Origin: Hyphomicrobiales bacterium | GTDB lineage: Bacteria; Pseudomonadota; Alphaproteobacteria; Rhizobiales; RI-29 | Direction: 5' to 3' | DNA length: 64,000 nt | NCBI GenBank assembly: GCA_016125495.1 | Contig: WGLQ01000007.1 | Location: 124,001 to 188,000 of the forward strand | Shown: positions 1-64,000 of the stretch, piece after piece | How the letters are laid out: every line of letters starts with the position of its first letter | Position numbering within the stretch: the first letter of the stretch is position 1 | Program-made: the position numbers and the translations under genes | Notes under the pieces: model-generated | The model's input: only the letters and a program-made list of their open reading frames with translations | What the model was told of the DNA's origin: nothing | Database searches by the model: none

Positions 1-96
1 GGCGATCGCCAGAATCGCCCACATGAGGCGCTGGCGAAGTTCGCCGAGGTGCTCGACGAGCGGCGCCCTAGAGGCTTCGATGTCCTGATCGCTCAC
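1..96 (-). CDS. tatC: Sec-independent translocase subunit TatC (N-terminus only)
   Basis: Only the first 32 codons are inside the window; the gene runs off the left edge. The visible residues include the cytoplasmic TatC N-terminus with the family-typical APLVEHLGELRQRL stretch leading into the first membrane helix. TatC is the receptor that, with TatB, recognises twin-arginine signal peptides of folded exported proteins in the inner membrane. I chose the GTG at 96 because an AGGGCGG stretch lies about 6 nt upstream; a TTG at 102 overlapping the tatB stop is an alternative. It follows tatB directly, completing a tatA-tatB-tatC operon. Confidence 0.9.
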   Translation of the reverse strand, partial: MSDQDIEASRAPLVEHLGELRQRLMWAILAIA

Positions 97-98
97 GC

Positions 99-680
99 TC
101 AACCGCCCTGGTTCGCGCTATCGTCGTTGGCGGCGGCTTTCCAGGCCTGCTCGGCGCGCTCCGCGACCCTGCCGCGCTTTGCACCGTCCGCCGCCGTCCC
201 ATCCGCGGAAGCCGCCTCCGTCTTGGCCGCGGCCACCGGCATCGGCGTGACGTTGCTTGCCGTGGTTGGCGTGTTCGCCGCTGGTGTGGCGGGGCTCGCA
301 GCACCGGCCGAAGGCGCGGCTCCGCCCGCGGTGCCCTTTGGCGGTGCGCCCGTCGTGGCCGCCGACGGGCTCGGCTCGGCCACCGCCGCGCGGGCCTTAT
401 CCGCGACGCTCGCCACCGGCTCGACGGCCTTCTTGACGTCCTGTGCGATGTCCTTGAGCGGGTTGGCGGTCGTCACCGTACCGATCTTCTTGCGAACGTC
501 ATCGAGTTCGCTTTCGCGCACCGCCTCGTTGAAATGGCGCGTAAACTCGTTGGCCATGCGCCGCATCTGCCCGACGAAGCGCCCGACGTTGCGCAGCAGC
601 ACCGGCAGGTCGCGCGGGCCGACGACGATGATCGCGACGACCGCGATCACCAGGAGCTCGCTCCAACCTAGGTCAAACAT
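99..680 (-). CDS. tatB: Sec-independent translocase subunit TatB
   Basis: A 193-residue TatB. The N-terminus MFDLGWSELLVIAVVAIIVV is the usual single membrane helix, followed by the glycine-proline hinge (GPRDLP) and an amphipathic helix with RNVGRFVGQMRRMANEF. The remaining ~110 residues are a low-complexity Ala/Pro/Thr-rich tail, normal for alphaproteobacterial TatB. TatB pairs with TatC in the substrate-binding complex. I start at the ATG at 680; an in-frame TTG two codons earlier is less likely. It lies between tatA and tatC on the same strand, with tatC following within a few bases. Confidence 0.93.
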   Translation of the reverse strand: MFDLGWSELLVIAVVAIIVVGPRDLPVLLRNVGRFVGQMRRMANEFTRHFNEAVRESELDDVRKKIGTVTTANPLKDIAQDVKKAVEPVASVADKARAAVAEPSPSAATTGAPPKGTAGGAAPSAGAASPATPAANTPTTASNVTPMPVAAAKTEAASADGTAADGAKRGRVAERAEQAWKAAANDDSANQGG

Positions 681-757
681 GGCCAATCATCCCAAGAGGG
701 GCGGAGGGGAGCCGCACGGGCGGCCCCCGCCAACCTCGACTGCAAGGCGCGGCGGCG

Positions 758-976
758 TCAGCTCGCCTGCGTCTTCTCGCGATCGCGCGCTTCCGCGCTC
801 GTCGCATCGGCCGAAATGACCTTGGGATCCTTGGGGGCCTCGTCTTCCGAGATGCCCTTCTTGAAGCTCTTGATGCCCTTTGCGACGTCGCTCATCAGCT
901 CGGAAATCTTACCGCGGCCGAAGAGCAACACCACGAGGACGACGATCAGAATAATCTGCCAGGGCCCGAGGCTCAT
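758..976 (-). CDS. tatA: Sec-independent translocase subunit TatA
   Basis: A 72-residue TatA, the pore or membrane-weakening component of Tat export. Residues 1-20 form a short N-terminal membrane helix ([16 protein letters not shown]), followed by the conserved [20 protein letters not shown] amphipathic helix and a short charged tail. A strong AAGGAG ribosome site sits 7 nt before the ATG at 976. It is the first tat gene here and 77 bp upstream of tatB, so the three tat genes probably share a transcript with the upstream nagZ-scpA-scpB genes or with the ABC ATPase gene. Confidence 0.95.
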
Positions 977-1072
977 GGTTTATCTCCTTGACTGACGCGG
1001 GCTTGCACTTCCGCAACACATACAGAATCGCCGGCTGACCTGCAACAACACGCTGGCCCGCCATTGCGGCGA

Positions 1073-2206
1073 TCACGGGGCCCGGCGCCCGTCTCCGGCG
1101 CCAGCCGGGCCCGGCTTGTCGGGAAACAGCAGCAGCGCGCCCTCGCTGAAGATGACGCCGACATCGGCCCCCTTGGCGGGCGCATGGCCATCGCGAACGC
1201 GCGCTTTGAGCGGCCGCTCCAGCCCCGCCACCGCCACCTCGATCACCGCCAGGTCGCCGCGGAACCGGACATTGCGCACGCGCCCCGCCCGCCCCGTTCC
1301 AGGCTCTGTGAGGTGGATGCCGCGCTGGCGGATACAGAGCACGCCGGTCTCGCCCTCCCGCATGCCCGCGATATCCACGTCACCGAGATTGGGTGTGAGG
1401 CGCCCCTGCTCGACCCGCACGGCCACCTCGTTCACCTCTGAAAAGAAGCGCGCTACGAAGAGGTCTCGTGGATGGCGATAGAGTTCCTCGGCCGTGTCGA
1501 TTTGCACGATCCGCCCTTCGCGCATCACCGCGATGCGGTCCCCGAGCATCAGTGCCTCGTCGGGATCGTGCGTGACGATGACCGACGTCGCCCGCGTCTC
1601 CTGGAGGATCGCGAGCGTCTCCTCGCGCATCAGCTCCCGCAACTGCACGTCGAGCCCGCTGAACGGCTCGTCCATCAGCAGCACCCGGGGGCGCGGTGCG
1701 ATGGCGCGCGCGAGTGCCACCCGCTGCTGTTCACCGCCCGAAAGGGTATGGGGGTGGAGATCGGCGAGGCGCGCGAGACCGACGCGCTCGAGCGCGGCGA
1801 GCGCGGCACTGCGCGCATCGGCCTTCGGCAGCGCCCGCAGGCCGAAGGCCACGTTCTCGAGGACACTGAGGTGCGGAAAGAGCGCGAAGTCCTGGAACAT
1901 GAGCCCGACATTGCGCGCCTCGGGCGGCACGAATTGGCCGTCACCCGCGACGACGCGGTCGTCCAGCAGGATCCGTCCCGCGCTCGGCCGCTCAATGCCG
2001 GCCGCGAGCCGCAGCAGTGTCGTCTTACCGCACCCGGATGGCCCGAGCAGACACACGATCTCGCCGGGCGCCACCTCGAGGGTGATGCCCGCGACCGCCG
2101 GATGTCCGTCGAAACGGCATTCGACGGCATCGAACCTCAGACGCGCGGCGATGGTTGCAGCCGCACTCGCCCGCCCCGACCATGGCCGTTGCGGATCGCC
2201 CGCCAT
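1073..2206 (-). CDS. ABC transporter ATP-binding protein, FbpC/PotA-like
   Basis: A 377-residue importer-type ABC ATPase. It has Walker A GPSGCGKTT, a Q-loop in MFQDFALFPHLSV, the signature LSGGEQQRVALARAI, Walker B VLLMDEPFSGLD and the H-loop VTHDPDEAL, then a C-terminal ~110-residue TOBE-type region. This architecture fits the Fe(III)/polyamine/spermidine ATPase group (FbpC, PotA). No permease or binding protein is adjacent, so the substrate is unknown. I prefer the ATG at 2206 (GGGGGAG just upstream) to an in-frame ATG at 2275 that lacks a ribosome site. Its position between scpB and tatA interrupts the order usually seen in this group. Confidence 0.8.
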   Translation of the reverse strand: MAGDPQRPWSGRASAAATIAARLRFDAVECRFDGHPAVAGITLEVAPGEIVCLLGPSGCGKTTLLRLAAGIERPSAGRILLDDRVVAGDGQFVPPEARNVGLMFQDFALFPHLSVLENVAFGLRALPKADARSAALAALERVGLARLADLHPHTLSGGEQQRVALARAIAPRPRVLLMDEPFSGLDVQLRELMREETLAILQETRATSVIVTHDPDEALMLGDRIAVMREGRIVQIDTAEELYRHPRDLFVARFFSEVNEVAVRVEQGRLTPNLGDVDIAGMREGETGVLCIRQRGIHLTEPGTGRAGRVRNVRFRGDLAVIEVAVAGLERPLKARVRDGHAPAKGADVGVIFSEGALLLFPDKPGPAGAGDGRRAP

Positions 2207-2375
2207 CTCTCCCCCGTCCGCCTGAACGAAATGCTTGTTCACGACCGCTGCCTCGCCGGTGTCCAACGACAGCATATGGCATCTGTCGCGGCAAAGCGCA
2301 CCATTGGAGCGACAATTGCGTCACCATCGGCCCCCGACGGCCGAAATCACGCGGCATGCCGCGCGCTCCCGGCGC

Positions 2376-3245
2376 CTAGCTCGACCGTTCGTCTCCCGGG
2401 GGGCGCGCATTCCCGGCCGCCGTCCCACCCGTGGCATCGCCGTCTTCCGCCTCGGGCTCCGCCTCGTCGTCGTCCCCGATGGGGTCCAGCTCCAGCTCCG
2501 GCTCGCCGATGCCGTCGTCTTCCAACGGGTCTTCGTTGTCCGCGAGGCCCTCGAGGCCGTCCGGCTCGGGCACGGTAAAGCCCGGCGGCAGCCGCGAATC
2601 GAGCAGTCCCGCCCCCTTGAGTTCATTCAATCCCGGCAAATCCTTGAGGCTCTCGAGCGCGAACTGGTCGAGAAAGCGCTCCGTCGTCCCGTAGGTGACC
2701 GGCCTGCCCGGCGCCCGCCGCCGCCCGCGCATGCGCACCCAATCGAGTTCGAGCAGCACGTCGAGCGTTCCCTTGCTCGTCGCGTGCCCACGGATTTCCT
2801 CGACTTCCGCCCGCGTCACCGGCTGATGGTAGGCGATGATGGCGAGCGTTTCGAGCGCGGCCCGCGACAGGCGGCGCTGCTCGACCGTGTGGCGTACCAT
2901 GAGGTGCGCCAGGTCCGGGGCGGTGCGAAAGGCCCAGCCACGGCCACGCTTGACGAGATTGACCCCGCGCGGTTCGTAAAGCCGCTGAAGTCCCGCCAGC
3001 AGCTCCGGCACATTGCAGTCGGGATCGAGCTGGCGGGCGAGCGTTGCTTCATCGACCGGCTCGCTCGAGGCAAAGATCAGCGCCTCGAGGGCGCGCAGCG
3101 CTTCGCGGTCTTCCGGGGCCGGCAGCAGGCTGACCACGCCGGAACCCTTGCGCTCACCGTCGCGCGACGCGCCACCCCCGGCACCCGGCGCCGCGGCACC
3201 TTCACCATCGCCGGCCTCGGTCGCCCCCTCGGTGTCATTTGCCAT
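2376..3245 (-). CDS. scpB: Segregation and condensation protein B
   Basis: A 289-residue ScpB, the winged-helix partner of ScpA and kleisin accessory of the SMC condensin that compacts and segregates the chromosome. After a Gly/Ala-rich N-terminus (about 35 residues), the conserved core begins at LRALEALIFASSEPVDEATL and includes LSRAALETLAIIAYHQPVTRAEVEEIRG and GRPVTYGTTERFLDQFAL. A strongly acidic tail (about 60 residues, many Asp/Glu) follows the core. The ATG at 3245 overlaps the end of scpA by 11 bp, showing translational coupling. A longer frame upstream is only an extension into scpA. Confidence 0.93.
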   Translation of the reverse strand: MANDTEGATEAGDGEGAAAPGAGGGASRDGERKGSGVVSLLPAPEDREALRALEALIFASSEPVDEATLARQLDPDCNVPELLAGLQRLYEPRGVNLVKRGRGWAFRTAPDLAHLMVRHTVEQRRLSRAALETLAIIAYHQPVTRAEVEEIRGHATSKGTLDVLLELDWVRMRGRRRAPGRPVTYGTTERFLDQFALESLKDLPGLNELKGAGLLDSRLPPGFTVPEPDGLEGLADNEDPLEDDGIGEPELELDPIGDDDEAEPEAEDGDATGGTAAGNARPPGDERSS

Positions 3246-4122
3246 CCGGGGCCCCTCCGCCTCTTGTCCCGTCCTGCACGCCCACTGCCTCGCCGCCCGC
3301 CGGCCCCTCGGTGCCGCCGTGACGGCGACGGAGATAGAGGGGTGCGAATGCCTCCGTCTGCGCCAGCTCGATCTCGCCTTCGCGGGCCAGCTCGAGGCTC
3401 GCCCCGAAGCTGCTCGCCAACACGCCACGCACGTCCAGCCCGGGGGCGAGATAGTGGAGCATCAGAGTTTCGAGCGGTGCCCAGTCCAGCGTCTCTCCCA
3501 GCAACCGTTCCAACCGCTCGCGCGCCTCGCGGATCGACCAGACAACCCGCTCGGGCAGCCGGACCTCGGCCGGAAGGGTCCGCTGGCGCAACCCCGCGTA
3601 GGCCGCAACGAGGTCGTGCAACGTCGCTGCATGCACGCTGTCGCGCTCGTGCCGCACCGCCTCAGGCGCCCCGCGCCCCACCACGATCACACCGAGCCGG
3701 TCGCGTGTCATCAGCCGGGCTGCCGCATCCCGCATCGCAGCGAGCCGCTGCAGGCGGAAGGCGAGCCGTGCGGCGAGTTCGGCTCCACTCGGCTCGTCCG
3801 CCTGCCCCACCTCGCGCGGCAGCAGCAGTTTCGACTTGAGGAACGCCAGCCACGCCGCCATCACCAGATAGTCGGCGGCGGTCTCGAGGCTGCCGGGCCC
3901 GAGCGCCTCGACATAGGCGAGGTATTGCTCGGCGAGTTCGAGCATCGAGATCGCGGTGAGATCGAGCTTGTGCGTGCGCGCGAGCGCGAGGAGGAGGTCG
4001 AGCGGCCCCTCGAAGCCCGCGACATCGACGAGGAGGGCGCCCTCTTGTGCGCTCTCCGGTCGGTCGGAGGCGGAAAAGAAATCGCCCCCGGGATCGGGCT
4101 CACCCGTGTGCGTCGCGGTCAT
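3235..4122 (-). CDS. scpA: Segregation and condensation protein A
   Basis: A 295-residue ScpA kleisin, bridging the SMC heads and binding ScpB. The characteristic N-terminal block VAGFEGPLDLLLALARTHKLDL is present at residues ~34-55, followed by YLVMAAWLAFLKSKLLLP. The C-terminal kleisin winged-helix portion is present (ARERLERLLG through the segment around residue 260). It lies between nagZ (66 bp upstream) and scpB (overlapping). The nagZ-scpA-scpB order is common in Hyphomicrobiales. The last ~30 residues are Gly-rich and probably disordered. Confidence 0.93.
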   Translation of the reverse strand: MTATHTGEPDPGGDFFSASDRPESAQEGALLVDVAGFEGPLDLLLALARTHKLDLTAISMLELAEQYLAYVEALGPGSLETAADYLVMAAWLAFLKSKLLLPREVGQADEPSGAELAARLAFRLQRLAAMRDAAARLMTRDRLGVIVVGRGAPEAVRHERDSVHAATLHDLVAAYAGLRQRTLPAEVRLPERVVWSIREARERLERLLGETLDWAPLETLMLHYLAPGLDVRGVLASSFGASLELAREGEIELAQTEAFAPLYLRRRHGGTEGPAGGEAVGVQDGTRGGGAPDGK

Positions 4123-4188
4123 CGCCGTTACTCCGCGACCACCTGCGCAAGCGCGGCTCGTCGCCGGTGCTCGCCGGGGCGCATCGGC

Positions 4189-5220
4189 TCAGCCGACGGC
4201 GGCATGCCAACCGCCGCCGCCGAGCATCTCGCGCACGATCGCCACCGCGCCCTCCCGGTCGAACGCCTCGCGGCGACCGGTCAAGGCAATGCACGCCTCG
4301 AAGCGAACCGCCGCCGCTCCCCCGAGGACCGGGACGTTCGACGCGACCGCTTCCATTTCGCCGAGCTGACCGTTGCAGTGCAGCGCGAGGTCACAACCGG
4401 CCGCGATGACGGCCCGCGCCCGCTCGGCGACACTTCCCTCCAGCGCCTTCATGGAGAGATCATCGCTCATCAAGAGCCCCTCGAAGCCCATGTACCGTCG
4501 GACCACCTCGGCGATGATCGCATGCGAGGTCGAAGCCGGCTGGTCCGGGTCGAGATTGCGATAGAGCACGTGGGCGGTCATCGCAGCCGGCATGTTGCGC
4601 AGCGCCTGGAAGGGAATGAAATCGACGTTCGCCAATTCCTCGAGCGGGGCATCGACAACGGGCAGTTCCTCGTGGCTGTCGGCCATCGCCCGCCCGTGTC
4701 CGGGGACGTGCTTCATGACGGGCAGAACGCCTTGCGAGAGATGCCCGATCGCCACCGCCTCGCCCAGCGCCACGATGGCCGCCGGGTCGGAGCAGAAAGC
4801 CCGGTCACCGATGATCTCGTGCGCCCCCGCGCCCGGGACGTCGAGCACCGGCACGCAGTTCATGTTGAACCCGTCCGCCGCGAGTTCGCTCGCCACGAGT
4901 TGCGCCACGACCTTCGCCGCCGTCAGCCCGACCCGCTGATCGTGCTCGTAGAGCTTGCCGAAGAGGGCCGCGGCCGGCAGCTCACGCCACGCCGGCGCGC
5001 GCAACCGCTGCACGCGCCCGCCTTCCTGGTCGACCAGCACCAGCGCGTCCGCGCCACCGACCGCCTCGCGGAAGGACGCGATCAGCCGTCGGACCTGGTC
5101 CGGCCCGAGACAGTTGCGTTGAAAGAGGATGAGGCCCGCCGGCTGTGCCGCCCGCATGAAGGCGACCTCGTTTGCCGACAACACTGGTCCGGCACAGCCG
5201 GTTATGAAGGCGCGCGCCAT
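4189..5220 (-). CDS. nagZ: Beta-N-acetylhexosaminidase NagZ (glycoside hydrolase family 3)
   Basis: A 343-residue cytosolic NagZ that removes GlcNAc from 1,6-anhydro-muropeptides in cell-wall recycling. Seen directly: GLILFQRNC near the N-terminus, LVLVDQEGGRVQRL, the catalytic-loop histidine motif KHVPGHGRAMADSH, and SDDLSMKAL carrying the family's nucleophilic aspartate. Length matches the family (about 340). The ATG at 5220 has GGGGGGAG upstream; an upstream in-frame extension lacks family similarity. It heads the nagZ-scpA-scpB group, 93 bp downstream of the SPOR protein, another gene product that acts on or binds the cell wall. Confidence 0.93.
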   Translation of the reverse strand: MARAFITGCAGPVLSANEVAFMRAAQPAGLILFQRNCLGPDQVRRLIASFREAVGGADALVLVDQEGGRVQRLRAPAWRELPAAALFGKLYEHDQRVGLTAAKVVAQLVASELAADGFNMNCVPVLDVPGAGAHEIIGDRAFCSDPAAIVALGEAVAIGHLSQGVLPVMKHVPGHGRAMADSHEELPVVDAPLEELANVDFIPFQALRNMPAAMTAHVLYRNLDPDQPASTSHAIIAEVVRRYMGFEGLLMSDDLSMKALEGSVAERARAVIAAGCDLALHCNGQLGEMEAVASNVPVLGGAAAVRFEACIALTGRREAFDREGAVAIVREMLGGGGWHAAVG

Positions 5221-5313
5221 CGGCTCCCCCCTGTGGGGCCGCCACCGGTTCCGGCACGGCCGCCTGCCCAACCCGTGGGGATCGCGGCACTCCTGCGTGG
5301 ACCGTTGGTCACG

Positions 5314-7677
5314 TCAGTAGGCCTTGATCAGACACCCATCGAGCCCGGACGACTTCAACTGGTTGCAGAGATCATTGGCCGCTTCACGAGAAACGGGCGG
5401 CCCGATGCGAAGCCGATACCAGACGCCACGGCTCCCGAGGTCCGCCTCCTGGATGTCCGGCTGGCGGCCGGACAGCAGCGCGGCGTAGCGCTGTTGAAGG
5501 TTCGCGAAGGAAGCCAATGCGTCCAGCCGGCTCTTGCGGGCCGCGATCTGGACCACGTAGCCCCCGGCGCCGGTGCCCGCCGAGGGGTCGGCGCTCGCGA
5601 GCGTCGTCGGCTGGGCGACAGGCTGGCGCGTCGCGGCCGGCTGCTGCGGTGCCTGCGGCTGCTGAACGGCCGTTGGCGCCGCACGTTGGATCTGCAATTG
5701 CGGCCGCTGCTGATCGGGGACCGCCGCAGCTGGCGGCTGCAGCGACGCGGTGCGCTGTGGCGATGCCTCCGGGGCGGGCGCGGTGACGGGGCGGGTCACC
5801 TGGCGGGCGGGCTGCGTGGGCAGCCCCGTGTCGATCGTGATGCCCGGCATGACGATCGCCTCGTTGGAGGCAACGCGGGTCTGTGGCGCCGGAGCCTGGG
5901 CGGTGAACGTCCCATCCGGGCGGACCTGCACGGTGGGCACACGGCGAACACCATCGAGCTGGCGTGGCGCCTCGACCACCTGCCGCGCGGCACCATTGGC
6001 CGCCTGCTCCCCTTCCTGCAAGACGCCGAGCACGCGCTCGGCCGCCTCCGTGCCGCTGCCGACGGGGCGCGGCTGTACGGTTTCGGTGCGCGCGATGACG
6101 CGCTCGCCGTTGCCGGAACCGGTCTGCGAGGCCGGCTCACCGAGCCGCTCGTAGATCACCTTGCCCTGGTCCGCGAACCGCCGTCCGCCCGGATCGGTCG
6201 GCGCGACCTTCACGGGTGCGTTGTTGTTTCCGAGGATCGGAACATCGCCGCTTGCCGTCTGCTCGCTCCCCTCGAAGGCGAACTCGTAAGCCAACCCGAG
6301 CGCCGCGCCGACCGCGATCGCGGCGACGAGCGCACCGGCGACGAGCATCATTCCACCCCGTCTCGGACGCTCCTCGCCCATCTGACGGGCCTGGGCATGT
6401 GCGACCGGTTCGGCGCCGTGGTGGTGCTCACCGTGCCCATCGAAGCTCGGCTCGTAAGCGTCGTAGCGACCGGTCGAGCGCGGGTCCGGAGCATCGTACC
6501 CGTATTGCCCTTCCTGGCCGTAGTCATCGTGGTCGTAGCCGGCGGGCACCGCATGCCGGCCGGAATGGTCCACGGTGCCGTAGCCCCCGTGCCCTGTCGG
6601 ATAGCCCGACGATTCGCCCAACGGCTCGTCATACCGCCCGTCGAACCGATGATCCCGCCCGCTCGGCTGGTGCGCATAGCCGCCGTCATCACCATAGCGG
6701 TTGTCGTAGTGCCCAGTGGCAACCTGATCCGCATAGGAATCCTGGTCGGCGTACTCACCACCGTGGGACCCGCCTTGCTCCCCGGCATAGCCTCCGGCGG
6801 CACGACCGAACGCGTCGTCCTGGTAGACGTCCGCCGTGCGCGGTGCCGTCCGTGACCAGCTCGCGCCGGCATCCTCGAAGCCAGTAGGGTGCCGACCATC
6901 GACGCCGGAATAGCCCTGCTCCGCGTGCGTCACCTGCCTATGACCGCCGGCCGGATAGCCGAGACCGGACTCGTTCGCATCGTATCCGGACGGCTCGACA
7001 TGGCCCGCAGCCGCGCCATGTCCGTCATAGGTCGCCTCGGCATAGCCATCGTCCGAATACGTGCCTGCGGGCTGGCGCCGATACCCGCTGGCCGCCGACG
7101 AATCCTCGTAGCCGTGGCCCTGGTCTTCGTCGCCGAAACGCCGCCTCGCGGCCGCGGCGTATCCGAAGTCTTCGGACGGCGGCGGCTGATTGTCATAGGT
7201 CTGGCGCGCGGTGGGACGCGACGGCGGAACACGACCGGCGTCCTGCGGACGCGTGATCGGTGCCAGAGAGGCGTCCTCGGCATAGCGGCTCGGCGCCGGG
7301 TGGTAATAATTCGGCTCCTCGGCCGGTGCGGGTACGTCGTAGGGATCGCGCACGGGCGCCGGTTGCCGCACGGCCCCGCGAGGATGGCCTTGCGGCGCCT
7401 CGGCGAAGCGTTCGTTCGCAGCGCCGCCCTGGCCCCGCGCGACACCGGGCGGCGGTGGCGGCGGCGCTCCGGCGCCACGCTCCACGAAACTGTCGAAACG
7501 CGGTGCATAACTCGGTCGCGGCGCCTCCCGGACCGGCTGGCTCGCCCCGCCCTGGAGGTTGTGGTGGCGACGCGAGGGCTCGTCGGCAAATCCTCCCGGT
7601 GCGCCGCGCTGATCGCCACTCACCGATGGAAAGTGCCTTGCATCCCCGTGTCTTGTGCGATCGTCCGACCTCGACAT
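5314..7677 (-). CDS. Large SPOR-domain protein with a Tyr/Gly/Asp-rich cytoplasmic region
   Basis: A 787-residue bitopic protein. Residues ~1-435 are low complexity, rich in Tyr, Gly, Asp, His and Gln, with recurring Y-(D/G)-x-G patterns. One membrane helix follows (GGMMLVAGALVAAIAVGAAL, residues ~443-465). A Pro/Ala/Gln-rich periplasmic linker leads to the final ~80 residues, an SPOR domain (YVVQIAARKSRLDALASFAN through YRLRIGPPVS). SPOR domains bind denuded septal glycan, so a role in division or wall remodelling is likely by family. Start is either the ATG at 7677 or a GTG at 7683. It lies between argS and nagZ, the typical place for this gene in Hyphomicrobiales, but the cytoplasmic part is unusually long. 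Confidence 0.85.
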   Translation of the reverse strand: MSRSDDRTRHGDARHFPSVSGDQRGAPGGFADEPSRRHHNLQGGASQPVREAPRPSYAPRFDSFVERGAGAPPPPPPGVARGQGGAANERFAEAPQGHPRGAVRQPAPVRDPYDVPAPAEEPNYYHPAPSRYAEDASLAPITRPQDAGRVPPSRPTARQTYDNQPPPSEDFGYAAAARRRFGDEDQGHGYEDSSAASGYRRQPAGTYSDDGYAEATYDGHGAAAGHVEPSGYDANESGLGYPAGGHRQVTHAEQGYSGVDGRHPTGFEDAGASWSRTAPRTADVYQDDAFGRAAGGYAGEQGGSHGGEYADQDSYADQVATGHYDNRYGDDGGYAHQPSGRDHRFDGRYDEPLGESSGYPTGHGGYGTVDHSGRHAVPAGYDHDDYGQEGQYGYDAPDPRSTGRYDAYEPSFDGHGEHHHGAEPVAHAQARQMGEERPRRGGMMLVAGALVAAIAVGAALGLAYEFAFEGSEQTASGDVPILGNNNAPVKVAPTDPGGRRFADQGKVIYERLGEPASQTGSGNGERVIARTETVQPRPVGSGTEAAERVLGVLQEGEQAANGAARQVVEAPRQLDGVRRVPTVQVRPDGTFTAQAPAPQTRVASNEAIVMPGITIDTGLPTQPARQVTRPVTAPAPEASPQRTASLQPPAAAVPDQQRPQLQIQRAAPTAVQQPQAPQQPAATRQPVAQPTTLASADPSAGTGAGGYVVQIAARKSRLDALASFANLQQRYAALLSGRQPDIQEADLGSRGVWYRLRIGPPVSREAANDLCNQLKSSGLDGCLIKAY

Positions 7678-7720
7678 ATGCACTCGTCCTCAGTTAGGGC
7701 TCGTTGCCGCGACTCAGACT

Positions 7721-9475
7721 CTAGCGCATCTCGACCGGTGCATGAACGCCGAGGAGCGCCAGCCCACCGGCAATCGTCGAGGCCACAGCTCGGACCAGCG
7801 CGAGTCGGGCGGTTGTGACCGAGACATCATCTTCCCGGATAAAGCGCAAATGTGGCGAGTCTTTGCCTCGGTTCCACTGGCCGTGAAGTTCTGAAGCAAG
7901 CTCATAGAGATAGAATGCGATGCGATGCGGCTCGTAAGCAGTCGCCGCGCCCTCCAGCATCTTGGGATACTGCGCCAGTCTCTTGACGATCGCCACCTCG
8001 CCAACATCGGTGAGCAGTGAAAGGTCGGCATTCGCGAGTTCGCCACTGTCGAACCCGAGTTTCGGATAGACATCGGCCGCGTTCCGAAAGATCGAGTGCG
8101 CCCGCGCATGGGCGTACTGAACATAGAACACCGGGTTCTCGGCGGACTTCTTGGTGACCTCGGCGAAGTCGAAATCGAGCGGTGCGTCGTTCTTGCGGGT
8201 CAGCATGATGAAGCGCACCGGGTCGCAGCCGACCTCGTCCACCACCTCTCGCAGCGTCACGAACGTGCCGGCCCGCTTCGACATCTTCACCGGCTGGCCG
8301 GCCCGGTAGAGCTTGACCAGCTGGCAGAGCAGGACGGTCGCTTTCGCCTTGTCCGCCGACAGCGCCCGGGTGACCGCCTGGAGCCGTTTGACGTAGCCCC
8401 CATGGTCGGCACCGAGCACGTAGACGAGTTCCTCGAAGCCGCGCGAGAGCTTGTCGCGCGCATAGGCGACGTCGGCGGCGAAGTAAGTGAACGAGCCGTC
8501 CGATTTGACCAGCGGACGGTCGATGTCGTCGCCATAGGCGGTGGCGCGGAACAGCGTCTGCTCACGATCCTCCCAGTCCTCCGGCACCTCTCCCTTGGGC
8601 GGCGGCAGACTGCCCTGGAAGACGAGGTCGCGGCCACGCAATTCCTCCAGCATGCCCGCGATCGCCCCGCTCTCGTGCATGGAGCGCTCCGAAAAGAACA
8701 CGTCGTGCCGGATGTTGAGCGCGGCGAGGTCGTCACGGATCATGTCCATCATCGCAGCGACCGCGGCGTCGCGGAACGGCTCGAGCCAGTCCTCGCCGTT
8801 CGAGCGCCGGAACCGCTCGCCGTGCTCGCGGGCGAGAGCCTCCCCGACCGGCACGAGATAGTCGCCCGGATAGAGCCCCTCCGGGATCGCCCCGATTTCC
8901 TCGCCGAGCGCCTCGCGGTAACGCAAGTTCACCGAGCGCGCGAGCACATCGATCTGCGCCCCCGCGTCGTTGATGTAGTATTCGCGCGTCACCTCGTGGC
9001 CCGTGAACGCCAAGAGGTTGGCCAGCGCATCGCCGAACACCGCACCCCGCGCATGCCCGACATGCATCGGCCCCGTTGGATTGGCCGAGACGTATTCGAC
9101 GTTGACCTTGCGCCCAGCCCCGATTCCCGAGCGACCGTATCCGGTTCCCTCGCGAACCGCGGCGCGCACCACGCGCTGCCAGACATCGGCCACCACGCGA
9201 AGATTGATGAAGCCCGGCCCCGCCACGCTCGCCTCGGTGATGTCGGGATGCGCGGCAAGCCGCGTCACGAGCCGCTCGGCGAGGTCGCGCGGTTTCAGTC
9301 CGGCCGGCTTGGCGAGCACCATGGCGGCATTCGTCGAAAGGTCACCGTGTGCCGGATCGCGCGGCGCCTCGACGACGATCGCGGCGCTCGGGAGCCCTTG
9401 CGCCAACTGACCGTCGGCCGCCAGCCCGGCCACCGCTTCACGAACGGCCATCTCGAAGTGTGTAAAGAGGTTCAT
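7721..9475 (-). CDS. argS: Arginyl-tRNA synthetase
   Basis: A 584-residue class I aminoacyl-tRNA synthetase charging tRNA-Arg. The N-terminal Add1 domain ([17 protein letters not shown]-like start) is followed by the HIGH-type motif [17 protein letters not shown], a [14 protein letters not shown] segment, the KMSK-type loop [15 protein letters not shown], and a C-terminal DALR anticodon-binding region ending near [12 protein letters not shown]. Length matches the family. It sits downstream of dgt on the same strand with 92 bp between, and upstream of the SPOR gene, the order commonly seen in this group of bacteria. Confidence 0.96.
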
Positions 9476-9567
9476 CGTGCACCACCCGTCATGTCCGCGG
9501 GATCACCTCGCACGGGCGACCATCGCGAACGGCTCCGTATTTCGGTCTTCGGCGATATCCCGGCCGG

Positions 9568-10836
9568 CTATCGCAAGTCCGGCGTCGCGTCAAACAACCG
9601 GCGATGCTCCTGCAGCGCGAAGCGGTCCGTCATGCCGGCGACGTAGTCGCAGATGAGCCGGGCGCGGGCGGTGTGATCGGCGTCGGCAGCGAGCCCCGCC
9701 CAGGATTCGGGCAAGGCCGACGGCTCGCTCATATAGCGCTCGAAGAGATCGCGCACGACCTGCTCGGCGTCGCGCATGATCGCCACCACCCGGCCATCGC
9801 GATAGACGTTGGCGAAAAGGAAGGCGCGCAGCACGTCGAGTTCGCACACCAGGGCTTGCGAAAAGTCGACCAGGTTGGCGCCGAGCCGGCGCACGTCGTC
9901 CGCTGTCTCGACCGCGTGCTCGGCGGCCCGTCGCCGCGTCTCGGCCGCGACATCGAAGATCATCGCGGTGATGAGCCGCCGGTTGACCTCGTAGATGCAG
10001 CGCTGCCCGCCGAGTTCGCCGTGGGTTGCCGCGACCTCCGCAAGAAACCGGCCGGTGAGCGGGATCTCCCGCAGTTGGGTGATGTCGATCAGCCCTGCCC
10101 GCAACCCATCGTCGAGATCGTGATTGTTGTAGGCGATATCGTCGGCGATCGCGGCAACTTGTGCCTCCGCCGTCGCATGCCCCGCGAGCATCAGGGGCAT
10201 CCGGGCATCGAGCTCCAGAACGGTGCGCGGCACTTCGGTCGCCTCGTCGCCGTCGGAGAGCAGCGGTCCATTGTGCTTGACGATGCCCTCGAGCGTCTCG
10301 AAGGCGAGGTTGAGACCGTCGAATGCGGCATACTTGCGCTCGAGCAGGGTGACCACTCTGAGACTCTGCTCGTTGTGGTCGAAGCCGCCATAGGGAGTCA
10401 TGACGCTTGCGAGGGCCCGCTCGCCAGCATGCCCGAACGGCGGATGGCCGAGATCGTGGGCGAGCGCAACGGCTTCGGCGAGGTCTTCATCGAGTTGCAG
10501 CAGCCGCGCCAGGGCCCGCGCGATCTGCGCCACTTCGATCGTGTGGGTTAGGCGTGATCGGTAGTGGTCGCCCTCGTGGTAGATGAAGACCTGCGTCTTG
10601 TGGGTCAGCCGCCGAAAGGCGCTCGAATGGATGATGCGGTCCCGATCGCGCTGGAATGGGTTGCGCATCGGGCAGGCCTGCTCGGGAACGAGACGACCAC
10701 CGCTCGCCGTGGCCCGCGCAGCATGCCCCGCCCGCTGCACGTGCCGCGGCTCGCAGGGCCGGGCAGCCGGCACATCGCCCGCCGCCTCGGTCGCATCGAC
10801 CCTGCCCACCTTTGACATCGCCGTCAGAATCCCCAT
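9568..10836 (-). CDS. dgt: Deoxyguanosinetriphosphate triphosphohydrolase-like protein
   Basis: A 422-residue HD-superfamily dNTP triphosphohydrolase. The family core begins with RNPFQRDRDRIIHSSAFRRL and HKTQVFIYHEGDHYRSRLTH, then the metal-binding LAHDLGHPPFGHAGE and a later DDIAYNNHDLDD carrying the last ligands. These enzymes cleave dNTPs to nucleoside plus triphosphate and help balance pools; in alphaproteobacteria the gene often sits beside argS as here. The ~55 N-terminal residues are variable, and the start could be the ATG at 10818 instead. It is divergent from erpA. Confidence 0.9.
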   Translation of the reverse strand: MGILTAMSKVGRVDATEAAGDVPAARPCEPRHVQRAGHAARATASGGRLVPEQACPMRNPFQRDRDRIIHSSAFRRLTHKTQVFIYHEGDHYRSRLTHTIEVAQIARALARLLQLDEDLAEAVALAHDLGHPPFGHAGERALASVMTPYGGFDHNEQSLRVVTLLERKYAAFDGLNLAFETLEGIVKHNGPLLSDGDEATEVPRTVLELDARMPLMLAGHATAEAQVAAIADDIAYNNHDLDDGLRAGLIDITQLREIPLTGRFLAEVAATHGELGGQRCIYEVNRRLITAMIFDVAAETRRRAAEHAVETADDVRRLGANLVDFSQALVCELDVLRAFLFANVYRDGRVVAIMRDAEQVVRDLFERYMSEPSALPESWAGLAADADHTARARLICDYVAGMTDRFALQEHRRLFDATPDLR

Positions 10837-11051
10837 GTCTCAGCCGTGCCCCGCGCGAAGCGTTGGCGATTGCCAGTGCGCAGGGCGCGCTCGGCGTTCC
10901 GTGGACACCCGTCTTCGTGCTAGAATTGCCGCGCCGCAACTGGGAAGAGCGTTATGCCATTCGGCCGCGCGTGGCCAGCCGGTGCGCCACCCGGGTAACG
11001 CCAAGGGTCCGGGTCGCTGCCCGAGGCAGTGAGCATCACGTGGAGAACGTC

Positions 11052-11393
11052 ATGATGAATATGAGCCAACCGAGCGTCCAGCTTTCCGCCAGAGCGGCCA
11101 AGCGCATCGAGCGGATCGTCTCGCGCGAGCCAGCTGGCACGATGCTTCGCGTCAGCGTCGAAGGCGGCGGCTGCTCGGGCTTCCAGTACAAGTTCGACCT
11201 CGTTCGCGAACGCGCCAACGACGACCTCGTCATCGAGCGCGACGGAGCCGTCGTGCTCGTCGATCCGATCTCGCTCATGTACATGGGTGGCGCCGAGATC
11301 GACTATGTCGACGACCTCATCGGCGCATCGTTCAAGATCAAGAACCCGAATGCGGTCGCCGGCTGCGGCTGCGGCACCAGTTTCGCGGTCTGA
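11052..11393 (+). CDS. erpA: Iron-sulfur cluster insertion protein ErpA (A-type carrier)
   Basis: A 113-residue A-type Fe-S carrier. The three conserved cysteines are present in GGGCSGFQY and in the C-terminal GCGCG, with the family block LVDPISLMYMGGAEIDYVDDL. ErpA passes [4Fe-4S]/[2Fe-2S] clusters to apo-proteins; IlvD and BoxA encoded in this window are examples of such clients by family. Three start ATGs lie close together; I chose 11052 because GGAG lies 6 nt upstream. It is divergent from dgt, a pairing common in alphaproteobacteria. Confidence 0.92.
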   Translation: MMNMSQPSVQLSARAAKRIERIVSREPAGTMLRVSVEGGGCSGFQYKFDLVRERANDDLVIERDGAVVLVDPISLMYMGGAEIDYVDDLIGASFKIKNPNAVAGCGCGTSFAV

Positions 11394-11431
11394 GCTCGGT
11401 CCGCCCTCGAGCGGGCGGCAGGCCCGCCCCC

Positions 11432-11842
11432 TCAGAAGAAGTTCACGGGCGAAGGAATATCGATTGCCGCGAACAGGCTCTCCAGCATCAGGATCTGATT
11501 GAAGTACGTGTTCCAGAAGTAGGAAAGCGCAAAGAGCACGATCGGATAGAAGCAGATGTGGCGCGCGAGCGAGAAGCGCTTCATGCTGAACGCGCACCAG
11601 CCGAGGAAGCTCGCCACGATCGGCCCGCTCCAGAGGAGCACGTAGGGGTACTCGAACAACTCCGGCCGACCGTGCCCGCTGAGCGCGCCGCCGGCCACGA
11701 TCGTCGCCGGCTCGGCCACGTATTCCCCGATCAGGTGCCAGGCCACGAGGACGGCCAACGAAAAGCAGATGTTGATGCAGACCAGCAGACGCAGCATCGT
11801 CTGCTGTTCCCACTGTTTTTCTTCGTAGAAGAGACTGGTCAT
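11432..11842 (-). CDS. Hypothetical small membrane protein
   Basis: A 136-residue protein I do not recognise. It has three likely membrane helices: MLRLLVCINICFSLAVLVAW (~16-37), YVLLWSGPIVASFLGWCAF (~67-86) and HICFYPIVLFALSYFWNTYF (~94-114). It is rich in Phe, Tyr, Trp and Cys and has no catalytic motif. It is convergent with erpA (38 bp apart) and divergent from xthA. The coding frame has clean codon use, so I believe it is a real gene, but its function is unknown. Confidence 0.65.
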   Translation of the reverse strand: MTSLFYEEKQWEQQTMLRLLVCINICFSLAVLVAWHLIGEYVAEPATIVAGGALSGHGRPELFEYPYVLLWSGPIVASFLGWCAFSMKRFSLARHICFYPIVLFALSYFWNTYFNQILMLESLFAAIDIPSPVNFF

Positions 11843-12061
11843 TTCTGGGCACCCTATATCAACGACGCATCTGCGGATCGCCGTGGAAGTCTTATGTCAC
11901 ACCTATCACAATGGGTGGTGAAGGACCGTCCCGCAATTCGTGACAAATTCCGATGCCTCAGGCGTTGGTTTTGGGTCGTGGCGCACGAACCGGCCCCCGG
12001 GACTTGACCGCGCCCCCTCGAGTGGCCTTCCTGATCGCTCGCGCAAGCAAGGGGGGCCGGA

Positions 12062-12844
12062 ATGCGCATCGCCACCTGGAACATCAATGGCGTCAAGGCC
12101 CGCCTCGACGGCCTCCTGCGTTGGCTCGCCGAGACGCGGCCCGACGTCGCCTGTCTCCAAGAGATCAAATCGCAGGACGAAGGCTTCCCGCGCGCCGCCA
12201 TCGAGGACCTCGGCTACAACGTCGCAACGCACGGCCAGAAGGGCTTCAACGGTGTCGCCCTCCTGTCCCTTTCCCCCCTCGAGGATGCGACGCCCCGCCT
12301 GCCCGGCGACGATGCCGACGAACAGGCCCGCTACCTCGAGGCCGTCGTTGCGACCACGCGAGGGGCGTTGCGCATCGCCTCGCTCTATCTTCCGAATGGC
12401 AACCCGGTTCCCGGCGACAAGTTCGCCTACAAGCTCGCCTGGATGGAGCGGCTGGAGGCGCACGCCCGCGCTCTACTGGCCTTGGAGGAGCCGTTCGTCC
12501 TCGCCGGCGACTACAATGTCATTCCCGATCCCGTCGACGCCCGCGACCCGGCGCTCTGGCTGACCGATGCCCTCTACCAGCCAGAAAGCCGCCAAGCCTT
12601 TCGCAGGCTCTGCCATCTCGGCCTGACGGACTCCGTGCGCGCTTGCCTGCCGGGTCCCGACATCTACACGTTCTGGGACTATCAGGCCGGTGCCTGGCAG
12701 CGGAACAACGGCATCCGCATCGATCACCTGCTGCTCTCGCCTCAGGCCTGCGATCGCCTTTCCGCTGCGGGCATCGACAAGCACGTGCGTGGCTGGGAGA
12801 AGCCCTCCGACCACGTGCCCGCCTGGGTCGAGCTCGATCTCTGA
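12062..12844 (+). CDS. xthA: Exodeoxyribonuclease III
   Basis: A 260-residue exonuclease III/AP endonuclease of base-excision repair. Family motifs are all visible: MRIATWNINGVKARL at the N-terminus, CLQEIKSQ with the metal-binding Glu, VLAGDYNVIPDP carrying the catalytic Asp and Asn, RIDHLLLS, and the terminal KPSDHVPAWVEL with the catalytic Asp-His. Length matches bacterial ExoIII. It is a stand-alone plus-strand gene between the hypothetical membrane protein and popZ. Confidence 0.95.
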   Translation: MRIATWNINGVKARLDGLLRWLAETRPDVACLQEIKSQDEGFPRAAIEDLGYNVATHGQKGFNGVALLSLSPLEDATPRLPGDDADEQARYLEAVVATTRGALRIASLYLPNGNPVPGDKFAYKLAWMERLEAHARALLALEEPFVLAGDYNVIPDPVDARDPALWLTDALYQPESRQAFRRLCHLGLTDSVRACLPGPDIYTFWDYQAGAWQRNNGIRIDHLLLSPQACDRLSAAGIDKHVRGWEKPSDHVPAWVELDL

Positions 12845-12926
12845 TCCGGTATGTCCGTGCTGAGACTCCCTCTCGACGGCCGCGATGCTGCGTGAATTGC
12901 GTTCAACGGGCGATATCCCCTTTTCC

Positions 12927-12945
12927 GGATCAGCAAAATTGATCC
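12927..12945. repeat. Inverted repeat upstream of popZ
   Basis: The arms GGATCA and TGATCC are separated by 7 nt in a locally AT-richer stretch between xthA and popZ (gap 12845-13082). It could be an operator or a weak hairpin for the end of xthA. No run of T follows the second arm. Confidence 0.25.
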
Positions 12946-13082
12946 TAGAATTGTCATAACCACCCGCGATACCGTAAGCCAACGGGGATGGCCGGCGAAT
13001 CGTCGTGGGCTCGACTGCCCTTCGTGAGAGGGAACGTCGACCATTGGGGTTCCTGGCGGCGACAGCGAAACGGGTGCATGTG

Positions 13083-14615
13083 ATGAGCAATACCGGCCGC
13101 AATCAGGACACCAGCATGGAGGACATCCTGTCCTCGATCCGGCGGATCATCGCCGACGAGCCTGGCGGCATGCACCGTGCGGCGACACCGCGGGACGCCC
13201 GCGGCGCGGCGCCCGCGCCGGACTATTCCCGGTCCGCGCCAGCCCCGGACCGCGGCTTCCCGCCAGCCGACCGGCATGCGCCGTTGCACGAGCCCTCGCC
13301 ACGCCCCCAGAGCACCGACATCCCGATCGCTCCCGTGGCGCCGCCCCGTCCCCGTCAGGACTGGCCCGAATCCTCGTTCTCGCGGCCCGATCCTTCGTTC
13401 GCGCAGAACGTGCCGCCAGCCCGCCCCGCCGCCCCGCCGCACGCGGCGACGGCGCTGCCCGACGACGACGTGGTCGACCTGCCCCGTGCCACGCGACCCA
13501 TGGCAGCTCGTCCTGCCGCGCAGGCCGACCAGCGCTCTCGCCCGCAATCCGCCCCGCCGATGGCCAGCCCCTTCGGCTACAATGGCGGCAACGTCTTCGG
13601 CGACGTGCCCCCGTCCGCCCCGCAGCGCGCCGAGGTGAAGGCGCCGCCGGCGCCGCCAGCCCCGCCCCGCCAGCCGGAACAGGTCGCCGCACCAGCCCCC
13701 GAAGTCGGCACCGCCCACGTCTACGACGCCGGCGACAACCGGCTGTTCGATCCTTGGGACGCCGCCCAGGCGACCGCAGCCGACTCCGATTGGGCTCTTC
13801 CGCCCGAGTTCGAGGCTGAAATCGCCGCGCCCGAAGACGAGGCATCGGCCTTCGGTGATCTCGCGATCACCGCCGATGACGAGGTCGTTGCGGCGCTCGC
13901 GGCAACCGCCGTCGAGACGGAACTCCTCGATGCCCCGATTGCCGGGATGAGCGACAGCTTGGCCGACGCGCCGGGCGAGGCCATCGCCGAGGGCACACTG
14001 GCGACGGCTCTGGACGATGCCGATCCGTCCGTGATCGTTCTGCCGCCGCCGCCGGTCGCCCAGTCGCAGGAGGTCGCGGCGCCCGCCACGCCCGAAGCGG
14101 CGCGAGCCGATGCGCCCGAAGCGGCAGACACGCCGCCCGCGACACTTGCCCCCGACGCGGCGCCAGCGGCACCGGCAACCCCGGTAGGTGAAGCTGATGC
14201 GCAGGTGGAGGCGATCGCAGCCACACCCGCCGATGCGCCGACGGATACCACGGCCGAGGCCGCACCGATCGATGAGCCGGCCGAGGCGACGACTGCGGCA
14301 GGCGCGCCAGCCGAGACGGCAGCCGCACCGGCTGCCCCTGCCGCGAGCGTTCCCGCCGCCGCCGTCGCGCCCATCGCTCCGACGCCGGTGGCGGTGGCGG
14401 TGGCATCGCCTGCTGTCGTCGCGCCGGCCGTCGCCGCGCCGGCCACAGCCTCCCGTCCGCTCGATGAAGCGCTCGCCGAACTTCTCAAGCCTGCCCTCAA
14501 GGAATGGCTCAACGAGAACATGCCGCGCATCCTCGAAAAGGCTCTCAGCGATCCGCACCTCATGACCTCGCCCAAGCCCGCCACGAAGGCACCGGACGAG
14601 AACGGCGCAAGCTGA
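13083..14615 (+). CDS. popZ: PopZ-like polar organising protein (DUF2497)
   Basis: A 510-residue PopZ. The N-terminal helix SMEDILSSIRRIIADEP (residues ~12-28) and the C-terminal helical block with RPLDEALAELLKPALKEWLN and MPRILEKAL (residues ~455-495) are the two conserved PopZ modules, used for client binding and oligomerisation at cell poles in Caulobacter and relatives. Between them lies ~420 residues of Pro/Ala/Asp/Glu-rich sequence with no predicted fold, far longer than in Caulobacter PopZ (about 180 residues in total). I use the ATG at 13083 directly before the conserved helix; upstream in-frame sequence is not conserved-looking. popZ directly upstream of valS is a common alphaproteobacterial arrangement. 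Confidence 0.88.
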   Translation: MSNTGRNQDTSMEDILSSIRRIIADEPGGMHRAATPRDARGAAPAPDYSRSAPAPDRGFPPADRHAPLHEPSPRPQSTDIPIAPVAPPRPRQDWPESSFSRPDPSFAQNVPPARPAAPPHAATALPDDDVVDLPRATRPMAARPAAQADQRSRPQSAPPMASPFGYNGGNVFGDVPPSAPQRAEVKAPPAPPAPPRQPEQVAAPAPEVGTAHVYDAGDNRLFDPWDAAQATAADSDWALPPEFEAEIAAPEDEASAFGDLAITADDEVVAALAATAVETELLDAPIAGMSDSLADAPGEAIAEGTLATALDDADPSVIVLPPPPVAQSQEVAAPATPEAARADAPEAADTPPATLAPDAAPAAPATPVGEADAQVEAIAATPADAPTDTTAEAAPIDEPAEATTAAGAPAETAAAPAAPAASVPAAAVAPIAPTPVAVAVASPAVVAPAVAAPATASRPLDEALAELLKPALKEWLNENMPRILEKALSDPHLMTSPKPATKAPDENGAS

Positions 14616-14713
14616 CCGGGACGGCGCGCGAACCGCCCTCACCGGCCGCCCGTGTCGGGCACCCGAACCGAAATCCCGCGCCCCCGCCACACCCGGCGGG
14701 CGCGGTCGTTCGG

Positions 14714-14742
14714 TTGACACCAACTGTCGCCCCCCCTATCGC
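14714..14742 (+). promoter_or_regulatory. Candidate sigma-70 promoter for valS
   Basis: A TTGACA -35 element and TATCGC -10 element are separated by 17 nt, within the 164-bp gap between popZ and valS. The expected start site would be about 30 nt before the valS ATG. Confidence 0.4.
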
Positions 14743-14779
14743 TCGCCTCCTGCAACAGAGCGAGAAAGCCGTCCCCGTC

Positions 14780-17665
14780 ATGCTGGACAAGACGTTCGAC
14801 CCTGCCGCCATCGAAGCGCGGATCTCCGAGAAATGGGAGCAGGCCGGGGCCTTCAGGGCCGGCCCGAAGGACCGTGTCGAGGCCGGCGCGCCCACCTACT
14901 GCATCGTCATCCCGCCGCCGAACGTCACCGGTTCGCTGCACATGGGCCATGCCCTCAACAACACGCTCCAGGATGTGCTCTGCCGCTTCGAGCGGATGCG
15001 CGGCAAGGACGTGCTCTGGCAGCCGGGCACCGACCATGCCGGCATCGCAACGCAGATGGTCGTCGAGCGCCAGCTCATGCAGCGCCAGGAACCGGACCGC
15101 CACGCCCTCGGGCGCGACAAGTTCATCGAGCGCATCTGGGCCTGGAAAGAGGAATCGGGTGGCGCCATCGTCAACCAGCTGAAACGCCTCGGCGCCTCCT
15201 GCGACTGGTCGCGCGAGCGCTTCACCATGGACGAGGGCCTCAGCGCGGCGGTCCGCAAGGTCTTCGTCGAGCTGCACCGCGCCGGCCTCATCTACAAGGA
15301 CAAGCGCCTCGTCAACTGGGACCCGAAATTCCAGACCGCGATCTCCGACCTCGAAGTCGTGCAGGTCGAGGCATCGGGCAAGTTCAAGTGGGACGAGGCC
15401 TCGGGCGAGCCGCTCGACCTCGCCGCCCTCGGCAAGCTCCTCGACAAGGACCCGTCGGGGCACATGTACCACCTACGTTATCCGCTCTCCGACGATCCCT
15501 CTCGCTTCATCGTCGTTGCAACGACGCGGCCGGAGACGATGCTGGGCGATACGGGCGTTGCCGTCCACCCCGAGGACGAGCGTTACAAGGGCCTCGTCGG
15601 CAAGACGGTGACGCTGCCGCTGGTCGGCAGGCAAATCCCGATCGTCGCGGACGAATATTCCGACCCAGAGAAGGGCACCGGCGCGGTCAAGATCACGCCG
15701 GCCCACGATTTCAACGACTTCGAGGTCGGGAAAAGGCACGGGCTGGCGCAGATCAATGTACTGGACGGGCATGCGGCCGTCATCGCTGGCGCCGATGCCG
15801 AGGAGGCGTCGATTCCCGATGTGTATTGGGGCCTCGACCGCTTCGCGGCGCGCAAGCGCGTCGTCGCGAACCTCCATTCCGCCGGCCTCCTCGCCAGGAT
15901 CGAGCCGACGACGCACACGGTCCCGCATGGCGACCGCTCCAACGTCGTCATCGAGCCGTGGCTGACGGACCAGTGGTACGTCGACGCCAAGACCATGGCC
16001 GAGGCGGCGATCGCGGCGGTCGAGAGCGGGGAGACGAAATTCGTTCCCGAGAACTGGTCGAAGACCTATTTCGAGTGGATGCGCAACATCGAGCCCTGGT
16101 GCATCTCGCGCCAACTCTGGTGGGGCCACCAGATCCCGGCGTGGCACGGGCCGGACGGAAAGATATTCGTTGCCGACAGCGACGCCGAGGCACAGGCGCT
16201 CGCCAAAGCCCACTACGGCAGCGCGAGCGAATTGACGCGCGACCCCGACGTCCTCGACACCTGGTTTTCTTCCGCGCTCTGGCCGTTTTCCACCCTCGGC
16301 TGGCCGGACGAGACCCCGGAACTCGCGCGCTATTATCCAACCAGCGTCCTCGTCACAGGCTTCGACATCATCTTCTTCTGGGTCGCCCGCATGATGATGA
16401 TGGGCCTGCATTTCAGGAAGGAAATCCCCTTCCACACGGTCTACATCCACGCCCTGGTCCGCGACGAGAAGGGCCAGAAGATGTCGAAGTCCAAGGGCAA
16501 CGTCATGGACCCCCTCGACATCGTCGACGGCATCGATCTCGACGCGCTCCTCGTCAAGCGCACCTCCGGCCTCATGAATCCGGCCGACGCCCCGCGCATC
16601 GTCAAGGAGACGAAAGCCGCCTATCCCGACGGCGTCAGAGCGTACGGCGCCGATGCGCTGCGCTTCACGCTCACCGCCATGGCCGCCCAGGGCCGCGACA
16701 TCAAGCTCTCGCTCGATCGCGTCGAGGGCTATCGCAATTTCGCGACCAAACTATGGAATGCGACGCGGTTCGCCGAAATGAACGAGTGCGTCGCCCGCCC
16801 GGATTTCGATCCCCGCACCTGCCGCGAGACGCTCAACCGCTGGATCGCCGGTGAACTCGAACGTACGGCCACGAGCGTCACCACCGAACTCGAAGCCTTC
16901 CGCTTCAACGAGGCGGCCGGCGCCGTCTACCGCTTCATCTGGAACACCTTCTGCGACTGGTACCTCGAACTCGCGAAGCCGACCCTCAACGCTTCGGACG
17001 AGGCCGCCAAGGCCGAGACGCGGGCCGCCACCGCCTGGGTGATCGACGAGACCTTGAAGCTCCTGCACCCCTTCATGCCGTTCCTGACCGAGGAACTCTG
17101 GGAAAAGACCTCCGCGCACGGTCACGGCCGTGAGACGCTGCTCGCCCTCGCCCCCTGGCCCACCCACCGGGCCCTTGCCGACGCCGAGGCGGACGCCGAA
17201 ATCGGTTGGCTCATCAAGTTGGTCGGCGAAATTCGCTCGGTTCGCGCCGAGATGAACGTGCCGGCGGGCGCCAGGACCATGCTGGAGATCGTCGGGGCCG
17301 CGGCCCAAACCCGCGCGCGCCTCGCCCGCCACGAGGAAACCTTGAAACGGCTCGCCCGTCTCGACGCTGTTCTCTTCCCCGCTGAATCGTCGCGCGGTTC
17401 CGTCGCGCTCGTCGTCGAGGGCGAGAACTACGCCCTCCCCCTCGCCGGCATCATCGATGTTTCGGCCGAGGCCGCCCGCCTCGCGCGCGAGATCGCCAAG
17501 ACGGAAAAGGAGATGGCGAAGGTCGAGGCCAAGCTGGCCAACGAGCAATTCCTCGCCAAGGCGGAAGAGCACGTCATCGAGGAGCAGCGCGAGCGCAAAG
17601 CCGCCTTCGAGGCAACGCTGGCCAATTTGAAGGGTGCCCGGAAGCGCCTCGAGCACCTCGGTTGA
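14780..17665 (+). CDS. valS: Valyl-tRNA synthetase
   Basis: A 961-residue class I synthetase charging tRNA-Val. Visible motifs: HIGH-type PPPNVTGSLHMGHALNNTL near residue 45, editing-domain segments (ATTRPETMLGDTGVAVHPED), KMSKS loop GQKMSKSKGNVMDPLD at ~565, and a C-terminal coiled-coil arm of ~70 residues (EAARLAREIAKTEKEMAKVE). The ATG at 14780 gives the family's N-terminus (DKTFDPAAIEARISEKW); the open frame runs further upstream but without similarity. Confidence 0.96.
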   Translation: MLDKTFDPAAIEARISEKWEQAGAFRAGPKDRVEAGAPTYCIVIPPPNVTGSLHMGHALNNTLQDVLCRFERMRGKDVLWQPGTDHAGIATQMVVERQLMQRQEPDRHALGRDKFIERIWAWKEESGGAIVNQLKRLGASCDWSRERFTMDEGLSAAVRKVFVELHRAGLIYKDKRLVNWDPKFQTAISDLEVVQVEASGKFKWDEASGEPLDLAALGKLLDKDPSGHMYHLRYPLSDDPSRFIVVATTRPETMLGDTGVAVHPEDERYKGLVGKTVTLPLVGRQIPIVADEYSDPEKGTGAVKITPAHDFNDFEVGKRHGLAQINVLDGHAAVIAGADAEEASIPDVYWGLDRFAARKRVVANLHSAGLLARIEPTTHTVPHGDRSNVVIEPWLTDQWYVDAKTMAEAAIAAVESGETKFVPENWSKTYFEWMRNIEPWCISRQLWWGHQIPAWHGPDGKIFVADSDAEAQALAKAHYGSASELTRDPDVLDTWFSSALWPFSTLGWPDETPELARYYPTSVLVTGFDIIFFWVARMMMMGLHFRKEIPFHTVYIHALVRDEKGQKMSKSKGNVMDPLDIVDGIDLDALLVKRTSGLMNPADAPRIVKETKAAYPDGVRAYGADALRFTLTAMAAQGRDIKLSLDRVEGYRNFATKLWNATRFAEMNECVARPDFDPRTCRETLNRWIAGELERTATSVTTELEAFRFNEAAGAVYRFIWNTFCDWYLELAKPTLNASDEAAKAETRAATAWVIDETLKLLHPFMPFLTEELWEKTSAHGHGRETLLALAPWPTHRALADAEADAEIGWLIKLVGEIRSVRAEMNVPAGARTMLEIVGAAAQTRARLARHEETLKRLARLDAVLFPAESSRGSVALVVEGENYALPLAGIIDVSAEAARLAREIAKTEKEMAKVEAKLANEQFLAKAEEHVIEEQRERKAAFEATLANLKGARKRLEHLG

Positions 17666-17747
17666 CGACCACGATGGTCCGCACCAATAGCGCAGAGTGG
17701 AGCCGGCGGGCAGCGGCGACACCAGGCTCCAGGACGGGCCCGGTGAC

Positions 17748-18371
17748 CTAGTCCGAGCAAACCGCGAGTTCGAGCTGGATGACGGCAGCGAGCAGCAACA
17801 GCAGGTAGCCGTTGCACTCGAGGAGTTCCTCCCAGAGACGGCCCGCGTTGTCCGTCGCAATTCGGCTGTCGATGATCATGCCGGCAAAGAGGAACGCTCC
17901 GGCGAGGATCAGCGGCAGGGAACGCGGGGCGGCCGTCAGTCTGACCCAAGCCCACCAGTGTTGCCGGTGATACACCGTCATGGCCAGCACGAGCAGCATC
18001 GCCCCGATGAACCCGATGTCGTGATATGGGCTCTCGGTCGCGGCCTTGAGCCAGTCGGGTATACCGATCGCCTTGCCGAGGTCGAGTTCGCGAAAGAGGA
18101 ACGCGAGGGACAGCATCGTCAGCACCGCCGATGACGAGCCGACGGGTCCCCGCGCCCTCGTTGCGGCGCGCAGATAGATCACCACGATGGCCAGCAGCAG
18201 GCAGGACTGCATGATCTCGAGCGGCCCGGCCTCGCCCAGGAAATAACGCAACCATTCGTATTCGAGGGAACGGCTGACGTAGACCACGAGGACGTTGAGC
18301 GCAGCTCCGGCGAGCAGCACGCTCACCCCCCAGATTACGCGACCGCGCGCCTGAAAATCCGCGTTTTTCAT
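17748..18371 (-). CDS. Hypothetical six-helix membrane protein
   Basis: A 207-residue protein not recognised. It appears to have six membrane helices, including VIWGVSVLLAGAALNVLVVY, LEIMQSCLLLAIVVIYL, HDIGFIGAMLLVLAMTVY, LPLILAGAFLFAGMIID and ECNGYLLLLLAAVIQLELAV. A charged loop FLFRELDLGKAIGIPDWLK and an acidic motif WEELLECNGY are the most distinctive features. It is convergent with valS and divergent from the AAA+ ATPase cassette. No catalytic signature seen. Confidence 0.6.
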   Translation of the reverse strand: MKNADFQARGRVIWGVSVLLAGAALNVLVVYVSRSLEYEWLRYFLGEAGPLEIMQSCLLLAIVVIYLRAATRARGPVGSSSAVLTMLSLAFLFRELDLGKAIGIPDWLKAATESPYHDIGFIGAMLLVLAMTVYHRQHWWAWVRLTAAPRSLPLILAGAFLFAGMIIDSRIATDNAGRLWEELLECNGYLLLLLAAVIQLELAVCSD

Positions 18372-18834
18372 GGGGTTGGATACACCCGGTGAGGGCTGGA
18401 ATCGGCCGTACCGAAGAGTTTGACGAGTGACATCGAATTGTCACCATGTCAATTGCACGACAGTTCCGCAACAGCGCCGCTCCGCGCCGGCGTCGCAAGG
18501 ATGCACGAACCCGGCCGCACTGCCGCATTCGAGAGCTGACCGCGCGGCCTGCCCACGGGGCGGCCGCCGCCATCCACCTGCCCTCGATCGTAGCCGCCTC
18601 GATCGCGCGGTGGGCGTCTTCGGGCCGGTTGACACTGCCCAACGCCCCTCCTAACGCTGCCAGCCGGGATCGGCGGATCGCCATGGCGCAACCATCGCTT
18701 CGGGATGGATGGCGCAAGGACTCGTTCGCTCCCCGCGAGGCTGGCAGTGAGCGGGCAACCTCGCTCACACGAAACGAATGCCAGTACCCACGCGCCGGCC
18801 GATCGAGGACCGGGCGGGCGGAAAGGTCGATCGG
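18372..18834. other. 463-bp intergenic region between a membrane protein gene and the AAA+ cassette
   Basis: No convincing gene is seen. The left third contains a perfect inverted repeat (18427-18444) and locally AT-richer sequence, probably the control region of one or both divergent units. The rest is GC-rich with no clear promoter, tRNA or terminator. Confidence 0.5.
18427..18444. promoter_or_regulatory. Palindromic candidate operator GTGACA-N6-TGTCAC
   Basis: Perfect 6-bp arms are separated by TCGAAT, lying 56 bp upstream of the six-helix membrane protein and ~390 bp upstream of the AAA+ cassette. A further TGTCA copy overlaps the right flank. The spacing fits a dimeric repressor or activator site, but no cognate regulator can be named. 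Confidence 0.3.
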
Positions 18835-20250
18835 ATGGACGAAACCACGATCAGAGCCCTCATCGCGAGCTGCCGGAGTGCTCCGGACCCGCGCATTCTC
18901 GGACTGCTCCTCGAGCATGGCCCGGGGGCCGGACTGGCGGACGACGTCTCAAGGCTCCTTTCCGAACTGCCCCAGGGCCTTTTCGACGACGAAGATCTGC
19001 GCCGCGCCGCCGCCCGCCACCTCCTCGATGACCAGGAGTATGCCCTCGCCCGCGACTTGCTCCTCGGGCGCCCCGAAGGGCCGGACCGCCTGCTGCTCGC
19101 GCATGCACTGCTCCACCTCGAGGAGGCGATGGAGGCCAAAGGCGTCTACGAACGCCTGCTGGTCGACAGCCCCCAACTGCAGGACCGCGATTTCGAGATC
19201 ATGCTCGCCGCCATGCTCGGCGGAGAGGAGCGCGAACGGCTGGCCAACGTCATCTCGATCGCGAGCCGGCGGGAAGCCAAGCCCAAGCCCGCAACGAGCG
19301 CTTCGGGTGGCGCGGGCACGGACGCCGCGGGCGCGAGCGGGGCGGCCACCGTCTCACCGTTCGCACGACCGAGCATGGCCGAGGCGCGCGAGCGCATCAC
19401 GTTCGCCGATATCGGTGGCCTCGAGGAGGTCAAGGCGCAGGTCCGCCGCCGCATCATCCTGCCGTTCCAGAAACCCTCCCTCTTCGAACGCTTCCGCCGC
19501 AAGTCCGGTGGCGGCGTGCTGCTCTACGGTCCCCCCGGTTGCGGCAAGACCATGTTGGCACGCGCCACGGCCGGCGAATGCGGCGCCCGCTTCATCTCCG
19601 TCGCCATCGCCGAGGTCCTGGACATGTACATCGGCGAGTCCGAAAAGCGCCTCACCGCGCTCTTCGCCGAGGCCCGCCGCGAGACCCCGAGCGTTCTCTT
19701 TTTCGACGAGATCGAGGCATTCGCCGCGCGCCGGCGCTACGGCACACACGACTCCTCGGCGAGCCTGGTCTCGACATTCCTATCCGAACTCGACGGCTTT
19801 TCCAGCAACAACACCGGCGTGCTCGTTCTTGCCGCGACCAACGTCCCGTGGGCGGTCGACAGCGCCTTCCGGCGGCCGGGCCGCTTCGACCGCATGCATT
19901 TCGTTCCCCCGCCCGATCGCGAGGCGCGCGCCCACATCCTCTCCCTGCTCCTGGCCGAGGTGCCGGGCGGCGCCTCGATCGACGTCGCCGAACTCGCAGG
20001 CCGCACGAGCGGGCTCTCCGGCGCCGACCTGCGCCTCCTCGTCGAGACCGCGAGCGACATGGCCATCGATGCCAGCATCGAGAGCGGAACACTTGCCGAA
20101 CTCGATCCGCGGATGATGAAAGCGGCACTCGGCGAGGTGCGCCCCTCCACCATCGAATGGCTGACGACGGCACGCAACTATGCCCGCTACTCCAACCAGG
20201 GCGGCCAGTACGACGACGTCGTCGCCTTCCTGGAAAAGAATTCGAAATAG
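18835..20250 (+). CDS. AAA+ ATPase, CDC48/Vps4-like, with helical-repeat N-terminus
   Basis: A 471-residue single-ring AAA+ protein. Residues 1-~145 are helical and TPR-like (EYALARDLLLG, AHALLHLEEAMEAKGVYERLL). After a short Ala/Gly linker, the classical AAA module begins with ITFADIGGLEEVKAQVRRRI. It then has Walker A GPPGCGKT (~233), Walker B SVLFFDEIEAF (~285), an arginine-finger region RRPGRFDR (~345) and sensor 2 GLSGADLRLLVETA. Such proteins remodel or extract other proteins using ATP. Start ATG 18835 has GGAAAGG upstream; an earlier in-frame ATG at 18778 has none. It is the first gene of a three-gene unit with two membrane proteins, so a membrane-linked remodelling role is inferred. 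Confidence 0.85.
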   Translation: MDETTIRALIASCRSAPDPRILGLLLEHGPGAGLADDVSRLLSELPQGLFDDEDLRRAAARHLLDDQEYALARDLLLGRPEGPDRLLLAHALLHLEEAMEAKGVYERLLVDSPQLQDRDFEIMLAAMLGGEERERLANVISIASRREAKPKPATSASGGAGTDAAGASGAATVSPFARPSMAEARERITFADIGGLEEVKAQVRRRIILPFQKPSLFERFRRKSGGGVLLYGPPGCGKTMLARATAGECGARFISVAIAEVLDMYIGESEKRLTALFAEARRETPSVLFFDEIEAFAARRRYGTHDSSASLVSTFLSELDGFSSNNTGVLVLAATNVPWAVDSAFRRPGRFDRMHFVPPPDREARAHILSLLLAEVPGGASIDVAELAGRTSGLSGADLRLLVETASDMAIDASIESGTLAELDPRMMKAALGEVRPSTIEWLTTARNYARYSNQGGQYDDVVAFLEKNSK

Positions 20251-20290
20251 CCTGCGCGCCATCCGGCGGCAGCGAACGCGAGAGGACAGC

Positions 20291-20713
20291 ATGGCGAGCA
20301 CGGCGCGGCGGTCCGACGGACGCTATCAGATCGTCGACGAACCGCGACCGGGTGCGCTCGCGCGCTTTGCCATGAATCCGATGATCCCGATCATCGTGTT
20401 CATGATTTTCGGCTCCTTCTGGTACGTGCTGTCTCCGGGCGGGCTGCTGTTCATCCTGAATTCGCTCGCCCTCGGCGGTCCCACCAGGGCGCGCGAGATC
20501 GCCTTCGCGTGCCTCGCCGTTCTCGCCAAGGACGCGGGCGGCGCCGCTCTCGCGATCGGCTGGCCGCGCACCCCCGATCTCGCGCCCGTGCTGCCCTATC
20601 TCGAGGTGATCCCGCTCGCCGTCGGCCTCTGGCTCGCCTACCAGGTTTTCCTCCTGCAGAGCCGCAGCCACCATATTCGCGAGCACTTGGCGCGTCGGAG
20701 GGGTGAGAAATGA
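20291..20713 (+). CDS. Hypothetical membrane protein of the AAA+/TPR cassette
   Basis: A 140-residue protein with two or three membrane helices: PMIPIIVFMIFGSFWYVLSP (~34-55), a moderately hydrophobic stretch REIAFACLAVLAKDAGGAAL, and LEVIPLAVGLWLAYQVFLLQ (~106-126), ending in a basic tail. Start ATG 20291 follows GAGGACAGC. It lies 40 bp after the AAA+ ATPase, and its stop overlaps the start of the TPR gene (ATGA), so the three are translated together. No family recognised. Confidence 0.7.
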   Translation: MASTARRSDGRYQIVDEPRPGALARFAMNPMIPIIVFMIFGSFWYVLSPGGLLFILNSLALGGPTRAREIAFACLAVLAKDAGGAALAIGWPRTPDLAPVLPYLEVIPLAVGLWLAYQVFLLQSRSHHIREHLARRRGEK

Positions 20714-21636
20714 GCCAGAACGTCGACCATCTCGTGCTCCTCGCCGGCCGCGCGATGGCGACCGGCAACCACTCCGGTGCCATCGAGACGCTGCGCGACG
20801 CATTGACGCAAGACCCCGAGCACGCCAGCGCGCACACGCTCCTCGCCTATGCGCTGCTCGGACAGGGGCGTATCCACGCGGCCCGCTTCGAGGCCGATGC
20901 GGCCCTGCGCCTCGCCCCGGAATTGGACGATTGCCACCGCGTCAGCGGCTATGTGGCGATCTCCGAGGCCGATCTCGTGCGTGCACGGCGCGATTTCCTC
21001 GCCGCCGTCGAACTCGACCCGCGCTCGACGGAAAACCTCCTCGGCCTCGCCCGGCTTCTCGATGTCTGCGACGAGCCGGTCGAGGCACTGGCCCTCGTCG
21101 AAAAGGCCCTCGAGATCGAGGTCGAGCCGGCCTCCCTCGTCCTGCGGGGAGGAATGCACCTCGAGGCCGGCCGTCTCGCCGAGGCAGAGGAGGACGCCCG
21201 AAGGGCGCTAGCACTGCAGCCCGAGGATGCCGCCACCCTCGCCCTCATGGGCCAGGTCCTCCTGCGGGGCGGCGACCGGGAAGCGGCCCGCGAATTCGCT
21301 CTCTGGGCGCTCCAGATCGATGCCACCGACCAGGACGCATTATCCCTCCTCGCCAACATCAAGATGCGCGAGAGCTGGCTCATGGGTCTCTGGTTCCGCT
21401 GGAACGTGTGGATCTCGCGCCTCGGCACCGAGCGGGCGGTTCTCGTTCTCCTGGCCGCTTTCGTCGTCTATTGGGTCGCCCGCCTCGCGATCCGCGACCT
21501 CGGCTATCCGGGGGCGGCCCAGATGCTCACCTACGCTTGGCTCATCTTTGCGCTCTACACCTGGGTGGGAGGGGCAATCCGCGACCGGATCGTCGAAAAG
21601 GAAGTCGCCCGCGTGCGTCTGCGCCCGAATTTCTGA
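20710..21636 (+). CDS. TPR-repeat protein with C-terminal membrane anchor
   Basis: A 308-residue protein. Residues ~4-215 form about six tetratricopeptide-like repeats (for example HSGAIETLRDALTQDPEHAS, DLVRARRDFLAAVELDPRS, LAEAEEDARRALALQPEDAA). Two membrane helices follow: RAVLVLLAAFVVYWVARLAI and MLTYAWLIFALYTWVGGAI. TPRs are protein-binding scaffolds, here predicted in the cytoplasm and tethered at the C-terminus. Overlap with the preceding gene indicates translational coupling. Function unknown; it probably recruits a substrate or the ATPase to the membrane. Confidence 0.8.
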   Translation: MSQNVDHLVLLAGRAMATGNHSGAIETLRDALTQDPEHASAHTLLAYALLGQGRIHAARFEADAALRLAPELDDCHRVSGYVAISEADLVRARRDFLAAVELDPRSTENLLGLARLLDVCDEPVEALALVEKALEIEVEPASLVLRGGMHLEAGRLAEAEEDARRALALQPEDAATLALMGQVLLRGGDREAAREFALWALQIDATDQDALSLLANIKMRESWLMGLWFRWNVWISRLGTERAVLVLLAAFVVYWVARLAIRDLGYPGAAQMLTYAWLIFALYTWVGGAIRDRIVEKEVARVRLRPNF

Positions 21637-21711
21637 CCACTGCCATAGCCTCGTCATCTTCACGCGCCAGAAGGCGGGTGGCTGCAGGCATTCAGGTTCG
21701 GGGTGCGTACG

Positions 21712-22041
21712 ATGTTCCTACGGCTTTCAATCCTTTCTATCGTCGCGCTCGCCGGCAGCGCGCTCGCAGCAACCGGCTACGTGGCCCTCAAGGCCGCCAC
21801 CGCTGCCCCGGGTATCGGCCCACTCGAGCGCCTCGTTGCAACGCTTCCTCCCGAGGCAGCTTTCGCCGCCCCCGTCGCCGCCGCCGCTCTCGTTGCGTCC
21901 GCGCTCGTGGTCCTTCGCGTCCTCGGCTTTCTGATCACTCTCGCCTTCACCGCCGGCGCCACCGCCACCGCGCTCGCCGTCGGGTTGCACCGCGAAATGC
22001 CTCAGATCGTCGAGACGTTGCGCGCGGCCGCCAGTCAATAG
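21712..22041 (+). CDS. Hypothetical small membrane protein
   Basis: A 109-residue Ala-rich protein with an N-terminal hydrophobic segment (LSILSIVALAGSALAATGYV) and two closely spaced helices in residues ~50-95 (FAAPVAAAALVASALVVL, FLITLAFTAGATATALAVGL). Start could be the ATG at 21712 or a GTG at 21703; neither has a good ribosome site. It lies 75 bp downstream of the TPR gene on the same strand and may belong to that unit. No family recognised. Confidence 0.5.
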   Translation: MFLRLSILSIVALAGSALAATGYVALKAATAAPGIGPLERLVATLPPEAAFAAPVAAAALVASALVVLRVLGFLITLAFTAGATATALAVGLHREMPQIVETLRAAASQ

Positions 22042-22091
22042 CGATCCGCGAGCGTACCGGCCCCGGTCGGAGCGGTTGTCACGGGCACCCG

Positions 22092-22742
22092 TTAGCGCCC
22101 GACCGCCCGCACGTCGGCGAGAAGGGCCGGCGGGTCGAGCCGCTTGCGCACCTCGTCGCGCACGTTCTTCCAGCGAAAGAGGACGGAGTTCATGACGATC
22201 TCCTTGTCGGCCCGCCGGAACGCCTCGATCACGGGCGCCGCGCTCGAGAGCGCCTCCGGGCTCTCCTTGAAGGCGCCGTCGCCACCGGGAACTGTGGGCC
22301 AAATCGTCGCCTCGACACGTGCGGCAAAGCGCGTGCCGATCTCGCCCGCCGTCGGCTCGCCGAGCGCGGCCAGCGCATCGCTCACGCTGGCGTCGTGCAG
22401 CCGCAGCGCGAGCGCGTCCATCTCCGGCTTGGAGAAGGCCGCCCCGTGGCTGGCATAGGCGAGGCAGAAGACGGTCAGGTCCGAAACACAGGCGCAATAG
22501 ACCAGCCACTTCGCCCGGTCGATCGCGGCAACGAACACATCGTCCAGGAAATACTCCGGATACCGCGTCCCCATGCGCGTCTTGAGGTAGCCGTAGAGCG
22601 AGGTCTGGGCGATGAAGGCCGAGCGCGTCTCGATGAATTCGAGGAGGGCGGCTTCACTGTCGATCGGCCCGCGCGCGATTCGCGTCCGCCGGCCGACGAG
22701 CCAGGTCTCCTTCAGCCAGCCGACGACCTGACCGACGACCAC
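22092..22742 (-). CDS. Conserved hypothetical protein
   Basis: A 216-residue, mostly alpha-helical soluble protein. Distinct motifs are SAFIAQTSLYGYLKTRMGTRYPEYFLDDVF and FRWKNVRDEVRKRLDPPALL near the C-terminus. The Y-LKTRMGTRYP block recalls a conserved hypothetical family of Hyphomicrobiales of similar length. I chose the GTG at 22742, which has GAGGCAAGG upstream; longer frames to 22901 exist. It is convergent with the small membrane protein. Function unknown. Confidence 0.65.
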   Translation of the reverse strand: MVVGQVVGWLKETWLVGRRTRIARGPIDSEAALLEFIETRSAFIAQTSLYGYLKTRMGTRYPEYFLDDVFVAAIDRAKWLVYCACVSDLTVFCLAYASHGAAFSKPEMDALALRLHDASVSDALAALGEPTAGEIGTRFAARVEATIWPTVPGGDGAFKESPEALSSAAPVIEAFRRADKEIVMNSVLFRWKNVRDEVRKRLDPPALLADVRAVGR

Positions 22743-23177
22743 TTTCGCGCCTTGCCTCACGTCACACCACGCACGACTGGATCCGCCTTCGCGCTCGCAC
22801 AATGCCTCGGCGCGCCGCTTCAGTTCAACCGACGGCCATGCTAACGGCCGCCTCCGGCGCCCGCAAGCATCCCGCGCCGTTCGCCGCGCCTTGCACTGCA
22901 ACTGCGAAATCTATTGCGGCGCAACATGAAAACCCTGGCCACACTTACACTTCCGGGGCCACATTGCGTGCCAACTTTGGTCGATAGAGACCTTCGCTTG
23001 TCTTGACAGTGCCCCCCTTTACGACGTCACGCTATGCCCGGGCCGGAGGGTGCGGACGCATCATCGGGCGCTGGCGCTGTCGTTCGCGACGGTGTTCGGC
23101 CCGGTGGGTGGTCCCGAGGGGGTGCTGGAAAGCGCCGCCCGAGTGCTCCGTACCGCGGGACAAGCTATTTGGGGAGG

Positions 23178-23456
23178 ATGGCCTTAGCCGTTTCGATGGA
23201 CAAGCGAACTCAAGAGATTCACTGGAATCGAACGTCGAACCTGAACACCATGATCATGTTGCTCTGGTTCATCTTTTCGCTCGTGGTGCACTGGTTCGCC
23301 AGGGAGCTCAACGCCTACACGTTCCTCGGCTTCCCGCTCGGCTACTACATGGCCGTGCAGGGCTCGCTGATCATCTTCGTCGTCATGATCTTCTATCAGA
23401 ACTGGCGCCAGGATGTGATCGACGAGCAGGCCGGCATCGACCACAGCGCGAACTGA
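23178..23456 (+). CDS. DUF4212 protein, sodium/substrate symporter small subunit
   Basis: A 92-residue membrane protein of the DUF4212 family, the small partner of the VC_2705-type sodium:solute symporter that follows 13 bp downstream. It has the expected two helices (MIMLLWFIFSLVVHWFA and GYYMAVQGSLIIFVVMIFY) and the characteristic HWNRTSNLNTM and FYQNWRQDVIDEQAG segments. The ATG at 23178 directly abuts a GGGGAGG; an ATG at 23196 is a possible alternative. Confidence 0.85.
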   Translation: MALAVSMDKRTQEIHWNRTSNLNTMIMLLWFIFSLVVHWFARELNAYTFLGFPLGYYMAVQGSLIIFVVMIFYQNWRQDVIDEQAGIDHSAN

Positions 23457-23469
23457 GGGGGAAGCTGGC

Positions 23470-25308
23470 ATGGCACAGTCATCGAATGGATCGACGGGGG
23501 GCAAGTCCTTCGTCGACAACCTGCCCAAGATCTACGGCATGTATACGGGCGGGTTCCTCGTCTTCATCGGCCTCATGGCCATCCTGGAGCAGATGGGGGT
23601 CGCCGCCGACACGATCGGCATTCTCTTCGTCGCCTTCACGATTTTCATCTACGCGGCCATCGGCTGGATGTCGCGCACCATGCAGGTGAGCGCCTACTAC
23701 GTCGCCGGTCGTGAGGTGCCACCGGTCTTCAACGGGATGGCGACGGCGGCGGACTGGATGTCCGGCGCCTCGTTCGTCGCGCTCGCCGGCGGCATCTACT
23801 TCGGCGGCCACGGCTATCTCGCCTTCGTGGTGGGCTGGACCGGCGGTTACGTGCTGGTGAACTCGCTGATGGCGCCCTACCTGCGCAAGTTCGGCTGCTA
23901 CACGGTGCCGGACTTTATCGGCACGCGCTACGGCGGCAACCTCGCACGCTTCATTGCCGTCGTCATCCTGGTGGTCGCCTCGTTCACGTACGTGACGGCC
24001 CAGATCGACGCGACGGGCACGATCGCATCGCGCGCTCTGCACATCCCATACGAGTGGGGCGTCTGGTTCGGCCTCCTCGGCATCCTGCTCTGCTCGATGC
24101 TCGGCGGCATGCGGGCCGTCACCTGGACGCAGGTCGCCCAGTACATCGTGCTGATCATCGCCTACCTCGTGCCGGTGATCTGGATGTCCAACAAGCAGGA
24201 CTTCGGGATCATCCCGCACTTCACCTATGGTGATGCCGTTCAACGCATCGCCGAGCTGGAGAAGACGATTGGCGTCGGGACCAAGGCGACCGAGAGCGTG
24301 CCGGGCGTGAGCGTCCTGACGACGCTTCACAACGCCCCGGGCGATGCCTGGATCGACCGCTGGAAGTTCGCCACCCTCGCCCTCTGCATGATGGCGGGCA
24401 CGGCCTCCCTCCCGCACATCCTGATGCGTTACTTCACCACCCCGTCGGTGCGTGATGCACGCCGCTCGGTGGCCTGGTCGCTGTTCTTCATCTTCCTGCT
24501 GTACTTCACGGCGCCCGCGCTCGCGACGCTGACGAAGCTGCAGCTCCTCGATCCGAACCTGCCCACGGCCATCATCGGCAAGCCGTTCGCCGATGTCGCG
24601 GCCCTGGACTGGATCAAGAACTGGTCGAACGTGGGCTTCCTCGCCATCCGCGACAGCAACGCCGACGGCATACTGCAGATCAACGAGTTCTTCATGCGGG
24701 CCGACATCGTCGTGCTCGCGACACCGGAAATCGCGGGTCTGCCGTACGTGATCTCGGGCCTCGTCGCCGCCGGCGGCATGGCGGCTGCCATGTCGACCGC
24801 CGACGGCCTGCTGCTCGCGATCGCGAACGCCCTCAGCCACGACCTCTACTACAAGATCATCGACCCGAAGGCCGAGACCAAGACACGCCTGATCGTCGCG
24901 CGCGTCCTGCTCGTCATCCTGGGGGCCGGTGCCGCCCTGGTGGCCAGCTTGAAGCTGACCGGCATTCTCGGCGCCGTCGCCTGGGCCTTCTGCTTCGCCT
25001 GCTCCGGCCTCTTCTTCCCGCTCGTTCTCGGCGTGTGGTGGAAGCGGGCCAACGCCGCCGGTGCCATCGCCGGCATGGTGCTCGGCTTCGGAGCCGGTTC
25101 GCTCTACCTCTACCTGATCTACAACAAGATCATCGATCCCGTGCTGGGCCTCGACGGTCTGCGCTTCGGCATCATCGGCATGCCGGTGAGCCTCGTTGCC
25201 ATGGTCGTCGTCTCCCTCATGACGGAGGCGCCCGACCAGGAGACGCAGGACATGGTCGATCAGGTCCGTATCCCGAGTGGAGCGGAAATCCTCGACCAGT
25301 CGCACTAG
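23470..25308 (+). CDS. Sodium:solute symporter, VC_2705/acetate-permease type
   Basis: A 612-residue member of the SSS family with about 13 hydrophobic helices. Family blocks seen: ADWMSGASFVALAGGIYFGG, YTVPDFIGTRYG, MLGGMRAVTWTQVAQYIVLI, ASLPHILMRYFTTPSVRDAR and GGMAAAMSTADGLLLAIANAL. The sub-branch that pairs with DUF4212 imports short-chain monocarboxylates such as acetate or lactate with sodium. The substrate here is inferred only from that family. It is co-transcribed with the DUF4212 subunit. The DUF294/CBS protein encoded opposite it is the usual genomic partner of this symporter type. Confidence 0.88.
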   Translation: MAQSSNGSTGGKSFVDNLPKIYGMYTGGFLVFIGLMAILEQMGVAADTIGILFVAFTIFIYAAIGWMSRTMQVSAYYVAGREVPPVFNGMATAADWMSGASFVALAGGIYFGGHGYLAFVVGWTGGYVLVNSLMAPYLRKFGCYTVPDFIGTRYGGNLARFIAVVILVVASFTYVTAQIDATGTIASRALHIPYEWGVWFGLLGILLCSMLGGMRAVTWTQVAQYIVLIIAYLVPVIWMSNKQDFGIIPHFTYGDAVQRIAELEKTIGVGTKATESVPGVSVLTTLHNAPGDAWIDRWKFATLALCMMAGTASLPHILMRYFTTPSVRDARRSVAWSLFFIFLLYFTAPALATLTKLQLLDPNLPTAIIGKPFADVAALDWIKNWSNVGFLAIRDSNADGILQINEFFMRADIVVLATPEIAGLPYVISGLVAAGGMAAAMSTADGLLLAIANALSHDLYYKIIDPKAETKTRLIVARVLLVILGAGAALVASLKLTGILGAVAWAFCFACSGLFFPLVLGVWWKRANAAGAIAGMVLGFGAGSLYLYLIYNKIIDPVLGLDGLRFGIIGMPVSLVAMVVVSLMTEAPDQETQDMVDQVRIPSGAEILDQSH

Positions 25309-25328
25309 CGGCTCTGGCGCTGTCAGCA

Positions 25329-25353
25329 CGAGGCCGCTCTCACAGCGGCCTCG
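25329..25353. repeat. Perfect 10-bp hairpin after the symporter gene
   Basis: The arms CGAGGCCGCT and AGCGGCCTCG flank a 5-nt loop 20 bp after the symporter stop. It is GC-rich without a T run on the plus strand. It forms a tandem with a second hairpin 12 bp further on. Confidence 0.6.
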
Positions 25354-25364
25354 AGGAAACCAAG

Positions 25365-25390
25365 AGGGGCGGGAGCACTTCCCGCCCCTT
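25365..25390 (+). terminator. Terminator-like hairpin after the symporter gene
   Basis: The arms AGGGGCGGGA and TCCCGCCCCT form a perfect 10-bp stem with a 5-nt loop, followed by a short T-rich run (TTGTGCTGT). It probably ends or attenuates the DUF4212-symporter transcript before the small membrane protein gene. Confidence 0.5.
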
Positions 25391-25475
25391 GTGCTGTCGG
25401 CGCAGCCATGCTGCAACACGATGACGTTCACCCCGCCCAAGGCTCCACCAGCGGGAGCCGCTCGGAGACAATCGC

Positions 25476-25829
25476 ATGGTCGATCCCTTCCCGATCTGGG
25501 TCATCGCCATCGACTATGTGCTCGGCGCCATCATGTGGACGCTGATCGGGCGCTTCGGCATGAACATGTTCCTGCCCGAGGACTCGAACTTCTTCTTCAT
25601 GAAGTTCTTCGTCCAATCGACCAACCCACTGATCCGCCTCTTCAAGCCGATCACGCCAGGGTTCCTGATCGACCCGCTCGTGCCGCTCTACGTCGCCTGG
25701 TTCTTCTATATGTTCCGCTTCTACGTGATGCCCTGGCTGCTCGGTTATTCCGTCATGGGCATGCTTTCCTTCCCCCTCGAGGGCGAGATCGCGCGCATGA
25801 TCTGGAGCACGTTCGGGCCGACGCGCTGA
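25476..25829 (+). CDS. Small membrane protein downstream of the symporter
   Basis: A 117-residue protein with an N-terminal helix (FPIWVIAIDYVLGAIMWTLIG) and a second hydrophobic region (LVPLYVAWFFYMFRFYVMPW). It also has a conserved-looking motif FFFMKFFVQSTNPLIRLFKPITP, which recalls YggT-type re-entrant segments. Start ATG 25476 follows GGAG at a normal distance. It lies beyond two hairpins after the symporter. Its association with the symporter is positional only. Confidence 0.65.
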   Translation: MVDPFPIWVIAIDYVLGAIMWTLIGRFGMNMFLPEDSNFFFMKFFVQSTNPLIRLFKPITPGFLIDPLVPLYVAWFFYMFRFYVMPWLLGYSVMGMLSFPLEGEIARMIWSTFGPTR

Positions 25830-25878
25830 GCGCGACGACCACGTCCCGGATGCCGATGTCAACCGTCGGGTGGCCCGC

Positions 25879-28002
25879 TTAGAGCATTCCCTCGCGAGCG
25901 AGATCGACGGCGCCCGGTATGCTGGTCAGCGCATCCTTGAGGTCGTCGCGCGCCGGCCGGGAAAGGCGTTTGACCTCGATGCGCGGCCCGAGCGGCTTGC
26001 CCGCCTGCCCATCGACCAGCTGCTGGCCGAGCGTTGCCCCGAGGATGGTGCTGTGCGCGGCGATGATCTCCTCGATCTGGTCGCCCGAGGCGATGCCCTT
26101 CTCGACCGCGGCCCGCAGGCGATCGGGCGTTGCGAGCGCCATCACGCCGGTTTTCAGCGAGAGGATGCGCGCCGCCGTCACGATCGGCAACAACCCGCCC
26201 ATCTTGAGATCGACGCGCCCGTTCTGATCCGTGCGGATCGACCCGAACATGCCGAGAACACTGCGCCAGTTGCCGAGCACGTGCGACAACGCCCGCCAGA
26301 AGCTCGGCACCTTGCTCGCTCGCTCGTAGGCATAGGCCCAGACCTCATGGGCGAGCCGGCTGTCGCCATGCACCGGGCGCATGTCGAAAAAGATGTCGAC
26401 GTTGAGCAAGTCGTCCGGACGTTGCCGCGTCACCCAGCCGTCGACAACCTCCTTCCAGGCCCCGACACTGCGCCGCCACTGCGCATTGCGCGCCATGACG
26501 CCCCCCTTGCAGAACGGCACCCCGATCGCATCGAGGATGTCCGTCATGTGCCGCCCGAGTTCCTCGAACCAGTGGTCCTCGGGACCGCCCGCATCACCGC
26601 TCGCATAGACGATCGCGTTGTCCTGGTCGGCCGCGAGCAGGCTCTCGCCTCGCCCGGCCGAGCCGAGCACGAGCACCGCATAGGCGACCGGCGGCCCGCC
26701 ACGGCCGGCCTCGCGCATGCGTTCCTCGGCGATCTGCGCTGCCCGGCGCGTCAGGATGCAGATTTCCGAACTGATGACGGCGGCGATCGTGCGCGGCTCC
26801 ACCCCTTCCTCGACGAGCCGGGCAGCCATCGCTGGCACCTTCGCCCAGGCGTTCCCCAACTCCGCCTCGCTCTTTGCGAGTACCGTCTCGTCACCGATCA
26901 TCATCGCCGTCGTCGAGCGGTGCCGCAGCAGGTTACGCGTCGTCACCGCCCCAACCAGCGCGCCCGTTGCGTCGACCACCCCGAGGTGGCGAATGCCGAG
27001 CCGGTCCATGCGCCCGATCGCCCGGTAGATGAAGGCATCGCTGCGCACCACCTGCAGCGGCAATTTGCGCAATTCCCCGAGCGGACGCTCGAGCGCCGCC
27101 GGCCCATCGGCATCGATTGCGCGCAGCACGTCGCGCTCCGTCACGATGCCCGCAACGCCCGCCTCGTCCATGACGAAGACGGAACTCGCACCGCGCTTGA
27201 CGAGGAGCCGCATGCCCTCCCGCAGCGTCATGCTGTCGGGCGCGGTGAGCGGCGGTGAACTCATCACGTCCGCGACCCGGTGAATGTAGGGATAGCTGTC
27301 GACTCGCGCCGCCGGTGCCGGCACCTCGTCACGTCCGGCGAGCGTCGGACCGACCGCCGCGAGCGCCCCCTCCTGCTTGGCGGTGCGGTCGGCGAGCGCA
27401 TGCAGCGCCAGATGCAACTCCGCGAGCGTGCGAATGCCCCGCTGGCGCAACATGGGTAGCAACCGTACGTAGACTTCGGCCGTCGCCATCGCATCGCCGA
27501 GCGCCGTATGCCGTCCCTCGATGGTCACCTCGAGCCAACGGCAGAGCCCGTCGAGGCTGTAGTTGGCGAGGCTGGGGTTGGCGATCTGCGCCAGCCTGCG
27601 GATATCGAGCGCACCGAGCCCCGACCAGTTGACGCCGGCAAGTTGCGCCTCGCGTTCGAGGACACCGAGATCGAAGTCGATGGTATGGCCGACGATAACG
27701 CCATCGCCGATGAAGGCCGTCAGCTCCGGCCAGAGCTCGCCGAACGAGGCAGCCCCGACCACATCCGCATCGCCGATCCCGTGGATCGCGGTCGAGGCGG
27801 GCGGGATGGGCACGCCCGGATCGACGAGGCGATCGAAGGCGAGCGTGCGCTCGATGCGCTCGCCGACCACCGTGACGGCACCGACCTGCACCACGCGTGC
27901 GGCGCGGGCATCGAGCCCGGTCGTCTCGGTGTCCAGCACGATCCCTCTGAGCGAGACGAGGGGCGTCAGGAGCGAGGACCGGGCCTCGGGCGTTTTCGAC
28001 AT
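25879..28002 (-). CDS. Fusion protein: DnaQ-type 3'-5' exonuclease + CBS pair + DUF294 nucleotidyltransferase
   Basis: A 707-residue multidomain protein. Residues ~20-190 are a DEDD exonuclease (IVLDTETTGLDARAARVVQ, VGHTIDFDLGVLE, HTALGDAMATAEVY). A CBS pair follows, with SSPPLTAPDSMTLREGMRLL and SDAFIYRAIGRMDRLGIRH. Then comes a DUF294 nucleotidyltransferase with VLVLGSAGRGESLLAADQDNAIVY and NVDIFFDMRPVHGD. The ATG at 28002 has GGAG 7 nt upstream; the frame extends to 28152 without support. Proteins of this class sit beside VC_2705/DUF4212 symporters and are thought to sense nucleotides and signal, possibly by nucleotidylation. It is convergent with the symporter unit. Confidence 0.87.
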   Translation of the reverse strand: MSKTPEARSSLLTPLVSLRGIVLDTETTGLDARAARVVQVGAVTVVGERIERTLAFDRLVDPGVPIPPASTAIHGIGDADVVGAASFGELWPELTAFIGDGVIVGHTIDFDLGVLEREAQLAGVNWSGLGALDIRRLAQIANPSLANYSLDGLCRWLEVTIEGRHTALGDAMATAEVYVRLLPMLRQRGIRTLAELHLALHALADRTAKQEGALAAVGPTLAGRDEVPAPAARVDSYPYIHRVADVMSSPPLTAPDSMTLREGMRLLVKRGASSVFVMDEAGVAGIVTERDVLRAIDADGPAALERPLGELRKLPLQVVRSDAFIYRAIGRMDRLGIRHLGVVDATGALVGAVTTRNLLRHRSTTAMMIGDETVLAKSEAELGNAWAKVPAMAARLVEEGVEPRTIAAVISSEICILTRRAAQIAEERMREAGRGGPPVAYAVLVLGSAGRGESLLAADQDNAIVYASGDAGGPEDHWFEELGRHMTDILDAIGVPFCKGGVMARNAQWRRSVGAWKEVVDGWVTRQRPDDLLNVDIFFDMRPVHGDSRLAHEVWAYAYERASKVPSFWRALSHVLGNWRSVLGMFGSIRTDQNGRVDLKMGGLLPIVTAARILSLKTGVMALATPDRLRAAVEKGIASGDQIEEIIAAHSTILGATLGQQLVDGQAGKPLGPRIEVKRLSRPARDDLKDALTSIPGAVDLAREGML

Positions 28003-28201
28003 CGGGGTGCTCCGCTGACGGCCGACGACGACTCCGGCCGATTGGACGACGCCGGTCGGCTGCGGCCCCCACCTCGCCCGCCAGCGCTTTGCCCCACGCA
28101 ACCAGAGTGCAAGGCCGCGCGCAAGGCTCCCTTCGCCGAATGCCGGATGCAAGCAGCTTGCTCGGGCCGTCTACCCGGCGCCAATCGCACAGCGCCGGTC
28201 G

Positions 28202-28774
28202 CTAGGAACCGCCCCCGGCGAGCGCCAGAAGGTGGCCGCAGAGCCGGGCGATGCCATCCTCGGGCGTGCCATCGTTGACGATCTCGACGGTTTCGAGCCC
28301 CTCCGGCAGCGCCGCTCCTGCCCGGGCGAGTCGCGTGCCGACCTCGCTGCCCGTCTCGCGCCCGCGCCGCTCGAGCCGCGCCGCGATCAACGCCGTTGGC
28401 GCCGTCACGAGGACGACCGAGACCGGGATGCCGCGAGCGGCGACGGCGCCCGGCACGCCGCGCGAGGCGTTGCAGACGACGATCGCTCCCCGGGCGATCT
28501 CGTCGATGACGGTGGCGGGAATCGCATAACCGTGCCCGTGCGCTCGCCAGGCGACGAGGAAGTCGCCGGCCCGCTCCCCACTCTCGAATTCGGCGCTCGA
28601 GGTGGTGAGCACCTCCTCGTGCGCATCGCTCGCGCGCGTGACGACGCGCCTTGGAAAGCGCATGCGCGGATGGCCCTCCAGTTGCGCGCGCGCCCCGGCG
28701 ATGAGCGTGTCCTTGCCGACGCCGGAAGCCCCGACGACGAGGACGAGCCGGCCAGTGGGGCGCGCCTTCTGCAT
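28202..28774 (-). CDS. phnN: Ribose 1,5-bisphosphate phosphokinase PhnN
   Basis: A 190-residue P-loop kinase of the guanylate-kinase fold. Walker A GASGVGKDTL is near the N-terminus, followed by RRVVTRASDAHEE and FLVAWRAHGHGYAIP typical of PhnN. It phosphorylates ribose 1,5-bisphosphate to PRPP, the last step by which ribose from the C-P lyase pathway is recovered. Its start overlaps the stop of the upstream HD-domain gene (TGATG). It is the last gene of the leftward phn operon. Confidence 0.9.
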   Translation of the reverse strand: MQKARPTGRLVLVVGASGVGKDTLIAGARAQLEGHPRMRFPRRVVTRASDAHEEVLTTSSAEFESGERAGDFLVAWRAHGHGYAIPATVIDEIARGAIVVCNASRGVPGAVAARGIPVSVVLVTAPTALIAARLERRGRETGSEVGTRLARAGAALPEGLETVEIVNDGTPEDGIARLCGHLLALAGGGS

Positions 28775-29346
28775 CAGTTGGCCGGTGCCGCGAGCGCGCG
28801 CAGCATCGCCTCACGGTAGGTCCCGAGGCCCGGCACCGCACGGGTCGGGTCCTTGGCGAGATCGTCCCAGCGCCGGAGGTCGACGGCGGCCGGAGCGTGG
28901 GGCCGGGCGATGAAGGCCGCCGCCTCCGCCTCGCTGAAGGTGCCCCCCTGGACCGCGAGCGACTGCCTCGAGGCTGGCGAGAGGCTGTCGAAGTATCCCT
29001 TCACCGCGGCGCAGAGATAGCGCTTGGCCGGCACGTGCATGCGGATCGGCTCGGTCACCTCGGCTGGGAACCACTTCATGAGATAGTTGGCCGCCATCTC
29101 CTCGTGGAACTGATCGACGCCGCGCGCGGCGGCCACCGCGTCGTCGTCGTTGAGGAGGTGGCCGAAGTCGTGCAGAAGCGCCGCCACCACGAGATGGCCG
29201 CTGGCACCCTCGGAGCGCGCGAGGTCCGCCGCCTGCAGCGCGTGCTGGAGCTGCGTCACCGCCTCGCCCGCGTACATTGCGCCGCCTTCCTCTTGCATCC
29301 GCTCGATGAGCATGTCGACGACTGCCTCGCCTGACCTCTTCGTCAT
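28774..29346 (-). CDS. HD-domain protein of phosphonate loci, PhnZ-like
   Basis: A 190-residue HD-fold protein of the phosphonate-associated HDIG family. Residues His35, His59-Asp60, His63, His81, His104, Lys108 and Asp161/162 are in the order expected of the di-iron oxygenase PhnZ. Tyr25 and Glu28, which in PhnZ gate and bind the substrate, are also in place (MYAGE). PhnZ cleaves the C-P bond of 2-amino-1-hydroxyethylphosphonate using O2. Whether this one oxygenates a phosphonate or is a phosphohydrolase cannot be told from sequence. It overlaps phnM (ATGA) and phnN (TGATG), so it is firmly inside the C-P lyase operon. No PhnY partner is present. Confidence 0.8.
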   Translation of the reverse strand: MTKRSGEAVVDMLIERMQEEGGAMYAGEAVTQLQHALQAADLARSEGASGHLVVAALLHDFGHLLNDDDAVAAARGVDQFHEEMAANYLMKWFPAEVTEPIRMHVPAKRYLCAAVKGYFDSLSPASRQSLAVQGGTFSEAEAAAFIARPHAPAAVDLRRWDDLAKDPTRAVPGLGTYREAMLRALAAPAN

Positions 29347-30488
29347 GATACCCTCCTTGACTCGATGTGAACCTCGCGAACCACCGGACCATACACGGAC
29401 GGTTGGACACGCACGAGGTCCGCCCGCCGGCCCGGCGCGATCAGGCCGCGGTCCTCGAGCCCGACGGCCTCGGCGGGATTGTATGTGACGAGCGCAATCG
29501 CCTCGGGTAGCGAGAAGCCGAGCCCGAGCCCCGCCAGATGGAAGGCTCCCTGGATCATGCTCAAGGGCACATAATCCGAGGAGAGCACATCGACCACGCG
29601 CGCCTCCGCCAGTTCGCGAGCCGAGACGTTGCCCGAGTGCGAGCCCCCGCGAACGAGGTTGGGTGCCCCCATCAGCACGTGCATGCCAGCCTCGCGCGAG
29701 GCTGCCGCGGCCGCGAGAGTCGTCGGGAACTCGGCGATCCTGACGCCGTCGCGCACCGCGTCCGCCACCTCCTCGAGCGTGCCGTCGTCGTGGCTGGCGA
29801 GCGCGATGCCACGCTCCCTACAATGGGCCGCGAGCGCCAGTCTGTTCTTCACCACGAAACGGGAGGCACGCGCGCGTCTTTCGTCCACGTAGCTGTCGTA
29901 TTCGTCCACCGAGACGATTTTCTGCCCGATGGTGTAGGTGCGATGCTTGTCGAGATCGACGTACTGGCGCTGACCGGGCGTGTGATCCATGAGCGAGACG
30001 AGCTTGAGGTCCGGGCGCTCCGCTAGGCGCTCGAACTCACCGAGCACGTTCTCGCTCGGCACCTCGCAGCGGATGTGCGTGAAATGGTTGATCCTGAGGT
30101 GGCCCCCGGCAAGGGAGGTCTGAATTTGGTCGAGGAGATCGACGAGGTCCGTGGTGGTGAGCCGCTGGTCACCGAGCCCGACGCAGAGCGCATCGAATAC
30201 GGTCGTGATGCCGGAGGCCGCCATTTGCGCGTCGTGTGCCTGTACGGCGAAGGGCGCCGGCCATTTGACGCCGGGACGCGGCTGGAAATGCTGCTCGAGG
30301 TGGTCGGTGTGGAGTTCGATGAGACCCGGGATGAGATAGTCCCCCTCGAGATCCTCGCCGACCGTCGTCACCCCTTCATCGACCTCGACGATGCGTCCTC
30401 CACGCGTCAGAACGGCGCCCGATACGACGCGGTCGCCCAACACGATCCGGGCGTTGCGGAAAACCTTCTCTTGCGGTGCCTTCGTCAT
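29343..30488 (-). CDS. phnM: Alpha-D-ribose 1-methylphosphonate 5-triphosphate diphosphatase PhnM
   Basis: A 381-residue amidohydrolase-fold PhnM that removes pyrophosphate from the ribose triphosphate intermediate of C-P lyase. Seen: the metal-binding block LIPGLIELHTDHLEQHF, THIRCEVPSENV, SLMDHTPGQRQY, ALASHDDGT and MGAPNLVRGGSHSGN, all family hallmarks. I chose the ATG at 30488 for its AGAGG at 8 nt; an ATG two codons earlier is possible. It lies 43 bp after phnL. Confidence 0.94.
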   Translation of the reverse strand: MTKAPQEKVFRNARIVLGDRVVSGAVLTRGGRIVEVDEGVTTVGEDLEGDYLIPGLIELHTDHLEQHFQPRPGVKWPAPFAVQAHDAQMAASGITTVFDALCVGLGDQRLTTTDLVDLLDQIQTSLAGGHLRINHFTHIRCEVPSENVLGEFERLAERPDLKLVSLMDHTPGQRQYVDLDKHRTYTIGQKIVSVDEYDSYVDERRARASRFVVKNRLALAAHCRERGIALASHDDGTLEEVADAVRDGVRIAEFPTTLAAAAASREAGMHVLMGAPNLVRGGSHSGNVSARELAEARVVDVLSSDYVPLSMIQGAFHLAGLGLGFSLPEAIALVTYNPAEAVGLEDRGLIAPGRRADLVRVQPSVYGPVVREVHIESRRVS

Positions 30489-30531
30489 GAGCATGCCCTC
30501 TCATCACTCAGCATTGGCGGCGCTCCAGGCT

Positions 30532-31266
30532 TCACGCGGCGCGTCCTGCGGCAAACCCCGAGACATCGACCGCACGGTCCGCGGCCGCCGCGCGCACGTC
30601 GCCATCGTGGAAGATGCCGAGCATCGCGACGCCCGCTTTCTTCTTTTCCGCGACCATCGCGACCACGACCGCGCGGTTCTCGGCATCGAGCGAAGCGGTC
30701 GGCTCGTCGAGCAGGAGGATGCCATGATCACCGATGAAGCCGCGCGCAATGTTGACGCGCTGGCGCTCGCCGCATGAGAACGTCGCCGGCGCGAGCCCCC
30801 AGAGCCGTTCCGGAATGTTGAGCCTGGACAGCAGGTCGCAGGCCCGCGATTTTGCTTCCGCTTCGCTCGTCCCCTGCTCCACCGCGACAGCGGCAACGAG
30901 TTCGAGCGCCGATACGCGCGGAATGACACTGAGGAACTGGCTGACGTAGCCGATCGCGCTGCGGCGCAGGGCAACGATCTGACGCGGCGCGGCGCTGACG
31001 ACGTCGATCCTCCCCCCGGTCCCGTCGGCCACCATGATGCTCCCGCCGTCGGCTCGGTAATTGCCGTAGATCATCCTGAGGATGGAGCTCTTCCCAACCC
31101 CCGAGGGACCGGCGAGGACGACGCACTCGCCCGCCCGGACGTCGAAGGAAACACCCGAGAGAACGGGGAGACGAATACCGCCCTGGAGGTGCATGACGAA
31201 CGTCTTTGCCAGCCCATGCACCTCGATCGCCGGCGCTCTGGCGCCCATTCGCATCACGCTTTCCAT
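30532..31266 (-). CDS. phnL: PhnL, ABC-type ATPase of the C-P lyase system
   Basis: A 244-residue ABC ATPase. Walker A GPSGVGKSS, signature FSCGERQRVNIARG, Walker B ILLLDEPTASLD, and the PhnL-specific VLSGVSFDVRAGECV. PhnL is required for ribose-triphosphate transfer to the phosphonate (with PhnG, H and I) rather than for transport. It starts 2 bp after the phnK stop. Confidence 0.93.
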   Translation of the reverse strand: MESVMRMGARAPAIEVHGLAKTFVMHLQGGIRLPVLSGVSFDVRAGECVVLAGPSGVGKSSILRMIYGNYRADGGSIMVADGTGGRIDVVSAAPRQIVALRRSAIGYVSQFLSVIPRVSALELVAAVAVEQGTSEAEAKSRACDLLSRLNIPERLWGLAPATFSCGERQRVNIARGFIGDHGILLLDEPTASLDAENRAVVVAMVAEKKKAGVAMLGIFHDGDVRAAAADRAVDVSGFAAGRAA

Positions 31267-31268
31267 CC

Positions 31269-32090
31269 TCAGCTCCCCACCTGCAGGATCGACGAGACGA
31301 GCAATTGCGAATAGGCCTCCCTCGGATCGTCGAGCACCTGGTCCGTCAGACCTGACTCGACGACGCTTCCCCCCTTCATCACCATGATCCGGTGCGAAAG
31401 CAGCCGGGCGACCGCGAGATCGTGCGTGACCAGCACCACGGCCAGGCCGAGATTGGCAACGAGCCCGCGAAGGAGGTCGAGCAGACGCGCCTGCACCGAG
31501 ACGTCGAGCCCCCCGGTCGGCTCGTCCATGAAGACGAGGCGTGGCTCCGTGACGAGATTACGCGCGATCTGCAGCCTCTGGCGCATGCCGCCCGAGAACG
31601 TGCTCGGCCGGTCGTCGATGCGCGTCGCATCGAGTTCGACGCGTGCCATCCATGCTTCGGACGCCGCGCGGATACTGCCGTAATGCCGCACGCCGTTCGC
31701 CATCATCCGCTCGCCGATGTTGGCGCCCGCCGAAACGCCCATGCGCAGGCCGTTCGCCGGGTTCTGATGCACGAACCCCCAGTCCGTGCGCATCAGCCGG
31801 CGCCGTTCGGCCTCGCTGATACCTGCGATGTCGCGCAGCCCGCCCTCCCGCATGCGGTAGCGCACGAGCCCGCGCGTCGGCTCGAGCACGCCGTAGAGGC
31901 AGGAAAGGAGCGTCGTCTTTCCGGAGCCCGATTCCCCGACGATCGCCAGCACTTCGCCCGGCCAGAGGTCGAACGAGACATCGAGGCAACCGACGTGCCG
32001 GCCATAGAGTTTGGTGAGCCCGTCGACGGTCAAGAGCGGCCCCACCGTACCGTCCGCCGCCGAAGGGTGGTTCCCGGCTTGCGCGCTCAT
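31269..32090 (-). CDS. phnK: PhnK, ABC-type ATPase of the C-P lyase core complex
   Basis: A 273-residue ABC ATPase. It has Walker A GESGSGKTT, the oligopeptide-ATPase-like HQNPANGLRMGVSAGANIGERMM, signature FSGGMRQRLQIARN, and Walker B LVFMDEPTGGLDVSVQARLL. PhnK docks on the PhnGHIJ core, and its ATPase cycle opens the complex. Its start overlaps the phnJ stop (ATGA). Confidence 0.94.
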   Translation of the reverse strand: MSAQAGNHPSAADGTVGPLLTVDGLTKLYGRHVGCLDVSFDLWPGEVLAIVGESGSGKTTLLSCLYGVLEPTRGLVRYRMREGGLRDIAGISEAERRRLMRTDWGFVHQNPANGLRMGVSAGANIGERMMANGVRHYGSIRAASEAWMARVELDATRIDDRPSTFSGGMRQRLQIARNLVTEPRLVFMDEPTGGLDVSVQARLLDLLRGLVANLGLAVVLVTHDLAVARLLSHRIMVMKGGSVVESGLTDQVLDDPREAYSQLLVSSILQVGS

Positions 32091-33019
32091 CGCCCCCGCC
32101 CTCCCCCGCCCTCGTCGATGAAGGAGGGAGCTGCCGCGAGCATCGGTCCGGCATGGCCGGCCGCCCGGCGCTGTTCACAGAAATCGCTGTCCGAGCAGGT
32201 GAACATCCGTCCGCCGCGGTCGTCGAGGATCACCTCGTCGAAATAAACCTCCCGTGCGCCGCAGAGGCCGCACTCCTGGTCCGGCCAGCTCTGCACCTCG
32301 AACGGGTGGTCGTCGAAGTCGAGACTGTCGACATGGCAGAAGGGTGGCACGGCGTAGATGCGCTTTTCCCGCCCCGCCCCGAAGAGCTGGAGGGCGGGCG
32401 AGCGGTGCATCTTGGGATTGTCGAACTTGGGCGTCGGCGAGGGGTCCATCACGTAGCGCCCCTCGACGCGGACCGGATAGGCATAGCTCGTTGCGATCCG
32501 TCCGTGATGCGCGATGTCTTCATAGAGCTTGACGTGCATGAGACCGTATTCCTCGAGCGCGTGCATGCGCCGGGTTTCGGTCTCGCGCGGTTCGAGGAAG
32601 CGCAACGGCTCGGGGATCGGCACTTGATAGACCAGCACCTGATCGTCCCGCAGCGGCTCCTCGGGAATGCGGTGGCGGGTCTGGATGACGCTGGCCGCGC
32701 CGGTTCTCGTTGTCGTGGCGACACCCGCCGTCTTTTCGAAAAAGCCGCGGATGGCAACGGCATTGGTCGTGTCGTCCGAGCCCTGGTCGATGACCTTGAG
32801 AACGTCGTCGGGGCCGAGGATCGCGGCCGTCACCTGCACGCCCCCCGTGCCCCAGCCGTAGGGCATCGGCATCTCGCGCGAGGCGAATGGCACCTGATAG
32901 CCGGGGAGCGCTATGGCCTTCAGAATGGCACGCCGGATCATGCGCTTGGTCTGCTCGTCGAGGTAGGCGAAGTTGTAGGGGCTCGCATCGTCGCCCGCGA
33001 GTGCTTCGATCTCGTTCAT
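32087..33019 (-). CDS. phnJ: PhnJ, radical-SAM carbon-phosphorus lyase
   Basis: A 310-residue PhnJ, the catalytic C-P lyase subunit, converting ribose 1-phosphonate 5-phosphate to the cyclic phosphate and hydrocarbon. The four conserved cysteines are Cys250, Cys253, Cys275 and Cys281 (ECGLCGARE, CSDSDFC). The family N-terminus NFAYLDEQTKRMIRRA and GWGTGGVQVTAA are present. All four cysteines keep the spacing known from E. coli PhnJ. There is a ~25-residue Gly-rich C-terminal extension. It overlaps phnI by 4 bp. Confidence 0.96.
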   Translation of the reverse strand: MNEIEALAGDDASPYNFAYLDEQTKRMIRRAILKAIALPGYQVPFASREMPMPYGWGTGGVQVTAAILGPDDVLKVIDQGSDDTTNAVAIRGFFEKTAGVATTTRTGAASVIQTRHRIPEEPLRDDQVLVYQVPIPEPLRFLEPRETETRRMHALEEYGLMHVKLYEDIAHHGRIATSYAYPVRVEGRYVMDPSPTPKFDNPKMHRSPALQLFGAGREKRIYAVPPFCHVDSLDFDDHPFEVQSWPDQECGLCGAREVYFDEVILDDRGGRMFTCSDSDFCEQRRAAGHAGPMLAAAPSFIDEGGGGRGR

Positions 33020-34206
33020 TCGGCCGCCTCCGTCCCGGAGGTCGCAGCAGTCACCACTGGCGGCTCGGGCACCTCATTGTTCTCCTCGCCCCGTACCGCC
33101 TCCCTTGCCGCATGCTCACGGGCCAGGCGTCGGATGAGATCCAGTTCGGCCTGAAAATCCACGTAATGCGGCAGCTTGAGGTGCTCGACGAAACCGGTCG
33201 CCTGGATGTTGTCCGAGTGCGAGAGCACGAACTCCTCGTCCTGGGCCGGGGCCGTGCGCTCCTCACCCAGTTCCCCCGCCCTGAGCGCCCGCTCGACCAG
33301 TGCCATTGCCAGCGCCTTGCGCTCGCTCTGGCCGAAGGCGAGCCCATAGCCGCGCGTGAACTGCGGCGGCGCGACGGCGCTCCCCTTGAACTGGTTAACC
33401 GTCTGGCACTCGGAGAGCGTGACGCGCCCGATCGGCACGGCGCAGCCGAGTTCATCGCTCGTCAACTCGATCATCACCTCCCCGACGCGCAGTTCACCGA
33501 CGAAGGGATGGTTGCGGGCATAGCCGCGCTGCGTCGAATAGGCGAGCGCGAGAAGAAAGCCTTCGTCCCCGCGCGCGAGGTTCTGCAACCGCACGTCCCG
33601 TCCGGCGGGAAAGGAAAGCGGCTCGCGCGTTAGATCACCGATGGCGGCCGGCTCGCGGCCCTCCCCCTGACTTTCATCTCCTTCGGCTCCCGGCAGGCCG
33701 GCATCCGGCTCCAGCAGCCCTTCGCGCCCGAGCACGTCCGTCACGCGCGGCGCCGGAGCGCCCGGCTCCGCCGCCTCGCAAGGTTCGGGTAGCTCCCCAT
33801 GGTCCGGTCGATCGAAGTCGATCAGGCGGTGCGAATAATCGAACGTCGGCCCGAGCAACTGCCCGCCGGGCAGATCCTTGAAGACGGCCGAGACCCGCCG
33901 CGACAGTCGCATCGCCGCCGTATCGACGGGTTCGCCATAGCCGAAGCGCGGCAACGTCGTGCGGAAGGCGCGAACGAGGAAGATCGCCTCGATCAGATCG
34001 CCGCCCGCCTGCTTGATCGCCATCGCGGCAAGCTCGGGATCATAGAGCGAGCCCTCGGCCATGACGCGGTCGACCGCGAACTTGAGCTGACCCGCGATCT
34101 GCTCGACCGTGAGTTCCGCGACCGCCGCATCGCCCCGCCGCCGCTTGGCGAACAGCCGGTGCGCGTTGTCGATCGCCTTCTGACCGCCCTTGACCGCCAC
34201 ATACAT
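33016..34206 (-). CDS. phnI: PhnI, nucleosidase subunit of the C-P lyase complex
   Basis: A 396-residue PhnI, which with PhnG, H and L attaches phosphonate to the ribose of ATP. Recognised by MYVAVKGGQKAIDNAHRL, AEGSLYDPELAAMAIKQA, GPTFDYSHRLIDFDRP, LALAYSTQRGYARNHPF and LPHYVDFQAELDLIRRL. A Pro/Glu-rich insertion lies at ~140-200. It starts 3 bp after phnH. Confidence 0.95.
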   Translation of the reverse strand: MYVAVKGGQKAIDNAHRLFAKRRRGDAAVAELTVEQIAGQLKFAVDRVMAEGSLYDPELAAMAIKQAGGDLIEAIFLVRAFRTTLPRFGYGEPVDTAAMRLSRRVSAVFKDLPGGQLLGPTFDYSHRLIDFDRPDHGELPEPCEAAEPGAPAPRVTDVLGREGLLEPDAGLPGAEGDESQGEGREPAAIGDLTREPLSFPAGRDVRLQNLARGDEGFLLALAYSTQRGYARNHPFVGELRVGEVMIELTSDELGCAVPIGRVTLSECQTVNQFKGSAVAPPQFTRGYGLAFGQSERKALAMALVERALRAGELGEERTAPAQDEEFVLSHSDNIQATGFVEHLKLPHYVDFQAELDLIRRLAREHAAREAVRGEENNEVPEPPVVTAATSGTEAAE

Positions 34207-34209
34207 GCG

Positions 34210-34827
34210 TCATTCCCCGTTCGCGATCGCCCGCGTCGAGCGCGGCAACCCCGCGACGACTCCCGGCGCCGTCAGGATGATGTCGACACCGAGCGGAAAG
34301 CCCGCATTGTTCTCCGCGACCTGCCGCCAGAATGTCGCCGGCAGGGGCGCGCCCGCGAGCCTTGCTTCGGTTTCGATCCCCGGTCCCTCGAGCCGCACCC
34401 CGAATTCCGAGCCGGCCACGAGACGTTCCAGCGCGATCAGCACCGTGGCGCCGCGATCCGGATAGTCCAGCGTGCCCGGAAAGAAAGCCGTCAGCGCGGG
34501 CATGGCGAGCGCATGGCCGATCAGGGCGAAACTCGCCGCCCCGGGTTCCGCGACGATCGGCGCGCCCGTGTGGAACCGCAGCCAGGCCGGCACATCGGGA
34601 ACCCCCGCCAGTCGGGCATCGATCCAGATCGGCGTGTCCACGTCGGCGAGCGTCAGGATCACCGCGCCCGTCTCTGCGGTGAGCGGCTCGGGCGGAGCCG
34701 GCAGCTCGGTGAGCGGGCGGGGCATTCCGGGACGCGACAGCGCCTCCATCACGGCGCGGAAAATCCGTTGACTGTCGCGAACCGGATCCGCGAGTCCGGG
34801 CAAGGCAGCGGCGGTGTGGGTTGGCAT
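34210..34827 (-). CDS. phnH: PhnH, C-P lyase complex subunit
   Basis: A 205-residue PhnH. Family segments: LADPVRDSQRIFRAVMEALSRPG, ADVDTPIWIDARL and FPLGVDIILTAPG. PhnH dimerises at the outside of the PhnGHIJ core and is needed for activation of the phosphonate. Start ATG 34827 overlaps the phnG stop by one base (TGATG); the frame continues upstream only as a shadow of phnG. Confidence 0.93.
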   Translation of the reverse strand: MPTHTAAALPGLADPVRDSQRIFRAVMEALSRPGMPRPLTELPAPPEPLTAETGAVILTLADVDTPIWIDARLAGVPDVPAWLRFHTGAPIVAEPGAASFALIGHALAMPALTAFFPGTLDYPDRGATVLIALERLVAGSEFGVRLEGPGIETEARLAGAPLPATFWRQVAENNAGFPLGVDIILTAPGVVAGLPRSTRAIANGE

Positions 34828-35318
34828 CACTTGTCTTCGCCTCGCGCCATGGTGAAGAACTCGACCCGGGTCGCCGCGACCTCTCGGGCCGCCATTTCGT
34901 CCTCGGCGCTCTGGCGCGCGAGAACGGGCTCGACAAGAAGCTTTTCCACGGCGCCGCGCCATTCCTCGCGCTGCCAGAGGGCATCGAAGAGAGCTCCGTA
35001 CGCCGCCTTGCGCCGGTCCCGCCCGAGACAGGTGGAAAACCCCGTCTCCCCCGTGTCGAGCGCGATGGCACAGCGCACCGCCGTCACCTCCCCGAGATTG
35101 AACGGCGCGCCACCACCACCCATCCGTCCGCGCGCCATCACCAAGCCCACTTCGGGTCGCCGCACGTAGCGCCATACCGGAATGGCCGCGCCCGTCGAGA
35201 GCGAGCCGTAGGCCTCGCCGAGTTCCTCGCCCCGAGCGACGGCGATCGCGCAGGCGAGCCGCAACCGCCCGCTCGCCTCTGCGCTGGTATCGGTCGGTTG
35301 TGCTTGATCTTTCTTCAT
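34827..35318 (-). CDS. phnG: PhnG, C-P lyase complex subunit
   Basis: A 163-residue PhnG. Recognised by RRPEVGLVMARGRMGGGGAPFNLGE, TAVRCAIALDTGETGFS and LGRDRRKAAYGALFDAL. The ATG at 35318 has GGGAAAG upstream; an upstream extension to 35414 has no support. First gene of the leftward operon phnG-H-I-J-K-L-M-HD-N, divergent from phnC. Confidence 0.93.
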   Translation of the reverse strand: MKKDQAQPTDTSAEASGRLRLACAIAVARGEELGEAYGSLSTGAAIPVWRYVRRPEVGLVMARGRMGGGGAPFNLGEVTAVRCAIALDTGETGFSTCLGRDRRKAAYGALFDALWQREEWRGAVEKLLVEPVLARQSAEDEMAAREVAATRVEFFTMARGEDK

Positions 35319-35770
35319 GACTTTCCCGAACCCGATCGACGTGAGCGACCGAGGGTCTCTACTCGCCGGCCCATACGCGCACCCGTGCACCGCCTCGGCG
35401 AGAGCCCGTGCCACCGATGCGCGACCGAGTCGGGAGAAATCATCGGAGCCGAGCGCTGCGCCTGTTGCCGTGGTCCACGCGCACCCCCCTCGTACGGCAG
35501 CCTGCCACTCACCTGCAAGCCCTCGTGCACTCCGTGCTTTCGAGCCGACGGGCCGTCCCTACTATGTCTCGCACGACAGTATCATGACGTCAGGGGTTCG
35601 CCTCGATCCGCGTCGCACAGCGGGTGACGAGACCGCCGTGCTTGCGACCAACCACATCGCAGGGCACGTTTCGCCCGCATCCGGCCCATACTCCACAGAG
35701 GCCCTCCCGGCTGTCACATCGTTGAAACACGAGACCGCTAGGTGGCTGCTCGACGAAGCGGGAGGTCCGG
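35319..35770. other. 452-bp divergent control region between phnG and phnC
   Basis: No convincing gene. It holds the promoters of the two phn operons. A tentative Pho box lies at 35711-35728 and a perfect TGACGTCA palindrome at 35585-35592. No phnF-type regulator gene is present in or near it. Confidence 0.5.
35711..35728 (+). promoter_or_regulatory. Tentative Pho box upstream of phnC
   Basis: The sequence CTGTCACATCGTTGAAAC matches the first half of the PhoB consensus (CTGTCA) well and the second half, 11 bp on, only partly (TTGAAAC). It lies 42 bp before phnC, with a weak -10 (TAGGTG) at the expected distance. It would put phn transport under phosphate starvation control. Confidence 0.35.
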
Positions 35771-36595
35771 ATGCTGGAACTGAAAGCGCTCACGAAACGG
35801 TTCGGAGCACGAACCGCCGTTGCCGCCACCGACCTCAAGATCGCCCGCGGCGAGATGGTGGGCATCATCGGCAAGTCAGGCGCCGGAAAATCCACCCTTC
35901 TGCGCATGATCAACCGCCTGACCGAACCCTCTGGCGGTTCCATCATCTGGGACGGAACCGACGTGACGCGCCTCACGGGCGCCGCAAAGCGCCGCTGGCA
36001 GCGCGACTGCGCGATGATTTTCCAGCAGTTCAACCTGGTTCCGCGCCTCGACGTGGTCACGAACGTGATGCTCGGCCGGCTCAATGGCCACGGAACCTTC
36101 AAGAGCATTTTCAACATCTTCGGAAAGGACGATATCCGCGATGCGGTGGCTGCACTCGACCGCCTCGGCATCGCGAGTGAGGCAACCAAGCGCGCCGAGG
36201 CCCTTTCGGGCGGCCAGCAGCAGCGTGTCGCCATCGCCCGCGCCCTGATGCAGGAGCCGCAGATCATTCTCGCCGACGAACCGATCGCCTCGCTCGATCC
36301 GCTCAACGCCGAGATCGTCATGAAGGCGCTGCGCGAAATCCATCAGCGCGACGGACGCACGGTGATTTGCAACCTGCACACGCTCGATACGGCGCGCACC
36401 TACTGCGATCGTGTGATCGGCATGCGGGACGGCTTGGTGGTCTTCGACGGATCGTCGGGCGCGCTGACACGCGAAGCGGCAATGGAGATTTATGGTGCCG
36501 GTGATGAGTTCAACGAGGCCGCGACCTCGACGAGCATCACCAGGACCTACGAAACGGTCGCGAGCCCCCTCGAGGCCCGCGCCGCCGCGGAGTGA
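35771..36595 (+). CDS. phnC: Phosphonate ABC transporter ATP-binding protein PhnC
   Basis: A 274-residue ATPase. Walker [32 protein letters not shown] (a PhnC hallmark), signature [15 protein letters not shown], Walker [14 protein letters not shown] and H-loop NLHTLDTAR. The ATG at 35771 follows GGAGG. It energises phosphonate import with PhnD and the two PhnE proteins encoded next. Confidence 0.95.
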
Positions 36596-36654
36596 CCGCG
36601 GAAGGCCACTCCGCCGAGGGTGGGGTGGCCGTGGTGGAGAGAGAGGGAAGTATC

Positions 36655-37569
36655 ATGAACTTCAAGACGATCCTTGCCGCGGCCGTGGCCGCGACGATTT
36701 CGGCTGTCTCACCGGTCCTGGCCGACGAGACGCCGATCACCGAGTTTCGCATCGGCATCCTCGGCGGCGAGAACGCCTCCGACCGCCTGCGCTCCAACGA
36801 GTGCCTGCGCGCAAAGACCGAGGCTCTCCTCGGCGTGCCGACCAGGATTTTCGCTCCTGCTGACTACGACGGCGTGATCCAGGGCCTGCTCGGCGGCTCG
36901 ATCGACATGGCCTGGCTCGGCGCCTCGGCCTACGCCAAGGTTTATCTCACCAACCCGGATGCGGTCGAACCGGTGCTGGTCAAGATCAATACGGACGGTT
37001 CGTTCGGATATTATTCCGTTGGCTTCGCGCGCGTCGACCGCGGCATCAAGTCGCTCGACGACATGAAGGGCAAGGTCTTCGCGTTCGGCGATCCGAACTC
37101 GACCTCGGGATATCTGATCCCCTCGATCGAGATCCCGACCGCCGGCTACTCCATGAAGCCGGGCGAATACTTCGGTGAGGTCAAGTTCGTGGGCGGCCAC
37201 GAGCAGACCATCGTCGCGGTGAGCAACGGCGACGTCGACGCTGGCGTCACCTGGGCCGACGGCCTCGGCAATTGGGAGGACGGCTACAATTCCGGCGCGC
37301 TGCGCAAGGCCGCCGACGCCGGTCTCGTCAACATGACCGACCTCGTCGAAATCTGGCGCTCCAAGATCATCCCCGAGGGGCCGATCGTCCTGCGCAAGGC
37401 CCTGCCGACCACCACCAAGCTGCTGGTGACCGGCCTCATGGCCTCTCTCGCCTCGATGGACCAGGAGTGCGCCTATGGCGTCATGGCCGGCGAAGTGAAG
37501 GGCATCGCCCCCGTCACGCACGCCGCCTACGAGTCGATCATCGCCGCCCGGAAGGCGAAATCGAACTGA
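36655..37569 (+). CDS. phnD: Phosphonate-binding periplasmic protein PhnD
   Basis: A 304-residue solute-binding protein. It has a signal peptide (MNFKTILAAAVAATISAVSPVLA, cleavage after ALA/DE). The mature protein carries the PhnD-type FRIGILGGENASDRL, DMAWLGASAYAKVY, GDPNSTSGYLIPS and DAGVTWADGLGNWE. The ATG at 36655 follows GAGGGAAG. It lies 59 bp after phnC and is followed by a strong hairpin before the permease gene. Confidence 0.95.
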   Translation: MNFKTILAAAVAATISAVSPVLADETPITEFRIGILGGENASDRLRSNECLRAKTEALLGVPTRIFAPADYDGVIQGLLGGSIDMAWLGASAYAKVYLTNPDAVEPVLVKINTDGSFGYYSVGFARVDRGIKSLDDMKGKVFAFGDPNSTSGYLIPSIEIPTAGYSMKPGEYFGEVKFVGGHEQTIVAVSNGDVDAGVTWADGLGNWEDGYNSGALRKAADAGLVNMTDLVEIWRSKIIPEGPIVLRKALPTTTKLLVTGLMASLASMDQECAYGVMAGEVKGIAPVTHAAYESIIAARKAKSN

Positions 37570-37590
37570 CGTCGTCTCGAAGACGGCACG

Positions 37591-37620
37591 AGCGGTCCCG
37601 GCGCGTCCGGGACCGCTTTC
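37591..37620 (+). terminator. Attenuator-like hairpin between phnD and phnE
   Basis: A perfect 11-bp stem (AGCGGTCCCGG / CCGGGACCGCT) with a 5-nt loop followed by TTTC, 22 bp after the phnD stop. It fits a partial terminator or 3' stabiliser that keeps the binding protein more abundant than the permeases. Confidence 0.6.
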
Positions 37621-37639
37621 GCGACCAGGGGGGACGGGG

Positions 37640-38488
37640 ATGGCGACCGCGTCGATCGAACAGGAGATCCATCGCATCGAGGCCCGGCGCCGGCTCTACT
37701 CCGGCATTCTGCTGATCGTGGTCGCCGCGACGATGATCGCGGGCTTCCTGGAAGCGAGCCGGATGAATTCGGGCTCCTTCTTCGGCGGACTGAAACAGTT
37801 CTGGGACTACCCGGGCGAGATCGTCATCGAGGCCTGGCAGTCGGGCACCGCGTTCTTCGGGCTGCTCGTCCATTTCATCCCCGCACTCGTCGAGACGATC
37901 AACATCGCGCTCGTTGCGACCATCTTCGGTGGCCTCGGCGCTCTCGTTCTTTCCTTCCTTGCCTCGCGCAGTCTCGAGGTCTGGCCACCGCTGATCCCGG
38001 TCGTGCGCCGCATCATGGACGTGACGCGCGCCTTTCCCGAACTCATCATCGCGCTCTTCCTCATCTTCGTGCTCGGGGGCGGACCGATTCCGGCCATGAT
38101 CGCCGTCGCCTTCCACACGACGGGCGCCCTCGGCAAACTCTTTTCCGAAGTCAATGACAACGTCGACCGCAAGCCGATCGAGGGGCTGCGGGCGTGCGGC
38201 GCGAGCTGGCTGCAGCGCATGCGTTTCGCCGTGATCCCGCAGGTGCTCCCCAACTTCCTCAGTTATTTCCTCTTGCGTCTCGAGATCAACGTGCGCGCCT
38301 CCGCCATCCTCGGCTACGTCGGCGCCGGCGGATTGGGAACGGAATTGCGCCGCACCATCGGGTGGGGTCAGGGGGCGGGGGACGAGACCGCCGCCATCTT
38401 CGTCCTACTCATCCTGACGATCGTCGCCGTCGACCAGCTTTCATCCTATCTCCGCCAGCGGTTGACGCGATCCGATCGCGCCCATTGA
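37640..38488 (+). CDS. phnE: Phosphonate ABC transporter permease PhnE (first copy)
   Basis: A 282-residue permease with ~6 membrane helices. The PhnE/MetI-type EAA region is RACGASWLQRMRFAVIPQVLPNFLSYFLLR, preceded by MDVTRAFPELIIALFLIFV. It follows phnD by 70 bp and precedes a second, larger permease. Confidence 0.93.
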   Translation: MATASIEQEIHRIEARRRLYSGILLIVVAATMIAGFLEASRMNSGSFFGGLKQFWDYPGEIVIEAWQSGTAFFGLLVHFIPALVETINIALVATIFGGLGALVLSFLASRSLEVWPPLIPVVRRIMDVTRAFPELIIALFLIFVLGGGPIPAMIAVAFHTTGALGKLFSEVNDNVDRKPIEGLRACGASWLQRMRFAVIPQVLPNFLSYFLLRLEINVRASAILGYVGAGGLGTELRRTIGWGQGAGDETAAIFVLLILTIVAVDQLSSYLRQRLTRSDRAH

Positions 38489-38532
38489 AACCGGCCCTGG
38501 CCGACACGACGGTCCATTGAGGAATGCAAGGT

Positions 38533-39870
38533 ATGACCAGCACAGCAACCGCAATGGCCGTCGATCGTGCCGCCATCGAGCGTGAGGCCTTGCGCATGGC
38601 GGGCGGTCGCACATGGCTTTTGCTCTCCATCATCGCTGCGATCGCGGGCTATCTCGTCTATGCCCATTTCGCATTCGACGTGCCCAAGCTGCTCCAGAAT
38701 GCCCGCTGGGAGAACGCCGTCATCCTCGGGACCGACGCCGTCGCCCACAAGGTCCACGTCGTCCACAACAACCGCACCGCCCGCTACGAGGTCTCCGTCG
38801 AAGGCGAGCGCACCGCCACCTACGCCGAGCCGCCGAACTGGGTCGCGGTCGCCGGCAGCAAGGCGGCCGTGGACCTCGAGGACGGCTATGTCGTCGAGAT
38901 CGATGGCGCATCGATGCGCTTTACCGTGCCCGGTTATGGGATCATCGCCGCGCGCGCCGATGCCAACGGCGTTACCGCCGACCTGCCCGACGGGGTGCGG
39001 CCGGATTGGCTGATCGTCGCCCCCAACAAGCTGGACGCCCGCCCGACGCTCGGTCGGCGCGTGCAGGTTTCGCGCGCCAAGATCGAGGTCCACCGCTACT
39101 TCTTCGGTTGGGAGAATTTCTGGTTTCCATTCCGCTCCGAGCTCCACGACAAGAGCGCCGGCGAGCTCTGGACGCTGGCCACCAGCGGTGATCGCATCGA
39201 CGACGGAATGCCCAACTGGCAGCACATCTTCCTTACATGGTGGCGCAATCCCGACTGGCAGCACAACGAGGTCTTCATCGCCCTCCTCGAGACCATCATG
39301 ATGGCGGTTCTCGGCACGCTCGTCGCCTCCTTCGTCGGCCTGCCGCTCGCCTTCCTCGCGGCCCGCAATTTCTCGCCCTCCGGCGTACTGCGCTTCTTCG
39401 TCAGACGCCTGTTCGACGTCCTGCGCGGTATCGACATGCTGATCTGGTCGCTCATCTTCATCCGCGCTTTCGGCCTCGGCCCGCTCACCGGCGCGCTCGC
39501 CATCGCCTTCACCGACACCGGCACTCTCGGCAAGCTCTTTTCGGAAGCCCTCGAGAACATCGACAACAAACAGGTCGAGGGCGTTCGCGCGACGGGCGCG
39601 AGCCAGATCCAGCGCTACCGCTTCGGCGTGATCCCGCAGATTCTCCCCGTTTTCCTCTCCCAATCCCTCTACTATCTCGAATCCAACACCCGTTCGGCCA
39701 CCGTCATCGGCGCGCTCGGCGCCGGCGGCATCGGCCTGTTGTTGGTCGAGACCATGCGCACTGCCCGCGACTGGGAGAACGTCGCCTACATCATCGTCCT
39801 GACGATCGTCGTCGTCATCATGATGGACAGCCTTTCGACCTGGTTGCGCCGCAAGCTGATCGAGGGATGA
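38533..39870 (+). CDS. phnE: Phosphonate ABC transporter permease PhnE (second copy, with periplasmic insert)
   Basis: A 445-residue permease. After the first helix (TWLLLSIIAAIAGYLVYAHF) there is a ~190-residue hydrophilic, probably periplasmic segment. The usual five-helix PhnE core follows, with FDVLRGIDMLIWSLIFIRAF and the EAA loop RATGASQIQRYRFGVIPQIL. The ATG at 38533 has GAGGA 9 nt upstream; an ATG at 38524 is closer to it. It probably forms a heterodimer with the first PhnE. The insert is much larger than in the first copy. Confidence 0.9.
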   Translation: MTSTATAMAVDRAAIEREALRMAGGRTWLLLSIIAAIAGYLVYAHFAFDVPKLLQNARWENAVILGTDAVAHKVHVVHNNRTARYEVSVEGERTATYAEPPNWVAVAGSKAAVDLEDGYVVEIDGASMRFTVPGYGIIAARADANGVTADLPDGVRPDWLIVAPNKLDARPTLGRRVQVSRAKIEVHRYFFGWENFWFPFRSELHDKSAGELWTLATSGDRIDDGMPNWQHIFLTWWRNPDWQHNEVFIALLETIMMAVLGTLVASFVGLPLAFLAARNFSPSGVLRFFVRRLFDVLRGIDMLIWSLIFIRAFGLGPLTGALAIAFTDTGTLGKLFSEALENIDNKQVEGVRATGASQIQRYRFGVIPQILPVFLSQSLYYLESNTRSATVIGALGAGGIGLLLVETMRTARDWENVAYIIVLTIVVVIMMDSLSTWLRRKLIEG

Positions 39871-39915
39871 CATTCGTGGCATCGGCCGACCGCGTGATGC
39901 GTGCCGACGGCGCGC

Positions 39916-40755
39916 TCAGCGCTTTTCGACGACGGGCATGAGGCGCGGCCGGCGCTCGATGACGACGATCGAATCGTAGAATGCGATCGCGTGTGTGTTG
40001 GCGGCGAACCAGGATACATCGAGGCTCGTGATCCGGGACGGATTCTCCATCGCGAAGTTCTTGAGCCGCCGGCCCTCGAGATAGGGCTCGTGGAGCTGGT
40101 CGACGAGCCCCTTGGCAAAGCCGATGAACGTCTCCCCACCCGGCTCCGTCTTGAAGGTGTCCCAGTAGTTGGTGTGGGTGTCCTCGACGAGATAGACCGC
40201 CTCGTCGCGCAGACCCGCTCGATAGAGCGCCTCGAAGCTCGCGATCTGCTGCGACGTCGTGTGGCCGCCATCATCGATGATGATGTCGAAGGGACCGAAT
40301 TCGGCGACCACCGCCTCGAGGAAACCAGCATCCTCCTGATCCCCGATGCGGACGTGAATGCCCTCCCGGGCGCGCTCGAAACGCCGGCACGTCGCATCGA
40401 TGTCGAGCCCCACGATCGTCGAGTCCGGACCGAAATAGCTCCGCCACATGCCGAGCGAGCCACCCTCGGAAACGCCGATCTCGAGCATCCTGAGACCGGG
40501 CGCTCCACGATAGCGGGCGAGATGGGCATGGTAGATGGCAAAGTAGTGGTGCCACTTGTGGAGGCTCGCGGACGAACTGGCGAGAAAGTACCGGGCGAGC
40601 GGATTGCCGTCGGCCTCGAGCGCACCGGCATCGAGCCGCGTCGGCTCGAACAACGTCCCCGATCGCGAAGCGAGCGCATCGCCCGCCTTGACCGCAACGA
40701 GACGATGGCCGGTCAGCCGCGCAAAGAGCGCATGCGCGAGACGAATGAAACGCAT
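39916..40755 (-). CDS. SAM-dependent methyltransferase, CmcI/TylF-like
   Basis: A 279-residue class I methyltransferase. The SAM-binding motif I is MLEIGVSEGGSLGMWRSYFG, with motif II VGLDIDATCRRFE and an acidic metal-site-like block FDIIIDDGGHTTSQQIASFE followed by YLVEDTHTNYW. These resemble O-methyltransferases of the cephalosporin/macrocin/rhamnosyl group. Substrate unknown. It is convergent with phnE (45 bp) and not obviously part of phosphonate metabolism. Confidence 0.8.
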   Translation of the reverse strand: MRFIRLAHALFARLTGHRLVAVKAGDALASRSGTLFEPTRLDAGALEADGNPLARYFLASSSASLHKWHHYFAIYHAHLARYRGAPGLRMLEIGVSEGGSLGMWRSYFGPDSTIVGLDIDATCRRFERAREGIHVRIGDQEDAGFLEAVVAEFGPFDIIIDDGGHTTSQQIASFEALYRAGLRDEAVYLVEDTHTNYWDTFKTEPGGETFIGFAKGLVDQLHEPYLEGRRLKNFAMENPSRITSLDVSWFAANTHAIAFYDSIVVIERRPRLMPVVEKR

Positions 40756-40790
40756 CCGGCTTCCCCCGCGGTCACCCTGCCCCGGCCGGC

Positions 40791-41060
40791 TCAGGAAAAG
40801 CCGCGGTCACCGGTGAAGGGATTGAAGCAGACGAGCGTGTTGGTTGCCGCCACGCCCTTGATGGTCTGCACGCGATCGCAGATGAAGCGTCCGACGTCAT
40901 CGTCGCTCGGCAGCCGGAAGATGCAGAAGAGATCGTACTCTCCCGAGACCGAATAGACCTGCGGCGACTGCTCGAGATCGGCAAGGTCGGCCGCCACCTG
41001 ATAGGTCTTTCCCAGCTCGCACTTGACGAAGACGAGGAAGGTCCGCGTTGTCGCAGTCAT
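40791..41060 (-). CDS. Stand-alone Lrp/AsnC ligand-binding (RAM) domain protein
   Basis: An 89-residue protein consisting only of the effector-binding RAM domain of the Lrp/AsnC family (FLVFVKCELGKTYQVAADLAD, VYSVSGEYDLFCIFRL, VAATNTLVCFNPF). There is no helix-turn-helix, so it cannot bind DNA by itself. Such proteins may oligomerise with full Lrp proteins or act as amino-acid sensors. It lies between the methyltransferase and the alpha/beta hydrolase, on the same strand. Confidence 0.85.
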   Translation of the reverse strand: MTATTRTFLVFVKCELGKTYQVAADLADLEQSPQVYSVSGEYDLFCIFRLPSDDDVGRFICDRVQTIKGVAATNTLVCFNPFTGDRGFS

Positions 41061-41096
41061 GGCTCACTCCTGGCTAGCCGCGCCGGCCCGGGCCGC

Positions 41097-42008
41097 TCAC
41101 CCGGCCTTGCCCGGCTCCTCCTCAGATCGACCTTCACGCCCCTCGAGGAACGCCGAAAGCAGCGCGAGAAAGCCATCGAGGGCGTCATGCTGCACCCAAT
41201 GGCCCGCCTCCGGGAACGTGACCACCCGGGCCGTGCGGAAGTGCCGCGCCCGCCCGTCCGCCTCGGGGTTCGAGGCCCAGCTCCTGCCCCCATAGACGAG
41301 CAGCGTCGGTGACGCAATGCGACTCCAGAGCTGCTCCTTCTGGAACTGGCGCAGGTCGTCCGGCGGAAAGACCCGCACGCACGGGTCGAACTTCCAGCGC
41401 CAGAGACCGTCCGCCCCCTGGCGCGCGCCATGTGCCGCAAGGTGGGCCACCAGGGCCTCGTCGAGTTGTGGATGCGCCTCGCGCATGCGCGCGGCCGCCG
41501 CCTCGAGGCTCGGATAGCCGCGATGGGCCTGCGCCAGCGTCTTGCGCCGCGCCTCGATCCACTCGCGCATGATGACGTCGGCCGATCGTGCCTCCTTTTC
41601 GGCAACGATCGCCGGCGCAAAGCCGATGCCTTCGATCGACATCAGCCGCTTGATGCGCTCGGGAAAGAGGCCGGCATAGCGGATCGCGATGTTGCCGCCG
41701 AGCGAATGACCGACGAGATGCACCGGGCCGGTCCCCACCCAGTCGATCACCTCCGCGAGGTCGTAGACATAGCTCGACATGGTGTAATGGCCATCCGACG
41801 TCCAATCGCTGTCGCCGTGGCCACGCAGATCCGGTGCCACGACCCGCCACCGCTTCGCCAGAACCTCTGCGACACGGTCCCAGTTGCGCGCATGGTCGCG
41901 CCCACCGTGCACCAGGACCACCGACGCGCCATCCGGCGGCCCCCATTCGTTGATGGCGAGCGCGAGGCGCTGGCTGGTCAGGCGATGCTGGCGGGGCTGC
42001 TGGCTCAT
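41097..42008 (-). CDS. Alpha/beta hydrolase of the benzoate island
   Basis: A 303-residue alpha/beta hydrolase. The nucleophile elbow is GHSLGGN, the oxyanion motif VLVHGGRDHARNW and DLRGHGDSDW lies after strand 4, and the catalytic His is in EAGHWVQHD. The ATG at 42008 overlaps the stop of the FadB-like gene by 4 bp (ATGA), so it is translated with it. It could hydrolyse a CoA ester, lactone or ester intermediate of aromatic degradation; the substrate is not readable from sequence. Confidence 0.85.
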   Translation of the reverse strand: MSQQPRQHRLTSQRLALAINEWGPPDGASVVLVHGGRDHARNWDRVAEVLAKRWRVVAPDLRGHGDSDWTSDGHYTMSSYVYDLAEVIDWVGTGPVHLVGHSLGGNIAIRYAGLFPERIKRLMSIEGIGFAPAIVAEKEARSADVIMREWIEARRKTLAQAHRGYPSLEAAAARMREAHPQLDEALVAHLAAHGARQGADGLWRWKFDPCVRVFPPDDLRQFQKEQLWSRIASPTLLVYGGRSWASNPEADGRARHFRTARVVTFPEAGHWVQHDALDGFLALLSAFLEGREGRSEEEPGKAG

Positions 42009-44092
42009 ACCCCACCTTCCCGCGGCCGTCGCCAGTCGGCGATGCGCCCGCCCGCCGCCGCGATCTCGCGCAAAGCGGGGTGCGCCCGCCAGATGATCGG
42101 GTCCTCGCCCGCCCACATGTCGAAATCCGCCAGAATCGTCGCCGCGCCCACCGTGTCGGCATGGTGCAACAGCCCGCCGCGCCAGCGCGGAAAGCCATAG
42201 CCATGGACCGTGACGAGATCGACATCGCTGGCCGTTGCCGCGATCCCCTCGGCCAGGATCGCCACCGCCTCGTTGACCATCGCGCCGATCAGTCGCCGCT
42301 GGATCTCGTCGGTGGTGAAGGTACGTCGTGGCTGGCGCGCGAAATGCGCCTCCTCGGCGATGAGATCCTCGACCAGCGGATCGATGACCGGCCCGCCCCC
42401 CCCCGGATAGCGATACCAGCCGACGCCCGTCTTGCGCCCGAGACGGCCCTCCTCGACCATGCGGTCGGAAATCGTCACGTAGCGCCGAGCGGGATCGCGG
42501 CCTGCACGCAATCGCTTGCGGTTGGCATAAGCGATGTCGAGGCCGGAGAGGTCCTGCGCCAGATAGGGGCCCATGGCATAGCCGAATGCCTCCATCGCCT
42601 CGTCGACCTCGGGCGGCGTCGCCCCCTCGAGCAGGATGAGGTCCGCGATCTCGCGATAGCGCGCGAGGATGCGGTTGCCGATGAACCCGTCGCAGACGCC
42701 CGCAACGACCGGGATTTTTCCGAGCCGGCTGGCGATCCCGTAGGCCGATGCCATGCTCGCCTCGCTGGTCGCCGCGCCCCTGACGATCTCGAGCAGCTTC
42801 ATGATGTGGGCGGGGCTGAAGAAGTGGAGACCCAGAACGCGGTCCGCCCGCCCGGTGTGGCGCGCCAGGGCATCGACGTCGAGATAGGAGGTGTTCGTCG
42901 CCAGGATCGCATGGGCGGGTGCAAGCCCATCGAGCGCCTCGAGCAGTCGCGCCTTGACGGCGAAATCCTCCACCACGGCCTCGATGACGAGATCGGCCTC
43001 GCGTGCCGCTTCGAGCGAGGCCGTCACCGCGATCCGCTCGCGTCCGGCGGCGGCGCCCGCTTCGTCGATGAGACCGCGCCGCGCCGCATCGTCGAAGAGC
43101 CGACCGACGTTGTGTCGGGCCCGCTCGACACCGGCCTCGTCCTCCTCACCGATGGCGACGGCACAGCCGGCCCTGTCCAGCGCATAGGCGATGGACGACC
43201 CCATCGTTCCCCCCCCGACCACCAGCACGTGCGAAAGGACCGGCGCCGATGGATCGCTCCGATAAGGGCATTTCGCCGCGGCCCGCTCGGCAAAGAAGAT
43301 GTGCCGCAGCGCGCGCGCCTCGTTCGACTGGCGAAGGGATATGAATGTCCGCCGTTCTTCCGCGAGCGCCTCCTCGAACGGCACATGCGCCGCGCTCGCA
43401 ACGAGCCGGAGGGCCTCGCGTGGGGCGGTCTGGCCCCGGTAGCGTCGCGCGATCTCCTCGCCGAGCGCCGCGAGCGCGGCCTCGTCCGAAGCGGGCGGCG
43501 CCTGTTCGCCGAGCCGCTCGGCGGGCGCCCCGACCAGCGCGCCCGCGACCTCCAGCGAGCGCTCGAGCGGATCGTCCACGATTTCGTCGATGAGCCCGGC
43601 CGCGAGCGCCGGCTCCGCCTTGAGGGACTTACCCTCCGCAACGAGCCGTGCGGCGCGCGCGATCCCGACGAGCCGGGCGAGGCGCTGCGTCCCGCCCGCT
43701 CCCGGCACCACGCCGAGCGTCGTCTCCGGCAGTCCGACCAGCGCGCGCGGGCCGGCGATCCGCCGCCTGCAGCCGAGCGCCAGTTCATAGCCGCCACCGA
43801 GCGCCGCCCCATGAACCGCCGCGACCCAAGGTTTGGCCGACCGCTCGATCGCGCCGACCACCTCCGGCAGATGCGGCGGCTCTGGAGCGAAATCGAATTC
43901 ACGCGCATCGGCTCCCGCCGCGAACGCCCGGCCGGCGCCGGTGAGCACGACCGCCTCGACCCCCTCGTCGTCCTCGAGCGCGCGGACAGCGGCCAGCAGC
44001 GCCGCCCGCACCGCCTTCGAGATGGCATTCACCGGCGGGTTGGCCATGCGCACCACGGCGGTACGCCCGCGCCTTTCGATCTCGACGCTCAT
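42005..44092 (-). CDS. Bifunctional enoyl-CoA hydratase / 3-hydroxyacyl-CoA dehydrogenase (FadB-like)
   Basis: A 695-residue fusion. Residues 1-~190 are an enoyl-CoA hydratase/isomerase (VVLTGAGRAFAAGAD, HGAALGGGYELALGC, LPETTLGVVPGAGGTQRL). Residues ~290-690 are a 3-hydroxyacyl-CoA dehydrogenase with NAD-binding VLVVGGGTMGSSIA, NTSYLDVDALA, GLHFFSPAHIMKLLEIV and CDGFIGNR. The ATG at 44092 has GGAGGG upstream. In the box pathway this type of enzyme can process 3,4-dehydroadipyl-CoA to 3-oxoadipyl-CoA, an assignment inferred from its position after the importer genes. Confidence 0.9.
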   Translation of the reverse strand: MSVEIERRGRTAVVRMANPPVNAISKAVRAALLAAVRALEDDEGVEAVVLTGAGRAFAAGADAREFDFAPEPPHLPEVVGAIERSAKPWVAAVHGAALGGGYELALGCRRRIAGPRALVGLPETTLGVVPGAGGTQRLARLVGIARAARLVAEGKSLKAEPALAAGLIDEIVDDPLERSLEVAGALVGAPAERLGEQAPPASDEAALAALGEEIARRYRGQTAPREALRLVASAAHVPFEEALAEERRTFISLRQSNEARALRHIFFAERAAAKCPYRSDPSAPVLSHVLVVGGGTMGSSIAYALDRAGCAVAIGEEDEAGVERARHNVGRLFDDAARRGLIDEAGAAAGRERIAVTASLEAAREADLVIEAVVEDFAVKARLLEALDGLAPAHAILATNTSYLDVDALARHTGRADRVLGLHFFSPAHIMKLLEIVRGAATSEASMASAYGIASRLGKIPVVAGVCDGFIGNRILARYREIADLILLEGATPPEVDEAMEAFGYAMGPYLAQDLSGLDIAYANRKRLRAGRDPARRYVTISDRMVEEGRLGRKTGVGWYRYPGGGGPVIDPLVEDLIAEEAHFARQPRRTFTTDEIQRRLIGAMVNEAVAILAEGIAATASDVDLVTVHGYGFPRWRGGLLHHADTVGAATILADFDMWAGEDPIIWRAHPALREIAAAGGRIADWRRPREGGV

Positions 44093-44152
44093 ATTCCCTC
44101 CGCCATGACCGCAGGCCAGTTGCGCCCTGGTAGCCAAGCATTGGCCCCTGGC

Positions 44153-44860
44153 CTAGACGCCGAGCCACTGCGCCTGCGCCGCCTCGTCGACGCGGATTTG
44201 CGCGGGCCCCCCGCGCCAGACGACCCGGCCGCGCCCGATGATCGCCACGTCGTCGGCGAGGCTGGTCGCGAACCCGAAATTCTGTTCGACGAGCACCATC
44301 GTCAAACCCTCGGAACGCAATTCCGCAAGCTTGTCGTGGATGAGACCGACGATGATCGGCGCGAGCCCCTCGGTCGGCTCGTCGAGGATGAGCAGGCGCG
44401 GGTTCATGAGGAGACCGCGCGCGATGGCGAGCATCTGCTGCTCGCCCCCCGAGAGCTGCGCACCGCCGTTCCCGAGCCTATCGGCCAGTCGCGGGAAAAG
44501 CCCGAGGACGCGATCCAACGTCCACTTGACTTCCCCGCGCCGGGCGATGCGTTCGGCCAGCGCAAGGTTCTCGCGCACCGTAAGCGACGGAAAAATATCC
44601 CTCGTCTCCGGAACATAGGCGACTCCGAGGGCCGCGATCTCGTATGGCCGCAAGCGGGCGATCGAGCGCCCATCGAGCCGGACGTCGCCGCTGCGCGCGC
44701 CGAGCAACCCCATGATGCACTTGAGCGTAGTCGTCTTGCCGGCGCCGTTGCGCCCGAGCACCGCGAGCACGCGCCCGGCTTGGGCAGCGAGCGAGATGCC
44801 GTGCAGCACCCGCGTCTCCCCGTAACCCGCCACGACGCTCTCGAGTTCAAGCATGGCCAT
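44153..44860 (-). CDS. ABC transporter ATP-binding protein, LivF type
   Basis: A 235-residue ATPase of the branched-chain-amino-acid/aromatic-acid importer family. Walker A GRNGAGKTT, YVPETRDIFPSLTVREN (LivF hallmark), signature LSGGEQQMLAIARGL, and Walker B LLILDEPTEGLAP. It overlaps the livG-type gene, and the five transporter genes form one leftward unit. Located beside benzoate-CoA ligase and the box genes, it most likely imports benzoate or a related aromatic acid. Confidence 0.93.
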   Translation of the reverse strand: MAMLELESVVAGYGETRVLHGISLAAQAGRVLAVLGRNGAGKTTTLKCIMGLLGARSGDVRLDGRSIARLRPYEIAALGVAYVPETRDIFPSLTVRENLALAERIARRGEVKWTLDRVLGLFPRLADRLGNGGAQLSGGEQQMLAIARGLLMNPRLLILDEPTEGLAPIIVGLIHDKLAELRSEGLTMVLVEQNFGFATSLADDVAIIGRGRVVWRGGPAQIRVDEAAQAQWLGV

Positions 44861-45593
44861 CCCAGCTGCCGAGATAGATTTCCCTGACGATCGGGCTCTG
44901 ACGGGCCGCCTGCGGCTCGCCCTCGAACACGACCTCACCGTAGTTCAGCACCGTCACCCGGTCCGCGACGTCGAATGCCAGATCCATGTCGTGCTCGATG
45001 ATCAGCATCGTGAGGTCGCGGGGAAGCCGCTGGACGAGTTTGTGGAAGCTGTCGATCATGTTGGGCCCGACACCCGAAGTCGGCTCGTCCATCAGCAGCA
45101 CCACCGGCCGGCCGGCGAGCGCGATGCCGACCTCGAGCTGGCGGCGCTGGCCATAGGCGAGGGCATCGACCGGCATGGCGAGCACGTCCTCGAGCCCGAC
45201 TTGGCCCGCCACCTCGGCGACGGTCTCGCGCACGACCGCATCGGTCAGGCAATCCCTGATCAGCGACCAGGTCTTGCGACCGGCCACCGCCGCCGCCAGT
45301 CCGAGATTTTCTCCGACCGTGAGCCCCGAGAGGAGGTTGTTCTTCTGGTAGCTGCGCGCCAGCCCGAGCCGGGCACGCGCCGCCACACCGAGCCTCGTGG
45401 CCTCGACACCCGCGATGCGGATGCTGCCGGCGTCGGGCGCGAGTTCGCCCGCCAGGATGTTGAAAAGCGTCGTCTTGCCAGCCCCGTTCGGCCCGAGGAT
45501 GACCCGCCGCTCCCCCTTCTCGAGCCGGAGCGAGACGTTGTTGGTCACCTCGAGGGCGCCGAACCGCTTGCGCAGATTGCGCGCTTCAAGCAT
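44847..45593 (-). CDS. ABC transporter ATP-binding protein, LivG type
   Basis: A 248-residue ATPase. It has Walker A GPNGAGKTT, the LivG-type GLARSYQKNNLLSGLTVGEN, a degenerate signature LAYGQRRQLEVGIAL, Walker B VVLLMDEPTSGVGP, and H-loop IIEHDMDLAF. The ATG at 45593 lies 8 bp inside the upstream permease gene; longer frames are shadows. Confidence 0.93.
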   Translation of the reverse strand: MLEARNLRKRFGALEVTNNVSLRLEKGERRVILGPNGAGKTTLFNILAGELAPDAGSIRIAGVEATRLGVAARARLGLARSYQKNNLLSGLTVGENLGLAAAVAGRKTWSLIRDCLTDAVVRETVAEVAGQVGLEDVLAMPVDALAYGQRRQLEVGIALAGRPVVLLMDEPTSGVGPNMIDSFHKLVQRLPRDLTMLIIEHDMDLAFDVADRVTVLNYGEVVFEGEPQAARQSPIVREIYLGSWDGHA

Positions 45594-46647
45594 GCCCACT
45601 CTCCCCGCCGGGTCGGGTCGCCGCCTCGCCGACGGCCTCTGCGTCGCCGGGGCCGCCAGGGCCGCCGGCCGCGTTCGCCGCCCCGCCGATTGCCCTCCCC
45701 GCGCCCGAGCGCCGCCCGACGAACCGTTCGATCTCCCCGAAGATGCCCCGACCACCGGAAAGGACGGCCACGATGAGCACGATCCCCACCACGATGTGCC
45801 AGTGATTCGTGAGGCTCGAGACCTCGTGCTTCAGCAACACCAGCACCGCCGCCCCGAGGATCGGCCCGACCAGTGTCCCGAGGCCGCCGAGGATGACAAC
45901 GACCAGCACCTCACCGGAAACGGTCCAGAAAAGGAGACCCGGCGAGACATACTGCGAATACTGGGCAGCGAGAACGCCCGCGAGCCCCGCAAGCCCACCC
46001 GAGATCGCGAACGCCGCCGCCTTCGTCGACCACAGCGTCAGCCCGAGCGCGCGCATCCGCGCCTCGTTGGCGCGCATGCCGACCATGGCCCTCCCGAGGC
46101 CCGAGCGCAGCACCTGGGCGGCGGCTAGATAGCCGATCGCGGCAATCAGGATGCAGAAGAGCGCGAACTGACGCGGATCGCCGAGATCGACACCGATGAC
46201 CGAAAGGTCTAGCCGAGGCACGCCGGACAGCCCGTCGTCACCTCCGAAGTCGCGGTTCTTGAAGACGTAGACATACGCCATCTGCCCGAAGGCCAGCGTC
46301 GCCATGATGAAGAAAATGCCATGCGTGCGTGCCGTGACCGCGCCGATGAAGCCGGCCGCGAGCGCCGAAAGCAACACCCCGCCCGCCATGGCCGCTGGCG
46401 CCGACCAGCCGGCCGCGGTCGTCGTCATCGCGAAGACATAGGCACCGACGCCATAGAGCGCGCCGTGACAGAGCGAGATCGTGCCGGCATAGCCCGCGAC
46501 CAGATCGAGGCTGACTGCGAGCAGCGCGAGGATCGCGATCTCGGCAAGCAATTCGAGCCCGAAATAGCCCGTGGTATAGGCGTGCAGCACCCCGGCCGCC
46601 GCGAGCAACAGCAGGGTCACCGTCTTGAGGTGGGTCTGTTGGAACAT
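45586..46647 (-). CDS. ABC transporter permease, LivM type
   Basis: A 353-residue permease with ~9 helices, including the LivM-type LLAVSLDLVAGYAGTISLCHGALYG and AFAISGGLAGLAGVLAAQYSQYVSP, and the loop ARTHGIFFIMATLAFGQM. The last ~45 residues are a Gly/Ala-rich tail beyond the family core. It is separated from the LivH-type permease gene by 3 bp. Confidence 0.92.
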   Translation of the reverse strand: MFQQTHLKTVTLLLLAAAGVLHAYTTGYFGLELLAEIAILALLAVSLDLVAGYAGTISLCHGALYGVGAYVFAMTTTAAGWSAPAAMAGGVLLSALAAGFIGAVTARTHGIFFIMATLAFGQMAYVYVFKNRDFGGDDGLSGVPRLDLSVIGVDLGDPRQFALFCILIAAIGYLAAAQVLRSGLGRAMVGMRANEARMRALGLTLWSTKAAAFAISGGLAGLAGVLAAQYSQYVSPGLLFWTVSGEVLVVVILGGLGTLVGPILGAAVLVLLKHEVSSLTNHWHIVVGIVLIVAVLSGGRGIFGEIERFVGRRSGAGRAIGGAANAAGGPGGPGDAEAVGEAATRPGGESGHA

Positions 46648-46650
46648 TCC

Positions 46651-47523
46651 TCAAGCCCTCGCCGGGAAAAGACCTTGCGGCCTGAGGATCAGCACCGCCG
46701 CGAGCATGATGTAGACGAGCACCGCCGACAGTTCCGGCGCCAGCACCGCCCCGAACGTCTCGATCGAGCCGACCAGCAGCGAACCGGAGATCGCCCCCTT
46801 GAGGCTGCCGAGTCCGCCGACGACGACGACGATCAGCGTCGGGATGAGAATGTCGGTTCCCATGTTCGGCTCGACCGACAGGATCGGTCCGGCAACGACA
46901 CCGGCGAGCCCGGCGAGCGCGCAGCCAAGGCAGAAGACCGCAAAGAAGACCTTTTCGACATCGACGCCGAGACAGGCCGCCATTGCCTCGTTGTCGACAC
47001 CTGCCCGGATCATGGCACCGAACTGGGTACGCGAGAGAACCAGCCAGAGCCCCACGAGAACCATCAGGCCGAGGACGATGACGAAAAGCCGGTATGCGGG
47101 GTAGGGATTACCGAGGATCGAAACACGGCCCGAGAAAACCTCCGGTGCGGAAAAGCTCAGCGCGATGTCCCCCCAGCCCATGCGGAAGATGTCGAGGAAG
47201 ACGAAGATCAGCCCGAATGTCACCAGCACCTGGTTCATCGGGCCGAGCTGACGCATGTGGCGCACGAGGCCGAGATAGAGCAGGGCGCCGACCACGGTGA
47301 CCGCGAGCGGGGCGAGAAGGAATGCCGCCCAGTAGTTGCCGGTCGCACCCGCGATGCTGAAGCCGATGAAAGCGCCGAGCGCATAGAAGGCACCGTGCGC
47401 CAGGTTGACGAAGTGCAGGAGCCCGAAGATCACCGTCAGGCCGATCGACAGGAGAAAATAGAGCATCGAGAGCTGCAGCGCGTTGAGCGTCTGCACGATC
47501 CAGAAGCTGGCTTCGGTTGTCAT
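46651..47523 (-). CDS. ABC transporter permease, LivH type
   Basis: A 290-residue permease with ~8 helices. Family blocks: GLTVIFGLLHFVNLAHGAFYALGAF, SRTQFGAMIRAGVDNEAMAACLGV and VVVVGGLGSLKGAISGSLLVGSIE. The ATG at 47523 opens the family core; a frame to 47583 exists. It is 131 bp downstream of the binding-protein gene, with a hairpin between them. Confidence 0.93.
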   Translation of the reverse strand: MTTEASFWIVQTLNALQLSMLYFLLSIGLTVIFGLLHFVNLAHGAFYALGAFIGFSIAGATGNYWAAFLLAPLAVTVVGALLYLGLVRHMRQLGPMNQVLVTFGLIFVFLDIFRMGWGDIALSFSAPEVFSGRVSILGNPYPAYRLFVIVLGLMVLVGLWLVLSRTQFGAMIRAGVDNEAMAACLGVDVEKVFFAVFCLGCALAGLAGVVAGPILSVEPNMGTDILIPTLIVVVVGGLGSLKGAISGSLLVGSIETFGAVLAPELSAVLVYIMLAAVLILRPQGLFPARA

Positions 47524-47610
47524 CCGCGCGCTCGTCCGGTCCCGATCGGAAGGAAAGAATAAACGTCGAGCCGCGCTCGCCAACGCGCCGGAGCCGGAGC
47601 GATCACGAGC

Positions 47611-47636
47611 CGGGAGGCGGCCTTCATCGCCTCCCG
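47611..47636. repeat. Hairpin between the binding-protein and permease genes of the aromatic-acid importer
   Basis: A perfect 9-bp stem (CGGGAGGCG / CGCCTCCCG) with an 8-nt loop, 19 bp after the binding-protein stop on the minus strand. No T run follows, so 3'-end protection or attenuation is more likely than full termination. Confidence 0.55.
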
Positions 47637-47654
47637 GTCGATTGATCGCCGCTG

Positions 47655-48830
47655 CTACTGCAGCTTGCAGCCCATCGGTTCGTCACGGACGTTCTCGACG
47701 ACGCCCACCACCTTCTGCGTGAGCCCGCCCTCACCTGCGACGGTCTCGAAGATGTAGATGTTCTGGACGATGTTGTTGGTCGCCGGATCGATCTGGAAGG
47801 GACCACGGGGCCCCTCGAACTTGACCGCCGAGAGGGCACGCGCGAGCGCCTCACTGTCGCCGGGGTTGGTCTTGAGCGCCTCGACGAGCGCACGGCCGGC
47901 GTCGTAGCCCTGCACCGCATACTCCGACGGCACCCGGTTGTACTTGGCCTTGAAGACCTCGACGAACTCCTTGTTCGCCGGCGTATCGATCGTCGGCACG
48001 TAATGGAGCGAGGCGATCACACCCTCGGCCGCCGGCCCTTGCGCGTTGACGTAGAGCGGGGAGGTCAGGAAGCCCGAGCCGTAGAGCTTCATTTTCCCTT
48101 TGACACCGAATTCGGCGTACTGCTTGACGAACGCGATCGCCTCACCGCCCGCATAGAAGACGAAAATGCCATCCGCGCCGGAGTTCATCGCCTTCGTCAG
48201 GTAGGGCCCGAAATCCTTGGTCTGGCGGAACGGGGTCCAGTCACTGCCGACGATCTCGCCGCCGACTTTGGTGAACTCCTTGCTGAACGTTTCGATCATC
48301 TGGTGACCGGCGGCGTAGTCGGCCGCGAGCGTGTAGATCTTACGCACGCCCTGGCTGTAGAGCCAGGAGCCCATCGGCCGGTTGACCTGACCGTTTGAGA
48401 AGGAAACGCGCACGATATAGCGGCTGCAGTTCTCACCCGTGGCGTCGTCGTTGCCGGCATTGGCGACAATCAGCGGCATTTTGGACTGGTCGATGAAGTC
48501 ACGGATCGCCGCCAGCACGCCGGACGAGACGATGCCGACCATCACGTCGACCTTGTCCTCGAGCACCATCTTCTTGGCCTTGGCGAGCCCGACCGGCGGC
48601 TTGACCTCGGTGTCTTCGCGCACGATCTCGAAGGTCGCGCCGGCCTCCGCACCATGCCGCTCGAGCGCGAGCGCGAAGCCCTCGTCGATCTCCTTGCCGA
48701 GCGCGGCAAAGACGCTCGAATAGGGCAGCAGCAGCCCGACCTTGACGCTCTTGGCCTCCGCGGGAACCACGGCCATCGCCGTGGTCGCCACCAGCAGCCC
48801 GGCCGCCAGCGCCTGCAATGACTTCCTCAT
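47655..48830 (-). CDS. Periplasmic binding protein of the aromatic-acid importer (LivK type)
   Basis: A 391-residue solute-binding protein. It has a signal peptide (MRKSLQALAAGLLVATTAMA..AEA). The mature protein starts KSVKVGLLLPYSSVFAALG and has VDVMVGIVSSGVLAAIRDF and ALAADYAAGHQMIETFSKEF. It belongs to the family-5 binding proteins that include aromatic-acid binders. The ATG at 48830 has GGAGG 6 nt upstream. It is the first gene of the leftward unit and divergent from benzoate-CoA ligase. Confidence 0.92.
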   Translation of the reverse strand: MRKSLQALAAGLLVATTAMAVVPAEAKSVKVGLLLPYSSVFAALGKEIDEGFALALERHGAEAGATFEIVREDTEVKPPVGLAKAKKMVLEDKVDVMVGIVSSGVLAAIRDFIDQSKMPLIVANAGNDDATGENCSRYIVRVSFSNGQVNRPMGSWLYSQGVRKIYTLAADYAAGHQMIETFSKEFTKVGGEIVGSDWTPFRQTKDFGPYLTKAMNSGADGIFVFYAGGEAIAFVKQYAEFGVKGKMKLYGSGFLTSPLYVNAQGPAAEGVIASLHYVPTIDTPANKEFVEVFKAKYNRVPSEYAVQGYDAGRALVEALKTNPGDSEALARALSAVKFEGPRGPFQIDPATNNIVQNIYIFETVAGEGGLTQKVVGVVENVRDEPMGCKLQ

Positions 48831-48915
48831 ACGTTTCCTCCCAACTCGTTGATGGTTGGCGCGATCCTGATGGGCCACGTTCGCGCGACGCTAGGACAGC
48901 GCTCGCCGCAAATCA

Positions 48916-48929
48916 AGCATTATAATTCA
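48916..48929. promoter_or_regulatory. Candidate BoxR operator (degenerate copy)
   Basis: AGCATTATAATTCA matches the perfect palindrome at 52268 at 12 of 14 positions. It lies 85 bp upstream of the importer binding-protein start and contains TATAAT, though no matching -35 is seen. Confidence 0.45.
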
Positions 48930-49108
48930 TGATCCATGGTGGGCGCCCCCATCGAACCGACGCACGCTCCGACAGGCAGCACTCCCGGATCGGACCGTCA
49001 ACCACACCCGTCTCGTGACACCCAGCCCCGGCACCGAACCCACCGTGATGACCCTGCCACGGGACGCCAGGATCACCATCGAAGCCTCTTGCTGACCTCG
49101 GAGGATGA

Positions 49109-49122
49109 TGCAATATAGTGCA
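49109..49122. promoter_or_regulatory. Candidate BoxR operator upstream of benzoate-CoA ligase
   Basis: TGCA-ATATAG-TGCA has perfect outer TGCA tetranucleotides. A TTGCTG hexamer 18-19 nt upstream and the central ATATAG could form a promoter, so binding here would block RNA polymerase. It is 126 bp before the ligase start. Confidence 0.55.
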
Positions 49123-49248
49123 TATCAACCTGCCGTCGTCGCGCCCCGGCTCCAGGCCACTCGCCAGCCGCCGCGGCGGCAAGAGCAGGGTTTGCGGGCA
49201 TCGACGGCTGATTGCCGTGCCGTGCCCCGTGTCAGGGAGGACGCCAAG

Positions 49249-50859
49249 TTGAATGACACGAACGGCAATGCGGCACGATATTTCGTCGACCGCCACGTGA
49301 GCGAAGGGCGCGGCGACAGGTCTGCATTCCTCGAAGGCGAGCGCACGCTGAGTTACGGGGACCTCGCCCGCCAGAGCGACCTCATGGTGGGGCTGCTCGC
49401 CCGGCACGGCATTCGTCGCGAGCAGCGGGTCGCCATGCTGGTGCTCGACACCATCGAGTTTCCCGTCATCTTCTGGGGCGCGATCAAGGCCGGGGTCGTG
49501 CCGGTGCCGCTCAACACGCTGCTCTCGCGCGACTATTACGAGTTCATCTTGCAGGACAGCCGCGCCCGCGCGCTCTTCGTTTCCGAGGCCCTGCTGGCGA
49601 CGGTCGCCCCCATCCTCGGCCGCCTCGCCGATCTCGAACAGGTGTTCGTCATCGCCGCCGGCCCCGGCCCCAGCGCACCGGCCCGTCGAAGCTTCTGGGG
49701 GCGCGGCACTCAAGCCACCGCGCGCGCCGACGGCCACCTCGACTTTGCGAGCGAACTCGCCCGTGCCACCCCCGGCACGATGGTCGAGGCGTCCCCCGAC
49801 GACTGCGCCTTCTGGCTCTACTCCTCCGGCTCGACGGGTTGGCCGAAGGGCGTGCGCCACGTTCACGAGAGCCTCGCGGCCACTGCCGACACGTATGGCG
49901 CCCAGGTGCTCGCCATCCGCAAGGACGACACCGTCTATTCGGCAGCCAAGCTGTTCTTTGCCTATGGTCTCGGCAACAGCATGACGTTCCCGATGTCGGT
50001 CGGCGCCACCACGGCGCTGCTGCCCACCCGCCCGACACCCGACAGCGTCTTTGCCACCTTCGCGCGCTATCGGCCGACCATATTCTTCGGCGTACCGACC
50101 CTCTATGCCGCTCTCCTGGCGGCGGCTGGCGGCGCGCGGCCCGCGGGCCTCGAGCGCTTGCGCCTCTGCGCCTCGGCCGGCGAGGCGCTGCCGGAGGACA
50201 TCGGCAAGCGCTGGAAGGCGCTGACCGGAGCCGACATCCTCGACGGTGTCGGTTCGACCGAGATGCTCCACATTTTCCTCTCGAACGCACCCGGCAACGT
50301 CGTCTACGGCACTTCCGGAATTGCGGTCCCCGGCTATGACCTGAGGCTCGTCGACGAGGCGAACGAGGACGTCGCGGACGGTGAGGTCGGCGAATTGCTG
50401 GTCAAGGGTCCTTCGGCATCGGAGGGTTATTGGAATCAGCGCGCCAAGAGCCGCAGCACCTTCGAGGGACACTGGACCCGCACCGGCGACAAATACGAAC
50501 GCCGTGCGGATGGACGCTACGTCTATTGCGGTCGCACCGACGACATGTTCAAGGTCGGGGGCATCTGGGTCTCGCCCTTCGAGGTCGAGCAAGCGCTGAT
50601 CTCCCACCCCAGCGTGCTCGAAGCCGCCGTCATCGCCAGCGAAGACGCCGAGCACCTGTTGAAGCCCAAGGCATTCGTCGTCCTCAAGGCGGGCGAAAGC
50701 TCGCGCGACCTCGCCGAGGAACTGAAGGCACACGTCCAGGCCGCCGTCGGCAAATGGAAATATCCGCGCTGGATCGAATTCGTCTCCGAATTGCCGAAGA
50801 CGGCGACAGGCAAGATCCAACGCTTCAAGCTGCGCGAGCTCGAGGAGCGCCCCAAGTGA
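49249..50859 (+). CDS. bclA: Benzoate-CoA ligase
   Basis: A 536-residue adenylate-forming enzyme converting benzoate, ATP and CoA to benzoyl-CoA, the entry step of the box pathway. Seen: ARYFVDRHVSEGRGDR start, P-loop-like YSSGSTGWPKGVRH, KLFFAYGLGNSMTFPMSVG (benzoate ligase signature), VGSTEMLHIFLSN, and the C-terminal lysine motif PKTATGKIQRFKL. I start at TTG 49249, 8 nt after AGGGAGG; the only upstream ATG (49105) lies on the operator. Its stop overlaps the next gene (GTGA). Confidence 0.93.
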   Translation: MNDTNGNAARYFVDRHVSEGRGDRSAFLEGERTLSYGDLARQSDLMVGLLARHGIRREQRVAMLVLDTIEFPVIFWGAIKAGVVPVPLNTLLSRDYYEFILQDSRARALFVSEALLATVAPILGRLADLEQVFVIAAGPGPSAPARRSFWGRGTQATARADGHLDFASELARATPGTMVEASPDDCAFWLYSSGSTGWPKGVRHVHESLAATADTYGAQVLAIRKDDTVYSAAKLFFAYGLGNSMTFPMSVGATTALLPTRPTPDSVFATFARYRPTIFFGVPTLYAALLAAAGGARPAGLERLRLCASAGEALPEDIGKRWKALTGADILDGVGSTEMLHIFLSNAPGNVVYGTSGIAVPGYDLRLVDEANEDVADGEVGELLVKGPSASEGYWNQRAKSRSTFEGHWTRTGDKYERRADGRYVYCGRTDDMFKVGGIWVSPFEVEQALISHPSVLEAAVIASEDAEHLLKPKAFVVLKAGESSRDLAEELKAHVQAAVGKWKYPRWIEFVSELPKTATGKIQRFKLRELEERPK

Positions 50860-51716
50860 ACGGGCAGGGCGTGAGCTGGCAGAACTGGCGATCGATCGAA
50901 GCGCCGACACTCGACATGGACGGTGCCCGACTCGAATGCAGGGCTTGGGGCCCGCCGCCGCACGAGGCTCCGACCATCGTGCTCCTGCACGAAGGACTCG
51001 GCTCCATGGCGCTCTGGCGGGACTTCCCGAACCGTCTGGCCGAGGCGACCGGGCACGGCGTGTTCGCCTTTTCCCGCTTGGGCTATGGCCGCTCGGACGC
51101 CTGCGCGCTCCCCCGCCCGCTCGATTTCATGACGCACGAGGCGGTCGACGTCCTGCCCCGGGTGCTCGATGCGATCGGCTTTCGGCGCGGCCTCATCGTC
51201 GGGCACAGCGACGGCGCCTCGATCGCCGCCATCCATGCCGGAACCGTTGCCGATCCCCGAGTGACGGGCATCGTTCTAATCGCCCCGCATTTCTTCACCG
51301 AGCCGATGGGCCTCGCCGAGATCGCGAAGGCCCGGCAGGCATTCGACCACGGTGACCTGCGCACCCGCCTCGCCCGCTACCACGACCATGTCGATGCCGC
51401 CTTTCGCGGCTGGAACGACGTCTGGCTTCACCCCGATTTCGCCTCCTGGCAAATCACCGAACCGCTCTCGCGCATCGACCGCCCCGTCCTCGCCATCCAG
51501 GGACGAGGGGACCAGTACGGCACCCTCGCCCAGATCGAGATCGTCCGCGAGCTGGCGCGTGGCCCGGTCGAACTCGCGGTGCTGGAGGATTGCCGCCACG
51601 CCTGCCACATCGAGCAGCCCGAGCGGTTGATGACCTTGGTCGCGGGCTTCGCCGAACGCTTCGCCGGCCAAGGCGCACGCCCGTTGGTGGCAACCCATCG
51701 CGAGTCGAAGCCATGA
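50856..51716 (+). CDS. Alpha/beta hydrolase (second) of the benzoate operon
   Basis: A 286-residue alpha/beta hydrolase with oxyanion region VLLHEGLGSMALWRDFP, nucleophile elbow GHSDGAS, and a histidine segment EDCRHACHIEQPERL. Start is GTG 50856 overlapping the ligase stop, with GAGGAG 8 nt upstream. Hydrolases of this kind recur in box clusters and could open a lactone or clear dead-end thioesters; no direct evidence for the substrate. Confidence 0.87.
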   Translation: MNGQGVSWQNWRSIEAPTLDMDGARLECRAWGPPPHEAPTIVLLHEGLGSMALWRDFPNRLAEATGHGVFAFSRLGYGRSDACALPRPLDFMTHEAVDVLPRVLDAIGFRRGLIVGHSDGASIAAIHAGTVADPRVTGIVLIAPHFFTEPMGLAEIAKARQAFDHGDLRTRLARYHDHVDAAFRGWNDVWLHPDFASWQITEPLSRIDRPVLAIQGRGDQYGTLAQIEIVRELARGPVELAVLEDCRHACHIEQPERLMTLVAGFAERFAGQGARPLVATHRESKP

Positions 51717-52369
51717 CGCGCGCGCGAACCGGTACAGGGCTCGGTGGACCGCTACCCTGGCCGGCCCTCCCCAACACACCGCACCGGCCGGGCTCGACCG
51801 CCCGTCCCGACGCCGACCACCCGGCCAGCCGCATGGCGCGGCGCGTCACGTCGGCCCCGACCGAAGCCGACTGGAGCAGCAACCACCCCTACCTCTACGG
51901 CCACGCCCTGCTGCGCGCCGGCTTCCATTGGGAGGCGCACGAAGTCTGGGAAGCCGTCTGGATGGCGAGCCGGCCGAACAGCCGCGAGCGCGCCCTCGTG
52001 CAGGGCCTCATCCAGGTGGCCAACGCCGCACTCAAATTGTCCATGGGTCGCCTCGGCGCCGGCAAGCGCCTCGCCCTGCTCGCGGCCGACCGCTTTCGCG
52101 ATGCCGACCCGTCCGGATCGAAAGAGCCCCTTCTCGGAGTTCTGGTCGGACCGATCTCCAAGGAACTCGCCTCGCTGGCCGCGCGGATCGCCTCCCAAGG
52201 CTCCGGCACGACCGAAACCGCAGCCGACGCAGGGCAGATTCTCCAGGCGCTCCATGACGAGTTGACTTGCATTATAATGCACAATAGCGCACAAGTTGAC
52301 GCCGCCCTGCACGAGGTAACCGCGCAGATCGCGTTGCCACCCGCACAGCAACTGCATTATAATACCTGA
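51713..52369 (+). CDS. DUF309-domain protein in the benzoate operon
   Basis: A 218-residue protein. A ~55-residue Pro/Arg-rich N-terminus precedes the DUF309 helical core, recognised by FHWEAHEVWEAVWMA and RALVQGLIQVANAALKL. The last ~35 codons, which also encode the operators at 52268 and 52353, are AT-richer than the rest and add a tail not typical of the family. Start ATG 51713 overlaps the previous stop (ATGA). Role in aromatic degradation unknown. Confidence 0.8.
   Translation: MTRARTGTGLGGPLPWPALPNTPHRPGSTARPDADHPASRMARRVTSAPTEADWSSNHPYLYGHALLRAGFHWEAHEVWEAVWMASRPNSRERALVQGLIQVANAALKLSMGRLGAGKRLALLAADRFRDADPSGSKEPLLGVLVGPISKELASLAARIASQGSGTTETAADAGQILQALHDELTCIIMHNSAQVDAALHEVTAQIALPPAQQLHYNT
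52268..52281. promoter_or_regulatory. Candidate BoxR operator, perfect palindrome TGCATTATAATGCA
   Basis: A perfect 14-bp palindrome of TGCA-N6-TGCA form inside the 3' end of the DUF309 gene, 110 bp before boxC. It is 85 bp from a second half-degenerate copy, about eight helical turns, suiting cooperative binding or looping. Confidence 0.6.
52334..52363 (+). promoter_or_regulatory. Candidate boxC promoter
   Basis: TTGCCA and TATAAT are separated by 18 nt; the predicted start site is ~20 nt before the boxC GTG. The -10 is embedded in the degenerate operator at 52353-52366, so repressor binding would occlude it. It lies within the DUF309 coding end. Confidence 0.5.
52353..52366. promoter_or_regulatory. 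Candidate BoxR operator (half-degenerate) at the boxC promoter
   Basis: TGCATTATAATACC matches 12 of 14 positions of the palindrome at 52268, with the left TGCA intact. It covers the -10 of the proposed boxC promoter. Confidence 0.5.
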
Positions 52370-52390
52370 TCCGACAGAGGGAGAGCCCGC

Positions 52391-54046
52391 GTGACCTTCA
52401 TCGACTTCCAGACCGATCCCTCACGCTACCGCCACTGGCGCATCGAGCTGGATGGCGACGTCGCCCATCTCGTCATGGACGTCGCCGAAGATGGCGGGTT
52501 GCTCGGCGGCTACGAGTTGAAGCTCAATTCGTACGACCTCGGCGTCGACATCGAACTGGCGGACGCGGTGCAGCGCTTGCGCTTCGAGTATCCACAGGTG
52601 CGCTGCGTCGTCATCCGCTCGGGCAAGGAGCGCGTCTTCTGTGCTGGCGCCAACATCCGCATGCTGGCGGCCGCCGACCACGCCCACAAGGTCAACTTCT
52701 GCAAGTTCACCAACGAGACGCGCATCGCGCTCGAGGAGAACGGGTCGGCCTCGGGCCAGACCTACATTGCAGCCATCAGGGGCGCGTGCGCGGGCGGCGG
52801 CTACGAACTCGCCCTCGCGTGTGACCACATCATCCTCGCCGACGACGGCGCCTCGTCCGTGGCACTCCCGGAGGTCCCGCTGCTCGCCGTCCTGCCCGGC
52901 ACGGGCGGCCTCACCCGCGTCACCGACAAGCGCAAGGTGCGCCGTGACCTCGCGGATGTTTTCTGTTCCATCGAGGAGGGCATCAAGGGGCGCCGCGCGG
53001 TGGAATGGCGCCTCGTCGATGAAATCGTCCCGAACTCACGCTTCGAGGAGATCGTCGCCGAACGGGCACGCGAGTTCGCCACCCGCTCGAGCCGCCCGGC
53101 CGGCGCGAAGGGCGTTGCCCTCACCCCGCTCGAGCGCACCATCGGCGCCGATACGATCACCTATTCGAGCGTAGAAGTCGCCATCGATCGGGCGGCCCGC
53201 CGCGCCAGCCTCACGATACATGGCCCCATCGATGCAGCCCCCGCCTCACCCGACGCGCTCGCCGAGGAGGGCGCCGGCAGCTGGATCATCCGCGCCGCGC
53301 GCGAACTCGACGACGCAATCCTGCACTTGCGCCTCAACGAGCTCGAGATCGGCCTCCTCGTCATCCGCACCGTCGGCGATCCGGCCGCCGTCCTCGCTCA
53401 CGAAGCCGTCGTCCTCGGCCATCCCGAGCATTGGTTGGCCAACGAGGTGCGCCACCTCTGGCGGCGGGTCCTGAAGCGCGTCGATCTCACCGCGCGCTCG
53501 ATCGCGACGTTCATCGAGCCGGGCTCCTGCTTTGCGGGCGTGCTCGCCGAACTCACCTTCGCCGCCGACCGCAGCTACATGGCGAGTGGCGAATTCGAGG
53601 GCGACAACCGGCCGGCAGCGACGCTCACACTCTCGCCGGCTAATTTCGGTCCCTTCCCGATGTCGAACGGCCTCTCGCGCCTCGAGACGCGCTTCCTCGG
53701 CGAGCCCGAGCGCATCGAGGCCGCGCGAAAGGCGATGGGCGATACCCTCGATGGCGATGCGGCCCGCGAGGCCGGCCTCGTCACCTTCGCCTTCGACGAC
53801 ATCGACTGGGCCGACGAGACGCGCATTTTCCTCGAGGAACGCGCCAGCTTTTCCCCCGACGCCATGACGGCGATGGAGGCGAATTTGCGCTTTGCCGGCC
53901 CCGAGACCATGGAAACGCGAATCTTCGGCCGCCTCACCGCCTGGCAGAACTGGGTCTTCCAGCGCCCCAACGCCGTCGGAGAGAAGGGCGCACTGAAGCG
54001 CTACGGAACGGGCGTTCGCGGCGAATACGACATGCGCCGGGTCTGA
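52391..54046 (+). CDS. boxC: Benzoyl-CoA-dihydrodiol lyase BoxC
   Basis: A 551-residue crotonase-superfamily enzyme that cleaves the ring of 2,3-epoxybenzoyl-CoA hydrolytically, releasing formate and giving 3,4-dehydroadipyl-CoA semialdehyde. Family segments: IRSGKERVFCAGANIRMLA, RGACAGGGYELALACDHI, VPLLAVLPGTGGLTRVTDKRKV and the C-terminal GLSRLETRFLGEPE. Length matches BoxC (about 550). GTG start at 52391 with GGGAGAG upstream. First gene after the internal promoter; followed by the cupin pseudogene and boxB. Confidence 0.95.
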   Translation: MTFIDFQTDPSRYRHWRIELDGDVAHLVMDVAEDGGLLGGYELKLNSYDLGVDIELADAVQRLRFEYPQVRCVVIRSGKERVFCAGANIRMLAAADHAHKVNFCKFTNETRIALEENGSASGQTYIAAIRGACAGGGYELALACDHIILADDGASSVALPEVPLLAVLPGTGGLTRVTDKRKVRRDLADVFCSIEEGIKGRRAVEWRLVDEIVPNSRFEEIVAERAREFATRSSRPAGAKGVALTPLERTIGADTITYSSVEVAIDRAARRASLTIHGPIDAAPASPDALAEEGAGSWIIRAARELDDAILHLRLNELEIGLLVIRTVGDPAAVLAHEAVVLGHPEHWLANEVRHLWRRVLKRVDLTARSIATFIEPGSCFAGVLAELTFAADRSYMASGEFEGDNRPAATLTLSPANFGPFPMSNGLSRLETRFLGEPERIEAARKAMGDTLDGDAAREAGLVTFAFDDIDWADETRIFLEERASFSPDAMTAMEANLRFAGPETMETRIFGRLTAWQNWVFQRPNAVGEKGALKRYGTGVRGEYDMRRV

Positions 54047-54082
54047 GAAGTCGAGGCCGCGACGAAACCACGGAGGAGAGGA

Positions 54083-54442
54083 ATGCCCGAGGCCATCGAT
54101 CTTGCAGCAAAGCTCGCCTCATTCAGCGAACACTAGTCCCCGAAGATCGTCTCGGCCTTCAATGGCCACGACATCATGGTCGTCAAGCTGAAGGGCGAAT
54201 ACGTCTGGCATGCCCACGAGAACACCGATGATTTTTTCCTCGTTCTCGAGGGCCGCATGCGCATCGAGACGGAGGCGGGTGACGTACACCTCGAGAAGGG
54301 AGGACTCTACGTTGTCCCCAGGGGTGTCCGCCACCGCCCGGTCGCCGACGAGGAGGCGCACGTGCTGCTGATCGAGATCGCGGGAGAACCCAACACTGGC
54401 GACAGCACCGAGCGTGCGGCTGCCGTCAAGACGCGTATCTGA
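54083..54442 (+). pseudogene. Cupin-domain protein gene with an in-frame TAG
   Basis: A 119-codon cupin reading frame with a very strong ribosome site (GGAGGAGAG) and ATG at 54083, interrupted by TAG at codon 18 (54134-54136). The reading otherwise continues as SPKIVSAFNGHDIMVVKLKG, then the cupin core YVWHAHENTDDFFLVLEG and GGLYVVPRGVRHRPVADE. The stop replaces a position that is usually Trp in this family (SEHWSPKIV), so a TGG-to-TAG change is likely. A restart at ATG 54176 would give an 88-residue protein that keeps the metal-binding His residues. It lies between boxC and boxB. Confidence 0.75.
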
Positions 54443-54478
54443 GTGCCGCCCGCCGGCCGAACGAGAGAGGAACGAGCG

Positions 54479-55930
54479 ATGCATGACCTCATCAACGTCA
54501 GTTACGACACGCTGATCCCGAACAACGTCAGCCTCTCGAGCGACCGGCGGGTTCTGAAAGCGCTGGAGAAGTGGCACCCCGGTTACATCAACTGGTGGAA
54601 CGACATGGGCCCCGAAGGCTTCCAGGAGAGCCTCGTCTATTTGCGCACGGCCGTCAGTGTCGACCCCAAGGGCTGGGCGAAGTTCGATTATGTCCGCATG
54701 CCCGAGTACCGCTGGGGCGTGCTGCTGGCACCGCAGGTCGAGGACCGGCGCGTGCCTTGCGGCGAGCACCTCGGCGAGCCCGCCTGGCAGGAGGTGCCGG
54801 GAGAATATCGCGCCATGCTGCGCCGGCTCATCGTCATCCAGGGCGACACCGAGCCCGCCTCCGTCGAGCAGCAGCGCCATCTCGGCAAGACCGCTCCCTC
54901 CCTCTACGACATGCGCAATCTCTTCCAGGTGAACGTCGAGGAGGGCCGTCACCTCTGGGCCATGGTTTACCTCCTCCACAAGTACTTCGGTGCCGACGGA
55001 CGCGAAGAGGCCGATGAGTTGCTGCGCCGCCAGTCCGGCTCGGCCGAAGCGCCCCGCATGCTCGGGGCCTTCAACGAGGAGACGCCCGATTGGCTCTCCT
55101 TCTTCATGTTCACCTATTTCACCGACCGCGACGGCAAGATGCAGCTCGAGGCCCTCGCCCAGTCGGGTTTCGATCCCCTCTCGCGCACCTGCCGCTTCAT
55201 GCTGACCGAGGAGGCGCATCACATGTTCGTCGGAGAGACGGGCGTCGGGCGCACCATCCAGCGGACCTGCGAGGCGATGAATGAGGCCGGCATCGAGGAC
55301 CCCTACGACATCGCGGCCGTTCGCGCTCTCGGCGTCATCGACCTGCCCACCATCCAGAAAAAGGCGAACCTGCACTATACTCTTTCCCTCGACCTCTTCG
55401 GCTCGGAGGTCTCGACGAATGCGGCAAACGCCTTCAACGCCGGCATCAAGGGCCGCTACCAGGAGGCGCGTCTCGACGACGATCATCGGCTCTCCGGTGC
55501 GACCTATCCCGTGCGCCTCTTGAAGGATGGCGCGATCATCGCCGAGGACATGCCCGCGCTCTCGGCGATCAATATGCGGCTGCGCGACGACTACAGCCGC
55601 GATGCCGGCGGCGGCGTCAAGCGCTGGAACCAGATCATCGAAAAGTCCGGCATCGCCTTCGAGCTCAAATTGCCGCACGAGGGCTTTCACCGGCAGATCG
55701 GCGCCTTTACGCGCGCGCCGATCACCCCCGAGGGTACGGTTCTCGGAACCGAGGAGTGGAATGCGCGGCGCGACGAGTGGCTTCCCTCCAAGGCCGACGG
55801 CGACTTCATCCAGTCGCTCATGAAGCCGCAATGGGAGCCCGGCAAGTATGCCGGTTGGATCGCCCCACCCCGCGTCGGCATCGACAACAAGCCCGGCGAT
55901 TTCGAGTACGTGAAGCTCCACATGGCCTGA
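54479..55930 (+). CDS. boxB: Benzoyl-CoA 2,3-epoxidase BoxB
   Basis: A 483-residue class I di-iron oxygenase that inserts one O atom of O2 into benzoyl-CoA. Residues Glu125, Glu155, His158 (VEEGRHL), Asp216, Glu245 and His248 (TEEAHH) occur with the spacing of the BoxB di-iron ligands. The family N-terminus INVSYDTLIPNNVSL is intact. The ATG at 54479 has AGAGG upstream; a GTG at 54443 is unlikely. It receives electrons from BoxA, whose gene follows 92 bp later. Confidence 0.96.
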   Translation: MHDLINVSYDTLIPNNVSLSSDRRVLKALEKWHPGYINWWNDMGPEGFQESLVYLRTAVSVDPKGWAKFDYVRMPEYRWGVLLAPQVEDRRVPCGEHLGEPAWQEVPGEYRAMLRRLIVIQGDTEPASVEQQRHLGKTAPSLYDMRNLFQVNVEEGRHLWAMVYLLHKYFGADGREEADELLRRQSGSAEAPRMLGAFNEETPDWLSFFMFTYFTDRDGKMQLEALAQSGFDPLSRTCRFMLTEEAHHMFVGETGVGRTIQRTCEAMNEAGIEDPYDIAAVRALGVIDLPTIQKKANLHYTLSLDLFGSEVSTNAANAFNAGIKGRYQEARLDDDHRLSGATYPVRLLKDGAIIAEDMPALSAINMRLRDDYSRDAGGGVKRWNQIIEKSGIAFELKLPHEGFHRQIGAFTRAPITPEGTVLGTEEWNARRDEWLPSKADGDFIQSLMKPQWEPGKYAGWIAPPRVGIDNKPGDFEYVKLHMA

Positions 55931-55942
55931 TTGGCACCTCTG

Positions 55943-55976
55943 CCCCGGCGTCCACCCCTGCGGTCGGATGCTGGGG
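55943..55976. repeat. Hairpin between boxB and boxA
   Basis: As RNA, an 11-bp stem with two G-U pairs (CCCCGGCGTCC / GGATGCTGGGG) and a 12-nt loop, 12 bp after the boxB stop. No T run follows. It may stabilise the boxB end or set the boxB:boxA ratio. Confidence 0.4.
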
Positions 55977-56022
55977 CGCCGCCCCCCTGCCTGGCATGAC
56001 GCAAAGGGATTGAAACGGGACG

Positions 56023-57231
56023 ATGACGACGCACAGCCCCATCAAACAGCACCTGATCGACCCCGAGATTTGCATCCGCTGCCACACCTGTGAGGAGGCG
56101 TGCCCGGTTGGCGCCATCACGCACGACGACCAGAACGTCGTCGTCGACGCCACCAAGTGCGAGTACTGCATGGCGTGCATCGCGCCGTGCCCGACCGGAT
56201 CGATCGACAACTGGCGCGTCGTCCTCTCCCCCTATTCGCTCGAAGAGCAGCTCTCGTGGAGCGAGTTGCCGGCCCAGGAAACGCTCGCCGCCCCCGATGG
56301 CAGCGGCGACGCTCCGGGCACGATCGAAGCGCTCGAAGGGGAAATCGAGCGGCTCCTCTCCGAAGCTCACGCCGGCGCGGGCGGGCCGGCACGCGCCCCT
56401 GCGTCCGCCTCCAAGGCCACGGTCAACCTTTACAGCCGCACCCACCCCGCCATAGCCGTCGTCCAGGGAAATTATCGCCTCACCGGTGAGGCCGCCGACA
56501 GTGACGTCCGCCACATCATTCTCGACCTCGGCCAGCAGGTCTTTCCCGTCCTCGAGGGCCAGAGCGTCGGCGTGCTCGCGCCGGGTCTCGATGGCAATGG
56601 CGAGCCGCATCGCATCCGCCTCTATTCCGTCTCGAGCCCACGCGACGGCGAACGGCCGAACACCAACAATCTCTCCCTGACGGTGAAGCGCGAGCCGGGC
56701 GGGGTCTGCTCGAACTTCCTCTGCGACCTCGCCAAGGGCGACGAGGTCCGCCTGACAGGGCCATTTGGCGCAACCTTCCTGATGCCAGACGACCCAGCCG
56801 CCCGCCTCGTCATGATCTGTACCGGGACTGGTTCGGCCCCGATGCGCGCCTTCACCATGCGCCACCGCCGCACGCAGCCGGACGCGCGCGGTCGCCTCCA
56901 TCTCTACTTCGGCGCCCGCACCCCCGAGAGCCTGCCCTATTTCGGTCCCCTCAACAAGATTCCCGCCGACGTCATGGATCGCCACCTGGTTTTCTCGCGC
57001 GTTCCGGGGCATGAGAAGGAATACGTCCAGGATCGCATCGCGCGTGAGGCCGGACGGCTCGGCCCGCTGCTTGCCGATCCCGGAACGCACATCTACATCT
57101 GCGGCCTCAAGGCCATGGAGGCGGGCGTCGACGCCGCCCTCTCGGGCGTTGCCCAGGCCGCCGGCCGGGACTGGGGCGATCTCAAAGCCGCGATGCGCCG
57201 TCAGGGCCGCTACCATGTGGAGACCTATTGA
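56023..57231 (+). CDS. boxA: Benzoyl-CoA epoxidase reductase BoxA
   Basis: A 402-residue NADPH-dependent iron-sulfur flavoprotein feeding electrons to BoxB. Two [4Fe-4S] motifs are at residues 17-28 (CIRCHTCEEACP) and ~46-57 (CEYCMACIAPCP). A FAD domain follows (HRIRLYSVSSPRDG, GVCSNFLCDL), then an NADP domain (CTGTGSAPMRAF, YICGLKAMEAGV). Length matches BoxA. Its stop overlaps the thioesterase start (TGATG). Confidence 0.95.
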   Translation: MTTHSPIKQHLIDPEICIRCHTCEEACPVGAITHDDQNVVVDATKCEYCMACIAPCPTGSIDNWRVVLSPYSLEEQLSWSELPAQETLAAPDGSGDAPGTIEALEGEIERLLSEAHAGAGGPARAPASASKATVNLYSRTHPAIAVVQGNYRLTGEAADSDVRHIILDLGQQVFPVLEGQSVGVLAPGLDGNGEPHRIRLYSVSSPRDGERPNTNNLSLTVKREPGGVCSNFLCDLAKGDEVRLTGPFGATFLMPDDPAARLVMICTGTGSAPMRAFTMRHRRTQPDARGRLHLYFGARTPESLPYFGPLNKIPADVMDRHLVFSRVPGHEKEYVQDRIAREAGRLGPLLADPGTHIYICGLKAMEAGVDAALSGVAQAAGRDWGDLKAAMRRQGRYHVETY

Positions 57232-57737
57232 TGGCCAAGGGCATGCGCATGCCACCGCCGGCCGGCGACTTTCCGATGCCCGCCGAACCTCCCCCGGTCG
57301 GCCCTTGGCGCCACGTCCAGACCATCGGATGGGCGGAATGCGACGTCGCCCAGATCGTCTACACCGGCACGATGCCCCGCCTCGCGATCACCGCGATCGA
57401 CGCATGGTGGACCGCCGTCACGGGCGCCGATTTCTACCGCCTCAACCTCGAGTATGGCATCGGCACGCCCTTCGTCCACATGAGCTTCGACTTTCGCTCA
57501 CCCGTAACGCCCCGCCACCCGCTCGAGTGCATCGTCGGCGTTGCGCGGATCGGCAATTCCTCCGTGACATACGATGTGACCGGCCGACAGGCGCAAGCCC
57601 CTTGCTTTCAAGCGCGCCTCGTCTCGGCCTTTGTCGAAGCGGGCACCTTCACGAAGATCGCCATCCCGCCGCGCCTGAGGGAGAGGATCGCCGCCACGTG
57701 CGCCGCCCCCTCCCCCATCACCGGCCGGCTGGACTGA
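57231..57737 (+). CDS. Thioesterase (4-hydroxybenzoyl-CoA type, hotdog fold)
   Basis: A 168-residue hotdog thioesterase. The catalytic Asp lies in GWAECDVAQIVYTGTM, and the rest (TPFVHMSFDFRSPVTPRHPLE) fits the 4HBT family. In box clusters such enzymes free CoA from dead-end thioesters, protecting the CoA pool. Start ATG 57231, coupled to boxA. Confidence 0.85.
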   Translation: MAKGMRMPPPAGDFPMPAEPPPVGPWRHVQTIGWAECDVAQIVYTGTMPRLAITAIDAWWTAVTGADFYRLNLEYGIGTPFVHMSFDFRSPVTPRHPLECIVGVARIGNSSVTYDVTGRQAQAPCFQARLVSAFVEAGTFTKIAIPPRLRERIAATCAAPSPITGRLD

Positions 57738-57768
57738 CCGCGAGTTTGGAGAGGCATGGAGTTCTGAG

Positions 57769-58707
57769 ATGGGCAGGCCAAGGGCAAACGTCTTGAACCT
57801 CCATGGCGTCGCACGGGACGAGACCGGCGAGGATGGCGGGGCGGACGACGGCGTCGGCGCCTTCCTCACCGCGGTCGGCGAGCGCGTCCATGCGTGCCGG
57901 ACGCGAAAGGGCCTTTCCCGGCGCACGCTCTCCCAGAAGTCGGCCGTCTCCGAGCGCTACCTCGCCCAACTCGAGGCAGGCGCCGGTAACATCTCGATTT
58001 CCCTCCTGAGGCGCATCTCACTGGCACTCGACGTGCCGATCGAGTGGCTGCTCGCCGAGGAGGATCCCTGGCTCTCGGACACCCACGCCATCCTCGCCCT
58101 CTACCGTCATGCGAGCCCCGCCCAGAGGCGCAAGGTCCAGCAGATTCTCGATCCGGCCCTCGCCGGTGATCCCCGGGCCCGCCGCATCGCCTTCATCGGC
58201 TTGAGGGGAGCGGGAAAATCGACGATCGGACAGCTCTGTGCCGCCCGCCTCGATGCACCGTTTCACGAACTCAACGCCGAGATCGAACTGGTCGGCGGCA
58301 TGCCGGTTCAGGAGATTTTCGCCCTCTACGGACAGGAGGGCTACCGGCGCCTCGAGCGCCAGGCGATCGAGCAGATCGCGGCGACCCACGACCGCGTCGT
58401 CCTGGCGGTTGCGGGAGGCATCGTCTCCGAGCCCGAAACCTTCGATTTCCTCTTGAAGAATTTCCATGCCATCTGGCTGCGCGCCGCCCCGACCGACCAT
58501 CTCGAGCGGGTCCGCGGCCAGGGCGACGAGCGCCCGATGGCCGAGAGCGCGGCTCCCCTCGCCGAACTCCAGGACATCCTGCGCAGCCGCGAGGCGCTCT
58601 ATGCGCGCGCGCGCGCCGTCGTCGAGACCAGCGGCCGCACCGTCGAGCGGACCCTGGCGGACACCCTCGACGTGATCTCGGCGCTCGGCATCTCCGGACC
58701 GCGTTGA
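57769..58707 (+). CDS. boxR: Transcriptional regulator BoxR (HTH + shikimate-kinase-like domain)
   Basis: A 312-residue regulator. An XRE-type HTH (RVHACRTRKGLSRRTLSQKS, YLAQLEAGAGNISISLLRRI) occupies residues ~35-95, and a shikimate-kinase-like domain with P-loop GLRGAGKSTIG begins near residue 144. This fusion is the signature of BzdR/BoxR, repressors that use benzoyl-CoA as inducer. Last gene of the box operon; the TGCA-N6-TGCA sites in this island are its likely operators. Confidence 0.93.
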   Translation: MGRPRANVLNLHGVARDETGEDGGADDGVGAFLTAVGERVHACRTRKGLSRRTLSQKSAVSERYLAQLEAGAGNISISLLRRISLALDVPIEWLLAEEDPWLSDTHAILALYRHASPAQRRKVQQILDPALAGDPRARRIAFIGLRGAGKSTIGQLCAARLDAPFHELNAEIELVGGMPVQEIFALYGQEGYRRLERQAIEQIAATHDRVVLAVAGGIVSEPETFDFLLKNFHAIWLRAAPTDHLERVRGQGDERPMAESAAPLAELQDILRSREALYARARAVVETSGRTVERTLADTLDVISALGISGPR

Positions 58708-58717
58708 GCGGTCCGTT

Positions 58718-59884
58718 TCAGTTCTTGCCCCCCTTGCCGCGCGAGGATTTCAACCCCTTTCCCTGGCCGGCACCATCATCGAGGTCGGCAACCCCACAGA
58801 TCGCCCTCAGCGCCTTCCAATCCGCCTCCTCGAGTGCGGGACGCGCCTCGTAGGCCCCCTGATCGCGGATCGCGACAATGCGTTCGGCAACCGCCGGATG
58901 CGTGCTCAACAGTTCGAGCCCGCTCGCGAGCGTTGAGTTTCCGGCCTCCCCGGTGTCCTTCGTGATGCGCTCGAAGAAATCGCCGAGCGGTGCCGGTGAG
59001 ATACCCGCCGCCCTGAGGAGACGAAGGCCCTCCTCGTCCGCCTCACGCTCGGCATCGCGCGAGTAGCGCAGTTGTAGGAGCAGCGCCCCGGCCGAAGCCA
59101 AGGTGTCCGAGCCGCCCGCAAAGACGATCTTGGCCGCGACGGTCAGCCCGAGCGCGCGCACCATGGCGGTCTCGGGGTGCAGATGAACCGCATGTCCGAT
59201 CTCGTGGGCGAGAACACCGGCCACTTCGTCCGGCGACTGCGCGTTCGTCACGAGGCCCTTGGTCAGCACCACGCGTCCGCCGGGCAGCGCGAAGGCATTG
59301 TTGATGTTCCAGTCGACAACGTCCACGTCGAAACGCTGCATCGGCCCGGCGTTCTCGGTCAGACGCGAGACGAGGCGCTCGACGGCCGCGTTTCCCTCCG
59401 TCGTGTCACAGATCTTTCGCTCGCTCGCCACCGCCAGGAACACGCTCTCACCCGCCTTCTCCCGAAAACTCGACGGCATCAGGTTGGCGAGCGCGCGCGC
59501 CGGTGAAAGATCGAAGGCCCAGAAGACACCCGCGACGACCGCGACCCCGGCAGCCACCGCCAGCCCCGGCCGCGCAAACCGCCAGAGGTGAGCCTTGCGC
59601 CCGACGTGCGGCATCCGCGCGAGAAGGGCCTCGGCGAAATCGTCGTCCTCGATGAAAAGCGCGGTGCCCGGAGATGTCCTGGAATGCAACAACACGTCGA
59701 GGTGGTGGCGCCGCACCGGCGCCGAGGTCCAGACCGAATCGATCGGCCAGACTTCCTCGCGACCGGTATCGCCACGCGCCACCCGGATGCCGTTCGCGGC
59801 AAAACTGACACGCGCCTGATAGCTGGCGGCCGTCTTGCCGTCGCTGAGACGGGCCGTGTAGGTCTTGAGATCAGAACGGGTCAA
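58718..59884 (-). CDS. M48-family metallopeptidase
   Basis: A 388-residue membrane metalloprotease. An N-terminal ~110-residue domain (DLKTYTARLSDGKTAASYQA) precedes one membrane helix (LAVAAGVAVVAGVFWAFDL). The M48 catalytic domain has zinc motif LAHEIGHAVHLHPE and a third ligand in EREADEEG. A TTG at 59884 with GGAGG upstream, overlapping the DUF898 gene by 14 bp, is the best start; a GTG frame to 59929 lies inside that gene. It pairs with DUF898/YjgN in many Proteobacteria. Confidence 0.87.
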   Translation of the reverse strand: MTRSDLKTYTARLSDGKTAASYQARVSFAANGIRVARGDTGREEVWPIDSVWTSAPVRRHHLDVLLHSRTSPGTALFIEDDDFAEALLARMPHVGRKAHLWRFARPGLAVAAGVAVVAGVFWAFDLSPARALANLMPSSFREKAGESVFLAVASERKICDTTEGNAAVERLVSRLTENAGPMQRFDVDVVDWNINNAFALPGGRVVLTKGLVTNAQSPDEVAGVLAHEIGHAVHLHPETAMVRALGLTVAAKIVFAGGSDTLASAGALLLQLRYSRDAEREADEEGLRLLRAAGISPAPLGDFFERITKDTGEAGNSTLASGLELLSTHPAVAERIVAIRDQGAYEARPALEEADWKALRAICGVADLDDGAGQGKGLKSSRGKGGKN

Positions 59885-61082
59885 TGTCGAATGCCTCCGC
59901 CAGTCCCTCGCCTGTCCGGTCGAGGACACGCTTGTTCTGTACGATGGATGAAAAGTCGATCGGCCCCTCGACGCTGAACCGCTCGACGAAGTAGCGCATC
60001 AATCGCGCCTGCGCGACGGGCCTCAGGATCGTCAGCGAGAACACGACGAGCAGGAAATTGCTGACCACGATCCAGACCAGCCCGAGGGCGTGCACGTCCA
60101 GCCGCAATTTTGCGCCCATGAACGTCGTCTGTTCCGCGAAATAGCGGAAAACCTTGGCATTGTAGAGGGCGCTGAGGATCGCATAGCAGAGATAGATGAA
60201 AAGCCCGATCGCGATGAATGCGCCGATCGCGATCCCGTCGGGAGCCTCGAACGTCTTTTCCATGCGCTCGGGATCACCTTGCGCCAGGAAAGCCGCCATC
60301 CCCGCGAAGGCCGCGATCGCGACGAAGTAGAGCACGATCACCCCGATCCAGAGGACCGTGAAGCGCGGATAGAGCGGCCCGGCCTTGCCCGTGTAGGTGA
60401 AGCGCTTGTCCCCGAAGACCATTTCGTTGGTCAGGATCCGATTGAGGTAGTTGGTCTGCCAGGGCACCAGCCAACCCATGGTGAACGGCATCGCCAGCGT
60501 CGACCAGAATTGCGACAGCCCATAGGTGAGCGCCGAGCCCTCCATGGTTCCCCGGATGCCGCGGAACATGGTGCGCGACAGCCGGTAGCGCCGGGCGCGA
60601 TAGACGGCGACGCCGATCAGGAAGAAAATGACGATGTAGAGGACGACGGTGGCGAGGATCACCCAGGGCGAGTTCGGCCCGAGGTAGATCTGCAGCCCGA
60701 ACATCGCCAGCGCGACAGGCAGGAAAAAAAGTCCGATGACGATGAGCATGCCGTAGAAGAGCTCGCGCCCCGTCCCGGTATAGACGAGCGGTTCATCGTT
60801 GATGCGCACCGACGCCCAGATGCGCCGCCGCACCTCGGCCTTGCCCCAGAAATAGTAGATGCCCACCGTCAGCACCATGAGCGCGAAATTGAGGAGGCTG
60901 AGGACGATGAGATCGCTCGACTTGCCGCGCCAGGTGAAGACGACCGGTTCGCCGCGCTCCGCCTCGGTCGGGCCGGAACCCGCACCGGCGCCCTCGGAGG
61001 TCGCAACGCCGGCCGGCGCTGCCGGTTGACCGTCACGTTCCCTGTTCCAAGGTCCGATCGTCTCGAGCGACGGATCCCCCAT
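59871..61082 (-). CDS. DUF898 (YjgN-family) membrane protein
   Basis: A 403-residue protein with ~6 to 8 membrane helices. Family motifs include VFTWRGKSSDLIVLSLLN, LTVGIYYFWGKAEVRRRIWAS and GRELFYGMLIVIG, with RYRLSRTMFRGIRGTMEGSA and GWLVPWQTNYLNRILTNEM. The ATG at 61082 has GGAGGAG at a good distance. The downstream M48 peptidase gene is translationally coupled. Function is unknown. Confidence 0.88.
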   Translation of the reverse strand: MGDPSLETIGPWNRERDGQPAAPAGVATSEGAGAGSGPTEAERGEPVVFTWRGKSSDLIVLSLLNFALMVLTVGIYYFWGKAEVRRRIWASVRINDEPLVYTGTGRELFYGMLIVIGLFFLPVALAMFGLQIYLGPNSPWVILATVVLYIVIFFLIGVAVYRARRYRLSRTMFRGIRGTMEGSALTYGLSQFWSTLAMPFTMGWLVPWQTNYLNRILTNEMVFGDKRFTYTGKAGPLYPRFTVLWIGVIVLYFVAIAAFAGMAAFLAQGDPERMEKTFEAPDGIAIGAFIAIGLFIYLCYAILSALYNAKVFRYFAEQTTFMGAKLRLDVHALGLVWIVVSNFLLVVFSLTILRPVAQARLMRYFVERFSVEGPIDFSSIVQNKRVLDRTGEGLAEAFDIDPF

Positions 61083-61348
61083 CGACTCCTCCTTCGCCTT
61101 TTCCGAGCGATCCGCCCGAGCCGGATGCCCAGGCCCCGGCCAGCGCCGGCATGTGCTGAAACAGCTACCCGTATTCTGGAACCCCGAGAGGCCGCAATGC
61201 ACGCGCTGCGGCATCCATTCGCCCGAGGCCCGGCGATCTCCACTCGCCGCCAGGAAATTGCCCCATCACCGCCAAGTGCCAGCCCGCTTCCCCGAATATC
61301 CCATCCTGGCTGAAACGAAGTGTTGCAATTCCAGCGGTTGGGTACCCC

Positions 61349-61654
61349 ATGCGACTGCTCTTGGGAATGATGTTCATCGTCCTTGGCACCGGCTTCGTCG
61401 TCACGACGATCGGTGCTGCCAATCTCAATGATGCCGAACACGTCCGGCAGAATCTCGTCGTCCTCGGCCAGTCGGGCGCGGTGATCGCGGCCCTTCTGGC
61501 GCCCGCCCTCGTTTACATGGCGAGCATGGTGGTCGAGCGGGCCTGCCGGCTCGTTGGCTGGCAGGGCATCGCCGCCGCCGGGCTGCTCGTGCTGGTCGGC
61601 GCCGGCGCCTATGTCGCACAGCGCCTCGGACTGCCCATACCGGCGTTCTCGTGA
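61349..61654 (+). CDS. Hypothetical small membrane protein
   Basis: A 101-residue protein with three hydrophobic helices (MRLLLGMMFIVLGTGFVVTTI, SGAVIAALLAPALVYMASMV, GIAAAGLLVLVGAGAYVA). No family recognised and no clear ribosome site before ATG 61349. It is divergent from DUF898 and upstream of ilvD. Confidence 0.55.
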   Translation: MRLLLGMMFIVLGTGFVVTTIGAANLNDAEHVRQNLVVLGQSGAVIAALLAPALVYMASMVVERACRLVGWQGIAAAGLLVLVGAGAYVAQRLGLPIPAFS

Positions 61655-61675
61655 CACTGCGGGGCGGCACTGTTG

Positions 61676-61690
61676 CAGATTGGCAATCTG
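61676..61690. repeat. Inverted repeat upstream of ilvD
   Basis: Arms CAGATT and AATCTG with a 3-nt spacer (GGC), flanked on both sides by TTGC, about 225 bp upstream of ilvD. Possibly an operator; nothing further can be said. Confidence 0.25.
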
Positions 61691-61826
61691 TTGCGGGTCC
61701 GTCACAAACCACGGGACCAACGCCGCTTTTGCGCCATAAACCGGTTCAACAGTTGCAGCAGCTATCGGGTGCGGCCTCGCGACTCGCCGGTGCTGCGGGG
61801 TGCGGCACGGCAATTGCCCGGCAACA

Positions 61827-61855
61827 TTGAGAATTTGGATCGGTCCGGTCATAGA
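61827..61855 (+). promoter_or_regulatory. Candidate ilvD promoter
   Basis: TTGAGA and CATAGA are separated by 17 nt, about 60 bp before the ilvD start. Both elements are moderate matches. Confidence 0.3.
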
Positions 61856-61915
61856 GTGGGCGAGGCGGCACTGCGCCGTCGTCCGACATCATGACAACGC
61901 CGACCGAGGGATATT

Positions 61916-63640
61916 ATGAACGCCAGGACGTTCGACAAGTCGAAGCTGCCGAGCCGCCACGTCACGGAGGGACCCGAGCGTGCGCCACACCGCTCCTACT
62001 ATTACGCGATGGGGCTCACCGAACAGCAAATCCACCAGCCGTTCGTCGGCGTCGTTTCCTGCTGGAACGAGGCCGCCCCGTGCAATATCGCGTTGATGCG
62101 GCAGGCGCAGTCGGTCAAGGCGGGCGTCGCCGAGAGTGGCGGCACCCCGCGCGAGTTCTGCACCATCACCGTGACCGACGGTATCGCCATGGGCCACCAG
62201 GGCATGAAGTCGTCGCTCGTCTCGCGCGATGTCATCGCCGATTCCGTCGAATTGACCATGCGTGGCCACTGCTACGACGCCATGGTTGGCCTTGCGGGCT
62301 GCGACAAGTCGCTGCCGGGCATCATGATGAGCATGGTGCGCCTCAACGTGCCGTCGGTCTTCATGTATGGCGGCTCGATCCTGCCGGGCCGCTTCCGCGG
62401 CCGTGACGTCACCGTGGTCGACGTCTTCGAGGCCGTCGGCAAGCACTCGTCGGGCGAGTATTCCGACGCCGATCTCCACGAACTCGAGTGTATCGCCTGC
62501 CCGAGTGCCGGGGCTTGTGGCGGCCAATTCACCGCCAACACCATGGCCTGCGTTTCCGAGGCGATCGGTCTTGCGCTGCCCGGCTCGGCCGGCGCGCCCG
62601 CACCCTACGAGAGCCGCGACGAATACGCCCTCGAGAGCGGCAAGGCGGTGATGCGACTGCTCGCCAGCGGCATCCGCCCGCGCGACATCGTCACGCGCAA
62701 GGCGCTCGAGAATGCCGCGACCATCGTTGCCGCCACCGGCGGCTCGACGAACGCTGCTCTCCACCTGCCGGCGATCGCGCACGAGGCGGGCATCGTTTTC
62801 GATCTCTTCGACGTCGCGGAGATCTTCAAGCGCACGCCCTACATCGCCGACCTCAAACCCGGCGGAAAGTACGTCGCCAAGGACGTCTTCGAGGCCGGTG
62901 GCGTCTCCATGATCCTGCGCGCATTGCTCGATGGCGGCTATCTGCACGAGGATTGCATCACGGTCAGCGGCAAGACGATCAAGGAGAACATCGCCGACGT
63001 CGCCTTCAACCACGACCAGGATGTCATCTATCCGGTCTCCAAGGCGCTGTCGCCGACGGGCGGCGTTGTCGGGCTTCGCGGCTCGCTCGCGCCGGAAGGT
63101 GCGATCGTCAAGGTCGCGGGCATGAAGAACCTGCGCTTCAGCGGTCCCGCGCGCTGCTTCAACTGCGAGGAGGACGCGTTCGCGGCGGTCGAAGCGGACC
63201 GGATCAAGGCCGGCGAGGTCATCGTGATCCGCTACGAAGGGCCCAGGGGCGGCCCCGGCATGCGCGAAATGCTCTCGACGACGGCCGCACTCTACGGTCG
63301 CGGCATGGGCGACAAGGTGGCGCTCGTGACGGACGGACGTTTTTCCGGCGCAACACGCGGCTTCTGTATCGGCCACGTCGGTCCGGAAGCGGCCGTGGGC
63401 GGGCCGATCGGCCTGCTGCGCGACGGCGACACCATCACCATCGACGCCGAGGCGGGCACCATCGACGTGGCGCTCGATGCGGCGGAACTCGAAAAACGGC
63501 GGAAGGCCTGGAAGGCCCCCGCCAATCCCTATCAGAGCGGCGTGCTTCGCAAGTACGCCGAGCAGGTCGGCCCCGCCCGTTATGGCGCGGTCACCCATGG
63601 CGGAGGCCAGGCGGAAGTTGAGTGCTACGCGGACATCTAA
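61916..63640 (+). CDS. ilvD: Dihydroxy-acid dehydratase
   Basis: A 574-residue IlvD of branched-chain amino acid synthesis, converting 2,3-dihydroxy-isovalerate and its homologue to the 2-oxo acids. The Fe-S cysteines are in NEAAPCNIALMR, VGLAGCDKSLPG and ACPSAGACGGQFTANTM. Other landmarks are GGSTNAALHLPAIA and LVTDGRFSGATRG. Length matches the family. Stand-alone plus-strand gene; the next gene starts inside or just after its 3' end. Confidence 0.95.
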   Translation: MNARTFDKSKLPSRHVTEGPERAPHRSYYYAMGLTEQQIHQPFVGVVSCWNEAAPCNIALMRQAQSVKAGVAESGGTPREFCTITVTDGIAMGHQGMKSSLVSRDVIADSVELTMRGHCYDAMVGLAGCDKSLPGIMMSMVRLNVPSVFMYGGSILPGRFRGRDVTVVDVFEAVGKHSSGEYSDADLHELECIACPSAGACGGQFTANTMACVSEAIGLALPGSAGAPAPYESRDEYALESGKAVMRLLASGIRPRDIVTRKALENAATIVAATGGSTNAALHLPAIAHEAGIVFDLFDVAEIFKRTPYIADLKPGGKYVAKDVFEAGGVSMILRALLDGGYLHEDCITVSGKTIKENIADVAFNHDQDVIYPVSKALSPTGGVVGLRGSLAPEGAIVKVAGMKNLRFSGPARCFNCEEDAFAAVEADRIKAGEVIVIRYEGPRGGPGMREMLSTTAALYGRGMGDKVALVTDGRFSGATRGFCIGHVGPEAAVGGPIGLLRDGDTITIDAEAGTIDVALDAAELEKRRKAWKAPANPYQSGVLRKYAEQVGPARYGAVTHGGGQAEVECYADI

Positions 63641-64000
63641 GGCCCTGGCGGCGCTCTGCGCCGCCACCAGCCTGTTCTTTGCGGCCCCGGCCGTTGCCCA
63701 GAGTCTGGGTGACGGCCTGGTGTTCCCGAACGCCGAGATCGCGTTCCGCGCCGGCGCGAGCGCCGTCGACCACCGGGAGCCGGATCTCGCGATCCCGGCC
63801 CTGGAGTTCGCCGCCGGGCGCGGCCACCTTCGCGCCAAGTACCTGCTGGCGCACGTCCTCGGGACAGGCGTCGGCCCGCATGTCGACCATCCCCGCGCGT
63901 TCCAGTTCTATTCCGAGATCGCTGCGCTGTTCTCCGATATCGATGTCTGGAGCAACGACGACCGCATCCCGCTGGTCGCTCGCGCCCTGTTCCGGGCGGC
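63597..64000 (+). CDS. Exported Sel1/TPR-repeat protein, ExoR-like (C-terminus beyond window)
   Basis: The first 134 codons of a gene cut by the right edge. It starts with a signal peptide (KALAALCAATSLFFAAPAVA, cleavage after AVA/QS), followed by Sel1-like helices: FRAGASAVDHREPDLAIPA, FAAGRGHLRAKYLLAHVLG and DHPRAFQFYSEIAALF. The order and spacing resemble rhizobial ExoR, the periplasmic inhibitor of the ChvG/ExoS sensor kinase. Start could be ATG 63597, overlapping ilvD by 44 bp, or TTG 63618. Confidence 0.6.
   Translation, partial: MAEARRKLSATRTSKALAALCAATSLFFAAPAVAQSLGDGLVFPNAEIAFRAGASAVDHREPDLAIPALEFAAGRGHLRAKYLLAHVLGTGVGPHVDHPRAFQFYSEIAALFSDIDVWSNDDRIPLVARALFRA
63646..63666. repeat. 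Perfect hairpin just after the ilvD stop
   Basis: TGGCGGCGC and GCGCCGCCA pair perfectly with a 3-nt loop, 5 bp after the ilvD TAA and inside the signal-peptide codons of the next gene. No T run follows, so it is probably not a simple terminator. Confidence 0.5.

Follow-up and report, generated by a model that had tools for sequence, protein, structure and literature searches.

Which protein reads the TGCA-containing palindromes in the control regions of this benzoate degradation cluster, and does it tie uptake, activation and ring cleavage to one signal? The cluster lies within a window of 64 kb, the whole stretch of DNA that was analysed, and runs in the order ABC importer (minus strand), benzoate-CoA ligase, alpha/beta hydrolase, DUF309 protein, boxC, boxB, boxA, a short ORF and boxR (Table 1). 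The preliminary description of this DNA had already placed boxR at the end of the cluster, which was borne out. boxR is thus encoded together with box genes, boxC, boxB, boxA and the ligase gene being assigned by NCBIfam equivalog or subfamily models. Its product combines an N-terminal XRE-type HTH with a C-terminal shikimate-kinase-like domain, as in the BoxR/BzdR family, and scores 367.5 bits against NF006015 (anaerobic benzoate catabolism regulator), for which the cut-off is 204. Judged from the sequence, the palindromes are almost certainly binding sites of this BoxR. The full explanation, in which BoxR represses through the palindromes, with looping at boxC and release by benzoyl-CoA, is given a probability of about 0.92.

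Table 1 Features of the box cluster and its control regions (positions in the window; bits of operators refer to the matrix trained on relatives)
Feature	Position	Strand	Evidence or score	Remark
Substrate-binding protein of ABC importer	47655..48878	-	PF13458	ORF as listed; likely start ATG 48830
Putative operator AGCATTATAATTCA	48916..48929		28.3 bits	Importer/ligase divergent region
Predicted ligase promoter, CTGACC-N16-TATAGT	49092..49119	+	9/12	Shuffles mean 0.1
Putative operator TGCAATATAGTGCA	49109..49122		31.5 bits	Best of window; on -10 box of predicted ligase promoter
Benzoate-CoA ligase (bclA)	49249..50859	+	TIGR02262, 751 bits	Likely start TTG at 49249
DUF309 gene	51713..52369	+	PF03745	ORF extent; 3' end holds boxC operators
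Putative distal auxiliary operator of boxC, TGCATTATAATGCA	52268..52281		29.2 bits	Perfect palindrome
Fifth putative operator, TGCACAATAGCGCA	52278..52291		20.8 bits	Overlaps 52268
Predicted sigma-70 promoter of boxC, TTGCCA-N18-TATAAT	52334..52363	+	11/12 tool score	Shuffles mean 0.0
Putative proximal operator of boxC, TGCATTATAATACC	52353..52366		17.3 bits	Right half degenerate; on -10 box
boxC	52391..54046	+	TIGR03222, 923 bits	
boxB	54479..55930	+	TIGR03225, 896 bits	
boxA	56023..57231	+	TIGR03224, 547 bits	
boxR	57769..58707	+	PF01381, PF01202; NF006015	HTH_3 and shikimate-kinase-like domain

The sites, their rarity, their conservation, their overlap with promoters and their phasing were all computed. 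A search of the window for the 14-mer TGCATTATAATGCA with up to three mismatches returned exactly four places, 48916, 49109, 52268 and 52353, the same four that had been described before, while 0.30 ± 0.54 places were expected from shuffled windows and none of 100 shuffles reached four. The copy at 52268 has no mismatch and the three others have two each, in agreement with the earlier statement of one perfect and several near copies. The TGCA-N6-TGCA palindrome is perfect in 52268 and imperfect in 52353 and 48916; the part of the statement that did not hold is that 52353 is a palindrome, since its right half is degenerate (TACC), which leaves a half-palindrome whose conserved portion is the TATAAT -10 box. 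The list of four also proved incomplete. The fifth site, at 52278, shares one TGCA half-site with 52268, so that together they form three half-sites in a row, 10 bp apart, and it was also recovered in the genome-wide search. The likely start of the substrate-binding protein gene lies about 86 bp downstream of the putative operator at 48916.

In the organism's own genome (4,054,688 bp) the 14-mer was found at 14 places with up to three mismatches and at six with up to two, four of the six being the sites discussed here. There are few copies beyond the cluster, and the objection that the motif might recur at random all over the genome therefore does not apply. The degenerate core TGCANTATANTGCA has its only exact places in the genome at 49109 and 52268 and no place at one mismatch. 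The BoxR/BzdR consensus of Betaproteobacteria is ATGCACTATAGTGCAT (Suvorova and Gelfand 2019, PMC6449761). Its best match in the whole genome is 49108-49123, with 1 mismatch in 16; the site at 49109 in its extended form, ATGCAATATAGTGCAT, thus agrees with the published consensus in 15 of 16 positions, which supports the earlier reading of the sites as TGCA-containing operators of the BzdR/BoxR type. With up to three mismatches the consensus occurs at three places in the genome, two of them in the box cluster, and the reversed control at none.

Conservation was assessed with a palindromic matrix trained only on box clusters of relatives, with the window left out. The clusters came from genomes of the same order and from Thalassobaculum fulvum, the one true BoxR relative found in a search of genome contigs with the single BoxR, and the sites were taken upstream of boxC, bclA, the binding-protein gene and boxR wherever BoxR was at least 47 % identical. 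The sites recur in these relatives upstream of boxC, of the binding-protein and bclA genes and of boxR, with 15 matches (up to two mismatches) in 506 kb outside such upstream regions. In the window, 49109, 52268, 48916, 52278 and 52353 take ranks 1-5, the sixth position reaching only 6.7 bits. Chance AT islands as an explanation draw on nothing beyond the short length of the motif and are refuted statistically by the shuffles, the genome scan, the matrix ranking and the consensus search, so that practically no weight is given to them. Outside the window the matrix was scored only at genome places that passed the consensus filters, plus flanks. One unlinked site, TGCATTTTAGTTCA (L009:1501; G000:C7:476488-476501; 20.4 bits), which counts against the model, coincides with the beginning of a gene for a LysR-type regulator, divergent from a pirin-like gene; the site may be a chance occurrence or an extra member of the regulon.

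Exactly one sigma-70-like promoter was predicted in each region; 52353 overlaps the one for boxC and 49109 the one for the ligase gene. The importer side of the divergent region gave no promoter match, nor did 52268 and 48916 give a sigma-70-like one; 52268 is read as an auxiliary operator. Of 69 loci with a boxC-proximal site, 31 have a TTG 17-19 nt before the 14-mer, where 4.9 would be expected. The proximal site therefore generally coincides with the -10 box, where a repressor would be expected to bind. The same overlap could be turned around: the motifs might be no more than the AT-rich -10 boxes that strong promoters have in a GC-rich sequence, with the palindrome incidental, as TATAAT or TATAGT stands inside each of the four and two of them coincide with the only predicted promoters. 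For 52353, with its degenerate palindrome, a role mainly as a -10 box could be correct. As a general account this is highly improbable, because the outer TGCA half-sites are substantially informative beside the core in the relatives' matrix, because 52268 and 48916 have counterparts in relatives yet no promoter match, because the published BoxR consensus matches, and because the spacing of paired sites is phased.

Phasing was examined in about 80 BoxR loci of the same order and class. The spacings of the pairs cluster at whole helical turns (R = 0.60 at 10.5 bp, n = 60 unique combinations of genus, region and spacing), with a Rayleigh p of ~6e-10 that is optimistic owing to shared ancestry, which is partly ignored, and to sequence composition. 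When each genus and region contributed a single spacing, R rose to 0.73 (n = 46). Thirty column-permuted matrices, an imperfect control with few pairs, mostly gave R below 0.48 and once 0.593, compared with 0.606 for the real matrix. Two species of one genus (L051 and L052) have spacings of 116 and 126, a single 10-bp step. In the window, 52268 and 52353 are 85 bp or 8.1 turns apart, so that together with the phasing in relatives the whole-turn spacing of multiple sites that marks BoxR/BzdR operators is found here, while 48916 and 49109 are out of phase (193 bp, 18.4 turns). The distal site outscores the proximal one in 16 of the 19 loci with a BoxR at least 50 % identical (Wilcoxon p = 0.00027).

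The preliminary description was right to place two sites before boxC. These are not intergenic: both lie inside the 3' end of the DUF309 frame, which runs through 52268 and 52353 and ends with TGA at 52369. The last base of the DUF309 stop falls precisely on base 10 of the distal 14-mer in six relatives (L058, L059, L062, L123, L125 and L130). The stop there is the TAA inside the palindrome and the operator thus doubles as stop codon, whereas in the window the distal palindrome is read through by DUF309 in another frame. It is somewhat favoured that a common layout exists, with a weak operator at the -10 box of boxC and a stronger one whole turns upstream, often at the end of DUF309, and with the joint change in the sister clade described below. 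The weak/strong phased layout of alphaproteobacterial BoxR regulons is apparently unreported.

The sites might instead be operators of another regulator, such as a second XRE-type, an FNR-type or a LysR-type protein, with BoxR a bystander; indeed CopG, XylS and BenR also bind TGCA-containing palindromes (PMC6678401). This is judged slightly less probable still than the -10 box account, given that in many families the sites accompany those box clusters that have BoxR and that the shape of the operator changes in a sister clade of BoxR. FNR-type sites were rejected, as the FNR-like TTGATNNNNATCAA has no match in either of the two site regions. The sister clade comprises 13 loci of the same order, with BoxR identities of 34-39 %, that form one clade in the tree (100/100) and have boxR divergent from boxC; their boxR-boxC intergenic regions were searched (L035, L063-L066, L070, L071, L073, L074, L076 and L078-L080). 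In 11 of the 13 regions a search with a relaxed core detected a pair of core palindromes spaced by 40 or 41 bp, compared with a mean of 0.155 and a maximum of 2 in the shuffled control. The half-sites drift from TGCA towards GGAA/GGCA, the outermost base being G in 24 of 42 half-sites while in the main clade it is T in 84 %; enumeration of exact 4-mer palindromes in the sister clade gave no single dominant half-site. The neighbours of the recognition helix also differ between the clades (YLAQLExGxGN versus YLGxxExGxAN). This post hoc observation suggests that regulator and operator changed together. As a natural control, G024 (L075), the one genome with a box cluster that gave no full-length match to BoxR, has no site upstream of boxC either, a single case in a genome rated 93 % complete. 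In two others (G147 and G056) boxR is found elsewhere in the genome and not near boxC, and the sites are kept.

In the preferred reading we infer BoxR as the bound protein, looping of the DNA and benzoyl-CoA as inducer. When benzoyl-CoA is absent, BoxR dimers would occupy the TGCA-N6-TGCA palindromes. The operators at the promoters of the ligase gene and of boxC would cover the -10 box and thereby block RNA polymerase. At boxC the stronger tandem operator 52268/52278, 85 bp upstream and nearly on the same face of the helix, would stabilise the weak promoter operator, probably by protein-protein contact and a DNA loop, by analogy with the BzdR system (PMC6678401). Benzoyl-CoA, once produced by the ligase, would attach to the kinase-like domain and free BoxR from the DNA; it is proposed that uptake, activation and ring cleavage therefore switch on together. 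The idea of one repressor for the importer/ligase region and boxC, put forward earlier, is supported by the BoxR family assignment, the consensus, the matrix, the promoter overlap and the conservation. Its gap is the operator before boxR, which is present in many relatives immediately before the gene and absent here: none of the top 25 matrix positions of the window is near 57769. Such a site is not a defining feature of the regulon. BoxR is probably expressed together with the boxC run here, and its level may therefore rise on induction and not be set by an operator of its own.

The hydrolase and DUF309 genes abut in the window (51700-51720), and no relative of boxD was found in the own genome at E<=1e-40, although a divergent copy may exist. 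In some relatives an aldehyde-dehydrogenase-like gene, probably boxD, lies between these two genes (seen as an ORF in L054, with gaps of a similar kind in others).

The switch is of a known kind and not a new system; what is new is the alphaproteobacterial lineage that carries it and some detail of its architecture. A benzoyl-CoA-responsive regulon that comparative genomics had described in Betaproteobacteria is thereby extended to box clusters of Alphaproteobacteria, and a testable rule is gained, the phased pair of a weak and a strong operator. The BoxR proteins and their operators form a natural series for how an enzyme-derived repressor reads DNA. For the organism itself, the results support the view that uptake of benzoate, its activation and the cleavage of its ring are controlled in a coordinated way.

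The betaproteobacterial BoxR/BzdR regulons (PMC6449761) resemble the window in regulator family, the 6-nt spacing of TGCA, multiple sites and the target genes boxCBA, ligase and ABC transporter. They differ in that the window cluster is alphaproteobacterial and lacks boxD, its perfect copy has the centre TTATAA and not CTATAG, its boxR closes the boxC run and does not stand beside a divergent promoter, and in its BoxR clade most boxC pairs are separated by 5-12 turns and not mainly by 3-5. At the PN promoter of Azoarcus sp. CIB, the upstream operators are needed for release of BzdR by benzoyl-CoA, and a loop forms around several dimers (PMC6678401). The window shares with that promoter an operator on the promoter and upstream TGCA-N6-TGCA auxiliary operators. 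However, it is without a long OR1 having the TGCA-N15-TGCA element, it holds aerobic box genes and not anaerobic bzd genes, and its sites are predicted from DNA, unlike those at PN.
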